Assembly: GCA_023374025.1 (NCBI GenBank)
Contig: SIJG01000004.1
Span: forward strand, 2,415,226-2,479,225
DNA from: Heterodera schachtii
Lineage: Eukaryota; Nematoda; Chromadorea; Rhabditida; Heteroderidae
Direction: 5' to 3'
DNA: 64,000 bases
Shown: piece after piece, positions 1 through 64,000 of the stretch
Layout: each line of letters opens with the position of its first letter
Position numbering within the stretch: position 1 is the stretch's first letter
Program-made: the position numbers and the translations under genes
The notes under the pieces: generated by a model
Seen by the model: only the letters and a program-made list of their open reading frames with translations
What the model was told of the DNA's origin: nothing
Database searches by the model: none

Positions 1-16
1 AAAAAAAAAAAAAAAA

Positions 17-110
17 AGGTCGTCGCCCGGGGGGCGAGTACCCCCCCCCCAACCCGAAATCCTGGGACCGTCCCTGAACCCTACCCAAATTCGCACTTTT
101 TGGGCCTGAA
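17..110. repeat. dispersed repeat fragment, copy 1
   Basis: After a poly-A run this stretch reads GTCGTCGCC, a G/C-rich GGTACC-like core, then CCTGGGACCGTCCC. The same order of blocks recurs at about 2410-2500 (inside a LON intron) and about 55405-55475 (inside a DDX27 intron). No coding potential is seen. The window edge truncates this copy. It is probably a non-autonomous element, but ends and target duplications could not be defined. Confidence 0.5.
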
Positions 111-230
111 ATTGATTTAATCGGCACGAAAACCCACGGCTTAGGAGAGGGCGACCCAGTGTTGGATTTTGCCTAATAATTGAAAAAATGAACCCCGCCA
201 CTAATCCCAGCCGCGTGACACATGTAGTAC

Positions 231-363
231 CATTTGGCAAGTGCGCTCTGTCCTTTTTTATATTGTCACTTCTGGCATCACTCTCCAGAGCCCGTAGTTC
301 AGCAAGTAGTTCCTCATCATTTTCCAAGTCATCCATGGACGGTTCAACGTAATGGAAATTCAT
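231..363 (-). CDS. first exon of an unidentified acidic protein (partial)
   Basis: An ATG at 363 opens an exon of about 44 codons that ends at a GT donor just below 231. The peptide is acidic (MDDLENDEELLAELRALES) and resembles the acidic N-terminus of CC2D1A/Lgd-type proteins, but that match is short and low-complexity. The rest of the gene lies outside the window or is not recognisable in bases 1-230. It starts only 175 bp after the LON stop codon on the same strand, so it may be the third gene of an operon SPCS1–LON–this gene. Function is not assigned. Confidence 0.4.
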
Positions 364-538
364 ATTCGAAAACTAAGTGAATAAAAGGAAAGAATTTAAC
401 AAAGATAATCAATCAGTAAGCAACAAAAGTTAAATGTAAAAGGAAACAAGAAATAAATCAATCGAGTTTATTCAATTAAAATTTGAAAGAAATAAGAAAA
501 TTCAAAATAAAACAAAACAACAACCGAAAAGAAAGCTG

Positions 539-4514
<3,976 letters not shown>

Positions 4515-4610
4515 GCACTTTTAGGGATGAAAAAAAAGTCGGTAGCAACAGAAGCGGTTTATCAACACTAAGAAAGTGTACAAGGAAACAGTATCGAATT
4601 ATGATCACAC

Positions 4611-5078
4611 TCAACGAGTCTTTTTTGAATTCTTATTGCCGGATGATGATGACGGATTCGCAGCTTTGTCTTCCTCAACCGGACTATTTGGTTGCCACTA
4701 AAAGAATTTATTACTATAAACTGTAGCAAATGACACACATTCAAAGGGTTCTGACGGTAAAACGGCCAAGGGGGAAGCACAATCAGACAAGAGATCAGAA
4801 ATCCAACTCCGACGCTGTACATAGTCACCGACAGCTGTTGAGTGAGATAACCAGCAAAAAACCCAAGCACACCGTGGACAATCAAAATAACCTAAAAGTT
4901 GTAAATGTTTACAATGAGAACGAAGATAATAACACCTGGAAAAAACGTTCAGACTTACGCTGACCCTCATAATCGATGAACTGAAAAAAAAGAAAACAGA
5001 TAAACTAGCTCAATTATAACGCACCGAATTAAGAGTGCGAATCCACGATGGCAAATATTCCAGAACAACGTCCAACAT
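4611..5078 (-). CDS. SPCS1: signal peptidase complex subunit 1
   Basis: SPCS1 is a small two-helix ER membrane subunit of signal peptidase. Four exons join in frame. Exon 1 runs from the ATG at 5078 (MLDVVLEYLPSWIRTLNS); exon 2 is FIDYEGQRKSERFFQ; exon 3 holds the two membrane segments and the family signature PPWPFYRQNPLN; exon 4 begins with the conserved Trp and ends with a Lys/Ser-rich tail, with a stop at 4611. The length of about 110 residues is normal for the family. All four junctions are GT–AG and keep phase. The gene lies 96 bp upstream of LON on the same strand, a spacing typical of nematode operons. Confidence 0.9.
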
Positions 5079-5214
5079 TGAATTATGAGTGTGAATAACG
5101 AATTTAGAATGAATATTTGCTTATCTATCTATTCTATATATTAATTGATGACTGTTATCTGTCCGGCCTTGTAAATGATTTGAATTAGCGGGAGTTTTTC
5201 GTGCAAATATGCTT

Positions 5215-5432
5215 TCAAAAAGAGAGGGAGAGAAAGAGAACGAGAGAGAAAGTGAGAGAGGCAATGAAGCAAGAGAGAGAAGAGAGGAAAGAGTTTGTGT
5301 GAGAGAGAAGAGAGGTGGGGAAGAGAGGTGGGGGAAGAGAGGGGGAGAAAGAGAGAGAGAGAAAGAGAGAGAGAAAGGGAGAGAGAGAAGGAGGGAGTGG
5401 GGGGAAGAGAGGGGGAGAGAGAGGGGGAGAGA

Positions 5433-5513
<81 letters not shown>

Positions 5514-5535
5514 GGGGGGGGAGAGGGGGAGAGGG
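5215..5535. repeat. GA-rich microsatellite ending in a G run
   Basis: About 320 bp of almost pure purine: irregular GAGA/GGGGA blocks, then about 27 perfect GA repeats and a run of roughly 19 G. It lies between the divergently transcribed SPCS1 and astacin genes. The long open frames inside it are low-complexity artefacts (poly Arg-Glu or Ser-Leu). Confidence 0.9.
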
Positions 5536-5893
5536 AATTTGGAGGATTTTTGCCTGATTTGTTAACGGATTTTGCGATAAAAATAGCCATGTTTCAAATC
5601 CAAGAAAAAAATGCAAAAGTTCACTCTTTTAATAATATTTTTCAAATAAAAAAACAAAAGGTAAACCATAATTATTATGTAATTAATAGTTGAGTCAGAA
5701 GAAAAATAATGAAAAGAAGAAATACCGGTTCACACCAATTTCCTTCCTCCTTCGCTTCGCTTCGTCCCACCCAAAGTTCGCATTTCGCACCCTTCGTCCT
5801 TTTTTCATTCTCGCATTAAATTCATTTATGACCACCTCTTCTATCCGATCGACGTGCCATTGAGTGATTCTTCTTCGATTGCCTTTTTCACAA

Positions 5894-8800
5894 ATGAAAT
5901 GCTTCAATTTGTTGTCATTATTTCTCTTTTTTGTTCCATTGTTTTCAAAAAACAATGCGCAAATTGCGTCAGTCCAACATCAGCAGTGGGCGCCGGCGGT
6001 TGGGCGGAATGCCATTGCCAACCTTAGCATTCGGCAAAATGTCACTGCGAATGTCTTTCAGCCTTCTGATCAGTCGAACAATCAACGAAATATTCCAAGG
6101 CAACTGCCGAAGTCGTCAAACCAATTAGCACAGCTAACGACGAATCAGCAACACAACAGCAACGGGACTTCATCGGCTTCGCCTTCCCAAAACCCAAAGT
6201 CGGACCCATTCGTCCCAGCAGCAGAACACGCATTTGCTGCAAAAGGACAACAGAGGACAAATAATCAACAGAAAAATTCAGCAAAGCCGACAAATGCAGC
6301 AAGGCTATTGCCAACGATGACATTCCCAACAACAGAACAATCTGAGACTCAAAACAATAGTATCAGTAATGAAAATGACCATTTGAAAATGAGAGAAGTG
6401 CCAAAGCCGAAGAAAATGGCAAAACAATGGACGAAGACGGAATTTGGAGGGGAAAACGAAGTCAACGCGGAAAACACACCAAGTTCAATCGAAGGAGCGA
6501 ACACGTGGCACGAAATGTTGAATAATAGGACGGCACAACGCTTATTGGAGCAGGGACAACGATTATTGGATAAATTAGAAAGAAACGGAACGGAAGAGAG
6601 GCCGAGGAAAGGTAGGCAAGTCAAAATAAATATTTTAATTTAAAATATTTAAATATGCAAATTAAGAATACCAAGGGACACCAAACGTGCCAACAGTGTC
6701 GAACAACGGAACATCGTTTGGACGAGTCGCACCTCCGGGGATTTCGGACGGCATAATGCACCAAGGGACATTAAACGTGCCAACAGTGTCATACAACGGA
6801 ACATCGTTTGGACGAGTCGCACCTCCGGGGATTTCGGACGGCATAATGCACCAAGGGACACCAAACGTGCCAACAGTGTCGAACAACGGAACATCGTTTG
6901 GACGACTGTCACCTCCGGGGATTTCGGACGGCATAATGAACCAAGGGACACCAAACGTGCCAACAGTGTCGAACAACGGAACATCGTTTGGACGAGTGGC
7001 ACCTCCGGGAATTTCTGACGGCATAATGAACCAAGGGACACCAAACGTGCCAACAGTGTCGAACAACGGAACATCGTTTGGACGAGTGGCACCTCCGGGA
7101 ATTTCTGATGGCATAATGAACCAAGGGACACCAAACGTGCCAACAGTGTCGAACAACGGAACATCGTTTGGACGAGTGGCACCTCCGGGAATTTCTGACG
7201 GCATAATGAACCAAGGGACACCAAACGTGCCAACAGTGTCGAACAACGGAACATCGTTTGGACGAGTGGCACCTCTGGGAATTTCTGATGGCATAATGAA
7301 CCAATGGACACCAAACGTGCCAACAGTGTCGAACAACGGAACATCGTTTGGACGATTGGCACCTCAGGGAATTTCGGACGGCATAATGCACCAAGGGACA
7401 TTAAACGTGCCAACAGTGTCGAACAACGGAACATCGTTTGGACGAGTCGCACCTCCGGGGATTTCGGACGGCATAATGCACCAAGGGACACCAAACGTGC
7501 CAACAGTGTCGAACAACGGAACATCGTTTGGACGAGTCGCACCTCCGGGGATTTCGGACGGCATAATGAACCAAGGGACACCAAACGTGCCAACAGTGTC
7601 GAACAACGGAACATCGTTTGGACGAGTGGCACCTCCGGGAATTTCTGACGGCATAATGAACCAAGGGACACCAAACGTGCCAACAGTGTCGAACAACGGA
7701 ACATCGTTTGGACGAGTGGCACCTCCGGGAATTTCTGACGGCATAATGAACCAAGGGACACCAAACGTGCCAACAGTGTCGAACAACGGAACATCGTTTG
7801 GACGAGTGGCACCTCCGGGGATTTCGGACGGCATAATGAACCAAGGGACACCAAACGTGCCAACAGTGTCGAACAACGGAACATCGTTTGGACGAGTGGC
7901 ACCTCTGGGAATTTCGGACGGCATAATGAACCAAGGGACACCAAACGTGCCAACAGTGTCGAACAACGGAACATCGTTTGGACGAGTGGCACCTCTGGGA
8001 ATTTCTGATGGCATAATGAACCAATGGACACCAAACGTGCCAACAGTGTCGAACAACGGAACATCGTTTGGACGAGTCGCACCTCCGGGGATTTCGGACG
8101 GCATAATGCACCAAGGGACATTAAACGTGCCAACAGTGTCATACAACGGAACATCGTTTGGACGAGTGGCACCTCTGGGAATTTCGGACGGCATAATGAA
8201 CCAAGGGACACCAAACGTGCCAACAGTGTCGAACAACGGAACATCGTTTGGACCAGTGGCACCTCCGGGAATTTCTGACGGCATAATGAACCAAGGGACA
8301 CCAAACGTGCCAACAGTGTCGAACAACGGAACATCGTTTGGACGAGTGGCACCTCAGGGAATTTCGGACGGCATAATGAACCAAGGGACACCAAACGTGC
8401 CAACAGTGTCGAACAACGGAACATCGTTTGGACCAGTGGCACCTCCGGGGATTTCGGACGGCATAATGAACCAAGGGACACCAAACGTGCCAACAGTGTC
8501 GAACAACGGAACATCGTTTGGACGAGTGGCACCTCAGGGAATTTCGGACGGCATAATGAACCAAGGGACACCAAACGTGCCAACAGTGTCGAACAACGGA
8601 ACATCGTTTGGACGAGTGGCACCTCCGGGAATTTCTGACGGCATAATGAACCAAGGGACACCAAACGTGCCAACAGTGTCGAACAACGGAACATCGTTTG
8701 GACGAGTGGCACCTCCGGGAATTTCTGACGGCATAATGAACCAAGGGACACCAAACGTGCCAACAGTGTCGAACAACGGAACATCGTTTGGACGAGTGGC

Positions 8801-11800
8801 ACCTCCGGGAATTTCTGACGGCATAATGCACCAAGGGACACCAAACGTGCCAACAGTGTCGAACAACGGAACATCGTTTGGACGAGTGGCACCTCAGGGA
8901 ATTTCTGACGGCATAATGCACCAAGGGACACCAAACGTGCCAACAGTGTCGAACAACGGAACATCGTTTGGACGAGTGGCACCTCCGGGAATTTCTGACG
9001 GCATAATGCACCAAGGGACACCAAACGTGCCATCAGTGTCGAACAACGGAACATCGTTTGGACGAGTGGCACCTCAGGGAATTTCGGACGGCATAATGCA
9101 CCAAGGGACACCAAACGTGCCAACAGTGTCGAACAACGGAACATCGTTTGGACGAGTGGCACCTCCGGGAATTTCTGACGGCATAATGAACCAAGGGACA
9201 CCAAACGTGCCAACAGTGTCATACAACGGAACATCGTTTGGACGAGTGGCACCTCCGGGAATTTCTGACGGCATAATGAACCAAGGGACACCAAACGTGC
9301 CAACAGTGTCGAACAACGGAACATCGTTTGGACGAGTGGCACCTCCGGGAATTTCTGACGGCATAATGCACCAAGGGACACCAAACGTGCCAACAGTGTC
9401 GAACAACGGAACATCGTTTGGACGAGTGGCACCTCCGGGAATTTCTGACGGCATAATGCACCAAGGGACACCAAACGTGCCAACAGTGTCGAACAACGGA
9501 ACATCGTTTGGACGAGTCGCACCTCCGGGGATTTCGGACGGCATAATGAACCAAGGGACACCAAACGTGCCAACAGTGTCGAACAACGGAACATCGTTTG
9601 GACGAGTCGCACCTCAGGGAATTTCGGACGGCATAATGAACCAAGGGACACCAAACGTGCCAACAGTGTCGAACAACGGAACATCGTTTGGACGAGTGGC
9701 ACCTCAGGGAATTTCGGACGGCATAATGAACCAAGGGACACCAAACGTGCCAACAGTGGCGAACAACGGAACATCGTTTGGACGAGTGGCACCTCCGGGA
9801 ATTTCTGACGGCATAATGAACCAAGGGACACCAAACGTGCCAACAGTGTCGAACAACGGAACATCGTTTGGACGAGTCGCACCTCCGGGAATTTCGGACG
9901 GCATAATGAACCAAGGGACACCAAACGTGCCAACAGTGTCGAACAACGGAACATCGTTTGGACGAGTGGCACCTCCGGGAATTTCGGACGGCATAATGAA
10001 CCAAGGGACACCAAACGTGCCAACAGTGTCGAACAACGGAACATCGTTTGGACGAGTGGCACCTCCGGGAATTTCTGACGGCATAATGAACCAAGGGACA
10101 CCAAACGTGCCAACAGTGTCGAACAACGGAACATCGTTTGGACGAGTGGCACCTCAGGGAATTTCTGACGGCATAATGCACCAAGGGACACCAAACGTGC
10201 CAACAGTGTCGAACAACGGAACATCGTTTGGACGAGTGGCACCTCAGGGAATTTCGGACGGCATAATGAACCAAGGGACACCAAACGTGCCAACAGTGTC
10301 GAACAACGGAACATCGTTTGGACGAGTCGCACCTCCGGGAATTTCGGACGGCATAATGAACCAAGGGACACCAAACGTGCCAACAGTGTCGAACAACGGA
10401 ACATCGTTTGGACGAGTGGCACCTCCGGGAATTTCTGACGGCATAATGAACCAAGGGACACCAAACGTGCCAACAGTGTCGAACAACGGAACATCGTTTG
10501 GACGAGTCGCACCTCCGGGGATTTCGGACGGCATAATGAACCAAGGGACACCAAACGTGCCAACAGTGTCGAACAACGGAACATCGTTTGGACGAGTCGC
10601 ACCTCCGGGAATTTCGGACGGCATAATGAACCAAGGGACACCAAACGTGCCAACAGTGTCGAACAACGGAACATCGTTTGGACGAGTGGCACCTCCGGGA
10701 ATTTCTGACGGCATAATGAACCAAGGGACACCAAACGTGCCAACAGTGTCGAACAACGGAACATCGTTTGGACGAGTGGCACCTCCGGGAATTTCTGACG
10801 GCATAATGAACCAAGGGACACCAAACGTGCCAACAGTGTCGAACAACGGAACATCGTTTGGACGAGTGGCACCTCAGGGAATTTCTGACGGCATAATGCA
10901 CCAAGGGACACCAAACGTGCCAACAGTGTCGAACAACGGAACATCGTTTGGACGAGTGGCACCTCAGGGAATTTCTGACGGCATAATGCACCAAGGGACA
11001 CCAAACGTGCCAACAGTGTCGAACAACGGAACATCGTTTGGACGAGTCGCACCTCAGGGAATTTCTGACGGCATAATGCACCAAGGGACACCAAACGTGC
11101 CAACAGTGTCGAACAACGGAACATCGTTTGGACGAGTCGCACCTCCGGGAATTTCGGATACGATTTCTACAACTACCCAATTTACTACAACAGCGACAAA
11201 TTTCCCAACAACTTCCGTTGTCACGACACAAGATCCTAATGTTAGAAGCGAATTCGAAAAAGCGGATGCTCCCGAAATTTTGAAAATTTTTATTCCACCT
11301 AAACCTCCAGCGGTGCCACAAGAAGCAAAAAAGATTTTTGAGGTTTATAGCAAATGCTTTAATCTTTTTTTACCAGACTTACTCAAAATATTAGGATTTA
11401 TGTGCCGGAGGGAAATGTTTGGTGCAAAAACCTGAATTTATACAGCAAAAAGCGGCGGTAGAGAAAGAATCAGAGCAAATCGAACAGAAATTAAAGTGAG
11501 TTTTAGTAAAGGAATTTTAAAGAAAAGAAAAGAATTTGAAGCCCTGGGAAAAGTGCGGAGCAAGTGAAAAAGGAAGTGAAAGTGCGCATGGCCAAAACGC
11601 AGCAGCTGAAGAAGGCACTCGTGCAAAATGCCGGCCTCGAGGGACAGGTAATTAAGAAAGAAATTGACCAAGCTGATTGAAGTTGGATATTGGTCAAAGC
11701 AAATTGAGACTTGGTGTGATCAAAGTCATAGAGTTGAATTTGCCATTCTCAGTGGCGCGTTCTCCAAATTAGTCAATTTGCCTTAATTGGAAGACCCTTT

Positions 11801-12969
11801 CCGTAGAGTCTTAAAATTGTGCTGACGGACCTAAGTTTGAAAATGGAACCCAAATGACCTTAATTAAAATTTTTAAATTAAAAAATATATAAAATAAAAT
11901 AATTCAGATATTTTATTTTAATTATGTTTTATTTGCTTTAATAATTCAATTAATATAATTTACTAGCAAAACGGTCCGTTGTTTCACTTAAAATGCTTCT
12001 TCAGGTGGAACCGGCGGACAACGGAGTGTTTGGACATGACCAATTGTTAACGGAGACGCAAGCGAACGATTTGCTCAACGAATTGACGCGTCACAAAGCG
12101 AACAGAGCCAAAAGGGCGGGAAACGCAATGTTTTTGGAAGCGACCAACACAAAGCGATGGGAGCCGAGCAAAGCCATTCCATTCATGTTCGACCAGTCGT
12201 TAGGTGGACAAGAATTTCTTAAATTCCGAAAAACGCAAAAATTTGTTGTTGTTTTTTTAGCTAAGGTCGACAAACAATCGGTTCGAAAAGCGATCGTCGA
12301 AATTCAGTCGAAGACCTGCTTGAAGTTCAAAGAAGTGAAGGTCAAACCCACGGGTTCGCATCTGTACTACACCAAAATCGCCAATCCGACGTTGTGAGTT
12401 CGGCTCCCCCCCTTTCTTTCCTTGGCCAAATCCTTCGTTTTTTTAGCTGTGGGCTCAGTTACGTCGGTCGGGTGGAGCCGGCCAACCCCATTTACCTCAG
12501 TTTTATGTGCGGAAACCCCGCTGGGGTGGCCGTCCACGAGACAATGCACGCCCTAGGCTTCCAACACGAGCAGCTCCGCTTCGACCGCGACCAGTTCATC
12601 ACCATCCAATGGGAAAATGTGAATCCGCAGCAGTTGGACTTCTTCACCGTGTCGGACGTGACCAAATTCTCAAGGTGATCCCCCGCAGAGTCCGTCAGTC
12701 CGTGGGAGAGGAGGCATTCCCAAATGAATGCTTATTCGAATCGCAGCTACGGAATCAAATACGACTACGGCTCCATCATGCAATATGCGAGCACAATCGC
12801 TTCAAGTGCCCCGGGCAAAAAGACAATGGTGGCCAAATTGAAGCCGACCGAAAATGAACGCCTAATGGGACAGCGGGAAGGACTGTCCCTTTCGGACGTG
12901 GAAGCGGTGAAGAAAATGTACTGCCAACCGAGTGAGAGGGAAAGGGCGGCACACGGAAAAACTAATTAA
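5894..12969 (+). CDS. secreted astacin zinc metallopeptidase with 50 tandem 30-residue repeats
   Basis: Eight exons splice in one frame: 5894-6611, 6667-11342, 11395-11495, 11542-11647, 12005-12203, 12261-12393, 12447-12674 and 12747-12969 (6,384 nt; 2,127 residues). Order along the protein: signal peptide (MKCFNLLSLFLFFVPLFS; an ATG 30 bp upstream is possible), Asn/Gln/Ser-rich spacer to residue 240, repeats at about 241-1736, Thr/Ser-rich linker, a short Cys-x5-Cys segment, a propeptide with the LLTETQA element, a furin-type NRAKR site (about 1904), then the catalytic domain. That domain carries HETMHALGFQHEQLRFDRD (zinc ligands about 2008, 2012 and 2018), the Met-turn YDYGSIMQY and four cysteines as in astacin. 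No EGF or CUB domain follows. Nematode astacins act in hatching, moulting and digestion; the substrate here is unknown. The link between repeat and protease rests on splice phases, so RNA evidence would settle it. The exon 4 acceptor (TTTGAAG) is the weakest. Confidence 0.85.
6672..11157 (+). repeat. 90-bp coding minisatellite, 50 copies
   Basis: The unit encodes 30 residues built around VPTVSNNGTSFGR, then VAPPGISDGIM and NQGTPN. The VPTVS motif occurs at exact 90-bp steps from 6687 to 11097, giving 50 copies with no stop or frame loss. Each unit has one N-glycosylation sequon (NGT), no Cys or Lys, and about 30% Gly plus Pro, suggesting a disordered, glycosylated stalk. Variation is confined to few sites: Pro/Leu/Gln in VAP[PLQ]GIS, Asn/His in IM[NH]Q, Val-Ala codon GTC/GTG, Gly/Trp in QGT/QWT. 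Because 90 is divisible by three and the unit lacks stops in other frames, long spurious frames exist on both strands. Confidence 0.97.
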
Positions 12970-13599
12970 TCAACTAATTACGCCCAAATTTGGGCTCATT
13001 AAATATCCCTACTGTAACCAGCAACAATTATTTGTTAAGGTTGTGACGACAAAATAATCTTTTGTGGCATTTGGGCGACGATGAATTTGTGTGAGTTCAG
13101 TTGAAAATGATTATCTCAAAATATTTTATGCATTCAATTTTGGCGATTTATTGCTTAAGGCGACCCGCGAATGTGGCGGAGAGCGGTGGTGCACGCGTGG
13201 ATTGTGGAAAACTGCCAAAAATCATGCAATAAATGCGGGGAGAAAGTGCAATCGGTCAAAGGGCAGGCGGCCATTTTAAAGTTGGCCAATTGACGCGGAA
13301 AGCGACACAAAATAACTTTTGAATGGCATTCATTGCCTTTGTTCTCACTTCGTTTGGTGCTTTTGCTTATCCCTTTTTTTCTTTTTCATATCCAACATTC
13401 GCAATTGTCTCTTTTGCTCCTTTCGCCCCCTCCCCTCCTCTCCGTGTTTTCCTTTCTCTCTTCCTCCTTTTCTTCCATCATTCCGTCCTTTCTCAATTTC
13501 TTGCCAATTGTTCTGTTTTCTTTTCCTTCTTTCGCCGTTACTTTTGCCATCGCCTCCTTTTTGACCTTAAATGGAATGGCAATGCTTTTGAAATGCGTT
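12970..13599. other. intergenic space between convergent genes
   Basis: This is the 3' flank of the astacin gene and of the convergent AGMO gene. It holds pyrimidine-rich stretches (13370-13560) and no gene I can support. Confidence 0.6.
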
Positions 13600-15677
13600 T
13601 TAAATTGAACGGACAAAGTGTCGGAGAAGGACAACGACCCAAACAATTGCTGAGGCGACGAAAAGTGTGGCAATGAAAATGCGATTGGGCTGAGGCTTTT
13701 TGTGCTCAATGATAGTTCGAGTCGTATAATAAGAAAAGACTCCAAATGAACGAAATATTTCCAAAAAGGGAGCAAATTTCCTGAAAAATGATTTCCGACC
13801 CAATAAAAAATGCCAAATTTCCCACTTTTTGTCGAAGAAAGCGCCGAAAGACTGCACTAAAAGGAAACCATTTTTACGAATGTTTTTTGACTTTTTGTCA
13901 AAGGACTTGTGCAAATGAAGAAGGCGATTTTCAGTGTGAAGTCCAAATAGCCCAACTGAGCCCTGTCGTATTCGAAGTGGAGGAAAATGCAAAGGAGCAG
14001 CAGAAAATGCGCGAGGCAATAGGCCTTAAGCCAAACGGAAAGGGACGGGTCGTACTTTTGGACAGGCAATTGCACCTGAATTAGTGAAGGGTTGGGAGGG
14101 ATTAGCACAGGGAACGAAAATAATGAGAAGCCAAATACAAATGGGAGAAGAAAAGCCATTTGAATGGAAATTCACCGGGGGAACTCCGAAAGAGTGGTCA
14201 TCCAACGAAGTCCAGTGGAAGAAGTGGCGAATCTGAGGACAAAAGGCTGAGCAAATCGGAAAAGTGCACAAATTGCCCTGCTAAACACACTTTTGTTCCG
14301 GGGAACCAACCCGGAGGGAAGAAAAGCGCCTTCACTTTGTCCGTCCATTTGGGGAACACTTTTTGCCCCTTTTCGTCCTTTAAGCGCCATTTGTCGCACA
14401 ACAATTCCTTGAGAGTGTGAAACTAAAAACGAACGAAAACTGATTAGAAGCACAATTGGAAGCCGACAATTCAGGCCTGGAGCCACAGCTGATCAAAGCT
14501 TCGCTCGGGACGGATCAGTCCGTAGACCGGGGGCTCTTCCTTGCGCTCGGCCTCGAAAGTGCGGAACATCCGGTCCCAAATGATCAAAACACCTTCCGAA
14601 TATTAAAACAGCAGTTAGTACAAGTGCTTTTTTCACCGACCACCAAAGTTACGGTCGATACAGTATGCCTGGAAAGGGAATACTCATTAATTTGCTGCTG
14701 GAGAGAGTGGCAAAGTGCGGACATTGCGTCCGTGGTGCACGCGGTGGTGGGACGGAGTGTTGAACACAAAGCCAAGGGGGCTGAGAGAACCGAGCAGGGA
14801 AGTGTGCATCCAAAACTGGAAGATTTCGGAGAAATAGCGATGGACGAGGAAAATGGACGGAGGGATGAGAAAGGCCTGCATTGGAAGGACAATGGAAGTG
14901 ATTAGCAGACCAATGAACGAATATGCATGGATAATGAATGACACGGGCGAACACCTGCAAAATATCATACGCCGCCAGTCCCGCGTCCTGTGGAAAAACG
15001 TTTAACGGTAATAGCACCCGGAGAGTGGACTTTGTCAGCCCGATGGACCTGAATCGCAGCTTGGCGAAGAGCGGTTGAGAAGTTGTAATACTCGCTTGAG
15101 TGGTGAATGGTGTGAAAGCCCCAAAAAAAGCCGAATTCTGTGCAGAGAGAAAGCGAGTTCAGTCGGGAGCAAACAAAGCGAAAACAAACCGTGCACAGCA
15201 CGATGGCCAAGGTAATAGGCCAAGTCCTATCGAAAGGGCAGCAAATTGCAGACAGATCAGAACGAAGGGGGAAGGGGGAGGAGTACCTGAGTGAGAAAGC
15301 AGAGGAGCCATGTCCAAGGCGAGTCCCAAGGAAGTTCGATCAGTCGGAAATGCTCCCAGACCCAAACGTAGCCGAAAATGGCAACGGCACGACCACCAAA
15401 CCTTGGAGGAAGGGATCAACCAATGCTTAAACGCCTAAAAGACTTGAAGCACTGAGAAAGCATTCCAGCGAAAACGGAACACATCGAATCATTGAGAGCG
15501 AAGCGATCGGAGTGACCGGTCAATGAAAGAAGAGCGAATTCGACAAAGACAAGCAGCATCCACCAGGCACTGACCTGTGTTGGCAGAGTCAGCCAAGGAT
15601 TGGGGGGGACTGACTTGAATGTTGTAATTTGGCACTTCCTCCCATTTGGGGACGGCACTTTCGTAGGGGGAAAGCAA
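13600..15677 (-). CDS. AGMO: alkylglycerol monooxygenase (fatty acid hydroxylase family)
   Basis: This is a multi-pass ER membrane, tetrahydrobiopterin-dependent di-iron enzyme that cleaves the ether bond of alkylglycerols. From high to low coordinate the exons match the family in order: SPYESAVPKWEEVPNYNIQ (15670-15610), a membrane segment (15600-15430), FGYVWVWEHFRLIELPWDSPW (15390-15320), AYYLGHRAVH (15220), the histidine motif FHTIHHSSEYYNFSTALRQ (15120-15070), FWMHTSLLGSLSPLGFVFN then TPSHHRVHHGRN (14820-14720), YCIDRNFGG and IIWDRMFRTFEAE (14660-14540), with C-terminal membrane exons down to the stop at 13600. All three His clusters of the di-iron site are present. The initiator exon was not identified; the frame is open without ATG at 15677, so a short upstream exon is expected. 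Confidence 0.9.
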
Positions 15678-15911
15678 ATAGAGAGAATGCCTGAATGGAC
15701 CACGGACTCATTCAGTCGGGGCTCACAACGGAGCAGTGGAAATTCCCACCTGAGGTTGGTCAGGTCGAGGCGCGCATAAAGGCGATAAGCGAGCGAAGTG
15801 TTCGTGAAAAGGTGCGAAAGCCAATCGGACACAGAGACGGAACAGTTCAGAGGGGAGGGCAATGCGCACGAGGGACCCATGGCGAGGGCAAGGGGAACGC
15901 AGGACGACGAC

Positions 15912-16003
15912 AAAGTGGACAGACAAAAGGACGAAAAGGGACAGATGGACAAAAGGACGAAAAGGGACAGATGGACAAAAGGACGAAAAGGGACGGACAA
16001 AAC
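15912..16003. repeat. short tandem repeat, GGACAAAAGGACGAAAAGGG
   Basis: Four near-identical units of about 26 bp containing GGACAAAAGGACGAAAAGGG lie head to tail upstream of AGMO. No function is evident. Confidence 0.7.
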
Positions 16004-16059
16004 AGCCCGGGAACGAATCGATGGGGACGGCTTTGAACCAATGGGATAAATGACGTTGG

Positions 16060-16560
16060 TTTGATGACGGGAAAAGCAGCAGCAGCAGAATTATGCGAGC
16101 GGTGAGTGATTGGTTGGCTGCCGACCAAAGGCAATCGACGACGAAATGCCCGAGGCAATCAAATGGACGGGAGAGTGCTCCTAAGATGCAGCGAAGTTGT
16201 GGAGGGATATCCGGCTTTGAATGGTTGCAATTGGGCGAAGGATTTGGAATTGGAGGGCATTTCCTCCCCAACCGCCGACTGCACAACGAACACAAACCCA
16301 CGCCCTAAAGAGCACTCGTCCATTTCTCATTCCATTTTTACGTCTTATATTAGCATCCTCCGCGAAAAAAGAATTTCCATCATCCGTGAGACGAAATTTC
16401 ATCTCAATGGATCGATCGCTAATGCAAATCCTGTTCAAATTCTGTGAATTCTTGTCGTACAAATCATTTCGCTACTCAATGAAAACGTCATTTCGAGACT
16501 GTCCTATAATCAACAAATTTTTATTATCTTTTCAAATTATTGTTTCGTGATCAAGAAACA
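16060..16560. other. intergenic region, no gene supported
   Basis: No recognisable protein or RNA gene. A stretch at 16480-16560 is AT-rich. Confidence 0.5.
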
Positions 16561-16789
16561 ATAAGGTGCAGACATTTTTAGTTCGCTGCTGAAGTAGACA
16601 CCTTACTAAAGCCACTCAACATCACCCATGGCGAACGGAGACTCCGTAGTGCCGCCTCCTGACTCAAGACAAACACCACATCCCCGCGGGAAGAATTCCG
16701 AAAGTCCGCTCTTCCTCCTACGGTGATCTGACTGCCCTTGACGAAGAAAGAGACGAACTTCAGCGCACCGACACATCCAATCACTGAAT

Positions 16790-17066
16790 TCGCGACCTAA
16801 CAACAAAATTCACTAAACTGCCAACATCTCCAAAACATATGGCTGGAACATCTCAATCGCTGTCCACAAAACAGCAAAAGCCTATGGAAAACCATAAAAG
16901 ACCTTGGCAACGAAAGCAACACCACTTTGATTTTCAACAACAAGCTTATTTCGACAACTCTAAAGCGGCTTCTCTTATCAATGAATTAAGCGAACCGTCT
17001 TTTCGTAATTCTTTTTATTTTACTTACATTAGTGAAGAAAACAGAGTTCTGTACAAAATGGCATAA
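16790..17066 (+). pseudogene. possible degraded non-LTR retrotransposon fragment
   Basis: One frame reads WLEHLNRCPQNSKSLWKTI followed by KDLGNESNTTL and then a stop; the neighbouring frame continues with SLINELSEPSFRNSFYFTYI. The SKSLWKTIK-L pattern followed by a segment like the linker before the reverse transcriptase is typical of endonuclease/RT-type non-LTR elements, here broken by a frameshift. The piece is short and the call is tentative. Confidence 0.35.
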
Positions 17067-17106
17067 GTAATGTAAAGGCAAATTTCTACACTTTTTTGTT
17101 TTGTTT

Positions 17107-18769
17107 TTATTGGGCGTATTCGGAGTCAATGAATTTGGCGATTGTGTTCAGTTGGATGTTGGAAGTGCCTTCATAAATAGTCCCTGAAATTGGCAAAAAT
17201 TAAGGAATTTGCTTTGTTATTAAAGACCGATTTTGCAGTCCCTGTAGTATTTTTCAATAGGAAATTCTTTGGTGAAACCAACTCCGCCCATTAGTTCGAT
17301 GCATTTGCTCGTCACTTTCGTGGCCACATTCGAAGAGAATAATTTGGAAATTGCCGCTTCTTTTATGTAAGGCAAATTCGATTCCTTCAGACGCGCGGCA
17401 TTGTACACAAGCAAACGGGTGGCCTCAATATCGCATGCCAAGTCGGCAAGTTGGTGTTGGACAGCCTAAAGAATCCCATCCGTAATTCAAAATGTTTTTA
17501 TCGCCTAAGCTACCTGGAAGTCGATAATCCGTTGTCCAAATTGTTTTCTCTCCTGAAGATATGGAACAGTTTGATCAAAGCACCCCTGGGCCAGCCCAAG
17601 CATTTGTGCCGCAATTCCAATTCGTCCCGCGTTTAGACATTCGATCGCCATTTTATATCCTTAAAAGCATCATAGAATTAAAGAGGGCATATAGGGCTTT
17701 TAGACCACGAACCTTTGCCATATTCGCCAAGAATGGCACTTTTCGGGACTCGGACCTCGTCGAAATGGACAGGACATGTCGAACTTGCTCTAATGCCGAG
17801 TTTGTCCTCATGTTTTGCAACAGTAACTCCTGCAATTTGTTGAAATGTCTTCCCAGCAAATGAACCTCGTCGTTAACCTTTCAGATTCCGGTCAACCAAA
17901 AAACATGTGATCCCCCGGTACCCTTTCGTTGGTTCCGCGTTGGCCATCACATAAAAAGATGGAATTGTTCAAACCAATGAAATCGAAAAAAATACGAGAA
18001 AAAACTTGGCGAAAGAGGCATTGGAAATCCACATCTTTGAGCCCGAAATCAAAAAATCATCGCCGTCCGGAAGAGCAACGGTTTTCAATGCGAATGCGTC
18101 GGATCCACTCCCAGCTTCAGAAAGGCAAAAGGCACCAATCTTTTGATAGACAAATAAAACGAGGAGGGAGCAAGGCCGTTCCTACCCAATCCTTCACAAT
18201 TCGTGTCAAATACTTCTGTTTTTGCTCTTCCGTTCCATTTTCTATAATCAATGGTGCAACTAAAGTCTAAATAAACAATGAATAAGCAAAATTCTGGCTG
18301 AATAAGGAAAGGCACACATTTTGAACATCGACCAAAACCGCAACCGATGGGTCGACTTTTGCCAATTCTTCTACGGTTAAAGCCACATTGAAGAAGCTGG
18401 ACTCGGAACCGCCAAACTTCTCTGCTATTTCGATGCCCATAAGCTGAAATAAATTATCAAAACTGGTAAATTCGTGGATCCGTACCCCATTTGCAAACAC
18501 GCCTTCGATCACTCGCCTGTCCATCTCCGATTTCACATCCATTTCTTTCACAAGCGGTCGTATGACACTCTCAGAAAACTGTTTAACTATAAAAGGACCA
18601 AAAATAAATAGATTCCGCGTATTTAACCCGATTGCTTAAGTGCGACTTCGTCCTCGCTAAGATATGTAAGCGGAGCAGGCGGTGCTTCTGCGGCGACTCG
18701 TGGCAATGCATTTCTACTGGCAACACCCAAAAAGGCAGTCGCTTGTCGAGAAACAAAGGAAATGTGCAT
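17107..18769 (-). CDS. ACADSB: short/branched-chain acyl-CoA dehydrogenase, mitochondrial
   Basis: This FAD enzyme oxidises 2-methylbutyryl- and short-chain acyl-CoA in the mitochondrial matrix (isoleucine breakdown). The start at 18769 gives a basic, acid-free presequence ([20 protein letters not shown]). Then follow the N-terminal helical domain ([30 protein letters not shown]), the middle beta domain (18230-17900), [21 protein letters not shown] with [12 protein letters not shown] (17610-17440), and a C-terminal exon with [20 protein letters not shown] (17290-17230). The last exon carries the catalytic-base motif [15 protein letters not shown] (17190-17120). Length and domain order are normal. 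ACADSB fits best, but the general short-chain enzyme cannot be excluded without an alignment. Confidence 0.88.
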
Positions 18770-19738
18770 TTTTAGTGACAGTGTAAATTCGTTATGCTAA
18801 AGAAAACTTGGCGAAAACCTGAAATTTTTCAAGTTTTAAAAATACTCGGACTATTATAAAAAAAGAAATTTGGAAAAAATTGAGGAAAACAAAAATTTTG
18901 AGCTTACATATAAATTATATATCAAGATTCGTCTCGATGAGACAAGTTGAATGGAGCAATTTTTAGGTGTCGGTGCCAATTCTAAACAGAGTCAGACCCG
19001 AGACTGAAGTGTCCAAAGTATTTAATTCGTTTGGAATGATATGGCATAATGTTATTGCTTTAGAGAAATTTCAAATGTGACGCAAAATTTAATCGTTTTT
19101 TGGACAAATACCTGTTGAAAAACTAGCCAAAATTTCAAAAAAAATTTCGGTGGCGTAGGTGGGTGTTGTACAATTCAGTCCCAAATACAGTTGGCTAAAA
19201 GAAAAATTTTGCAGTTTTTAGCACCTAAAAATTGGAGCCCTACATATGAGATGAAACCGGATGGTGCCAATGCCCGTGAAAAGAATGAGAAAAACGAAGT
19301 GAACGGAGGGAGGGTGGGGGGGGGGGGGGGGGGGAGGAGGCAATGCGGACAATCAGAGGGACGGAAGACAATCATTGGCATTGCCATCAATGATGATCGG
19401 TGACAATGACTGAGGGGGAGAGACAGTGCCATTTGCTGCTGATGGGGTGCTAATGTGCCAAAGCACATTCATTTATTTTACAGTGATAATTAGCTTTGTT
19501 GCATCACACTTTTTCCTTGACAATTCCCTTTTTCCTTTCCCCCTCGCCCCCATTTTCCGTTTCATTTATGGCCTTCAAATTCTTCGGTGCCCCTTTATGC
19601 CAAATGTTATTCTTCTGCTGAATGTTTTTACTGATAAAATTCGTCAGTCCCTCTCCTCCCTTTAATCATTGGAATGTTGTTATTTTATGGGATTTCTTGT
19701 TAGGAAAGTGGCGAAGTTTTCACAGCGACTGCCCCCAG
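18770..19738. other. intergenic region with a poly-G tract
   Basis: AT-rich sequence with a run of about 20 G at 19315-19335. No gene, RNA or complete element could be supported. Confidence 0.5.
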
Positions 19739-19753
19739 CAAGCCCGTAACCAG

Positions 19754-21233
19754 GGGCCGTAGTCAAAGAAGGTGGTTATTTGACCAGGTCAAATAACTCC
19801 CAACCATGTGAAAAACGGCAGTAAAAGAAGATGGTAAATTTTCTGCTGGAGCAACTAGCAACCACCATTATTTAACCGACAACCATCTTCTTTTACTTTA
19901 CCACCAACTTTCTACCATGAACTTATTAAAATTTGCACTGATTATTTTAAATACAGTCATGGTCATACACTGTGTAACATTAGAATAAAGACACCCTATT
20001 TTTTATGAGTTTGATCAATCAGCATATACATCTGAAAGAGCACAGAATGCTCTACAATATGCAAAAGACCGCAAGTCTCTACGATTTATACCCGCTGAGA
20101 TATGGGCAGTTCAGTTTCGGCGTCTACAAAAAGTACTGTATTTCTTAACAAAATAGTGCATTTTACAGTAAAATGATCAACACTGAAATTGAAGTGCCCA
20201 TGTCTCAGCGGGTATAAGTCGCAGACCCATCATTCAAAAAGCAAACCCGTACAAAATTGTGTTCTCTTTATGGCAGGCCAACTCAAATTTTCCAGAAAAA
20301 TTTTTCCAACCCCCTAGGAATTTTTTTCGAAAATTTCCCCGATTTCTAGCCATTTTTGGCTTTTCAAATCACAATGAAGGAGTGATCTGATCAGGTTGAT
20401 GTAAAAGACTTTTTTGATCAGCATAAGAAGTTAGCTTAGCAGGAATTTTTTGAGAATTTTGGCCCATAAAATATTGATTTTATTTGCAAATAATCAAACT
20501 GTCCGTACACTTTTGACCACCAAAAATTGGGGGCATATTGACTTGCCAAATTGTATCGCCATACAAAGAACATCTACAAAACTATGGATGATGCTATTGG
20601 ATAGCCCATAAAAACGCTACAAAATTACAAAATAAAACTTTTTAATTCACTTTCATTTTTCATTGGTTTTCTACATTTTACATTTTATATAATGAGTGTC
20701 CGTACACATATGACCATGACTGTAAATAGGCAAAATAATGTTTAAATTGCATAGAAAATTTGTAGAATAAATAAAAATAATTATTATTTATGAATTAAAT
20801 TTTTCTAAGTTTTTTTTAATATTTAAGATATTCCGGCATTTAGAAGCTATTTTATTAAAAATTTACATAGGTTTTTTTTATTATTTTAATTAATACATTG
20901 TTTTTGATATAATTATATAATCTAAAAATTCAAGTATCACTCAAAATATAAAAATTATTGGTTAGTTTGTTTTTTTATCTTTTAAAAATATTTAACGATA
21001 GAATTAATTTAAACGCTTTATATAAATCGATAGCGGAGATGTTGGCGTTTTACCATGGTTACATGGTTAGTTAACCACCAACCATGTTCTTTTACTGTGC
21101 GTTCAAAAACCACGAACCATCATGGTCAAATGACCAGGTTAAATGACCATGAACCTGTGGTTGCTCATTTGCTACGGGTAAACCATGATGGTAGTAGTTA
21201 TTTAACCATAACCACCTTCTTTGACTACGGCCC
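19754..21233. mobile_element. TIR element with CAG duplication (level 2)
   Basis: Terminal inverted repeats GGGCCGTAGTCAAAGAAGG(TGGTTAT) are near perfect over 26 bp. A CAG triplet flanks both ends (19751-19753, 21234-21236). Subterminal sequences contain many ACCATGGTT-like short palindromes. There is no transposase. A third element is inserted inside. A 3-bp duplication with a GGG start suggests a PIF/Harbinger-like or related superfamily, but this is inference. Confidence 0.65.
19954..20722. mobile_element. Tc1/mariner-like non-autonomous element (level 3)
   Basis: Terminal inverted repeats CAGTCATGGTCATA are flanked by TA on both sides (19952-19953 and 20723-20724), the Tc1/mariner target site. 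The 769-bp interior has no transposase. It shares a GATC-containing internal module (about 20264-20470) with the foldback element at 29020-30040. Confidence 0.75.
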
Positions 21234-21578
21234 CAGGGGGGGGGGGAGGGGGGCAAGGGGGCAGTTGCCCCCCCCCCCCGAAATGAAAAATTAAAATTTT
21301 TTCCAGTATGGCAACTTTTAAAAATTAACCAATTTTCTTAACAAAATGCATTAAACGAATTGACACTGCCGGATCCCCAATTTACCTTACTTGTTGAAAT
21401 TTTAAGCCCAAAAATTAGCCCTGTTTTTTTTTTTTTTGCGAAAAGCGGCTACAAATTCCTGTTTTTTTTCCTATGCTCAAATTTTAAAATAACCCTGGAG
21501 AAATTTCTTCACCCGAAGAGCAAAAAAACAAAGCTCTTCGGTTGCCCCTCCCGAAATTTTTTTCTGGTTACGGGTTTG

Positions 21579-22153
21579 ATTGCCACCCCCCCCCTTTCCT
21601 TCTTTTAATATTTTACCATTTGTTCGGTGTTTTTTCTGAATGTCCTAATGCTAATTTCTATGTGCCATCTTCTTAATGTGCTGTATCATTTTTTGTCACT
21701 TCCATTTCCTTTATTTTATTTTGTCATTTTTAAAAATTTTTTGGTGGGCCATTAAATGTTTCATTGGGATGGAAATGCATTCGCATTCGGATAGCCTTTT
21801 TCATCCTGACATCAAAGAAGAATTGCCGATCCTTTGGCCTTTGTTCCTGAGGGGCCCTTCGTTTTGTCCGTTTCTGTTTGATTGGCACTCACTGGGAGGT
21901 CCGAGTTGGCCAAACAAATTGGATTATGGGAACCCACCGGAAAAGAATGAAACCATCAGCAGCAAAGAGACAGAATAAAATTCGGACGGGGGGGGGGTAA
22001 AAAGCCATTCGTCCAATTGATGTGCCATTGTCAACAAATCCATGAGAAATGCGATATGTAAAAGCTGATTAAGCGTGCCATCGTTGTCCGATCGTCGCTG
22101 AATTCGTTTGATTGGCCAATTGTGCCTCCGATTTGACTGCTTTTCGTCTTGCC
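21579..22153. other. intergenic region before the GPCR gene
   Basis: No protein gene supported. Promoter and 5' leader of the GPCR are expected here. A short run of C (21588-21596) and of G (21989-21997) are present. Confidence 0.4.
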
Positions 22154-24695
22154 ATGGCTTCTCTCCCCTCGCCTTCTTCGTCTGCTCCCTCTCTTTCCTT
22201 CTTTCCCTCCTGCAATGCTTCCTACCCGTGGCGACCCCTTGGCAAAGTTCTCGACCTTTACGTCCTTCCGGCCGTGTGTTTGTCAGGCCTGTTCCTCAAC
22301 ATCGCCTGCATCGTTGTCTTCGTTCGACGGTTTGTCTCGGCATTTTACATATCTCTGACTGTCTGGTCGGTAATATATTCCTTTTTTTCTTTGCTTTCTT
22401 GGCCTTCTCTCTCTCTCTCTCTATTCTGTCTTTCTCTCTATTCTCTCTCTCTCTGTTTCACACTCTCTCTTTATTAAATGCATTTTCTTTACTTTCAATT
22501 CTTCCTTTTCTGTGCTTTTATTTTTGCAGTTTTGTGAGTGATACCATTACAGTAAGACGATTGTACTGTACTACTCTACCAATACGATATCAACAGCAAA
22601 TGCCAATGGATTTTCTTATCACCAAAATGGGGACGACTGCTCATTTTCAATGTCTCGCAAAATGTCGACGACGACAGTCTTTGGTGGCCAACAATTGGCC
22701 CTTCCCGCAAATCGAATGCGCAACAGTTCGGCGATCAACGGCACCAGCTTATTTTTCGCCACAGGTGGAGGGAGCAAACTGCTGAAAGAAGAATTAAGCA
22801 TGGAGGAACAGATCATTACAGTGCGGGCACGACAGCCGACAAGGCATGGACAAGGAAAAGCCAAGGGATAGGAAAAGCCATGGGGAGGAAAAGCCATTGG
22901 TGAAAAGCATGAGGAAGGAAAAGCCTTGGGCTAGGAAAAGCCATGGGGAGGAAAAGCCAAGGGACGGGAAAAGCCATGGAAGTAAAGAAGTAAGACGGAT
23001 GTAAAGCCGTAAGAATCGGGAGGGTTTTTATCGTTGCTTTGGAAATGCATTTGCCCTTCGGATCACCTCCCTTTTCCTTGTCCCCCTCCAGAAACTCTCA
23101 TCCGCTTATCCCCGTCCTCATCGTTCTGTCAGTCTGCGACTCTCTTCAATTGCTGTTCTCCCTGCTCGTCCTCTATTTGCCGGCCCTCCATGACCATTTG
23201 GAAATGGACCCTTTGGGCTGTGTTGCCCAATTGGCCTATTTGGCCACCGGATGTTTGGCCGGTGGGCTTTTGACTGCGAATTGTGCCTCCATTTGGACAA
23301 TGTAAGACTTCAACGGATTCTTCATTTGCTGAATGCTCCCCCCCCCCCAAAAAAAGGTGTTATATTTCCATCCGACGGCACCGTGCCATCGTTCGACCTC
23401 TGTCCGCAATTTCTTCCTCAAAGCTTACCAACAAAGTGTCGCTTTTTGCCATCGCATTTGCTGCTCTTTTCTTCAATTTGCCCGTTTGGTTCGAATTCGC
23501 CTGGGCCATTGAGCGAGTGCCCATGGCCGACGGCACCGTGCGGCGACTGATTTGGCACTCGCGCTCGAGTTTGGCACAGAATGAGGCTTATCGTTTTCTG
23601 GTGTGTGTTGAAATCCGTTTTCCGTAATTTCAGTTTTTTCTTCAGATGCATAAGGTTCTCTACCCGTTCTGCGTTTATTTGGCAAGTGCTCCTTTCTCTA
23701 CCTTTCCCCTTTTATCTCTACCTTTTCCCCTTTTTCTCTGCCTTTCCCTTTGTCTCTACCTTTTCCCCTTTTTCTCTGCCTTTCGCTTTGTCTCTACCTT
23801 TTCCCCTTTTTCTCTGTCTTTTCCCTTTTGAATTGTTTTTCATTACGCCAATCCCTTCGCTTCTCAGATCCCTCTCGTGCTGATTTCCGTGCTCAACATT
23901 CGCATTTTGACTTTCATCCGTTCGTCCTCTCGCCTCCAATCCGTCGGCCATCGCCGTAGGATGGAAAAGGAGCGACGTTCCGTTTGGCTGCTCATTTCCA
24001 TCGTTTTGCTATTTTTCCTCTGTCATACCGGTAAGCCGGCATTTCTATTAAAATCAAAACAAGAGTTTGATGAGTTTTCGTCCAATAAACACAAAGAAGC
24101 GCCTTAGACTTTTCTCTGTGACTTAAACTCTTCCCACCCAAAATATCGTAGGCGGTCTGATTATCCGATTTGTCGACCTTCGACAATATGGCAACGAGCA
24201 GTGTTTTGTGTTTGCAAAGGTGGGAGGAAAGGGGCGGGAGGGAATAATTGGTTAATTCGCTTTCAAATTAATAAAATGATGTCACTTTTTTTCAATAATT
24301 TATTTCCATGGATTGAGGTTAATGTTTAATTTCGCTTTCCTTTTGCTTTTGTTTTCTCAATTTGTTCGCTGTGTCAGGACCTGGTCAACTTTCTGTTCAA
24401 CATCAATTCCTTCGCCAATCCAATGCTTTACTTCTTCTTCACCAAACAATTCCGCGACTTGCGCGTCACTTGGGCCTCTTCTTATCAGTGCCGTCACAGC
24501 ACAACCGCCGCAAATGCTTCCGCGACTCAAATGTTACGACGAGAGAAAATACAACAACAGCAGGAGAAGAGGGCAACAGAGTTGGGCAAGGCGGAGGGAG
24601 AGGAGAGAAAAGAACGACTGCGAAGGACGGCGGAAGCTGCAGGGAAGGGCAGGACAGTGATCAATGGGGAGGAAAGTGATCAATTGGAAGAGTGA
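22154..24695 (+). CDS. FMRFamide-receptor-like class A GPCR
   Basis: This is a seven-helix G-protein-coupled receptor, probably for a neuropeptide. Visible parts in order: N-terminus from the ATG at 22154 with a CNASY glycosylation site, helix 1 (DLYVLPAVCLSGLFLNIACI), a long intron, helix 2 (IPVLIVLSVCDSLQLLF, 23110-23160), helix 3 ending SIWTM then CYISIRRHRAIVRP (23290-23400), helix 4 (23440-23500), helix 5 (VYLIPLVLISVLNIRIL), helix 6 (VWLLISIVLLFFLCHTGG) and helix 7 (FLFNINSFANPMLYFFFTKQF, 24380-24450), then a Gln/Glu/Arg-rich tail to the stop at 24695. NPxxY is present as NPMLY, but the DRY box reads RRH. One helix-5 intron starts with GC (TTG|GCAAGTG). The FMRFamide-receptor subfamily is inferred from helices 6-7; the ligand is unknown. 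Confidence 0.8.
22855..22985. repeat. GGAAAAGCCATGGG minisatellite in GPCR intron 1
   Basis: Seven or eight imperfect units of roughly 15-18 bp around GGAAAAGCC[AT][TA]GGG. It lies in the first large GPCR intron. Confidence 0.75.
23700..23830. repeat. pyrimidine tandem repeat in a GPCR intron
   Basis: Units of CTCTACCTTTTCCCCTTTTT followed by CTCTGCCTTTCCCTTTG recur about four times inside the GC–AG intron at helix 5. Confidence 0.7.
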
Positions 24696-24782
24696 TCAAT
24701 AGGGAACTGATCAATAAGGAAAGTGATCAATTGAGAAAGAGATCAATAGAGAGAGTGATCAATTGGGAAAGTGATCCCGAGT
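24682..24782. repeat. GTGATCAAT minisatellite after the GPCR stop
   Basis: Seven imperfect units of about 15-16 bp with core (A)GTGATCAAT[TA]G start in the last GPCR codons and run into the 3' flank. Confidence 0.75.
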
Positions 24783-24946
24783 GGGAGAATTTGGTCAATT
24801 AGGGGATAAAAAACATCAAAGTTGGATCTGTTGTAAAAATAAATTCAATTTATTTTATGTTTGTATTTATGAATCTATCTGAAATTAATTTTAAAAAAAA
24901 CATTTTAATTGAAATGCAAGGGAATGGTTCTCTGATTGGATATGTC

Positions 24947-25704
24947 TTACGTACTTTTGGCATTAACAAGTAAAAACAATGCTTTTAAAAGTGCTGTTAT
25001 GATAGCCAATGCCACCGAAATTCCGCCGTATCGCCGCCCATCCGCTCCGTTGGCCATGTCCGCCTCCGTCTCGTGCGTGTTACACGCGTTCGTTTCGCAA
25101 CTGCACACGCGCACAGTCTCTCTGCAAATTGAATTGCTCATCAGCCAATGCTTCTCCCGTCTGATCAACTGGTTAATCCCCCCAGCACTTCGAATTTGGC
25201 GTGCTAAGTTCGGGCCAAATTTGACCAATGGCCAAGTCCATGCAAATATGTTCTCGTTGGATATATTCAAGCTCAGTCGGCACATCTTCCGAACTCGCCG
25301 AAGAAGTGGCCATTGCGAAAACATCGGTGGAACACCCGCGCACAAAAGTGAACGGTTTTCGTTCATTTTGTATGCCTGGAAAAACAAAATCTGAAACGAA
25401 TTTTAATGAAACTAACCACCGAAGTATTGAGGCTCAAGAACACTGACACAATTGCCATCGCAGGGAATGGTGGAGCCGAAAGAGGCCAAGTCCAATTTGG
25501 AGTCGCAGAGGCGGTCGAAGAGGAGGGGCTGACCGAACAGGCGAACGTTGGAGGAACGGCGGAACAGCAACTCGTACTCCTCAGAAGCACATGAGTAGCA
25601 ACTTTGGGGAGAGAGACGGACGGACCAATGGAAGAAAAAGCGGGGGGGGGGGGGGCGGGGGAGACCCCTCACTTTTGTGCCCATCCCCCCCCCCATTGCC
25701 CAAC
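24947..25704 (-). CDS. Ly6/uPAR (three-finger) superfamily membrane-anchored protein
   Basis: Exons encode a cysteine-rich extracellular domain: SCYSCASEEYELLF at the start, FDRLCDSKLDLASFG, IPCDGNCVSVLEP, FVRGCSTDVFA, HICMDLAIGQIWPE, and the closing VCSCETNACN, which matches the C-terminal CC…CN signature of three-finger proteins. A hydrophobic C-terminal tail (ISVALAIITALLKALFLL) suggests a GPI-anchor signal or membrane anchor. The stop is at 24947. Nematode relatives with this pattern include the ODR-2/HOT family, which act in neurons and on cell surfaces. The signal-peptide exon was not found; a poly-G/poly-C region just upstream (25635-25700) complicates the model. Confidence 0.7.
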
Positions 25705-27985
25705 AATTCGACAATGATCATTATGCCAAATTTATTAGAAAATGAACGAATTCCAAATGACCAATTAACCTGATAAGCGGATACTCCGGCAATGACCTTC
25801 TATTCGAGGAAATATGAGAAGCGTAAAGGAAAAGTCGGAGAAGGAAAAGAAAGGCCGCGAGGGAAGGGAAAAGCATCAGAAGAAGAAAGGGGAGGGGAAG
25901 AAGAAGGACGAGGAGAGAGGAGACGGAAGAACGGAAGCGGAATAGAACCAACGAAGAATCATTCAGAGAACGCTAAAGGAAGGCGAGGGACATTTTTGAC
26001 AACAAAAGGGCCAAAGGGACATTTTTGAAATTCATTGGGCACCCGAAGGCACCTGTTTTAACAAGCTAACGAGAGGAGGGGAGAAAGTGCCAATAAAATA
26101 ATTACATCAGTTACGAGGGGCAAAAAGAGCGCGGGAAAATTTGTTAGTGGGAAAAGCGGCGGGGAATTGAGGGATAATGGCAAATGGAAGGGGAGAGGGA
26201 AAGGCGGAGGGGGAGGGAGAATTGTTACTCCGTGGGATTTTGAGGGGAAATGAAGTAATGAGGACAAGTGGGGGGGGGGGGGGGGGATCGTGTCCACTAT
26301 TGTTGTTCCATATCGCTCAAATAGTCTTTTGGAGATGGAAATCCAACCCTTTCGCCCCCCCCCCCCCTCAGGGGATGGTGTTGCATTTGCCAATTAGCGA
26401 AATTGCACCCGCCCCCTCCCTCCCCCACTTTCCTGGCACTTCCGTGTGCATCGAATTTGTTTCTTTGCCTTCAATTAATCCAATTTGGGCTTTTCTATTA
26501 AACCCATTCAAATCTATGGTAATTAGTGAGTGCTAACGCCTTTCCCTCTTCAAATGACAAAAATGAAGTCGAAAGTGTGAAGAGAGGATGCTTTTTTGGT
26601 GAAAAGTGCTTCTCGTACTTTCAAATTTTCTTCTAAAATTTAGAGTTGGGAAGGACTCGGCGTCTTCCGGTCCAAAACAATGGGAAGAAAATTGAAGCCA
26701 TTGGGGGCCATTTGGGGGCCAATTCACGCTCCATTGGCCATGTTGCGTTAAGCAAAACTTGACTAATCAATTTCTATGACCAATCAATGATAAGGCGAAT
26801 CTGTTGGCCCTATTAATCAAAAGTGGTGAGTCTGAAGGGATTGGCCGGTCGGTTTAGTCAATTTGTGGCCTTAAATGTGCGAAGAATGAATTTGAGGATT
26901 GAGAAAGGCGGGGGGGGGGGGGGGGGAAATTGGGAATACCCTCTCAAATTATGAGTGGGGAATAAATGCTTTTCAGCTGCGGCATGTCCAACCTCCTCTC
27001 AATACGGCACGCATTGGCGCCAACCAAACCGCGGCTCGCCTTCCCTTTGCCGCCGGTTGTTTATTTCGCCGTCATCGCCGTTTTATGGTGCCAAAAGAAA
27101 TTGGACGGGGCGGGAAGAAGGAACTGGGCGATGATTATGTGAAAGGCACGGGGGAGAAGCAGCATATTGTAAAAGACAAAGTGATGGAAAAAAGGAGTGG
27201 AAATTGCGGACAAATAATCGAACAAAAATTAAATAATCACAGGGCCTGACCAGGCATAAAATTTTAGAAATTTAAAGCCATTCCATTTTTAATTATAATT
27301 AACTTGAAAATAATAGTAAAATAAACAAAACTCTATTAAATTTAATTTTTGGAATAAGAATTCGAGATCCAATTCTCTCGATTAAGAAAAATCTCATAAA
27401 TAAAATTAAAATATTTATTTAATGTAAATTTACGATAATTCAATGTTTAAACTACTTTAATTTATTGTTTAAAATAATATAAATTAATTGTGAAACATTT
27501 TTATATTAATTTTAATATTTAACATTGTAATTTATTTAATTTTATTATTAATTTAAATAATTATTTATTAAATTAATTATTATTCACTTTTGGACCATTC
27601 GGACTTAGTTCTGATAAGGAAAAACCGTAATTGACTTTGTTTGGACTAAAAAATTCATTTTTACACAATAATTTGCTCGGGAGAGGGGCCGGCGGTGCGG
27701 TCGAGACCAATTCGCTACGGCCAATTCGCCGTGCCTTATTTTATAGTTTTTTTGTCGCGACATTCTTTTGTCAGACTATGAAGCGAACATAGCCAATTTA
27801 GAAGTTTAAACAAATCGTCACGGGTGTAAAGAGAGTGCCGAAAGTGCAGGGAATTGTCTGTCTTCCCAACTCCGTGCAAATGCATTTTGGTCACCTTTTG
27901 ATCACCGGTGTTTGCTCATTTGTCAGTTACCAATGCCAATGGATTAACAAATTAATAAAAAGTGAATAATGTATCTTTGTGTTGT
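25705..27985. other. gene-poor region with homopolymer tracts
   Basis: It holds purine-rich sequence (25800-25930), poly-G or poly-C runs at 26269-26286, 26355-26368 and 26909-26926, and a very AT-rich stretch (27260-27580). Open frames here (for example 26899-27249) lack recognisable similarity, and I see no gene I can defend. Confidence 0.5.
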
Positions 27986-27993
27986 ATTTGGAG

Positions 27994-28889
27994 TAGAGTG
28001 CAGCGGGACCGGGAATTTTGGGCAAAACCGGGACCGGGACTTGCCGGGACCTGAGAAGCCGGGACCGGGACCTCGATTTTTCTTCGGGACCGGGAACCGG
28101 GACCAACCGGAAAATTTTGAAAATTCAAAAATTTTTAAAAAATTCAAATTTTATTTATTTTTTCAAGTGAAAAAATACAAAATTAATTTTTTTATTTTGT
28201 TTTTTATTTAATAAAATCAAAAAGTTAAAGCTGAATTAAATTAATGAAAATTTTTAAACAAATTTTATTCAATCATTTCAAACAATTAATTATTTTGGAC
28301 TAAATGATCGAATATTGTTAGAAATTCAGATTTGCTTTTCACATCACTTTTTTCGGCGCGCTTTTTCCGAAAAACTTTTGGGGAAGAAAGGAAAGAAAGA
28401 GGGTCCGGCGGTGCCGATAGGCGCCGCCGGGTGAAATTTTGAAAATTTAAGAAAAGACTAGTTTTTGGGATTAATAGGCTAAAAATTTATACGGATTTTC
28501 ATTTAAAAATGCTAAAATATGTGTCAATTTAAAAAAAACAATGAAGAATCATATTTTGTCGATAGGAAACACATGAGTATACAAAAAGAAAATTGAAAAC
28601 AATTTAATTTCTATAGAGGGAAGGTGAAAGAAGAAGAGGAAGTCAAGGAGACTAGCCACTAGGCCATTTACAAAAATATCATTGTTACTTTTAAAGAATA
28701 TATTTCATATATTTTTTAAATTTTTTCCTTTTAACTCCAATTTTCATCACTAATTTTTCACTCAGACCCCCATTCTTACCAGTGCTTGTTTTTCCCGGTT
28801 CCCGGTTGCCCTACCGGGACCGGGACCTGAGTTTTTCAAAACCCGGGAACCGGGAATTCCCGGCCCGGTCCCGGTCCCGCTGCACTCTA
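27994..28889. mobile_element. hAT-like MITE built of GGGACC hexamers
   Basis: The ends are TAGAGTGCAGCGGGACCGGG and its inverted copy; the target-site duplication ATTTGGAG (8 bp) is exact at 27986-27993 and 28890-28897. About 100 bp at each end consists of iterated GGGACCGGGA-like units. The interior is AT-rich and holds a GC-rich imperfect palindrome (28404-28431) shared with two other elements in this window. No transposase. An 8-bp duplication with a TAGAG start fits hAT. Confidence 0.85.
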
Positions 28890-29019
28890 ATTTGGAGTGT
28901 CCAACATTAAGTGTTAAATTGTAACGGCAACGCCTGCTTCAAATTCTATTTCCAAATATTTATGTTATTTTACCCGTGATTTAGTTATTTTAATGTTTTT
29001 TTATTACGAATTTAATATA

Positions 29020-30040
29020 CAGTCAGGTGCAAAAGTAAATTTTTTTTTGAAAAATCCATTTTCTCAAAAATGAATGGTGGCAAAAATGTTTTGTTTATGC
29101 CAAAAGAAACGCCAATTAGTGCACTTATAAATACACAAAAACTGCCACGATAGCTCTCTTTGTTCACGAGAAAAGTGGTCGTGACCCGAACAACCCCCCT
29201 TTTTGGCGGTGCAAAAGTAATGGAGCAAAATGTTTAATCGACCAAAACTCAATTTTTTATTAGTATGATAAAATTCTGAAAAAATTTCTGCTATGCTAAC
29301 TTTTGATGCTGATCAAAAAAGTCTCTTACACCAACTTGATCAGATCACTCCTTCATGGTGATCTGAAAAGACAAAAATGACTTGAAATCGGGAAAATTTT
29401 CAAAAAAAATTCCTAGGGGGTTAGGAAAATTTTTCTGGAAAATTTGGCCTATCAGAAAGAGGACAAAATTCTCTACCGAATTGCCCTTGGGATGGTAGGT
29501 CTATGACCTATACCCACAGAGAAACAGTTCATGAAAAATTGGGCAAATAAAAAATGATTGATCCAAGGGCAATTCGGTAGAGAATTTTGTCCTCTTTCTG
29601 ATAGGCCTACTCAAATTTTCCAGAAAAATTTTCCTAACCCCCTAGGAATTTTTTTTGAAAATTTTCCCGATTTCAAGTCATTTTTGTCTTTTCAGATCAC
29701 CATGAAGGAGTGATCTGATCAAGTTGGTGTAAGAGACTTTTTTGATCAGCATTAGCGTAGCAGAAATTTTTTCAGAATTTTATCATAATAAAAAATTGAG
29801 TTTTGGTCGATTAAACATTTTGCTCCATTACTTTTGCACCGCCAAAAAGGGGGGTTGTTCGGGTCACGACCACTTTTCTCGTGAACAAAGAGAGCTATCG
29901 TGGCAGTTTTTGTGTATTTATAAGTGCACTAATTGGCGTTTCTTTTGGCATAAACAAAACATTTTTGCCACCATTCATTTTTGAGAAAATGGATTTTTCA
30001 AAAAAATTTTTTTTTGCTCCAATACTTTTGCACCTGACTG
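29020..30040. mobile_element. foldback Tc1-like element with 0.47-kb arms
   Basis: Two near-identical inverted arms (29020-29492 and about 29563-30040) flank a 70-bp spacer. The tips are CAGTCAGGTGCAAAAGT and its inverse, with TA on each side (29018-29019, 30041-30042). Identical short open frames on opposite strands are a by-product of the palindrome and are not a transposase. It is related internally to the element at 19954-20722. Confidence 0.88.
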
Positions 30041-30042
30041 TA

Positions 30043-30441
30043 TCTACATTTAATAATTGTCAAATAATGTGCTGATCAGTGTTCACTATTTCGGATCAAA
30101 TTTATGGCGGCGAGAAAGCCGAAAATGCGATATTTTGAAAAATATATTTCAACTTTTTGGCGTTTTGCCCAAAATCTTGTTGAAAAATGCAAAAAACGAA
30201 AACACCTCCCCCTAAGAATCGACCCTAAAATTTTCAAAAAAACACCTCCTAAGAATTGACTCAAAAATTTAGATTTAAAAATGTTAGACTAGGGTTCGCT
30301 ACTAGCCTTCAAAATTTCCAAAAATTCTTTGGTTTTAAAAAATATATGACAAGAAAAACATCAAAAAATTATTTATTTATTTTAATATGTATTGTAATAA
30401 TTTTATTTAATTTAGCTTTCGTTTTTTAATCCGAAAAAGCC
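30043..30441. other. intergenic, upstream of the uridylyltransferase gene
   Basis: AT-rich sequence with no gene seen; it includes the direct pair AAAACACCTCC…AAGAATTGACTC / AAACACCTCC…AAGAATCGACCC at 30195-30260. Leader and promoter of the downstream gene are expected. Confidence 0.4.
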
Positions 30442-33400
30442 ATGAGTAAACTTGAGCAACCATTTAAGTCACGCTGGAAGGAAAATGACCTCGATTCATT
30501 TTGGAGTTACTACAAAATTGGAATGGAATGGGTAAAATTCCATGCCGAATGTACACAACTTGCTAAGTCATTTGAAGTCGAACAGCGCTCTAAAAGCCTT
30601 GTCTCTGAATTGGATGAGCAAAATAAAACAAAGGTTGGTTTATTCGGCAAGAACGGCATTTAATAAGCAAACATTTGTCACTTTTCAGTTGAATAATGTT
30701 GTTGGCGTCGTCCTCTCTTTCTCAACCCTTCAAAGGGAGCAAATGGTCGACTTTTTCGTCTACCATTTCAAGCAGCGCAAATTCACTCATATTGTCAAAA
30801 TCCTCCGCACAAAGTAATAATTGACAATGAAAACTTGTGTTCATTTGCTATGTTTTCCGCTATGAGTGTAACTTTTGGCTTGCGATTTTCTGAAATAATA
30901 AAAATAAATTTCCCTCATTGTCAGGTTCCCCGAAACGTGTCAGCCCGGCGTTTGGTTCCGTTTGTTATTCCCTGAAGATTTTGACGTGGTCGAACACTTC
31001 CGGTCCTTGGTACCTCGAGATGGAGAAGACTTTCCTGTCGTTGTTCCCAGAAAAGTGGTCCATTGCCACCGTCGGTTGACCACACGCATTCACGACGAGA
31101 AAGTGATGGTTAGTTTTTACTCATTTCTGAACTAATTTTCATTATGACAATTTGGTAATAAACAACAAATTTTAAAAATTCGTTTGTTTGCTTTTATTTG
31201 AAGCAATTTGTTCAAAGCTGTGATGTCCCGTAAACATAATTTTTTTCTGATCGGCGATCCGCCAACTTTTTTCTTTTCATAGTTTTTTTCTGATCGGCGA
31301 TCCGCCAACTTCTTTTCTTTTCTTTTATGGTCCTTCTAAATTCTTAAATGCAACTCTATTCAAATAATTCATTGCCTTTTTTCAGTTTTTCGTCACTGCT
31401 ACATACAGAGGTTATTGTCCTGCAGACGACTCTTTCCTGTACAAATCTTGGCTCGGCATGCTGAATTTGACCCGTGCCCAACTGAACGACGGTGTGCCGG
31501 ACCAAGAACACCCGAAAGGGGAGCAGCAATCGCTACAAAAGCAATATCATTTGGACATACCACAAGAAGAATTGCCTCAGCGATTAAAAATGTGGATTGT
31601 GCCGTCCGGGGCCGGCGATGTCAGTGCCGATGGGTACTTTCAGGTCAAGCGCATTGACGCACGGATATGGGTGAGTATTGTGGAACATTTTTGTGTAAAT
31701 TGGCAAAGTGAACGGCGCCTTTTTTCCTACCCCTCAGATTTCCAATGACTCGGATTCGGATGGGAGCAGTGTGAACGGAGATGTCAGAAACAACGGCAAC
31801 TCCACCAACAAAATCTCCTTGTCGCACTCCTTTTCGGCATGGTTTGACGAGATGGTCACCGCCTTTCACAAGGCAAATCGGCTGTCCGTTCAGCGAAGGA
31901 CTTCCATTCAGCAATTTGTCGATGAACTGCAACAGGGCTTTCGTACCGAAACAGGCGTTGAATCTTTGCAAATTGAACTGTTCGGCTCCGTTTTGTCCGG
32001 GTTCGGCTCCAACGACTGCGACATCGACTTGTGCCTGATCACCACAGGCAGCACAAATCACGAGAAAGAGCAGCACAATGGGAACATCCCTCAAGAGGTT
32101 TGAACTGCACAATGTTATGAGAGGGGAGCAAACAAAGAATATTTTAAATATTTATTGTAGGATTAAGGACAGACATTTTAATAAATTTTAACAAAATCTT
32201 ATAATTTGACATCCCAAGCTTTCCATTCAGAAGCGTCGAGAATGGTTGAACAAACTTGTGCAATATTTGCGGAAAAGTGAGCTCTACACGGTGATCTCTG
32301 TTGCCGATGCGCGGACGCCAATTGTGAAATTTGAATACCACGGAGAGGAAGGCTTCCATGGAGAGTAAGGGAAAGCATCACGGAATGGTTAAGATTAATG
32401 TGCCACAGGGAAACCAGAACGAATGGTGCTGAATTTTTAAAATCCCCTAATTAAAAGAGCCCAATTTTCATAAAATCTTTTGTCTTTTTAATTTGTACAT
32501 TTCCTTGTTTCAAGCATAAGTGTTGAGAATGGGCTAGCTTTGTACAACACGGAGCTGCTCCGACTGTACACTCACTTTGATAATCGCGTGTCGCCGCTCG
32601 GATTTGCCGTAAAACGTTGGGCCAAACTTTACGGAATTAACGACGCATCGGTCTGTTGGCATATTACAAATTCACCCAATCAATCACTCTGCCTTACAAT
32701 TAAGGGACTATCCCGGGGAAAGATATACGGAGTATTTAAAAAGGGACCAAATTTCCCAAGAAAAATAAGCCGAAGTTTTCCCAGCGGGTACTTCTTAACC
32801 TAAAATTTTCAGAACGTCTGATTTTGAATTAAAATTATGCAGACATAATATGTACAGGCCATTCCCATTGAGCAATGAAACAATTTTATATTTCTAATTT
32901 TATATATGAATTAAATTGCTAACGATGTACCAAATTATCTTTATCCAATTTACATTTTTATGACCTATCGATTGATTCTCTCCTCGCTCAAAACAAAGTT
33001 CAAAATCAAATTTCTCATTTATCGTTCAAAACTTTATTTATTTTTGGTTAATTGCACCGATGTTAATCGTAATAATTGAATAAATACAAATTGTAGCTTA
33101 TAAGCTTATGTCCTAAAAATTGTTTTGGACTTTCTCGAGACGGTGAATTTAAATGACTTTTTGCCATCAGTGCGTTTAGGCAGGCTCAATTTCTTCATAT
33201 GCTTACGTTGTCATGCTCATCCATTTTCTGCAACGTGTCGACCCACCAGTGTTGCCATTTCTGCAAAATGTTTTTCCCTATTTTTTTTTGCCAATTTTTC
33301 CATTTTTAACCAAAATTATAGGATCGAAAAGGACAACTGGTTGAGGGATGGAATGTTTCGTTTATTCGTCAACTTCCTGAACAGGTTGTCCCTTTTTTTA

Positions 33401-34526
33401 GGGCCAGAGCGGCAAAATCGTGTCTTTTTTTAATATTTGCCATAGGAATATTTTTGGCCCGCGAAAACTTTTAAAAAAATGAAGTTTTCTATAAATTATC
33501 ATTTTTTCCTTTCATCCGGGTACGAGCTTGCCTTTTTTGTTGTTTTCATTAGTTATGTAATTTTTCATTTTGGTCATTTTTCAGTTCTCCAACAAAAACA
33601 CTCAGTCAATTGCGCAATTGTTCCACGATTTTCTCGTCTTCTTCGCCTTCCAATTTGACGTTTACTCCGATGTTGCACAGATTCGCACTGCCAAACCGTA
33701 CAACAAATTGATGCGGAGGCGTGACCTCGGCTGCGGCGACGACCAACGCTTTCGCCTGTGCGTGGAGGACCCATTCGACCTTGAACACAACCTCACGTCG
33801 GGCGTGCGCGAAGACAGTCAGTGGAGGGAAAACATTTATTTGACACATTGGGGCGAATGTAAAGAAAAACGGCACAGTCCATTCTAACTTTGGAAATAGG
33901 GTTATAACTCCCTCTTCTCGGACGACGGTGGTTTTTTGCTCGAATAGGTTTTTAGGAATTTTTAAAAAATGCTTGGGAAAAGGACCGACCCTTTTGTGAT
34001 TTTCGGTGGTTCGAAAAAGAGTGGTGTCCAGTAAAAGTGTTTTTCACACTAATTAAGCCTTGCATTACATCGTCAAATGCTTCCGTTCCGCTGTCCGAGG
34101 AATGGCACGCTTTGATGAAGAGCATTTTTCTGGAAAAGATGACGAGGGAAAGGGTGCTGACGGTTCTACAGAGGCAACGCCAAAGATGGTAAGAATTGAC
34201 GGCTTTAATCCGAAAGGGCTTACTTTTGGCGACTTATTTGGCCACAAAATACGGGTGCAAATTATTTTAAAGAAAATTAAGGTTTTTAGGGCATGTGAAA
34301 GTTAGTAGATTTTCCTCGATTATTACTAGTAAAAGACTTTCACCAAATATTAGTAGCTTTTGGTGAAGTATATCTTAGAGGGAGCACCAATAAAATCTCA
34401 GCAGAAATACTTTTATGTTTTTCTTATTGTTAGACATTTGACCAACTGATGCGGCCGTTCAAACCCCGTCGTGTGGTCCATCTTCCTAATAACAACAGCA
34501 ACAACAAACAGCAGCAGCAGCAATAA
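30442..34526 (+). CDS. terminal uridylyltransferase / non-canonical poly(A) polymerase
   Basis: A CID1/TUT4-like nucleotidyltransferase that adds nucleotides to RNA 3' ends. The N-terminal third (30442-31670) has no recognised domain. The catalytic core follows: [20 protein letters not shown] with the first two aspartates (31980-32035), [15 protein letters not shown] (32300), and the third aspartate rebuilt across an intron as [17 protein letters not shown] (32365/32520). [34 protein letters not shown] (33188-33235), then the PAP-associated domain with [17 protein letters not shown] (33620-33670) and [11 protein letters not shown] (33760) come next. The protein ends in a Asn/Gln-rich tail with a stop at 34524-34526. 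[11 protein letters not shown] resembles TUT4/TUT7 more than GLD-2, but no CCHC zinc knuckles are seen. Confidence 0.87.
31235..31315. repeat. duplicated 40-bp unit in an intron
   Basis: TTTTTTCTGATCGGCGATCC followed by GCCAACTT occurs twice head to tail (from about 31238 and 31283) in a uridylyltransferase intron. The unit contains the palindrome GATCGGCGATC. Confidence 0.8.
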
Positions 34527-34644
34527 AACGATGCTTTTCCTCCTCCCTTCCTTCCACGGCCGTTTTTCTATCCCAAAATGACTTTTCTCGTCACAGTGTG
34601 CTGTTTTTTGGTCCTCAATTCTGTAAATTTTGCTGCCCACGATG

Positions 34645-35912
34645 GTCCATCCTTCACATATACTATTACTGTCTGTACTGTATTCATTGATCCTTATTAA
34701 ACAAGTTTTTTTACACTAATATTCGCTCTTTTGGATTCAATTCTCCCGTGATAACATTTAGTTAATAGTTTCTGTGATTTGCTGTTTGTCTGATCAATGT
34801 TGGCTATCATTTATTGCTGCCTTTAAAATGCCAAAATATTAAACTCCTATTGAAATTTTGGTTAAGTAAATTTTTGATTTATATCCTGACTAAAAAACTT
34901 AAGTGAAATGAATTCTGATAACTTTCGGAAAGAAGAAATCTGTGGTTCTTTAACTAATCACCAGTGTCATTAGCTAATTAGTAGGTAATTACTAATTAGC
35001 TATGTCTGATTGGCTTTGTCACTTCTCCTTTTGTTTGTTTGTTGCTTCTGTTGTGCTTCTCAATCCCTTCGGCATTGCCCCCCCCCCCCTCCGTCTTTCC
35101 CATAATTAAATTTGTTTTTATTGTAGCATTTCTACAAAAAAATTACTTAATTATAAAATCCAATTTTTTCATTATTTGCTCTCTTCTCTTTTTCTTTTCT
35201 CTCCTTATTTTCGAGGAGTTTTTTTCAAAATCCCACAAAATTTGCACAATTTTAATAATTAGGGCTGCTAATTTTATGTAAATACATTTTTTTCCTGGAT
35301 TTTCCATAGCCTAATTAGTGGGAAAAACACTTTCTTTTTTGTGTTTGCAAACAAAAGTTGGGACTTTTATTTACATATTTAGGGATTTTTCTACATATTA
35401 CATATGTACATATTTTTTATACATATTTTGGACTTTTTCGTACATATTTTCATTTTTTTTACATATTTTGAGGATTTTGGAGTTTGTGAAAAATAAAAAA
35501 AAATTTTTGAAAATGTATCCCTAAAAAATAGAATTTCTTTTCAAAAAATGATATATCAAAAATTAATTTTTGAAATACTAAAATGTGGTTCTAAGCCGTT
35601 TTGGTCATTTTTATGTCATTTTATGCCTCTGTTTCACTTTTTACGAAGATTTTTTCCAAAAAATAACCATTTTAGTATATATTTGGGGGTTTTTGTAAAT
35701 ATTTCATACATATTTTAGCATTTTTTTATGCATATTTTATTTACATAATTCGCAAATTTTCTTACATAAAATTAGCAGCCCTATTAATAATATTCTGGGG
35801 AAATTGAGCATTTGTATAAATAAAATAATTTTGATTTGCTAATTTGTAAGGATCAATGAAAACAGTACAGTACAGTACAGTACAATACAGTATAGGTATG
35901 TGAAGGATGGAC
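34645..35912. mobile_element. TIR element after the uridylyltransferase gene
   Basis: Inverted ends GTCCATCCTTCACATA lie at 34645-34660 and 35897-35912, with further inverted similarity inward (TACTGTATTCATTGATCCTTA). The right side carries a GTACA microsatellite (35860-35890). A hAT-like element is inserted inside (35260-35783). No target duplication could be recognised. Confidence 0.55.
35260..35783. mobile_element. hAT-like MITE with TTAATAAT duplication
   Basis: Ends TAGGGCTGCTAATTTTATGT and inverse, with an exact 8-bp duplication TTAATAAT at 35252-35259 and 35784-35791. The interior is AT-rich with iterated TTTTTACATATTT-like units. It has no coding capacity. Confidence 0.85.
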
Positions 35913-36750
35913 AATTGAAAATTGGACATACAAACAAAACACTAAATGTACTTTTTAAAACTCAAAAAACAGATTTTTATACACTTCAAAAATGCTCAAG
36001 GCGGTAATACTAAGAAATAAGAACATATGTTTAATTAGATAATAAATCTTTTCCAATTATTTGCTCCAATTCATAAAAGTTTCGCCTTGAGCATTTTGGA
36101 ACTCAATAAAAGTCGGATTTGGAATTTTAAAAGGAAAATTTAGGAACAAATTCAGAATTCGGCTGGCGTCGTCCGGGGCGGCGGTGGGAGGGAATGGTCG
36201 GCGGTGGACAGACAGACAAATGCGGCAACTGAACGAACTTCTTTTGGCGCAAAGAGTACGCTGCTTCAGACTCAACCAAACAGAAGAAATTTGAAATTTG
36301 CGAATGGATAATCAAAAACATAAACAATTGAATATGATGAATTCGACTCTTCAAATAAAAAATTATCGACCTGTAAAATAAGCACTCGGATACCTTAGGT
36401 TTTAGCCTAAAGCTCATATGCTTTTTCGCACCTTTTCTGGATTTTCAGAAAATCCTTAACACAAAAGCAAAATGAAAAATTCTTTCGTAAAATTTTTATC
36501 TCATAAGAATCTCATCTTTTTAAAATAAAAGATGGGTTCGGCTCGATTAATACCAAATGAAAATTGGATGCAATGATTTGAATTTTACATTTATTTCCAT
36601 TTTCTTCTCTAATTTGAAAATTTTTTATGCTAATTGTATCTCCGCACCATTAAGTATTTCTATTTTTATTAATAAAAAAACTGCCGCTTTGGATCATTTT
36701 ACTTAAATAAAATTGACAATAGCAAATGTTTTTAAAATGATTTCGACGAG
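35913..36750. other. intergenic, 3' of THOC3
   Basis: AT-rich sequence between two convergent genes. The open frames at 36057-36417 show no similarity I recognise. Confidence 0.4.
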
Positions 36751-39700
36751 TTAAATGCCCCCAGAGTAACCAAAAACTCTGAGGGTCGACTGATCACTCC
36801 GGTCACTTCTGTTGTCGTTCAATCCTCCACTGATCGCATATGCTAAAAGGTAAAGCCGAGGATGCCAGGCGACATCGTAACACTCAGTGGCGATCGGAAC
36901 TTCGGCGACTCTGATTTGAATATTTGAAAATGGATAAGCATTTTTCGAAAGTGCGCACTTTTCGCCCGTTGGAGTCCACGAAATGTCAATCACTCTGTCT
37001 TCACTGCCCGAAGCGATCAAATTGCTGCAATGACTGAAGGAAACACTGCGCACCGGATAATCGAGCCTTAATGAATTCGGTTAAACTTTATTGGCAGTGC
37101 TAATTACCTGGTCAGTGTTTGGACGCATATTAAATCGTTAATGTCCCACACGGAACAGCAGGCGTCCGAAGCACCGACCACCAAAAACCTTTCGTTGGGA
37201 GAAAGGGCGACACTAATGCAAGTCGAAAGGGGCGGGTGGGCCTGGACAGTTCGAACGCGTTTCAGCTTCGGCAAGCGGAAAATGGACAAATTGAAAATTA
37301 TGGAAGGGTTGAAACGGCAACAAAATCCACCTAAGAACTTCCAATTTTCCGAGGTCGGTGGCCACGAAAATCAGCTGCCCATTTGGGTGACAAACGAACT
37401 CGTTAATTTCATCTGGAAAAGCCAATTTCTTAAACTAACAATAAAAAATGTAAAATTTTAAAGAATTTAATACTAGGTCGTTGCATAAAAAAGGGCGCTT
37501 TTTGAAGGAAAAAAATTTATGAACAAAAAATGAAAAATAACAATCATAACAAAGCCGATCAAAAAGCTACTTAACAAAGTAATTGCCCTGACTGTCTACA
37601 ACCTTTTGCCGCCGAGATGGGAGTTTAACAATGCCCTTTTTGTAAAATTCTGTGCCATTCTTTGAACCTAGGTAATTTTCACTGGATCCACGACCTTGCC
37701 ATATTCTTTAAAGAGCCTACCCTATAAGGAATTTTTGAGAGAAATAATTTAGCCATAAATTAAGTCTATAGGGTCCAGGGAATAAGACGGGTGACGTAGC
37801 ATGTCCTATAAGTTGTTCTCCTGTCAGCCATGGGCCAATGAAATTTGGTGCCAAAATTAGGGACTTGGCCATAACCAGAAAATTGAGTGTAACTTTATTA
37901 AAAGTGTAACAAATTCTAATAAATTTAATATCATCTGATGCAGAATAACGAGATGAATTGAATGGCGTCAATTTTAATGCACTCAAACAATTTTTAAAAA
38001 AGTTATGGCCAAAAAATCCCAAATTTTCCCACTTTTTGAAAAATGGCCAAAAAAGGCTTTAGGGAAGTTGTTTAAAATTTTAAAAAAGGATTTAAAACAA
38101 GGATTTCCTACGGATAAACTATGCTGGAATAATTTTGCATGTGTTCAAAAAATATAAGAAAAATCCTTTGTCCAAAGACAAGTGTTTTCTCCTTGGCCTT
38201 CGTTTTCAGAAATTCGAATAATCGCCCATAACACAATTTTGGAAACTTGTGCGATTCTGTAATTTTTTATATCATTTAAGGGCATAAAAAGCCTCAAAAC
38301 CCCGATGGAATTATTTTGGATTTTGTTTTTGACTTTCGGTTTGGCCAATGGATTTGGAAACTTGGCCAAAATAAACATGGCCAAAAAATTTTGTTTTTTC
38401 TTTTTCAGAAAAATTTCTTTCAGGCTTTTTCTTGTTAAGCTCATCAAATTTCATAATCTGACCAAGTTTTAAGTCGTTTTGACAATTTTAACTCAAGTTA
38501 TGGACGTTGGTGTAAAATGGTAGCCAAATTTTGTTGACCTTACCCAATTTTTTGGACTGTAACTTTAGATATAAAAGGACAAAATCAAAATTTTTGGCAA
38601 AAACATGACGAGAACATTCAGATAAAAGAATTACACACAAAAAAGACATAACAAACGTTAATCAAGTCTTAAAAAAAGTCATTTTGAAAAAGCGCCCTTT
38701 TTTATGCAACGACCTAGTAAAATTAATTGAGAAATCTTCTAAACCATATCATTTTACGACTGATTCATAAAAAAGAAAAAATGGACGAGTGACAAAAAAG
38801 CTCTTGTCGATATTATGTGTACCGATAGGTATTTTATATTAATATACAAACATTTTTCTTATTTTCCTTTTTATATAAAAGTAATTCGATTGGACGCATA
38901 ATATGATAATGGGACGCAAAACATTGACAAGAGCCAAAAAACTTCCCCTTCAGAATTTTTTTAGTTTAAAATTGATTGGAACAATTTGGTATGGAGTAAT
39001 TGACCTTTGAATGTGAATAGTTCCAGTGTCTTCATAGCGCGCGCATCAATAACGCCCAAATTATCAGATTTGTCGCCAAAGATAATGAAATTATCGCAGT
39101 AGGACCAAGTCACAAAAAGATTTGCGCCTGTAAAAAGTTCAGGCTAAATATTAAGCTCATAAAAATGGACTTTTTATTGCTTTTCCATCTTCATAATTAG
39201 AAGCAATTTGCGAAGATATTTGTTTTGTTTGAATGTTTTATTTATACGTTTTACTGAAACCCTTTTGTATGATGTTAGTTTTTTCAACCAAATTTAAAAA
39301 GAAAACGTGTTAACTTTAAAGATTTCTTTTAAATTTTAGGCAATCATTTTGCGGACTAATTATTTTATTGTTTGTTTGTTTATACCGGGCGTTGAGAGTT
39401 TGGTGTGACTACTCGGATTTCGAAGGTCCCAAAGACGCACAGACTTGTCACTTGAACATGAAGCCATTTTCTTGGAAAAGAATATTTAACATGACTCTAT
39501 TAATAGCGGATTTCATTCCGTATGCAAAAAGTTTCTGCTAGTTGCCCCCCCCCCTTTTTACAATTATATAATTATAATAGAAACCATTTCATCGCGTTTT
39601 GCAAATTCAATCGCTTCAACGATGTCTTCGTGACCATAGCCAACAAATATTTGCTTCTAAACTTTCTGAGTGACAAATACATAATGGTTTTTGAAGTAAC

Positions 39701-39998
39701 AATAAACTGACCAATCGACAAGAATGTGGGTCCAAACTCCCGACAGAAACGACTTTGTTGTCGGAACCACTCGCCAAATAAGTTCCACTCGCATTCCACG
39801 AGATTGTCCTCACACCCGAAACCTGCAGCAGAAGTCGTGAGAGATTTGTATTTAAAACCGTTTTACGTTGTTCATTTCATATGATTTTGATCGGTCTTTG
39901 CGCTTGAAGAATTCTTTGGCGCCATTTGCACTTCGAAAATGATCGTCAGCCGTAATTTCCTTGCCATGTGTTGCAATTATTTCACGTGATGCACTCAT
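36751..39998 (-). CDS. THOC3: THO complex subunit 3 (WD40 protein)
   Basis: THOC3/TEX1 is a WD-repeat subunit of the nuclear THO/TREX complex that couples transcription to mRNA export. The start at 39998 gives MSASREIIATHGKEITADDHF. WD repeats follow in order: ISWNASGTYLASGSDNKVVS (39790-39735), ASCSSDKSVRLWDLRN (39470-39420), FVTWSYCDNFIIFGDKSDNL (39110-39055), EINEFVCHPNGQLIFVATD (37410-37350), LPKLKRVRTVQAHPPLSTCI then SVWDINDLICVQTLTR (37280-37104), VRSVSFSHCSNLIASGSEDR (37055-36990), and YDVAWHPRLYLLAYAISGG with TLRVFGYSGGI at the stop, 36751. The human protein has the same order and the WDVDELVCV-type repeat. A mariner relic fills one 1.3-kb intron. It is transcribed divergently from the FET gene. 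Confidence 0.9.
37473..38717 (-). mobile_element. mariner-family transposon relic in a THOC3 intron
   Basis: Inverted ends CTAGGTCGTTGCATAAAAAA are flanked by TA on both sides (37471-37472, 38718-38719). On the minus strand, shifted frames still read MLRHPSYSLDPIDLIYG (near 37800), matching the mariner HPPYSPDLAPxDY block, and LPSRRQKVVDSQGNYF (near 37620), matching the transposase C-terminus. Stops and frameshifts show it is dead. Confidence 0.85.
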
Positions 39999-40503
39999 TA
40001 TTACAAAAAGGAAAATGAACACAAAACTAAATCCATTTTATTTATAATTTAATACATTACATAAATGAAAAAGTTGAAGCAATTGTCCTTTTTCTTGAAT
40101 GATTTAGTCTCCAAATTTTTTGACGGTCCCAACTTGTCCACCCTAGTATGTATATCAAATCAATTCAAAGTCCTAAAAATTTTATGGCGTTTTGTTCTTC
40201 ATTTTCTTTTTCCAATTATGCGCTGCTGCTGCCTTTCTCCATCAACTTCTTCTTCTTGCTAGTTTCTCTAGTTTTAAGCTAAAGACATTCTCGAGAGTAC
40301 GTTCGTATTGATTTTGATTTATGCTTCGTTTGTGTCGATGCGCAAAGTGACATGGCTTCACTCTCCACCATTTTTGCATTTACGATTCATTTTAATAATA
40401 CAAAATCCCTTTTCATAAGTAATTTTAGCTGTGTTAATTTGAAACTTTGAACGGAACACTTTGCACATTTCATTTTTAATTGTCAAAATAACAGTCAACA
40501 AGA
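39999..40503. promoter_or_regulatory. divergent promoter region THOC3 / FET gene
   Basis: 504 bp separate the two start codons on opposite strands. No specific motif was identified. An AAATTTTTTGACGG stretch and TTCTTCTTCTTGC pyrimidine repeat are present. Confidence 0.45.
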
Positions 40504-43314
40504 ATGTCTGCTGCTCCGACAGGTGCTTTCACATATCCTCTTGAAGATATGAGCCTTTCTTTTAGCGCATTATGCTTACAATGCTGGCGACCCAAATGTT
40601 CAGGGCGCAACATCGTTTGACCCGCAGGTAACAAAAGACTGACATTGGAATCATCAGAATGGGAGTTGGTTAAGCTGGCACAGAAACAATATGAGGCATG
40701 GCAGCAGTATTATGCACAGACTGGGGCTGGACAACAACCGGTGCAGAACATTCAACAACATACCGGACAAGAGGCACAATTCCTTTGTTCAAACATTGTC
40801 CATTTCCATAATCGTTTTTAGGTTGGTGGGACATATAAAGCCTATTTTGACCAGCCGGTCCCCGGCACGGTGCCGCCCGCTGCTGCACCTCAACCGCTCG
40901 CCAGTGCTTATGTTGGCCGTCCCGCTTCGAATGCGCCTGTCTTTCCACCGCCTCAACCACCGCAAGTGCAACAAATGGCCGCCCCAGTTGGTGGAGCATG
41001 GGCCGCCAGTGGAGGCCCTCCCCAACAGGCGCAACAGCGCGGGCCACCAGCGCCATTGAATTCGTTCATGGGCGGGCCACCGCCGTACGGGCAACAAACG
41101 CCGCGCGGTGGGGGCTTTCAACGCGGCGGGAGCAGTCAAAGTCGCTGGAGCGGTGGTGGGAGTGAACGCCAATTCAGCAGAAGGTGAAAACTGCGCAAAA
41201 ATTTGGGGAATTGAGTGATAAAAATAGACCAAACGAGTACAATTATATGTTGGTCTATTTAATTTCTCTAAGTTCCAAAGGAAGCGAAAGACTAACATTT
41301 CGATTGGGAAAGGACATTGTGCAGAATGAAGGCCCTGTATTATGTTTTAAGTATTAATTATAACAAAACCTCTGAATTGTTGAATGCATTGATTCTCAAT
41401 TATAGCGGTGGTTTCTTATCTTTGAAAATCTCATTGGTTCCAACAAATATTCAAATTTTCTGCGTGAATATATTAAAAATATTTGATTTCTCTCTTTTTT
41501 TGGGTTATTTGTCGTAATAAACCAAGTAAATAATAAACTTAAACTAATTGGTCTTTCTGCACAATTGAAATGTTGAAGTAGTCATTTTTGCAGAAATGGT
41601 ATAAGAATTTTTCTAATTGAACATTCCCAATTAATGAACGGTTTGCTCCTCTTTCGAGGAGGGCAAGTTTTATTTCGAAGGATTTTTACGGTGGTATCAA
41701 AGAAGAAGGAGTGGAGGAAAGGGAGGAGGGTGGAGGAGACAATTGTGCTATGTGTGTAATGACTGAATGATTCATCTGTCCATTCAGACCCGGTGATTAT
41801 AATAGCGGCCCACCGGGCGGTCAAGCTGGTTATCGAGGTATTTGCAACTCAACGCTTTGCTTGTCTCGTAACTTATAAACTATTATCTAATGAGAACTGG
41901 TGGAATTATTTATTATTTTTTAAAAAATTTCCCTGGTCCAATACGTCGGTGTTTTGGCGGACATTTTATTCGTTTTCGCTTTTATTGCGTGGATTTTATT
42001 ATATTTTAGCAGAACAATTGACTGTGTATTTTAAACAAAGTACAGGGATTGGTAATAAGCATGAATATTGACATTTAACGGTCCAATAAAAAGGAAAATA
42101 AATGGGAAAATTTTAAAACCGAGTTATATGTGTCTCGATTTTTTGTTTGAAAAACTTGTTCAACTACTAACCCTTCAGGTGGCGGTGACGGTGGGTTTGA
42201 CCGGCGATCGTCCGGCGGAGGCCCAATGAGACAGGAGAGAAGCCGTGGAGGTGGTGAAGAAGGTGGCTTCGAGAGCAAGAACATCCTCTTCTTCTCGGGA
42301 CTTCCGCAACAGTCAGTGAAGAAAGGAATGTTTGCCTTTATTTGTCTCTTTACAGTGTCAACGAACAATTCATTCATGATGTGTTCAGTATGCAGCAAGG
42401 AGATGTTGAAACTGACCAGAATGGTGGCCCAAAGATACGAATTTACAAGGAAGGGGGACAGTCCAAAGGCGAGTGCACCATCACTTTCCGCGATACGGCG
42501 GTAGCACAGCGCGTGATGGACACATACAATGGTGAGACAGCGGCTAATTGTAAGCCTTTCTCACATTTGTGCAACGGATTGCATAGGACAACCCTTTCCT
42601 GGCACGGACAATGTGATGGACATTTCTTTTGCCAAATTCGGTGGAGGTGGTGGAGGCCGCGGGGGAGGTGGTCGCGGCGGAGGCGGGTCACGCTTCGGAG
42701 GGGGCGGAGGACGAGGAGGAGGCGGCGGCGGTACTTTTTGATGATTTGTCCTTACCTATTTAGTCTCAGGTTTCGGTGGTGGTCGTGACTTCCGTCGTGA
42801 TGGCGGTGGCGGAAGCGGAGGTCGTGGGCCGCCGCGAGACGGTGGTGGATTTGAAGGTGAACTGTGGAAATCTAATGATGGTGTTTAACACGTATTAATA
42901 AAAGATGGCGGATTCACCCCGGGAGGTGGTCGTAGCAGAGGGGATGGTGGCCGTGGCCGCGGAGGAATGGGTGCTCGTGGTGACCGTGGTGGACGAGGAG
43001 GAGGTGGTGGTGGTCGTGGGAGGGGCGGCTTGGAAATGCGTCAGGGCGACTGGAGCTGCCCGTAGGATTTTATTCTGTTTATTTCCTTACTTTTCTTGAC
43101 ACATTTGTTCGTTTTAAGCTGCGGAAACATCAATTTCGCGTTTCGTAAGGAGTGCAACTCGTGCCATGCGCCGAAAGGGCCGCAAAATGGTGGTCCGCCG
43201 CCAGGTGCATTTGGCGGGACTCCCCCTGGCGGATTCCCTGGCGGAGGGGGACCGATGCGTGGGTACGAAGGCGGTGGAGGAGGGGGATTTGCTGAACGAC
43301 CGAGACCATATTGA
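40504..43314 (+). CDS. FET-family RNA-binding protein (FUS/TAF15-like)
   Basis: FET proteins bind RNA and work in transcription and splicing. From the ATG at 40504 the exons give a Tyr/Gln-rich low-complexity N-terminus (QYEAWQQYYAQTGAGQQPVQ), a Pro/Gln/Gly-rich part with FMGGPPPYGQQTPRGGG (40870-41185), a short exon PGDYNSGPPGGQAGYR (41790-41837), RGG segments, then an RRM: NILFFSGLP (42275), VNEQFIHDVFSMQQGDVE, KGECTITFRDTAVAQRVMD and NVMDISFAKFGGGG (42630). Long RGG tracts follow (42650-43040) and a RanBP2-type zinc finger (GDWSC…CGNINFAFRKECNSC, 43045-43165) with a Gly/Pro-rich tail ending RPRPY at 43314. Domain order equals FUS/TAF15 and nematode FUST-1. The zinc-finger intron leaves only one residue between the first two cysteines, which is unusual. 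Confidence 0.88.
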
Positions 43315-43589
43315 TCAGTGATTGCAAAACAATGATTGATCTGATCTGGACCCTTTTGATAATGAGAAAAACCATGATATTCGTTCTTATGTTTTCTTTT
43401 CCTTTGGTGGACTTTCATGTCTTCCTCATTTTTATGTAGTTTTTATATGTTCTCTGCTTTTAATATCTAATTGGTTTTGATGGCTTTTTTATTCCTTCCA
43501 TTTAATTAAATTTGGTAATTTAAACCATTATACTTGGACAAATGCTTATGTGAGAAATTAAAGCGATTTTCCATTTTTTTTTTGTCATA

Positions 43590-44013
43590 ATGCAAGGATC
43601 ATCGGCACGTTCATTTTTAAATCCTTTGAAAAAATTGCAACGAAAAGAAGACTTGGAGAAGGAATTTGTGGAGAGTGGTGAGAAAGACCGGGTCCAAGAG
43701 GTTGTGGAACGACGACTTCACGAGTCGGGGTGGGCAAAACGAGTGGAGAGCATGTGCGAGGAGTACATCGCGAAGAAGGTAGCGAAGGCGAATACCGCAT
43801 GGGTTATTGTTTTAAATAAGCTCCTATCTTGGAAATTACACCTACGAATAAATGGTTTCTTATTAGGGCTATGAACGCGTTGAACTGCAAGCGATGGTTG
43901 ACGAGCTGAAGGATGCCTCGCGTCGAATTGTGCCGGATGAAGTGAAGAGAGAACTCATGCAGCTGATTCAGGAATTTGTGAACAGCCGAACATCGACGGG
44001 CGAAGGGTGGTGA
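43590..44013 (+). CDS. ENY2: transcription and mRNA export factor ENY2 (Sus1)
   Basis: ENY2 is a small helical subunit of SAGA and of the TREX-2 export complex. Two exons give about 110 residues: VESGEKDRVQEVVERRLHES then GWAKRVESMCEEYIAKK in exon 1, and GYERVELQAMVDELKDASRR then IVPDEVKRELMQLIQEFV in exon 2. These match the human protein along its whole length, with a slightly longer N-terminus. The start at 43590 is the only ATG in frame before the match. It lies 275 bp after the FET stop and 141 bp before mL49, all on one strand, an operon-like arrangement. Its partner pathway (mRNA export) matches nearby THOC3. Confidence 0.93.
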
Positions 44014-44154
44014 TAAAAGACGGAAACTTTCATTAATTTTTTAATTGTTTTGAAAGACAGACTTTTGCTTTCAATTTCTTATTACGAATCGTTTAAATCA
44101 AAACATTTATTTCCAAAAGCATTAATTTCTTCGTAATTTGCGGCATTCATTAGC

Positions 44155-45015
44155 ATGTTTTCGTTTTGTTATCGCCGCGCGATTCGCAAAAGCCTCGCAA
44201 ATCCTCAGACAATCGAAGTGTCGTCTTTTCATTTTTCTCGTGTTCTTGAACAGAATTTGGACGCCGCAAGCAAAAGGGACGAAAAGGGGGAGGAAGTGCC
44301 ATTATGGAAAGACCCGTACAAACATGCAATGCCGGAACAAAGTAAAAGCGAAGGATTAATTAGTAAATTGTTCATCTAAATCCATTGAAACATATTTTTG
44401 AATTGCCGCTTTTCCTCGTCCGTTCTTTTCTCCCCTCACATCATTTTGCAGAGAATACTTTTTCGGAATTTCGAGAGGCCAATGTGCATTGGGAATACGT
44501 TCGACGACTGCTGCCGCGCCGTTTGATTCCAGAAATACCGCAAAATGCCGCTGAGGGCGTAACACCGAGCGGATGGAGGGCACCACGGGGTGAGAGAGAA
44601 GCGAGTGAAAAGCCAACGGATCACAGTTCAGAACAAGCACCGAACCTTCCCTATTACATCAGAAGAAAGGCCAACCATTTGCCTAGCATTTTTTTGGAAC
44701 GGCGACGCGACGAACTGAACCCAAAGACGATGGACTTCGAATATGTGGAATTGGTCATTCTGACGGGCATCGACGGCGACGTATTTGTGAGATTTGTCTT
44801 GCAATTTGTTACTTCCCCTGGTCCAATGTCCCCCACCCCCCTTCAAGGCGTGCGAGAAGGACCTTCGCGCGTATTGTGAAAAGCGGTTGGGCCACCCAAT
44901 CGCCACCCACGTCGACGAACTCAAAGGAAAGATCAGAATAAGCGGCGTCGATCGCACCATCGTCGAGCAGTTCGTCTACGACTATGAAACGGAATTCAGT
45001 CTGTGCGGAGGATAA
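44155..45015 (+). CDS. MRPL49: mitochondrial ribosomal protein mL49
   Basis: mL49 is a large-subunit mitoribosomal protein. The first exon has a basic N-terminus (MFSFCYRRAIRKSLANPQT) suited to mitochondrial import. Exon 2 carries the family core: WEYVRRLLPRRLIPEIPQ, TPSGWRAPRG, NLPYYIRRKANHLPSIFLE and VILTGIDGDVF. Exon 3 ends with CEKDLRAYCEKRLGHPIATH and LKGKIRISG, with the stop at 45015. The order matches the human protein. It ends 92 bp from the stop of the convergent helicase gene. Confidence 0.9.
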
Positions 45016-45107
45016 GGAACAGATCGAATGGAGAAGCACAAACACTGTTTTGGCATTTTGTTTATCGAACGAACTATATATAAAGAATGAAAGAAATTAA
45101 AAAACTA

Positions 45108-48100
45108 CTAAGAAGCGACAGATAAAGCAGTCGACGACTTCCTTTCCAAGTGACACTGCCAAATTTCATGAGCAATTGGCAGCAAAGCGTCGGGCCCCAC
45201 CACTAGGCCATCCGTTCTGATTACACCGTACAGTTCTCTAAGGAGCCGGTCCACATTCAACATTCGCGAAGAGGCGATCAAAACGAATTGGCGTTTGGCG
45301 CGAGTAATTGCCACCTTTTTTGAAAGCCGTTGGTTGGGTTTACGCGTCAGAATGGCTCACATTTGTCCGACGGTGTTCTCTCAGGAAACCGATGTCGCGC
45401 ATTTTGTTATTGCGCACCAATGACATCACAATGGCTTCTCGCTGCTGCCCTTGGAACGCGTCGACGGAGCTGACTTCGAAGCGTGGTCCCTCGTCCCTTC
45501 CCATGGCCATTAGCTTTTGAATCTTTTCCGCCTGTGCCGAGTACGGCGTAATACAACCGATTTTCGACAAATCCAAACCGCCGAATAAATTCAACGCGTG
45601 GAGGTGAAGGACGGCACAGAAAGCCTCGCCTTAAGCAAAAAAGTTAAATTGAAAAGAATGGGAAACCAACCGATGTTGTGGAAGGAGTGCGTGTGCTCAT
45701 TCTGACCCTCGCGGAAAGAGAGGGGATACCACAACTTGAACAAGCTGTAGACTTTCTGCCATTTACTGTCAGAAATGCCTTTGTCCTTAATCGGGAATGA
45801 TTCTACTTTATAAAATTGCTGAGAGAATTTACAAATTATGCGGAAATGCTTCAACTCAGTGCGAAAAGTGGGCTTTCCAATTTCGAAATATCCCGAAATG
45901 TCTCTGCGATAGCTCACCGTATCGATGAGCACAAGCGGACCATCGATCAGAAATTTTTGTTTTGAGGACAAAGGAAAGCCGAAATTCGTACATTATTATT
46001 AGGGACGGGAATGTCTGTTCGTTTTCTTACCATTTTGTTGGTTTATTATTTGGCGCAAGTGAATGTTTTTCGTTAACTGATAAGTGACCAATTTGTTGTC
46101 GTAGAATATTTTGTTGGACCATTTTTGAATTAGTTCATTTGACCGATATTGGACAGAAAGAAAATGGTAGAAATCCTTAAAAGTGACGTTTTACACAGTT
46201 TTAAACACTTTCCATGCAGCACCTCATTTTTGAAGGTTTCGTTGATATATTCTAACAGCGAAATGTGCAGTCTTTCAGCTGAGTTCACCGGGGAGTTCCG
46301 AGCAGAAAGCAAAAAAGGGGGCAATTGCTGGTGGTCTCCAACAATTACGAAACGGGGAGCCTTAAAGGGTGGCATTTGGCAAGAACGTGAAAAGGGGGGG
46401 GGGAGGACGTGAAGCAGCATAATCCAACTGGCGCATTCGACCATTTGGGACGCCTCGTCCATCACGACCAAGTCGGGGCAGAACCAACGCTTGAGCAGAA
46501 AGCGCAGTGCTTGTCCCGAGGTGCACGTGCAGAAAATCTGTGGGAAATGCCGACACTTTTGGCACCATTGCGCCGGACTGACCACACTTGTGCCCTTTCC
46601 GATGCTTTCGCAGATTTTGTTCTTCCTTTTGCCCATTTTCCTCAAAAGCGAATGAAAACGGCGAATGTGTCGGTCACTGAAGGCGAAGGTTTCAAATGGA
46701 ATTACAAAGCCGCGACTTGTCCAAAAAGTCCCTTTGGCTTTTGATTTCTCGTGAGTTCCGAATGTCCTTCTCAATGCGTCCGTATTCGGCGTGGTTTTGT
46801 GCCAATTTCCCAATTCGATATTCGCTCAGTGCGCCGTCGTCCGCCTCTTCCCCCAAACGTACAAAATTGTCCAACCCATTCATTTTGCACGCCTCCATTG
46901 CATTCTGAAACGGAGGGATTGAAAAGGACATTCAGCGCAAATTATTACATCGACTGCCTTATGCGACGGGGCACAGACCAACACATTTTTGCCCTTTTTG
47001 ACATGCTAAATTTATTTCAGATAGCATCCGCTTATGAGTGAATTGGACCTGCAAAACGATTTCGGCGATGACTTTGGTTTTGCCTGTCCCCGGTGGCCCA
47101 TGGATTGCGACAAAGGGACGACTTCTGTTAATTGCCGAAGCGATGGCGGAGATTTGGGAGCTGTTGAATTTCTGACAAAGTGTCAATTCAAATGAAAGTT
47201 TAGTGCCAATCCGTTACTTTGGCCAACAAATTCCACATTTTCTTATCCCGCTTGGTTTTCTTCAGTTTTTCGTTTCGCAAAATGCCATAGGCATAAAGCA
47301 AAGTGTCGAAGCCGGGGAGTCTTTGCATTTCGCGAGGGTTGCACAACAAATTGACCAAATATTGGTAAGGGTTCACGGGATTCTGAAATGAATTGATAAT
47401 TCGATTTCGAACTTCCAAGTGACCGGTTTCAGAAGCCATTCGCTGTGCTCGTGAAGTGTAAACTGACGCAACGCCGTAGCAGACGAAAGGTCATTGTTTA
47501 GACGCACTTCCAACAAAGCATTGCTGAATAATTAAAAAATATTTCAACGGATTAAAAAAGCAAATTATTTTTAGGATTAATTGGGTGATCTACTAATTAT
47601 AAGTCTCTAAAATTCTTTAAAGCGCAAAAGAAACTTTTCCCACCTTTTTGCGTACACAATTCCCGCAATTTTGTCGCTTTCTTTGATTTGTCTGCCCATT
47701 TCCTTGGGCCAAATTGAAACTCGAGAGTTTTGCTGAATTTCAAATGCGCTTTCATCCTCCGCTATCTGAGTATTTTTCCGAGTAATTGCTTTTTTCGGTT
47801 CTTCTCAAAAGGGTGACCAATTCGAAGCGGAGATGGTCACCACCAATTGGTTTGTGTTCCGTGCCCTTCAGCACAACAACCAGCGGATCCACGAATATTT
47901 GTTCGCTCCTTTCCCTCAACGCCAAACTTTCTGCTTTCAAAAGTTGCTCCCATTGGGCGAGGCGCCGTAAGAAATGTTCAGGGAAAACGAAAGAGTCGGC
48001 CTTTCTAAGAGAAAAATAACGAAAAGAAAGCACAGAGGGACGACGACACCTCATTCTTTTGCCAACAGAACAGTGCCGAAGATGGACAAGCAAAGGACGA

Positions 48101-48153
48101 AAAAGCGACGGAAGGAAAACCCTTCGGGGACGAAAGGACACAGCCAAATTCAT
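45108..48153 (-). CDS. UPF1/IGHMBP2-like superfamily 1B helicase, possible mitochondrial form
   Basis: This is an ATP-dependent RNA/DNA helicase. From the start at 48153: Arg-rich N-terminus with no acidic residue in the first 50 (MNLAVSFRPRRVFLPSLF), an N-terminal beta region (47850-47500), motif I HGPPGTGKTKVIAEIVLQ (47090), motif II VVMDEASQMVE (46470), motif III IVGDHQQLPP (46340), motif IV VQYRSNELIQKW (46140), GPLVLIDT (45925), motif V SVDAFQGQQREAIVMSLVRN (45470-45420), RRTN at an exon end and motif VI VAITRAKRQFVLIASS in the last exon (45314-45270). The stop is at 45108. The overall pattern is closest to IGHMBP2/SMUBP2. There are no R3H or AN1 domains after the helicase core, and the N-terminus looks like a mitochondrial presequence. 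PPP2R3C lies 255 bp upstream on the same strand. Confidence 0.85.
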
Positions 48154-48408
48154 CGGGAAGAAAAAAATAAATAAATGGCGAAAAGATTAATTGAAACGGT
48201 AATTATAAAAATAAATAAATAAATGACTGCTTTGGTAATAATTACAAGAAAACATAACATTCGAAAAAACAATCACAAAAAAGAGAAAACTTAAGAGATC
48301 GGTGAAACGGATTAAGTGAAATAAAACGGAAAATTAAATAAAACAATCCGAAATAATGTTACAAATTCAAAAATGCTTTTATCATACCATCGAAAGAAAT
48401 TTCCAAAG

Positions 48409-51400
48409 TCATAATGTCGTGTTCACGTTGTTATTGCACTCATCGACAATTTTGCCCACGAATTCGCTGGCGGATGTATTGTATTCATTTTGTTCGTCCG
48501 TTTCGAAGTCGCCAAAGAGAGGGACGACCGAGTCCTAAAGAAATAAAAAAGCATAAAACCGGAAGTCCAAAAGAATTGTCATTCGCCTGGTCCATCCCGG
48601 CATTGTTTTCCGATTCGCGCATTTCGTAGCGGTAAAACTCTTGGAAATTAATGAGACAGAGGACAAAGTCGTGGCCTTGTTTGCAGTCGAGCAGTTGTTG
48701 AAGTGATATCCTAAGAAAAGAAATCATTTGGACAGAAACAATTAGAAAATGGTTGAAAAGAGACACAATTTACGAATGTTTAATAAAAAGTAATTAAAAC
48801 CAAAAATGTTTCATTTTGGGGAAATGGCAGCCAATCTTTGACAGACGGACCTTCCGTCTTCAATCGGCTTGACCATGTCAAAGAATTGGTCACAAAAGTC
48901 GTCAAATTCGGGCATTGCTGCTTCAATGGCCAACCATTCGTTGTAACAGGAGCACAACTCAGTGTAAAAGAAACGAAGTTCGAAGCGAGTCAGCAGACCA
49001 TCCTCGTCCACGTCAAGCAATTTGAAGAAATAGGCCATTGAAGACGGATGCTAAAACAGAAACTGCCAAATTGGGCCACCTTTTGTCAGACTGACCACCA
49101 AATGATTGTACGCAATTTGGAAGACGACGAATTCTTCGTAACTCATCGCCTCCCCGCCATTGTGTACATGAACTTCAAAAAGGCGGTCCACAAATGTTTG
49201 GGTCATGGCCCCGTCCAAATGTCTCTTGAAGTCGGCCTTACTCAGAAAGTTTTTGTGATTTGAATCCAACATTTGGAATGTGGCGTTTTGTTCGTGTGTC
49301 TTCTCGGGGGAAAACCTAACGAAGGCGAAAAAAAATGAAAAGGGAAATAAACAAAACGGAAAGACCAATTGTCGAAATTCTCCGAATTCCTTTGGAGGCT
49401 AAAAGCGTTCTCCAAAAAACCGCTGACCAAAGCGTCCGAAATGCGAATGCGCCCATTGTGTTTGGGGTCCAGGAAAAAGAAAAACATCGTCTCCACTGTG
49501 TTCATGTAACAAATTTGAAAGGTTTCCTTAACAGAAAGGGTGAAAAAAAGAAAGAAAAAAGGCAAAGACCTCCAAATCCTTCAAAACGTCGACCTGTGGC
49601 ACCACTTCGTGCTGATAATAGTCACAAAGTTGCTAAATTATTATTTATTAGAGATCGGCCTGGACCTGGATCCAGGCCTGGATTTTTCCTGGATCCAGGT
49701 CCAGGTCCAGGTCATTTTTCGGCAACCTTGATTTTTCCTGGACCTGGATTTTCCTGGATTTTTGTCCAGGAAATCCAGGTCCAGGTCAATTTGAAAATCC
49801 AGGTCCAGGTCCAGGTCCAGGCACAAAAAACCTGGATTTCCTGGATAAATTTTTTTTTCAATTTTTATGGCGAAATGTATTTAAAATTGGTATAAAATGT
49901 GCCAAAATTTTCACTCCGCCCCCAAAAATTCTTATTCTCTTAAAAAATTGGCTCAAAATCGAAAAAATATGTCATTTTTTGAACAAAATCGTTAACAAAT
50001 CTCATTAAAAATTACAAATTTTTCCCGGCGGCGCCTATCGGCACCGCCGGACCCCCTTTTGCCCAAAGTTTTTTGGAAGCTCGCCGCAATAAAGGCATTT
50101 TAAAAGCAGAAAAAGTCGACGCTTGGCTTTTAATTGCAAATTTTGGACAAAATTTGTAAACAATTTGTATAGAAATTACAAAAAATTTTCCAGCGGCGCC
50201 TATCGTCACCGCCGGGCTCTCTTCCCTCATACATCCTAAAATTTTTTTTAAAAAATGTGCCGAAAAAAATTGTTAGAAATCTGGTTTTTTGATTCTGAAT
50301 GCAGAAATTTTCAAATTGCTTATGTTTCCCACAAAATTGTTTAAATCGATTGACCTATAAACTTGGAAAAAAATCAGAAAATTTTTTATGAAAAAATTCC
50401 AAGATTACATTTTGTAAAAATTTTCGAAAAACTTATTAATTCATATAAAAAATTAAAATCCTTTTCAAAATTTTTTGAACTTTTTTTTCCAAATGTTATA
50501 ATTTTTGGAACGATTAATTTTAGTATTTCAATTGACTGATTTTTTTTTTCAAATTTATCAAAAAATGATAAATAGATTTTAAAACACATTATTATTAAGA
50601 ATTAGATATTTTTAGACTTTCTCAAGCAATTAATTGATTTTTTCAAAGATTTTTTTGCTTTTTAAAACAAATTTAAAAAAAATCCAGGTCCAGGCCTGGA
50701 TCCAGGTCTCGAGGAGCCTGGATTTTTCCTGGACCTGGATTTTCCTGGATTTTTGTCCAGGAAATCCAGGTCCAGGTCCAACATGGAATCCAGGTCCAGG
50801 TCCAGGTCCAGGCTTTTTTCAAAATACCGATCTCTATTATTTATGCCTTCCATATATTGTTACTATTCGTTGCATTTTGTTAATTGACTCACCTCCCTGC
50901 TCAAACAACCTGTCGAATTCGGGTCGTACTGTGCCATTTTGATACGGTATCGTATAAACACAATTTTGAGCGATAAATACTCCACGATGGTTTCAATTTG
51001 AATGCGAAAATCCTCGGAATGTAAATGCCAATCGGGAAAATGTGCAGTGAAAAAAGTGACAGGCGAGAGAATATTTGTGAGTGATTTTCCGACGGTACGC
51101 AGCACAGACTAAAATAAAAAAAATGTTGGAATTTGCATATAATGTGAAATTCTCGCCATTAGTCCGCCGAAAGAAATTGTCTTCACAGTTTTTCCTTCAG
51201 TTTCTTGAAGAATCACATCTTTGGAGGCTTCTAAGCAATCAACAAAGTCCTATTAAATTAAATATTATTAAATTTATTGACTCATTTGAAAAAGTCATAT
51301 TACGTTAATGTCATCATCCGTCGGCAATTTATTTTCCTCTCTTTCGAGTATAATTTTCAGACAGAGCCTACGAATTGACTCAGGCACAAGTTCTTCACGA

Positions 51401-51569
51401 GTTTTGTTTGCTGACAGCGGAAGACGTAACAATTGCCCATGGAACTGAAAAGTCTAATAAAATAAGCAAAGAATGCGCGACAAACTTCCTCAGCAAATTT
51501 TTTATACTTTCGTACATTCCTTCGTTCATTTTCACTTAAAGAAATCATTGATGCTGTTTGAGAATACAT
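48409..51569 (-). CDS. PPP2R3C: PP2A regulatory subunit B'' gamma (G5PR)
   Basis: PPP2R3C is an EF-hand-type regulatory subunit of protein phosphatases 2A and 5. From the start at 51569 ([20 protein letters not shown]): [20 protein letters not shown], a helical region (51290-51120), [20 protein letters not shown] (51035-50975), [16 protein letters not shown] (50930), then [20 protein letters not shown] (49480), [20 protein letters not shown] (49280), [20 protein letters not shown] (49030), [12 protein letters not shown] (48890), [20 protein letters not shown] (48700) and an acidic tail to the stop at 48409. The motif order and the SLQ-L-CKQG ending are specific to PPP2R3C. A hAT-like MITE occupies the intron at about 49610-50885. 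Confidence 0.9.
49649..50836. mobile_element. hAT-like MITE built of CCAGGT hexamers
   Basis: The ends are TAGAGATCGG and its inverse; the 8-bp duplication TTATTTAT is exact at 49641-49648 and 50837-50844. About 190 bp at each end is made of CCAGGT/CCTGGA units arranged as further palindromes. The interior is AT-rich and carries the GC palindrome CCCGGCGGCGCCTATCGGCA at 50024 plus a diverged second copy at 50192. Length 1,188 bp, no transposase. Confidence 0.87.
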
Positions 51570-52181
51570 TTAAAGAATTTTTTTGTGCATTCAGTAGGTT
51601 AGCTGTTGCTACTTCTTAATTTGATTTGTAATAATTTACGCCACATAAATTTTTGAAAATAAAAAAAAAATGGGTAGGTCGGGGTCGTTTTCGTACGGGC
51701 CGTTTTCGTACGAGCACAAGTTTTTGGCTATAACTTTTTTCTTTGCCAACCAAATCCAACATTGTTGGTATCTTTCGATAGCCTAAGTGTCCTCTATTAG
51801 CCTGCAAAATTTCGAAAAATCTCGTTAAGGTTCAAAAAAGTTATGGCCAGAAGAATTAATACAACCAGATTTTCCAACTTTTTTGGCCCGAACTTTTTTT
51901 AAAACTTAACGAAATTTTTTGAAATTTTGTAGGCTAATAGAGCATCTGAAGGGCTCTCGAATGATATCAAGATCGTTGGATGGTAAATAGAGTCATGCGC
52001 AACTCATCCAAACCCAAAGTTCGTTAACGCGGTTTTATCGCCCGTATTACCCAAATTTGTTTGCTTCGGTGCTCAATTCGAACAAATAATTCCATTTATA
52101 TTTGGGTATTTTTAATTAAACCTATAAATTTACAGGTCGATTCATTCTAATTTTCTTTGCATTGTCAAACAAACACTAAAA
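51570..52181. promoter_or_regulatory. divergent intergenic region PPP2R3C / mS25
   Basis: 612 bp between divergent start codons. It contains a direct pair CGTTTTCGTACG at 51685 and 51702 and an inverted pair CTCTATTAGCCT[GA]CAAAATTT at 51790 and 51945, so part is probably an old element. No gene is seen. Confidence 0.45.
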
Positions 52182-53611
52182 ATGCGTGGTCCTTTTATGC
52201 GTGGCACTATGCCGCTCCGTCGGACTTTTTATTATCTTGGCCAGGTTGGATTCAGTCACTTTTCCGAACAATTTCTATATTTGTTTCTTTGCTCAGGGAA
52301 AAATACATTTGCGTGAGGAAGTGAAGGTAATTTTTTTTTAACATTTGGCTTTAATATGAAAAAATATGAAAATTTAAAATACGAATAATTAATTTTTAAA
52401 TAAATAAATGAATTAAGGTCTTTGCAATTGCTTTCCACAATTTCCCAAACGTAGCCCAGGAAGGGGCCAGAGAATTCGTATTTTGGCACTGGGCCCAACT
52501 CCAATTCAAGAACCCTCACGTTCAATTCGTTAAACTCGCGGATGTTTGTGTGACGCCATTTGCGCAAGCTTTCTTAGGTAAAAATGATTCGACAGAAACA
52601 ATTTTAGAGGATAAACCGCATTTATATAAAGATGTTTAGGCGATGGCCGAGAAGTTGTTTTTGATTTGGAGTGCCGTACGAGGGAGCAAATAAGCGAATC
52701 ATTAATCGGAACATTGGGCATGACAGAGACTGTACGGAAGCGAATGAAAATGGACAGTTACAAAAGGGAGAACCCGGCCGAATTCGGCTACGACTGCGAA
52801 AGGGTAATAACACATTTACATTGACAAACCCAAACGAAATGGTACTTATGTCGTTTACAGCCCATAAAAAAAAATAATTTTTAAATCAATTTATAAACAT
52901 TTCTAGGGGGTTTTCGGGGTAGCTGATCACGAACCTGACATTCATTTGCACTAATTTCGAACCCCGAACCCGAATTCGAACAAGTACTGCCAATGGCCCA
53001 CACTTTTTTGAAAGAAAAATTTTGTTCATAAAGTCATGGAAACTTGTTTTGGGGGGTTTTCTGGGTCGCTGTTCACTAATCTGACCTTCATATTGAGCAA
53101 TTTCTACCCCGCAACCGAACTCGAACAAAAATTTGAAAGTTCAAATTTTTTAATTTCGCTTTTTATGTTCGTATGTGTACAGAATGATCATGTTTTGGTG
53201 TTGAAATGGTTTATGACTAAATTTAGATTGTTTTGGGTCATTTTAGGAACAAAAGTGAGAATTTTTAAAATTTTGTATTTTGACTTTTTGTTCGAATTTG
53301 GGTTCGGGATTCAAAATTGTTTGAAATGGATGTCCTATTCGTGATCAGCGACCCCGAAAACCCACTAGAAATGTTTATAAATTGATTTAAAAATTATTTT
53401 TTTTATGGGCTGTAAACGACATAAGTACCAACGAAATTACAAAATTGCTTTCTTTGATTGCCAGCAATGCATTTGCGAAATGCAAGGACAGCACCCGTGC
53501 ACTGCCATTCTTTACGCGCCGAAGCATTTGCGCGGGAGTTGGCGATGGAATCACTCCACTTACAATCCCGAAAAGCCCGTTCCGTTTCCGCCTGTGGAGG
53601 GCTACGACTGA
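52182..53611 (+). CDS. MRPS25: mitochondrial ribosomal protein mS25
   Basis: This is a small-subunit mitoribosomal protein. Exon 1 reads MRGPFMRGTMPLRRTFYYLG, followed by GKIHLREEVKVFAIAFHNFP, REFVFWHWAQLQFKNPHVQF then VKLADVCVTPFAQAF, and EVVFDLECRTREQISESLIG (52650-52710). The last exon has QCICEMQGQHPCTAILYAP and KHLRGSWRWNHSTYN, with the stop at 53611. The RRTxxYL start, YKNP-like FKNPHVQ and C-x-C-x-x-x-GQ-PC motif equal the human protein. A 589-bp inverted-repeat transposon sits in the intron before the last exon. The next gene starts 145 bp downstream on the same strand. Confidence 0.92.
52841..53429. mobile_element. 589-bp inverted-repeat element in mS25 intron
   Basis: Ends GGTACTTATGTCGTTTACAG and inverse extend about 90 bp with few mismatches. 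An exact 8-bp duplication AACGAAAT flanks it (52833-52840, 53430-53437). A GG start plus 8-bp duplication suits Merlin-like or hAT-like elements. No transposase is seen. Confidence 0.82.
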
Positions 53612-53756
53612 TTTGCGTTTGTTTCGATGCTTTGTTTCGATAAACATTTGTCCTTTTAATTGGTTTTCGGTCCTTTCTTTTGGCTTCCACGCCAATAAAT
53701 TTTGTTCTTTCATTTCCCTTGCCTTTTAAATAAATTGCATTTGCTTATTGTAGCAA

Positions 53757-54071
53757 ATGACTGTATTTGGTAGGCAATTGTTGAGGAAGTTCGGAGGCGG
53801 AAGGATGATCGTCAGGCGTGTCATTTCTGCAATTCCGTTTAAGCCCCATCTTGCGACAATTGCAGTTATTGCGGGTGAACTAATGCTGAAATATACTTCA
53901 ACTGACTGTTTGGTCAATTAAGGTGTTTTCGCGTGGATGCACGGATTCAAAGTTCTGAAGAGGACTGTGAAGGAGGCCTTCAGCAAAGACACTTTCGTGT
54001 ACCATCAAGAAATGGAGGATTTTATCCAGAAAATTAGCATAGAACAACAGACCAAATCAAAGAATTGTTGA
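53757..54071 (+). CDS. small single-pass protein, unrecognised
   Basis: Two exons (53757-53874 and 53923-54071) join through a 48-bp GT–AG intron to give 88 residues. The N-terminus is basic (MTVFGRQLLRKFGGGRMIVR), then comes one hydrophobic segment (HLATIAVIAGVFAWMHGF) made continuous only by splicing, and a charged C-terminus (EEAFSKDTF-like, then EMEDFIQKISIEQQTKSKN). A basic N-terminus with one membrane span suggests an inner-mitochondrial-membrane protein. It lies 145 bp after mS25 on the same strand, consistent with an operon and a mitochondrial role. I do not recognise the family. Confidence 0.65.
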
Positions 54072-54680
54072 TTTTTATATTGTAACATTATAAACGACCG
54101 TTTCGTTTCACTTCCGTTTTGTCCTCTTCTGAATGATACCATCTCTCTGTTTCTCTCTTTTCGCTCGCTTAAAGTCGATGTCATCCGGACTAAAATAAGC
54201 ATTTAAGCAAACATTAAAAACAAATTCTTACCCATTCCTCACGCGTTTTATCGCCCTTTGACTAACACTTGCGATTTCAGCAGTGAAGAACGCAGATTCT
54301 TTAATTGGTTTAAAAGGTTGCTTTAAAGGCAGGCTCTATTGCAGTTTACAGGACAACTAATTTTTTGAAAATTTCAAGGGACTAATTGAAATTTTTTGAA
54401 TGTGTTCGTTTCTTAAATTTGAATGCATTTTCATCGCATTCAAAAAAGTTAAATCTTATGAATTAATCCTGCAATAAAGCCCCATTGAATGTATTTGCTC
54501 ACTCTTTTTTCCGCTTTTTTGGTGTTGTTTGGATGCAAATTCGGCAGTTGGGCGTTTAGGGGGCGCTTCCGTTAACCGTTTCTTCGCCTCCCTTCTCTTC
54601 CCTTTTGACCGGATTCGGAGCCTCTTTTCTGTGGCGTTTTGTCCCTTTTCTGCGCCACCGATCCATTTCCGTGAATACAA
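54072..54680. other. space between convergent genes
   Basis: 3' flanks of the small protein gene and DDX27. A Lys/Arg-rich frame on the minus strand (54680-54456) could be an alternative C-terminal extension of DDX27 through a 22-bp intron, but such a short intron is unlikely. Confidence 0.4.
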
Positions 54681-57600
54681 CTAAAATTTGTTTTCGACCA
54701 ACCTAACTTTGCTTTCAATTGAAAATACCTTCGGCTGCGTGCCATCTCCGCCCAATGATTTTATTTGTTTTTCTGCCTTTTTTATTGAATTCTCCGCCAT
54801 TATTAATTGTTTCTCCATTTGCTCCTCTTCCATTAATTTTTTCATGCTCGGCTCCATTTCCTGGATCCTTTTGCAGTATGCCTCGATAACATCTGAAAAG
54901 TTTAATGACGACAGTCCGATGTTGACTTGTAAAGACGAACCTGGCTCGATTTTCCGTTGCATAAGTTGAAAGGAATTAGAGATTTGGTTCACTTTTGTGA
55001 TTTCTTTCATCAATTTGCGGTCATGTTCACCGATTAGGGACACTGAACGCCCCGCTTTGCCGGCCCGCGCTGTTCGTCCAACTCGGTGAATGTAATGCTG
55101 TAAAGTGGCCGGCATATTCATATTGATGACCTAAAAGGTTTAGGATATACGAAAGCTGAATTAAATTTTTTATTTTAATGTAAATATCTTGAGGGAGGGA
55201 AGAAGACGACAAGGGGGGGGGGGATAGTATTTTTGACGGAATTTCCAATTCTTAATGGTACCCCCTCCAAGACCTCCCTCATTAAATTCCAATCAATTTG
55301 CTAAATTTTTCAAAAATCAACTAAATTAGCAATTTAGAGGTGAAAATCTAAAAAACGAGGGATTTCACTCGGCGAAAAAAATATGCAAAAAAAAAATAGT
55401 GTGAAAAAGGGATGTCGCCAAGGACCGGGTACCATCCTCCAGGCCAAATCCTGGGACCGTCCCGCTGCAAAGTCGTACTTTATAACTCAGAAAGTCTAGG
55501 AAATTCTGAAGGTCACACGCTACAATTTGCGGAATCATCTCATTTGTTTTTTGGGTTGACACCCTTTGCCGTCAGAGGACAGTCCGTCGCATTTCCCACC
55601 GTTGTCACTCCCTCAATGTCCAGGCCGCGTGCTGCCAAATCTGTGGCACAGAGCACTTCCACCGTTTGTTGCTTTTTGAACGCGTGAAGACATTCGACAC
55701 GTTGCGCCTGCGTCCTTCCTCCGTGCAATCGCCCGATTTTGACACCAAAAAGCCCAAGCAAAATATACATCCTTTCACAGTCCCTTTTGGTACGCACGAA
55801 AAGAATACAACGGTCAGGAAAGTTCCTCGTGATCAAAGCTGAGAGGAAACCAAGATAAAAAAGGCAACAAATTGTAAAATTAATAATACAATTGGTCATT
55901 CAAAGGCAAATTATTATTATTATTGATTCAGCCCCACCTGCGGCATATGCTTCTCGCTCATTTTCCCTTTCCTGCCGAATTCTAATGAATTCCTGATGCA
56001 AATTCATTGCCGTTTCAGTGTTTTCGTTGATGAACAATTTCACGGGCTTGTTCAGCGACAAATTAGCAAGGTCCTCGACCTGTAATTTTTCAATTTCACT
56101 TTGACATTGTAATTCCCCTTTGTTCCGTCTACTTGATCAGTCATTGTCGCGGAAAATAACATTGTCTGTCTGTTTCTGGCACAAAGTCCGATGATTTCCT
56201 TCATTTGTTCAGTAAATTGCTCATGCAACATTCTGTCCGCTTCATCGAGAACGAGAACCTTAATCGAAATTAAATAAAGTTAGTTTATTAGCAAGACAAA
56301 TTTGCCTCAATATTTGCCAAAGAAAAATTGGGAGAATTGTGAAGATGGTCAATCAGTCGGCCTGGCGTTGCGATGACAATGTCCAGGCCAAGGCGAAGAG
56401 CCGCCTCCTGGGCCTTAAGGTCCAGTCCACCTGAAGAATCATTTTAATTTGTAAGTGAGTTACCTAAACGAAATATAACACCTAATTTATTTTATTTATT
56501 ATTTTTTTGCTTATATCTTCTTTTCATCAAAAAATGATCAGAGTCGGCCATTTGTGACTGGTATTTTTTTTTTTTGTCAACCGGTTTTGATTATAATTGG
56601 TCGTTTTTTTCTCCTCCATCGCCGTCCCCCTCCACAACTCCTAATAAACTTTTCCTTCTTCTGGCGATCGATTTTACATTCACATAAATCAGCGGGGATA
56701 AAACTGGAAATCCATTGGGAAAGAACTCGCGCGACTGTCGCCTCTGTTCGCGATGAAAAGGCAGAGGAAATCCGGTCCGCCGGGCAGTGTCCTCCGTCCG
56801 TCGGAATTCTTCGTGCTCCACTTCAGCAGCAATTCGCACCGCTCACCAAACTGCCCTTTTCTTATGCATCCCAAAAATCAGACTATTTTTGAAACAGCTT
56901 ACTGTTGTATCCAAGGGCGTATCTAGGGGGGGGGGGGGGGGGGGGAAAGGGGGGGAATTCCCCCCCCCCCGAAACGAAAATTTTTAAAAATTTTCCAGCA
57001 AATAATGGAAAATTTTTTCGAATTCCCCCCCCCCAAACGAAAATTTAAAAATTTTATAGGCAATTTTCGTAACAAATAGCACTCAAATTTTCAAAATTTT
57101 TCCCGGCGGCGCCTATCGGCACCGCCGGACCTCAATTTTCCACTATTTTTACAAGTTTTTTGCCTTAAAACGGCCAAAATGGAATCAATTTTAGTGAAAA
57201 AGTGCAGTTTTAACCCAGCAGCGGGGAAAAAAAATTTTTATTAGGTAAATAGCAAAAAAAAAAAGAAGGTCTTCAGTTGAAGAGCAAAAAAAAAAAAAAA
57301 AGGCCTTCAGGTCGGGTCCCCCCCCCCCGAAAATTTTTTCTAGATACGCCCCTGGTTGTATCCCATGTTGCAATACAATAACCAACAATTCAATTGCAGA
57401 AAATGTACTGGAACTTCGACAAGAAGCACAGAATTCTCGGGGTGTTATGCCTTATATACGGTATCTGGCATTTCGGCACAAATTGGACCACAACTTTGGT
57501 CTCTTTCCTCCAATGGGACACCATCGAGGTGCTCTCCATCGTCGACCTGTCCTATATCCAAGCATTCGGCAGTTTGTGCAATGCCTTCGGCTCATTAGCA

Positions 57601-60259
57601 ATTGGACAGGTTCTAATTAGAAAATTAAAAAAGATAAAACTAACAATTGAAGATGACCGATTCAATTGGGCCAAAGTTGATGTTCATCTTTTCGACCGTT
57701 TTAACGTCGTTATATTTTGTTGGCCTTGGTTTTTGTCGCACATGGTACAGCTTTTTCTTTCTGCAGGTGATATTTTAACTCCAATTTAAATCAATTAAAA
57801 ATTCAGCTTCTGCGAGTGGGTTACCAATTAGACAGCACTGCCGAAATGTATCTCGCAACAGTGACAACCGAACGGGAGAGAACCGGCTCCTTGATGATTC
57901 TGACCATACCACAGGCATTCTCGATGTTTTTCGGGCCAATATTAGGCTCAAAAATCGCCATTTATACAACACTGCGTTTCTCACAAATTGTCAATGGCTG
58001 TGTTATGGCCACACTTCTCATCCCGGTCATTCTGATTTTCCTTCCCACCACTCATTCAGTGCCTCGCCTTGCCACAGCACGACTTAGGCCTCAGGCAACT
58101 GCTTTCTATTTTCCAATTCCAAATTCAAACAAAATTCAAGGATTATTGGCCTATGACAACCAAAAATGGAGCATTGCGCGAGGGACTTATTTTGCGCGGT
58201 CTTTTGATCGTTGCATATGTTTGTTATGAACTGATTGCGCGGAATTTTGTACTTCGTTCGTACATGCACGCGACTAGTGATAACGCGGAAGTGATGGTCA
58301 CAATGGGGTAATTAATAGTCATTAAACGGTGCCAATCAGTGACGGCCATTCAGTGTGTCACTTGTGCTCACGCAATTCATCATTTTGCCATTTCTGCAAA
58401 GACACGTAAGCCCAAAAACACTTTTGCAATTGGCATGCTTTGCTCAATTGTGTGCGTACGCCGGCATCACACTGACCAACTCACTGTACCAATATTTGCT
58501 AATAACCGCAATTCACACGGGTGCCTATGCCATTGCTTACGCGGAATCGTCTACTCAAATCACGAGGCAAATCCACTCAAAGGGAAACAAAACTCTCACA
58601 ATCAGTTGCCAACAATTTCAGTGCAGTTCAGCCGAGTGATTTGGGAAAGGCAACCGGTCTGGCATCGATGGTCCAGTGGACTGCGCATTTCCTTGTGCCC
58701 CTGTACACCTCTCACCTCGTCAATTATTGGCATTACACTTACGCCTTTTACACGAGGTACGAAGGAAGAAGCACCAACAGACCAACTAATTTGAACAATT
58801 AAGTGCCCTAATTATGGTCATTACCATCGGCTACATCAGTGTGTACGCAAAACAAACGAACGCGCGGCTGAGGACCCTTTTGCCAAGTCTTATCACAACA
58901 TAGACAAATCGGAAGCGCATAACAAACAAAAATAACATTCAATCGGAACATTTAAATGTTTAATTTCGTTGAATTTAAAAAGCAATAATAATTTAAAAAT
59001 TCGACCTGCAGCAAGACAAATTTCCACTTGAGTGTATTTTGCAAGTTGTCGGCTGACTTGGAAGACTTGAATTGCCAATTCCCGTGTGGGTACAAGCACA
59101 AGCACACGAGTGACAGAAGTTCGCCGTGAGGGACTAAAAGCAAAACAGAAAAATAGTAATTTCGTAAAATCCGTTTCCTACCGGAAGAGCAGACGCTCGA
59201 GAATTGGCAGCATAAAAGCGGCTGTTTTACCGGTGCCCGTCGCAGAACTTGCGCAAATATCGCGACCAGCTAAGGCGACCGGAATACAAGCCGTTTGAAT
59301 TGGGGTCGGGTTTTGAAAACCGGCCTCAGAAATGGACTAAACGGGAAAATAAGGTGGAAATGGATGAAAAGGCCGACTTTGAGCAGAGGTCGGCTCAAAT
59401 TCAGATCGGTGAAAGAGAGATGAGCACAATTTGCTGATGCAGCAATTTGATTTGAACGAACATCGAAAAAGTGGTCGGACTCAACGGACTTTGACTTTTT
59501 GTTTTTCAATTTCAAATTTAATTGATCTGAAAATATTTAACTCTTCATTAGTTACCAAACAAATAACAAAAAAAGCACCCGTTTTGTCGGTAGCTTCTTG
59601 CAACAACTCAATTTCATTCTCTCCGTCATCAAACAAATCAGTGCAAGTCGCATCAGAATTGCGGGACTTATTACTGCTAACAATAAACTCATTATTGTCA
59701 ACCTGAAATGAGCAAGAAATTAAGGCTTGGAAAATTAAAAATCTCTTAAGCTTATCCAATCGTAAATTTGTGAAAATCCCTTTGAATTCAGTGATTACCT
59801 TTTCCCCCCGTTCTTTTCCCCAGATCCATCTTCGTTCCTGTTTGATTTTCTCCTCCAAATTCGTCTGTATGCTGTTTTTCTTTAGAAAGCGTCGAAGTCC
59901 GTCCAATTGGTCCACCGTCGTGCCATCCGTCCCTTCGCCTTCCCTTTTTTGGCACTCAGTGTCAATTTCAACATCCGTTTCAAACGCAAAATCAGCAGAA
60001 AAATGATCAGAAATCACTTTTCTCCTCCCTTTCTTCGACGATTTCTTCACAATTTTAACTGCCTAAATCATTTAGTAATCCAATTATAGCTGATTAAAAA
60101 AATATTTGGAATGAGGCCCAAATGCACGAAAAATGAACCTTAAGAAATGGGCGCAAAACACAACAATCTCACCTCACTTTTTGTCTGTGCAAAGTCGGCC
60201 TCGTCACTCATAGACTCATAATCTTCGAAATTTCCAGGAACTTCCGGGGGATAAAGCAT
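54681..60259 (-). CDS. DDX27: DEAD-box RNA helicase DDX27 (Drs1-like)
   Basis: DDX27/Drs1 is a nucleolar helicase for 60S ribosome biogenesis. From the start at 60259 ([20 protein letters not shown]) a Lys/acid-rich N-terminus runs to about 59480. Motif [21 protein letters not shown] (59240-59180), [17 protein letters not shown] (59090), then across a 2,575-bp intron (56431-59005) [24 protein letters not shown] (56370), [10 protein letters not shown] (56250), FSATM (56150), [20 protein letters not shown] (55810), [14 protein letters not shown] (55640-55600) and [18 protein letters not shown] (55080). The C-terminal helical tail ([20 protein letters not shown]) ends at 54681. The shared GLDxKxQEAALR identifies DDX27 among DEAD-box proteins. 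The big intron contains a complete gene on the other strand and a MITE. CDK7 ends 133 bp upstream. Confidence 0.9.
55405..55475. repeat. dispersed repeat, copy 3, in DDX27 intron
   Basis: AAAGGGATGTCGCC, GGTACC and CCTGGGACCGTCCC blocks match positions 17-90 and 2430-2490. Upstream, GGTACCCCCTCCAAGACCTC (55257) also resembles 2287-2310. Confidence 0.5.
56912..57354. mobile_element. hAT-like MITE CAGGGGCGTATCTAG
   Basis: Ends CAAGGGCGTATCTAG (left) and inverse of CAGGGGCGTATCTAG (right) are flanked by the exact 8-bp duplication GTTGTATC (56904-56911, 57355-57362). CAGGGGCG is a typical hAT terminus. The interior has G and C runs and the shared palindrome at 57102-57129. It lies between DDX27 exons and 48 bp upstream of the nested transporter start. 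Confidence 0.88.
57403..58903 (+). CDS. SLC22A18-like major facilitator transporter, nested in DDX27 intron
   Basis: This is a multi-pass MFS antiporter of the tetracycline-transporter-like group. From the ATG at 57403 ([20 protein letters not shown]): a transmembrane segment, [20 protein letters not shown] with [27 protein letters not shown], then [20 protein letters not shown] with [20 protein letters not shown] (57820-57940), [40 protein letters not shown] (58180), [18 protein letters not shown] (58360), [18 protein letters not shown] (58510-58565), [20 protein letters not shown] (58625-58685), and a last helix [20 protein letters not shown] before the stop at 58903. The VQxSDLGKxxGLASxVQ motif points to SLC22A18. 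The whole gene lies inside a DDX27 intron on the opposite strand. The substrate is not known. Confidence 0.78.
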
Positions 60260-60392
60260 CCTTTGTAGTTGAAATGGTTAAATAACACAAAATCACAAAT
60301 TTAATATGAAATGTTGAGAAACAAAAGTAATTTAAAAGTCATTGTATTATAAATTTAAGTCACAAAAATAATTAATAAAAATAAAGGAAATT

Positions 60393-61989
60393 TTAAGCAA
60401 AATCCAAACGCCTTCGACTAAACGGCGGCTCATCGCCAGCTTCAACATTCTCCCTCAACGATTGCTGTTTTCGTTTTCGTCTGCCTGCAACCGGCAATTC
60501 GGAGTCGTCGCATGCGAATGGCTGGGAGCGAAAATAGTCAGATTGAAGTGCTTGGGTAGAATCCCATCGTTTCAGCGGATCAAAGCGAAGGCATTGGCCG
60601 ATTAACTCAATCAGATCAGAACTCGCGGCAGGAAAAACGGCAGTCAATTCATGCCCTGGACCACAATTTTGTATTTGAACATAATCGGGAAGAGAAGTCA
60701 TGCCCTGAACCGATTTTAAAATAAAATTTAAAAAACAGACAGACAGGCCAATCCGACTCCGTAGGAATGCCAAGCACTTTGTAAATTTGCATCAGCTGGT
60801 CAAGGTCAGACTCGCCTTGAAAAACAGGAACCTAAAAAGACGATATTACGGACTCCGAAGTAAAATTCAGTGCCGGAAAACGGATTAAAAGACAAAAAAT
60901 TTTTGAAAAAAGTGCGCCGCGAAAAAACCGTTTTCAAACTTACACCTCGCGCCCTAAAAAAATAATTAGAAACGAATAATATGTCAAAACTGACTCAAAG
61001 GCGAAACCAACTCACCCTCAAAAGGAGCTCGCCAATTATGCATCCCATCGCCCAAATGTCCACACCCGTCGAATATGCCCGTGCCCCGTAGAGCAATTCC
61101 GGTGCTCGGTACCATCGAGTGACAACTTGGTGAGTGTAATAACGGTTAGGAGAGCCAAAATAACGGGCAAGGCCAAAATCAGCAATTTTTATGCGACCAG
61201 AAGTATTCATAAGCAAATTATTTGGCTTTAAATCCTGGAAATAAAATTTAACGAATAAATAAATTGTAAAAGCTTACTCGGTGGAGTATGAAGAGCAAAT
61301 GAAGGTGTTCAAGGCCCAAAAAGACTTGCAAAAGCATATTTTTAATGTGGGAGTGCTGGAGAATTGCTTCACTATCCTTGATAACATTCTAAACCTGAGA
61401 AAATTTATTCACGGGAAACTCATCAAGAGGGAAGGCTGACAATGAGAAAGGGGAGAATCCCCCGCTTCTTAAAACGTTAAGTGCACATAAGGCAAAATGC
61501 GGCTGAAAGTCACTTTGGATAACTCGCCTCCAAATCTGTCTCCATAAAGTCGAATACCAATTGGATGCTCGTTCTATGACCAATCACGTCCAAAAGTGTG
61601 ATTATGTTGTCATGGCGTATTTCCATCAACAATTTGATTTCACGAATTGCCGTCCTATTAACACCATCGCGCGCTTCATGTCTTGAGCCAAGTTTGATCT
61701 ATAAAGCCATAATTGAATTAATTGCAATAAAATGCTGAGAGTTGCACCTTCTTCACAGCAACTATCGTCCCGGTTTCAATGTCCTAAAATTTATTGAAAA
61801 AAATGTACATAAACAAGTCTATCAATTAAAAATTTGCCATTTTCTGGTATTTATTTACCTTTGCTTGGTAAACATTTGCGAACTTAAAAGAACAAAACTA
61901 TTCTTGTATTCTTTTGTTCTACTTACCTGACCTTCACCCAAATGTTTAATTTTTTCATATCGACGATTCTTTTTGGTTTTTATATCCAT
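60393..61989 (-). CDS. CDK7: cyclin-dependent kinase 7 (CAK / TFIIH kinase)
   Basis: CDK7 activates other CDKs and phosphorylates the RNA polymerase II tail within TFIIH. From the start at 61989: [11 protein letters not shown] (Gly loop), IVAVKKIKLG with the catalytic Lys, [16 protein letters not shown] (the NRTALREIKLL helix typical of CDK7), [20 protein letters not shown] (61590-61540), [16 protein letters not shown] (61275/61230), [20 protein letters not shown] then [11 protein letters not shown] (61180-61090), [19 protein letters not shown] then IPTESDWP (60830-60755), [12 protein letters not shown] (60690), and a basic tail ending at 60393. The T-loop Ser (GSPN) and Thr (YTHQVVT) are both kept. 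DDX27 starts 133 bp downstream on the same strand. Confidence 0.94.
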
Positions 61990-62088
61990 TAAAAATGTAT
62001 CAATTTTTCCCTCAATTATAGAAAAACAAATTATTTCGCTTTTTAAAAAAAATTTTCTATTTCAAAAAGAAAAGACAATAATTCCAAT
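61990..62088. promoter_or_regulatory. compact bidirectional promoter, CDK7 / unknown gene
   Basis: Only 99 bp separate the CDK7 start (61989, minus) and the next start codon (62089, plus). The sequence is about 80% A+T, and no defined factor site was recognised. Confidence 0.55.
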
Positions 62089-63770
62089 GAAAGATGAAAA
62101 CACTCATTTTACTCCACAGCAAATTTCAAAGGTTTTTTAATATATCTTTTGCTATTTATATATGTATTCTACTTGTAATTTTAGCTGTTAAATCTACACA
62201 TCAAAAGTCACAAATGCCTAGATGTTAAGTGCCAAACTGAACGACAACAGTTGCTTAATACCATAGAGAAGCTGGCAAGAAATTTTTACGACATTTACAA
62301 AATGTTCGAAAAACAGGTTACAACCAAAAATGATTTAAACAATTTTTTGCGGATGCTTAGAAACGTGAGATGAGCAGAATTACCAATTTATACAAGGATT
62401 TCTGCATACAATTTGGTCTGCCGGTGAAAATTGACTTGGCGAAACAACCGGAAATCAGTCAGATCGACAAAGTCGCTAATATGGTGATTTGTTTCTTATT
62501 TTTTTTAATAAATGAAGATGGAAGTTAAGATTTACCAACATTTTATAAAAATAAGAGAGGTCAACAAGAAAAGTAAAGTGCATCCAAATTTCGATGAGAA
62601 CTTGCAATCCTCTGGATTGACTTCCATCAATGGACAGTGCAAAAAGGACTTTTCTGGTCTGAGCAATCGCAAGAAGAGTAAATTAGGACTTTCCCAATTG
62701 TTTGAGTGGTTTTGTTGCCTTTCAGGTGGGTCTTCTTCCAGTTCAATAGTGGCTATTGACAATGAGAACAGTGCACAAAAAAATGGGTGTGAAACTTCGT
62801 TACGGGAGACAGACAATGGGAAAAGGTCATTCAATTCGATTCTCGTAAACAATGGCAGTATTCCGGCAACAAATTCTTCGCTTTCGCCTCCGGAAGGAAC
62901 AGTCACTAAAAATAAGCGCATCTGTGCAGGAAATCATTGCTCAAATACACCAAAAACTGTGTCTTCGAACTTTCTTGGACATCGAAAACAAATGGGAAAC
63001 TGTGTGATTGGAAATGCTTCTGTGAACACCGGTGATGCAGGTCCAATTTACGAAAGAGGCCTCAAAAGACACATTTCTGATGACAATGTGAATGAATTTG
63101 GAGCACCAAACAAAATGCGAGGTATTTCATCGCGAGTCAGCCTTTTATTTTTTAAATTTACCATACAAAGAAATCATAAATTTTGAAACCCAAACCCGAA
63201 ATTCTACAGTTAACCTGAATTGAAAAAAAGATATAAACCTTGAAGAAACTTCTACTTTTGAGTCGCGTTTTTCTATTTAAAAACTTCCCCGAGGCGCGGG
63301 TTGCCACTCCCGAAATTTTTTTCTGGTTATGGGCCTGAACCGGAAGAATTTTAGAAAATTTAATACAATTTAACAGTTTCACCACAATTTCTAATATTGT
63401 TTTTGGAATTTTTGGGTGGAGAGGGGTCTTGGGGCGGGGGTCTCATTCTATTTATTTCTTCTACGGTTTTCTTTCATTGAGTTACCAAACAACATTTGAA
63501 TGGAACGTCCTTTGCTACATCAATCGGGCCGAATATTTTTCCCACCAAATGCACAAATCACTCGCCGAATGTAATTCCATTTAACCGTAAGTGAAGAAAA
63601 AATCTCAATCTTTTTAAACTCGAAATTAAGCTCTGCACACACCGGACAATTCAAAGAATAAATGTTCGACTGAACTGACAACCAAAGACAATTTACAATG
63701 TGATTTCATTCAGCAACCAAACAATGGCGAAACTCCAATTTGCCAGAACTTCTTTCCATCGGTTAACAGG
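62089..63770 (+). CDS. unrecognised Asn/Ser-rich protein (probably continues past the window)
   Basis: Exon 1 is MKDENTHFTPQQISK; a GT–AG intron joins it to LLNLHIKSHKCLDVKCQTER then QQLLNTIEKLARNFYDIYKM, which looks like a coiled coil. The next exon is KREMSRITNLYKDFCIQFGL with KIDLAKQPEISQIDKVANM (62365-62482). A longer exon (62560-63186) is Ser/Asn-rich and polar, for example LKRHISDDNVNEFGAPNKMR. Open Asn/Ser/Thr-rich stretches at 63485-63595 and 63630-63760 are probably more exons. Another (63915-64000: MIGGTVLITEGRELSIGQFS) may follow. I do not recognise the family. It is divergent to CDK7 with a 99-bp shared promoter, hinting at co-expression. Confidence 0.5.
63297..63340. mobile_element. 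solitary end of the 19739-21578 element family
   Basis: GGTTGCCACTCCCGAAATTT then TTTTCTGGTTATGGGCCTG matches the right end of the outer element at 21538-21578 with few changes. No partner end was found nearby, so it is probably a truncated copy. Confidence 0.55.
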
Positions 63771-64000
63771 GCAATAATCGCGAGAACATATATTAGAATA
63801 AAAAAAATTTAAAATATGTCTTGGAAAGGCCGATTTTTTCATATATTAATTACTGGACTGTTCGAATTCACATAAGCCGAATGAATTTGTTTGATACCCA
63901 GTCTTTTATTACTGTACACAGTCGCCATTTAGACCAATATGATTGGAGGAACTGTGTTGATTACGGAAGGACGTGAACTCTCCATCGGACAATTTTCTTC

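What the first reader, a model, noticed from the sequence alone, without database searches (positions are those of the whole stretch)
5894..12969. Astacin protease carrying a 1,500-residue array of fifty 30-residue repeats
Seen: eight exons join with GT–AG borders in one frame (6,384 nt), linking a signal peptide, 50 perfect-phase repeats, a propeptide with a furin site and a complete astacin domain (HETMHALGFQH, SIMQY). Known: astacins normally carry short propeptides and, in nematodes, C-terminal EGF/CUB/ShK modules, usually a few hundred residues in all. Inference: the repeat forms a long, disordered, heavily N-glycosylated stalk (one NGT per unit) shed when the zymogen is cut, or it tethers the enzyme in eggshell, cuticle or gland secretion. 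I know of no described astacin with this architecture.
Basis: partly seen in the sequence, partly recalled or inferred. Interest (0 to 1): 0.88.

Follow-up and report, generated by a model that had tools for sequence, protein, structure and literature searches.

The report
Astacin protease with giant repeat pro-region
A cyst-nematode gene (most likely from the beet cyst nematode) is predicted to make a secreted astacin protease whose inactive form carries fifty near-identical 30-residue units ahead of its activation site, a piece that would be cut away when the enzyme is switched on and that likely holds the inactive enzyme in place.

Summary
The array is real: 50 in-phase 90-bp units, one open frame; every one of the 50 genome-wide matches to its 35-bp core lies here. 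The array belongs to the astacin: no internal secretory start was found, and an independent Globodera rostochiensis gene model joins a different 22-aa array to the same linker, prodomain, astacin and ShK. The protein is nas-9/nas-10-like and groups with the two Globodera orthologues (100/100). The array lies N-terminal of the prodomain, latency motif and RAKR site, so the enzyme left after cutting would be ordinary (272 aa). The predicted pro-region, 1,881 residues, compares with a published range of 34-486. The NGT sequon in every unit is absent from the Globodera array, so N-glycosylation of the array is not conserved. Spacer or tether function is inferred; a tolerated repeat expansion is the main rival. 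New variant of a known kind. No transcript data were available.

The parts
5894..6611 (+). Exon 1: start codon, hydrophobic signal-like N-terminus, then an N/Q/S/T-rich stretch (239 residues, six N-glycosylation sequons)
   Evidence: Frame and splice donor GTAGGC; hydrophobic core 3.0 on the Kyte-Doolittle scale; 0 Pfam families; no other copy in the genome beyond two matches at E 0.29 and 0.59
6667..11342 (+). Exon 2: the whole repeat array plus a Thr-rich linker and the start of the conserved pro-segment
   Evidence: linker aligned with P0001
6669..11155 (+). Array of 50 in-phase 90-bp units (consensus NQGTPNVPTVSNNGTSFGRVAPPGISDGIM); 29 distinct DNA units
11395..11495 (+). Exon 3: pro-segment, includes the C-x4-C pair conserved with Globodera
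11542..11647 (+). Exon 4: helical prodomain
   Evidence: helices at pLDDT about 88-96 in the matching part of P0001
12005..12203 (+). Exon 5: latency motif, furin-type site, start of the catalytic domain
12029..12040 (+). FGHD, the presumed aspartate-switch motif (family form [FY]xxDxLLTE)
   Evidence: 46 of the 53 best relatives carry the family form; role from PMC9848320, passages
12104..12115 (+). RAKR, furin-type cleavage site
   Evidence: Read from the sequence; cleavage is predicted, not shown
12261..12393 (+). Exon 6: catalytic domain
12447..12674 (+). Exon 7: catalytic domain with the zinc site
12535..12570 (+). HETMHALGFQHE zinc-binding motif
   Evidence: Sequence
12747..12931 (+). 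Exon 8: end of the catalytic domain with the Met-turn SIMQY (12772-12786)
13040..13090 (+).
13160..13293 (+).

Best explanation
This gene is predicted to encode a secreted, nas-9/nas-10-like astacin-ShK protease zymogen whose N-terminal pro-region has grown into a roughly 1,500-residue array of fifty 30-residue units, which would be removed with the propeptide on furin-type cutting at RAKR and which likely acts as a long flexible spacer or tether that keeps the latent enzyme in an extracellular matrix. Shown by sequence: array, frame, domain order, orthology to a Globodera protein with a different array in the same slot. Predicted: secretion, latency through the FGHD aspartate, cutting at RAKR, disorder of the array. 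Inferred and untested: the tether or spacer role and the tissue (cuticle-forming hypodermis or reproductive tract, by analogy with C. elegans nas-9). My odds by part: gene architecture about 0.9, array inside a removable pro-region about 0.8, tether or spacer function about 0.4.
For: Array and frame. One gene: of 17 ATGs tested between 5801 and 12200 outside the array, three had a hydrophobic start (core above 2): 5894 (in frame), 5899 (other frame, closes after 42 codons) and 12185 (inside the catalytic domain, its hydrophobic run lying in intron 5); ATGs inside the array were not scored. Independent support: G. rostochiensis P0001 (612 aa) has a 22-aa array at 37-157, then the same TTT linker, APEILK...PPKPP, prodomain, RGKR, astacin and ShK. 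Orthology: window, P0001 and P0003 group at 100/100 and with two Meloidogyne proteins at 100/99 in a tree of 31 rows, 30 of the 122 fetched proteins plus the window. The two arrays look related: unit against unit scores 78, reached by 1 of 2000 unit shuffles. In P0001 modelled with 27 sequences the array region has pLDDT about 27-42, while the prodomain helices and catalytic core mostly lie at 88-98. In 5 of the 53 best relatives a tandem repeat was detected, in all 5 upstream of the latency motif, so this pro-region is where repeats arise in the family. Tissue analogy: C. elegans nas-9 is expressed in major hypodermis, uterus and spermatheca and peaks in L3 (PMC2824743, passages and section 13).
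Against: No transcript or peptide data. No protein in the searched database carries the N-part and array (4,485 candidates of about 720-2,292 aa, none at E 10 or better), and no Heterodera orthologue turned up at 367-1,169 or 1,197-3,808 aa. The annotated orthologues of G. pallida (P0003) and Meloidogyne (P0004, P0005) have no array, though none of their models begins with an evident signal peptide, so they may be incomplete. Exon 1 has no detectable similarity to the N-terminus of P0001 (476 of 500 shuffles score as high). Selection on the array is not demonstrated: piN/piS is 0.38 in the coding frame against 1.36 and 1.01 in the other two forward frames, but two antisense frames give 0.41 and 0.37, and a column-shuffle test gives P = 0.089. 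AlphaFold2 on eight units alone gives a beta-solenoid (pLDDT 77.4, pTM 0.73) rather than disorder, with the five models ranging from 77.4 down to 37.8.
Confidence: 0.5

Rival explanations
1. The array is a tolerated minisatellite expansion in a disordered, length-insensitive pro-region, with little function of its own; the enzyme works as any nas-9/nas-10-like astacin once the pro-region is cut off.
For: The units are recent and homogeneous (97% matches; 29 distinct DNA units of 50). The pro-region is repeat-prone in relatives (5 of 53). Length differs greatly between genera (about six 22-aa units against fifty 30-aa units). Selection tests are weak (P = 0.089; antisense frames as low as the coding frame). 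N-linked sequons are not conserved.
Against: Fifty units with no stop and no indel in the coding frame, although recent homogenisation could also give that. The unit core (QGTP, GRVxPxG) seems kept between Heterodera and Globodera (1 of 2000 shuffles). None of the matched exons at four paralogous loci fetched from the same genome overlaps a comparable array.
Confidence: 0.35
2. Two genes or two transcripts: a secreted repeat protein (exons 1-2) and a separate astacin (exons 3-10), only apparently in one frame.
For: Weak splice signals at introns 1-3. No database protein joins this N-part to the astacin. Some annotated orthologues start downstream of the array (P0004, P0005).
Against: No secretory start in frame for the astacin half among the ATGs tested; the array frame has no start of its own with a signal peptide and must be spliced upstream (sequence). 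P0001 joins array and astacin in one model.
Confidence: 0.07
3. The array folds as a stiff beta-solenoid rod rather than a flexible chain.
For: AlphaFold2 on eight units: pLDDT 77.4, pTM 0.73, regular strands in every unit.
Against: AlphaFold2 is reported to fold more than 40% of random perfect repeats into confident beta-solenoids (PMC11795689, passages). Five models disagree (77.4 to 37.8). Best PDB match E 7.9e-3 with TM 0.13, none at E 0.001 or better. The orthologous Globodera array is modelled as disordered.
Confidence: 0.08
4. The array is a peptide precursor: each unit is released as a short signalling peptide, for example a plant CLE-like mimic, with the astacin as passenger.
For: One arginine in 48 of 50 units (composition) followed by V-x-P-x-G, an opening also seen in the Globodera unit. 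Cyst nematodes are known to secrete peptide mimics (recalled).
Against: No dibasic or furin site in the unit. Counting from the arginine, positions 11 and 12 are Ile and Met, whereas plant CLE peptides have a characteristic His at 11 and His or Asn at 12 (PMC4526924, passages).
Confidence: 0.03

Closest known systems
Globodera rostochiensis A0A914I5S2 (P0001), annotated only as 'Metalloendopeptidase'
   Same: Orthologue (100/100 with G. pallida P0003); 85% identical over 343 columns; N-terminal tandem array, Thr-rich linker, prodomain, astacin, ShK in the same order
   Different: About six 22-aa units instead of fifty 30-aa units; no N-glycosylation sequon inside the array; no evident signal peptide in its gene model
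C. elegans NAS-9 and NAS-10 (astacin subgroup II, ShK)
   Same: Same family by search and tree; [FY]xxDxLLTE latency motif, four catalytic-domain cysteines and a C-terminal ShK
   Different: No comparable array; they carry an FCRRxPGHPKC-type cysteine module near the N-terminus that my pattern does not find in the window protein or P0001. NAS-9 a-isoform P0053 lacks the HExxH stretch in the sequence fetched
Crayfish astacin, meprins, BMP-1 (M12A, solved structures)
   Same: Catalytic domain aligns (17 distinct PDB sequences at E 0.001 or better; with the P0001 model, including the crayfish zymogen 3lq0)
   Different: Pro-regions of 34-486 residues in the published survey (PMC9848320, passages) against 1,881 predicted here
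Fish meprin-like astacins with tandem arrays (e.g. P0116 Channa striata, P0097 Oryzias melastigma)
   Same: Astacins with tandem repeats of 7-40 residues
   Different: Arrays lie in the C-terminal part, after the protease, and would stay on the mature enzyme

Membership tests
Astacin (peptidase family M12A) | HExxHxxGFxHE zinc motif | tested here: met
   HETMHALGFQHE at 12535-12570
Astacin (peptidase family M12A) | Met-turn SxMxY | tested here: met
   SIMQY at 12772-12786; the common SIMHY has His where this has Gln (Globodera P0001 also has Gln)
Astacin (peptidase family M12A) | Pfam Astacin profile over its whole length | tested here: met
   E 9.8e-51, 172.6 bits against cut-off 22.5, profile 2-189 of 189 (on the first exon model)
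Astacin (peptidase family M12A) | Propeptide motif FXGDI giving an aspartate switch | tested here: inconclusive
   FGHDQ: Phe and Asp in place, Gly and Ile replaced; family form [FY]xxDxLLTE in 46 of 53 relatives; motif as given in PMC9848320, passages
Astacin (peptidase family M12A) | Proteolytic activity | not testable with these tools
   Needs expression and assay
Nematode astacin subgroup II, nas-9/nas-10 group | C-terminal ShK (SXC) domain, no CUB, EGF or TSP1 | tested here: inconclusive
   Six cysteines; ShK profile matched over 1-37 of 37 at E 0.0012, 19.8 bits, just under the cut-off of 20.9; P0001 gives 19.2; no CUB, EGF or TSP1 match
Nematode astacin subgroup II, nas-9/nas-10 group | Groups with NAS-9/NAS-10-type proteins and apart from subgroup IV NAS-31 | tested here: met
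   Tree of 31 rows: 28 rows incl. NAS-9, NAS-10 and the window apart from the three outgroup rows at 100/100, midpoint root
Nematode astacin subgroup II, nas-9/nas-10 group | N-terminal FCxRxPxHPKC-type cysteine module (seen in many members) | tested here: not met
   Pattern absent from window protein and P0001; it was found in 26 of the 53 best relatives with a narrow pattern that misses some true cases such as P0007; not a formal defining feature, so membership is not denied
Furin-type activated secreted zymogen | Signal peptide and R-x-K-R site before the catalytic domain | tested here: met
   Hydrophobic start and RAKR at 12104-12115; secretion and cutting themselves not testable here

The most novel reading that the evidence does not exclude
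Cyst nematodes have turned an astacin pro-region into a fast-evolving, genus-specific repeat module: a removable giant stalk of about 190 kDa that stores and positions a latent 31-kDa protease in an extracellular coat, is left behind at activation as a separate repeat glycoprotein, and changes its unit (22 to 30 residues, gaining an N-glycosylation site per unit) and copy number between genera.
Probability: 0.3. Interest if true: 0.7.

Novelty: new variant of a known kind. Interest (0 to 1): 0.5.

Why it matters
If the model holds, this is the longest astacin pro-region I could find on record: 1,881 residues against a published range of 34-486 (PMC9848320, passages). It shows that the part of a protease that is thrown away at activation can be a rapidly evolving repeat module, and it explains why automatic annotation keeps losing the 5' end of this gene in plant-parasitic nematodes. 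Nematode astacins are studied as targets for moulting, hatching and invasion, so a correct model of a cyst-nematode member is of practical use. A direct test exists: follow the array and the mature enzyme separately with two antibodies.

Tried and rejected
My own acceptor giving exon 8 from 12714: rejected for the same reason. Two-gene reading: disfavoured (and P0001). Dispersed repeat or satellite: rejected, since all 50 matches are here and a protein-level search with three units finds only this array (27 matches). Array common to paralogues: not seen in the matched exons of four loci (L030 has arrays, but between exon matches). Calicivirus and other Pfam matches to the repeat are below their cut-offs and taken as chance. 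Beta-solenoid model: distrusted. CLE-like peptide: rejected. DOG box upstream: none in 1 kb, uninformative. Homology of exon 1 to the P0001 N-terminus: none detected. Selection on the array: suggestive only. Rfam and tRNA scans of the window: nothing. Third protein search with the N-part and first units: nothing. Papers: no paper on an astacin with an N-terminal array in the listings; most subscription papers and all supplements were out of reach, and the helminth astacin survey cited in PMC9848320 (Martin-Galiano and Sotillo 2022) was not read.
Full report
What was checked. The window is G000:C4:2415226-2479225 of a 178.49-Mb, 356-contig genome. Exon pieces of the Heterodera schachtii protein P0042 (niasHS_017594) match this genome at contig C42 with 75-100% identity per piece, several at 97-100% (pieces are read without regard to introns). 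Published H. schachtii assemblies are about 179 Mbp in 395 scaffolds (PMC9582021, passages) and 183 Mb in 458 (PMC11817004, passages). I therefore take the species to be most likely H. schachtii; this is an inference.

The array. Tandem Repeats Finder reports period 90, 49.8 copies, 97% matches, no indels at 6670-11155. In the coding frame the consensus unit is NQGTPNVPTVSNNGTSFGRVAPPGISDGIM; 50 units run without a stop, of 29 distinct DNA types. The 35-bp core has 50 matches in the genome at up to 3 mismatches, all here, none for the reversed control. A search with three protein units also finds only this array (27 matches). The 239-residue N-part has no other match better than E 0.29.

The gene. 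Ten exons (5894-6611, 6667-11342, 11395-11495, 11542-11647, 12005-12203, 12261-12393, 12447-12674, 12747-12931, 13040-13090, 13160-13293) join with GT-AG borders into 6,531 nt, 2,176 aa, one stop at the end. Exons 8-10 were settled by comparison with Globodera P0001. The last two exons carry six cysteines and match the ShK profile over its full length at 19.8 bits, just under the cut-off of 20.9, as does P0001 (19.2 bits).

One gene or two. Of 17 ATGs with at least 15 codons between 5801 and 12200 (those in 6667-11155 left out), three have a hydrophobic core above 2: 5894, the in-frame start; 5899, in another frame that closes after 42 codons; and 12185, inside the catalytic domain with its hydrophobic run in intron 5. 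So the astacin half has no secretory start of its own that I could find. P0001, an independent gene model, places a 22-residue array (37-157) before the same linker, prodomain, astacin and ShK. Against this, no database protein joins the N-part and array, no Heterodera orthologue was found in the lengths searched, and the annotated G. pallida and Meloidogyne orthologues lack an array, though their models show no evident signal peptide either.

Family. The best relatives are nematode astacins of the nas-9/nas-10 kind (137 proteins at E 0.001 or better among 5,310 candidates, 120 listed). In a tree of 31 rows (30 of the 122 fetched proteins plus the window) the window groups with P0001 and P0003 at 100/100 and with two Meloidogyne proteins at 100/99; C. 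elegans NAS-9 and NAS-10 fall in the same 28-row group. The window protein is a member of a group of paralogues in this genome: four further loci match relatives P0042, P0009, P0046 and P0008 best. Their matched exons do not overlap comparable arrays; L030 has tandem arrays between its exon matches, and the stretches were only 9.9 kb each.

Where the array sits. It lies upstream of a helical prodomain, of FGHD (the presumed aspartate switch) and of RAKR. After cutting, the enzyme would be 272 residues, 30.6 kDa; the whole precursor is 225 kDa before glycosylation and the pro-region 1,881 residues if 23 are taken as signal peptide (23 is my assumption). The published range for astacin pro-regions is 34-486 residues (PMC9848320, passages). 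In P0001, modelled with 27 sequences, residues 1-200 have pLDDT about 27-42, the prodomain about 88-96, the catalytic domain mostly above 83 with dips to 60-64, and the ShK part about 60-67. The model matches astacin structures including the crayfish zymogen.

Evolution of the array. Among the 53 best relatives five have a tandem repeat by my score (P0001, P0019, P0020, P0046, P0047), all upstream of the latency motif, only P0001's being long. The Heterodera and Globodera units align with a nine-residue gap (QGTP, GRVxPxG, G) at score 78, reached by 1 of 2000 unit shuffles, so they may share an ancestor. The extra nine residues hold the NGT sequon: 50 sequons lie in the Heterodera array and none in the Globodera one, where the nearest is at residue 36, one residue before it. 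Among 49 units piS is 0.063 and piN 0.024 (ratio 0.38); the other forward frames give 1.36 and 1.01, but antisense frames 0 and 2 give 0.41 and 0.37 with stops in 6 and 11 of 48 units, and antisense frame 1 gives 1.23. A test that shuffles variable columns gives P = 0.089. Selection is thus suggested, not shown.

Shape. AlphaFold2 on eight units alone gives a beta-solenoid (77.4, five models 77.4 to 37.8), without a convincing PDB match (best E 7.9e-3, TM 0.13). I prefer a flexible chain.

Function. C. elegans nas-9 is expressed in major hypodermis, uterus and spermatheca, peaks in L3, and one RNAi study gave low-penetrance embryonic lethality (PMC2824743, passages and section 13). By analogy the enzyme likely works on cuticle or reproductive-tract matrix, and the array likely spaces or tethers the latent form there. 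This last step is inference. The main rival is that the array is a tolerated expansion in a length-insensitive segment.

Verdict. Its 3' end, its statement on missing C-terminal modules and its weight on N-glycosylation needed correction. It is a new variant of a known kind, with a shorter, unremarked relative already in UniProt.

Noticed in passing
6649-11142, minus strand: A 1,497-codon antisense open frame runs along the array, simply because the 90-bp period is a multiple of three; not taken as a gene.
   Followed up: partly
5221-5529: A long AG-rich microsatellite ending in a G run lies about 370 bp upstream of the start codon, possibly in the promoter region.
   Followed up: no
L029 (G000:C41:230000-239900) and protein P0046: The H. 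trifolii protein P0046 (1,149 aa) joins a rabGAP/TBC domain to a nas-9/10-like astacin; the two halves match L029 with a gap of about 1.1 kb between them, which looks like two neighbouring genes fused by annotation.
   Followed up: partly
protein P0002 (Caenorhabditis bovis, 1,061 aa): Two complete nas-9/10-like prodomain-astacin-ShK units in one annotated protein, either a tandem gene fusion or a true double enzyme.
   Followed up: no
L030 (G000:C91:296500-306400), 3395-3683 and 4048-4284: Several tandem arrays of 26-64 bp lie between exon matches of a paralogous astacin gene, so repeats also accumulate in introns of this family here.
   Followed up: partly
46130-46813, minus strand: Open frame matching Pfam AAA_11 (E 1.1e-10), part of a likely helicase gene.
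   Followed up: no
42342-42788, plus strand: Open frame with a weak RRM match just under the Pfam cut-off (19.7 against 20.7 bits).
   Followed up: no
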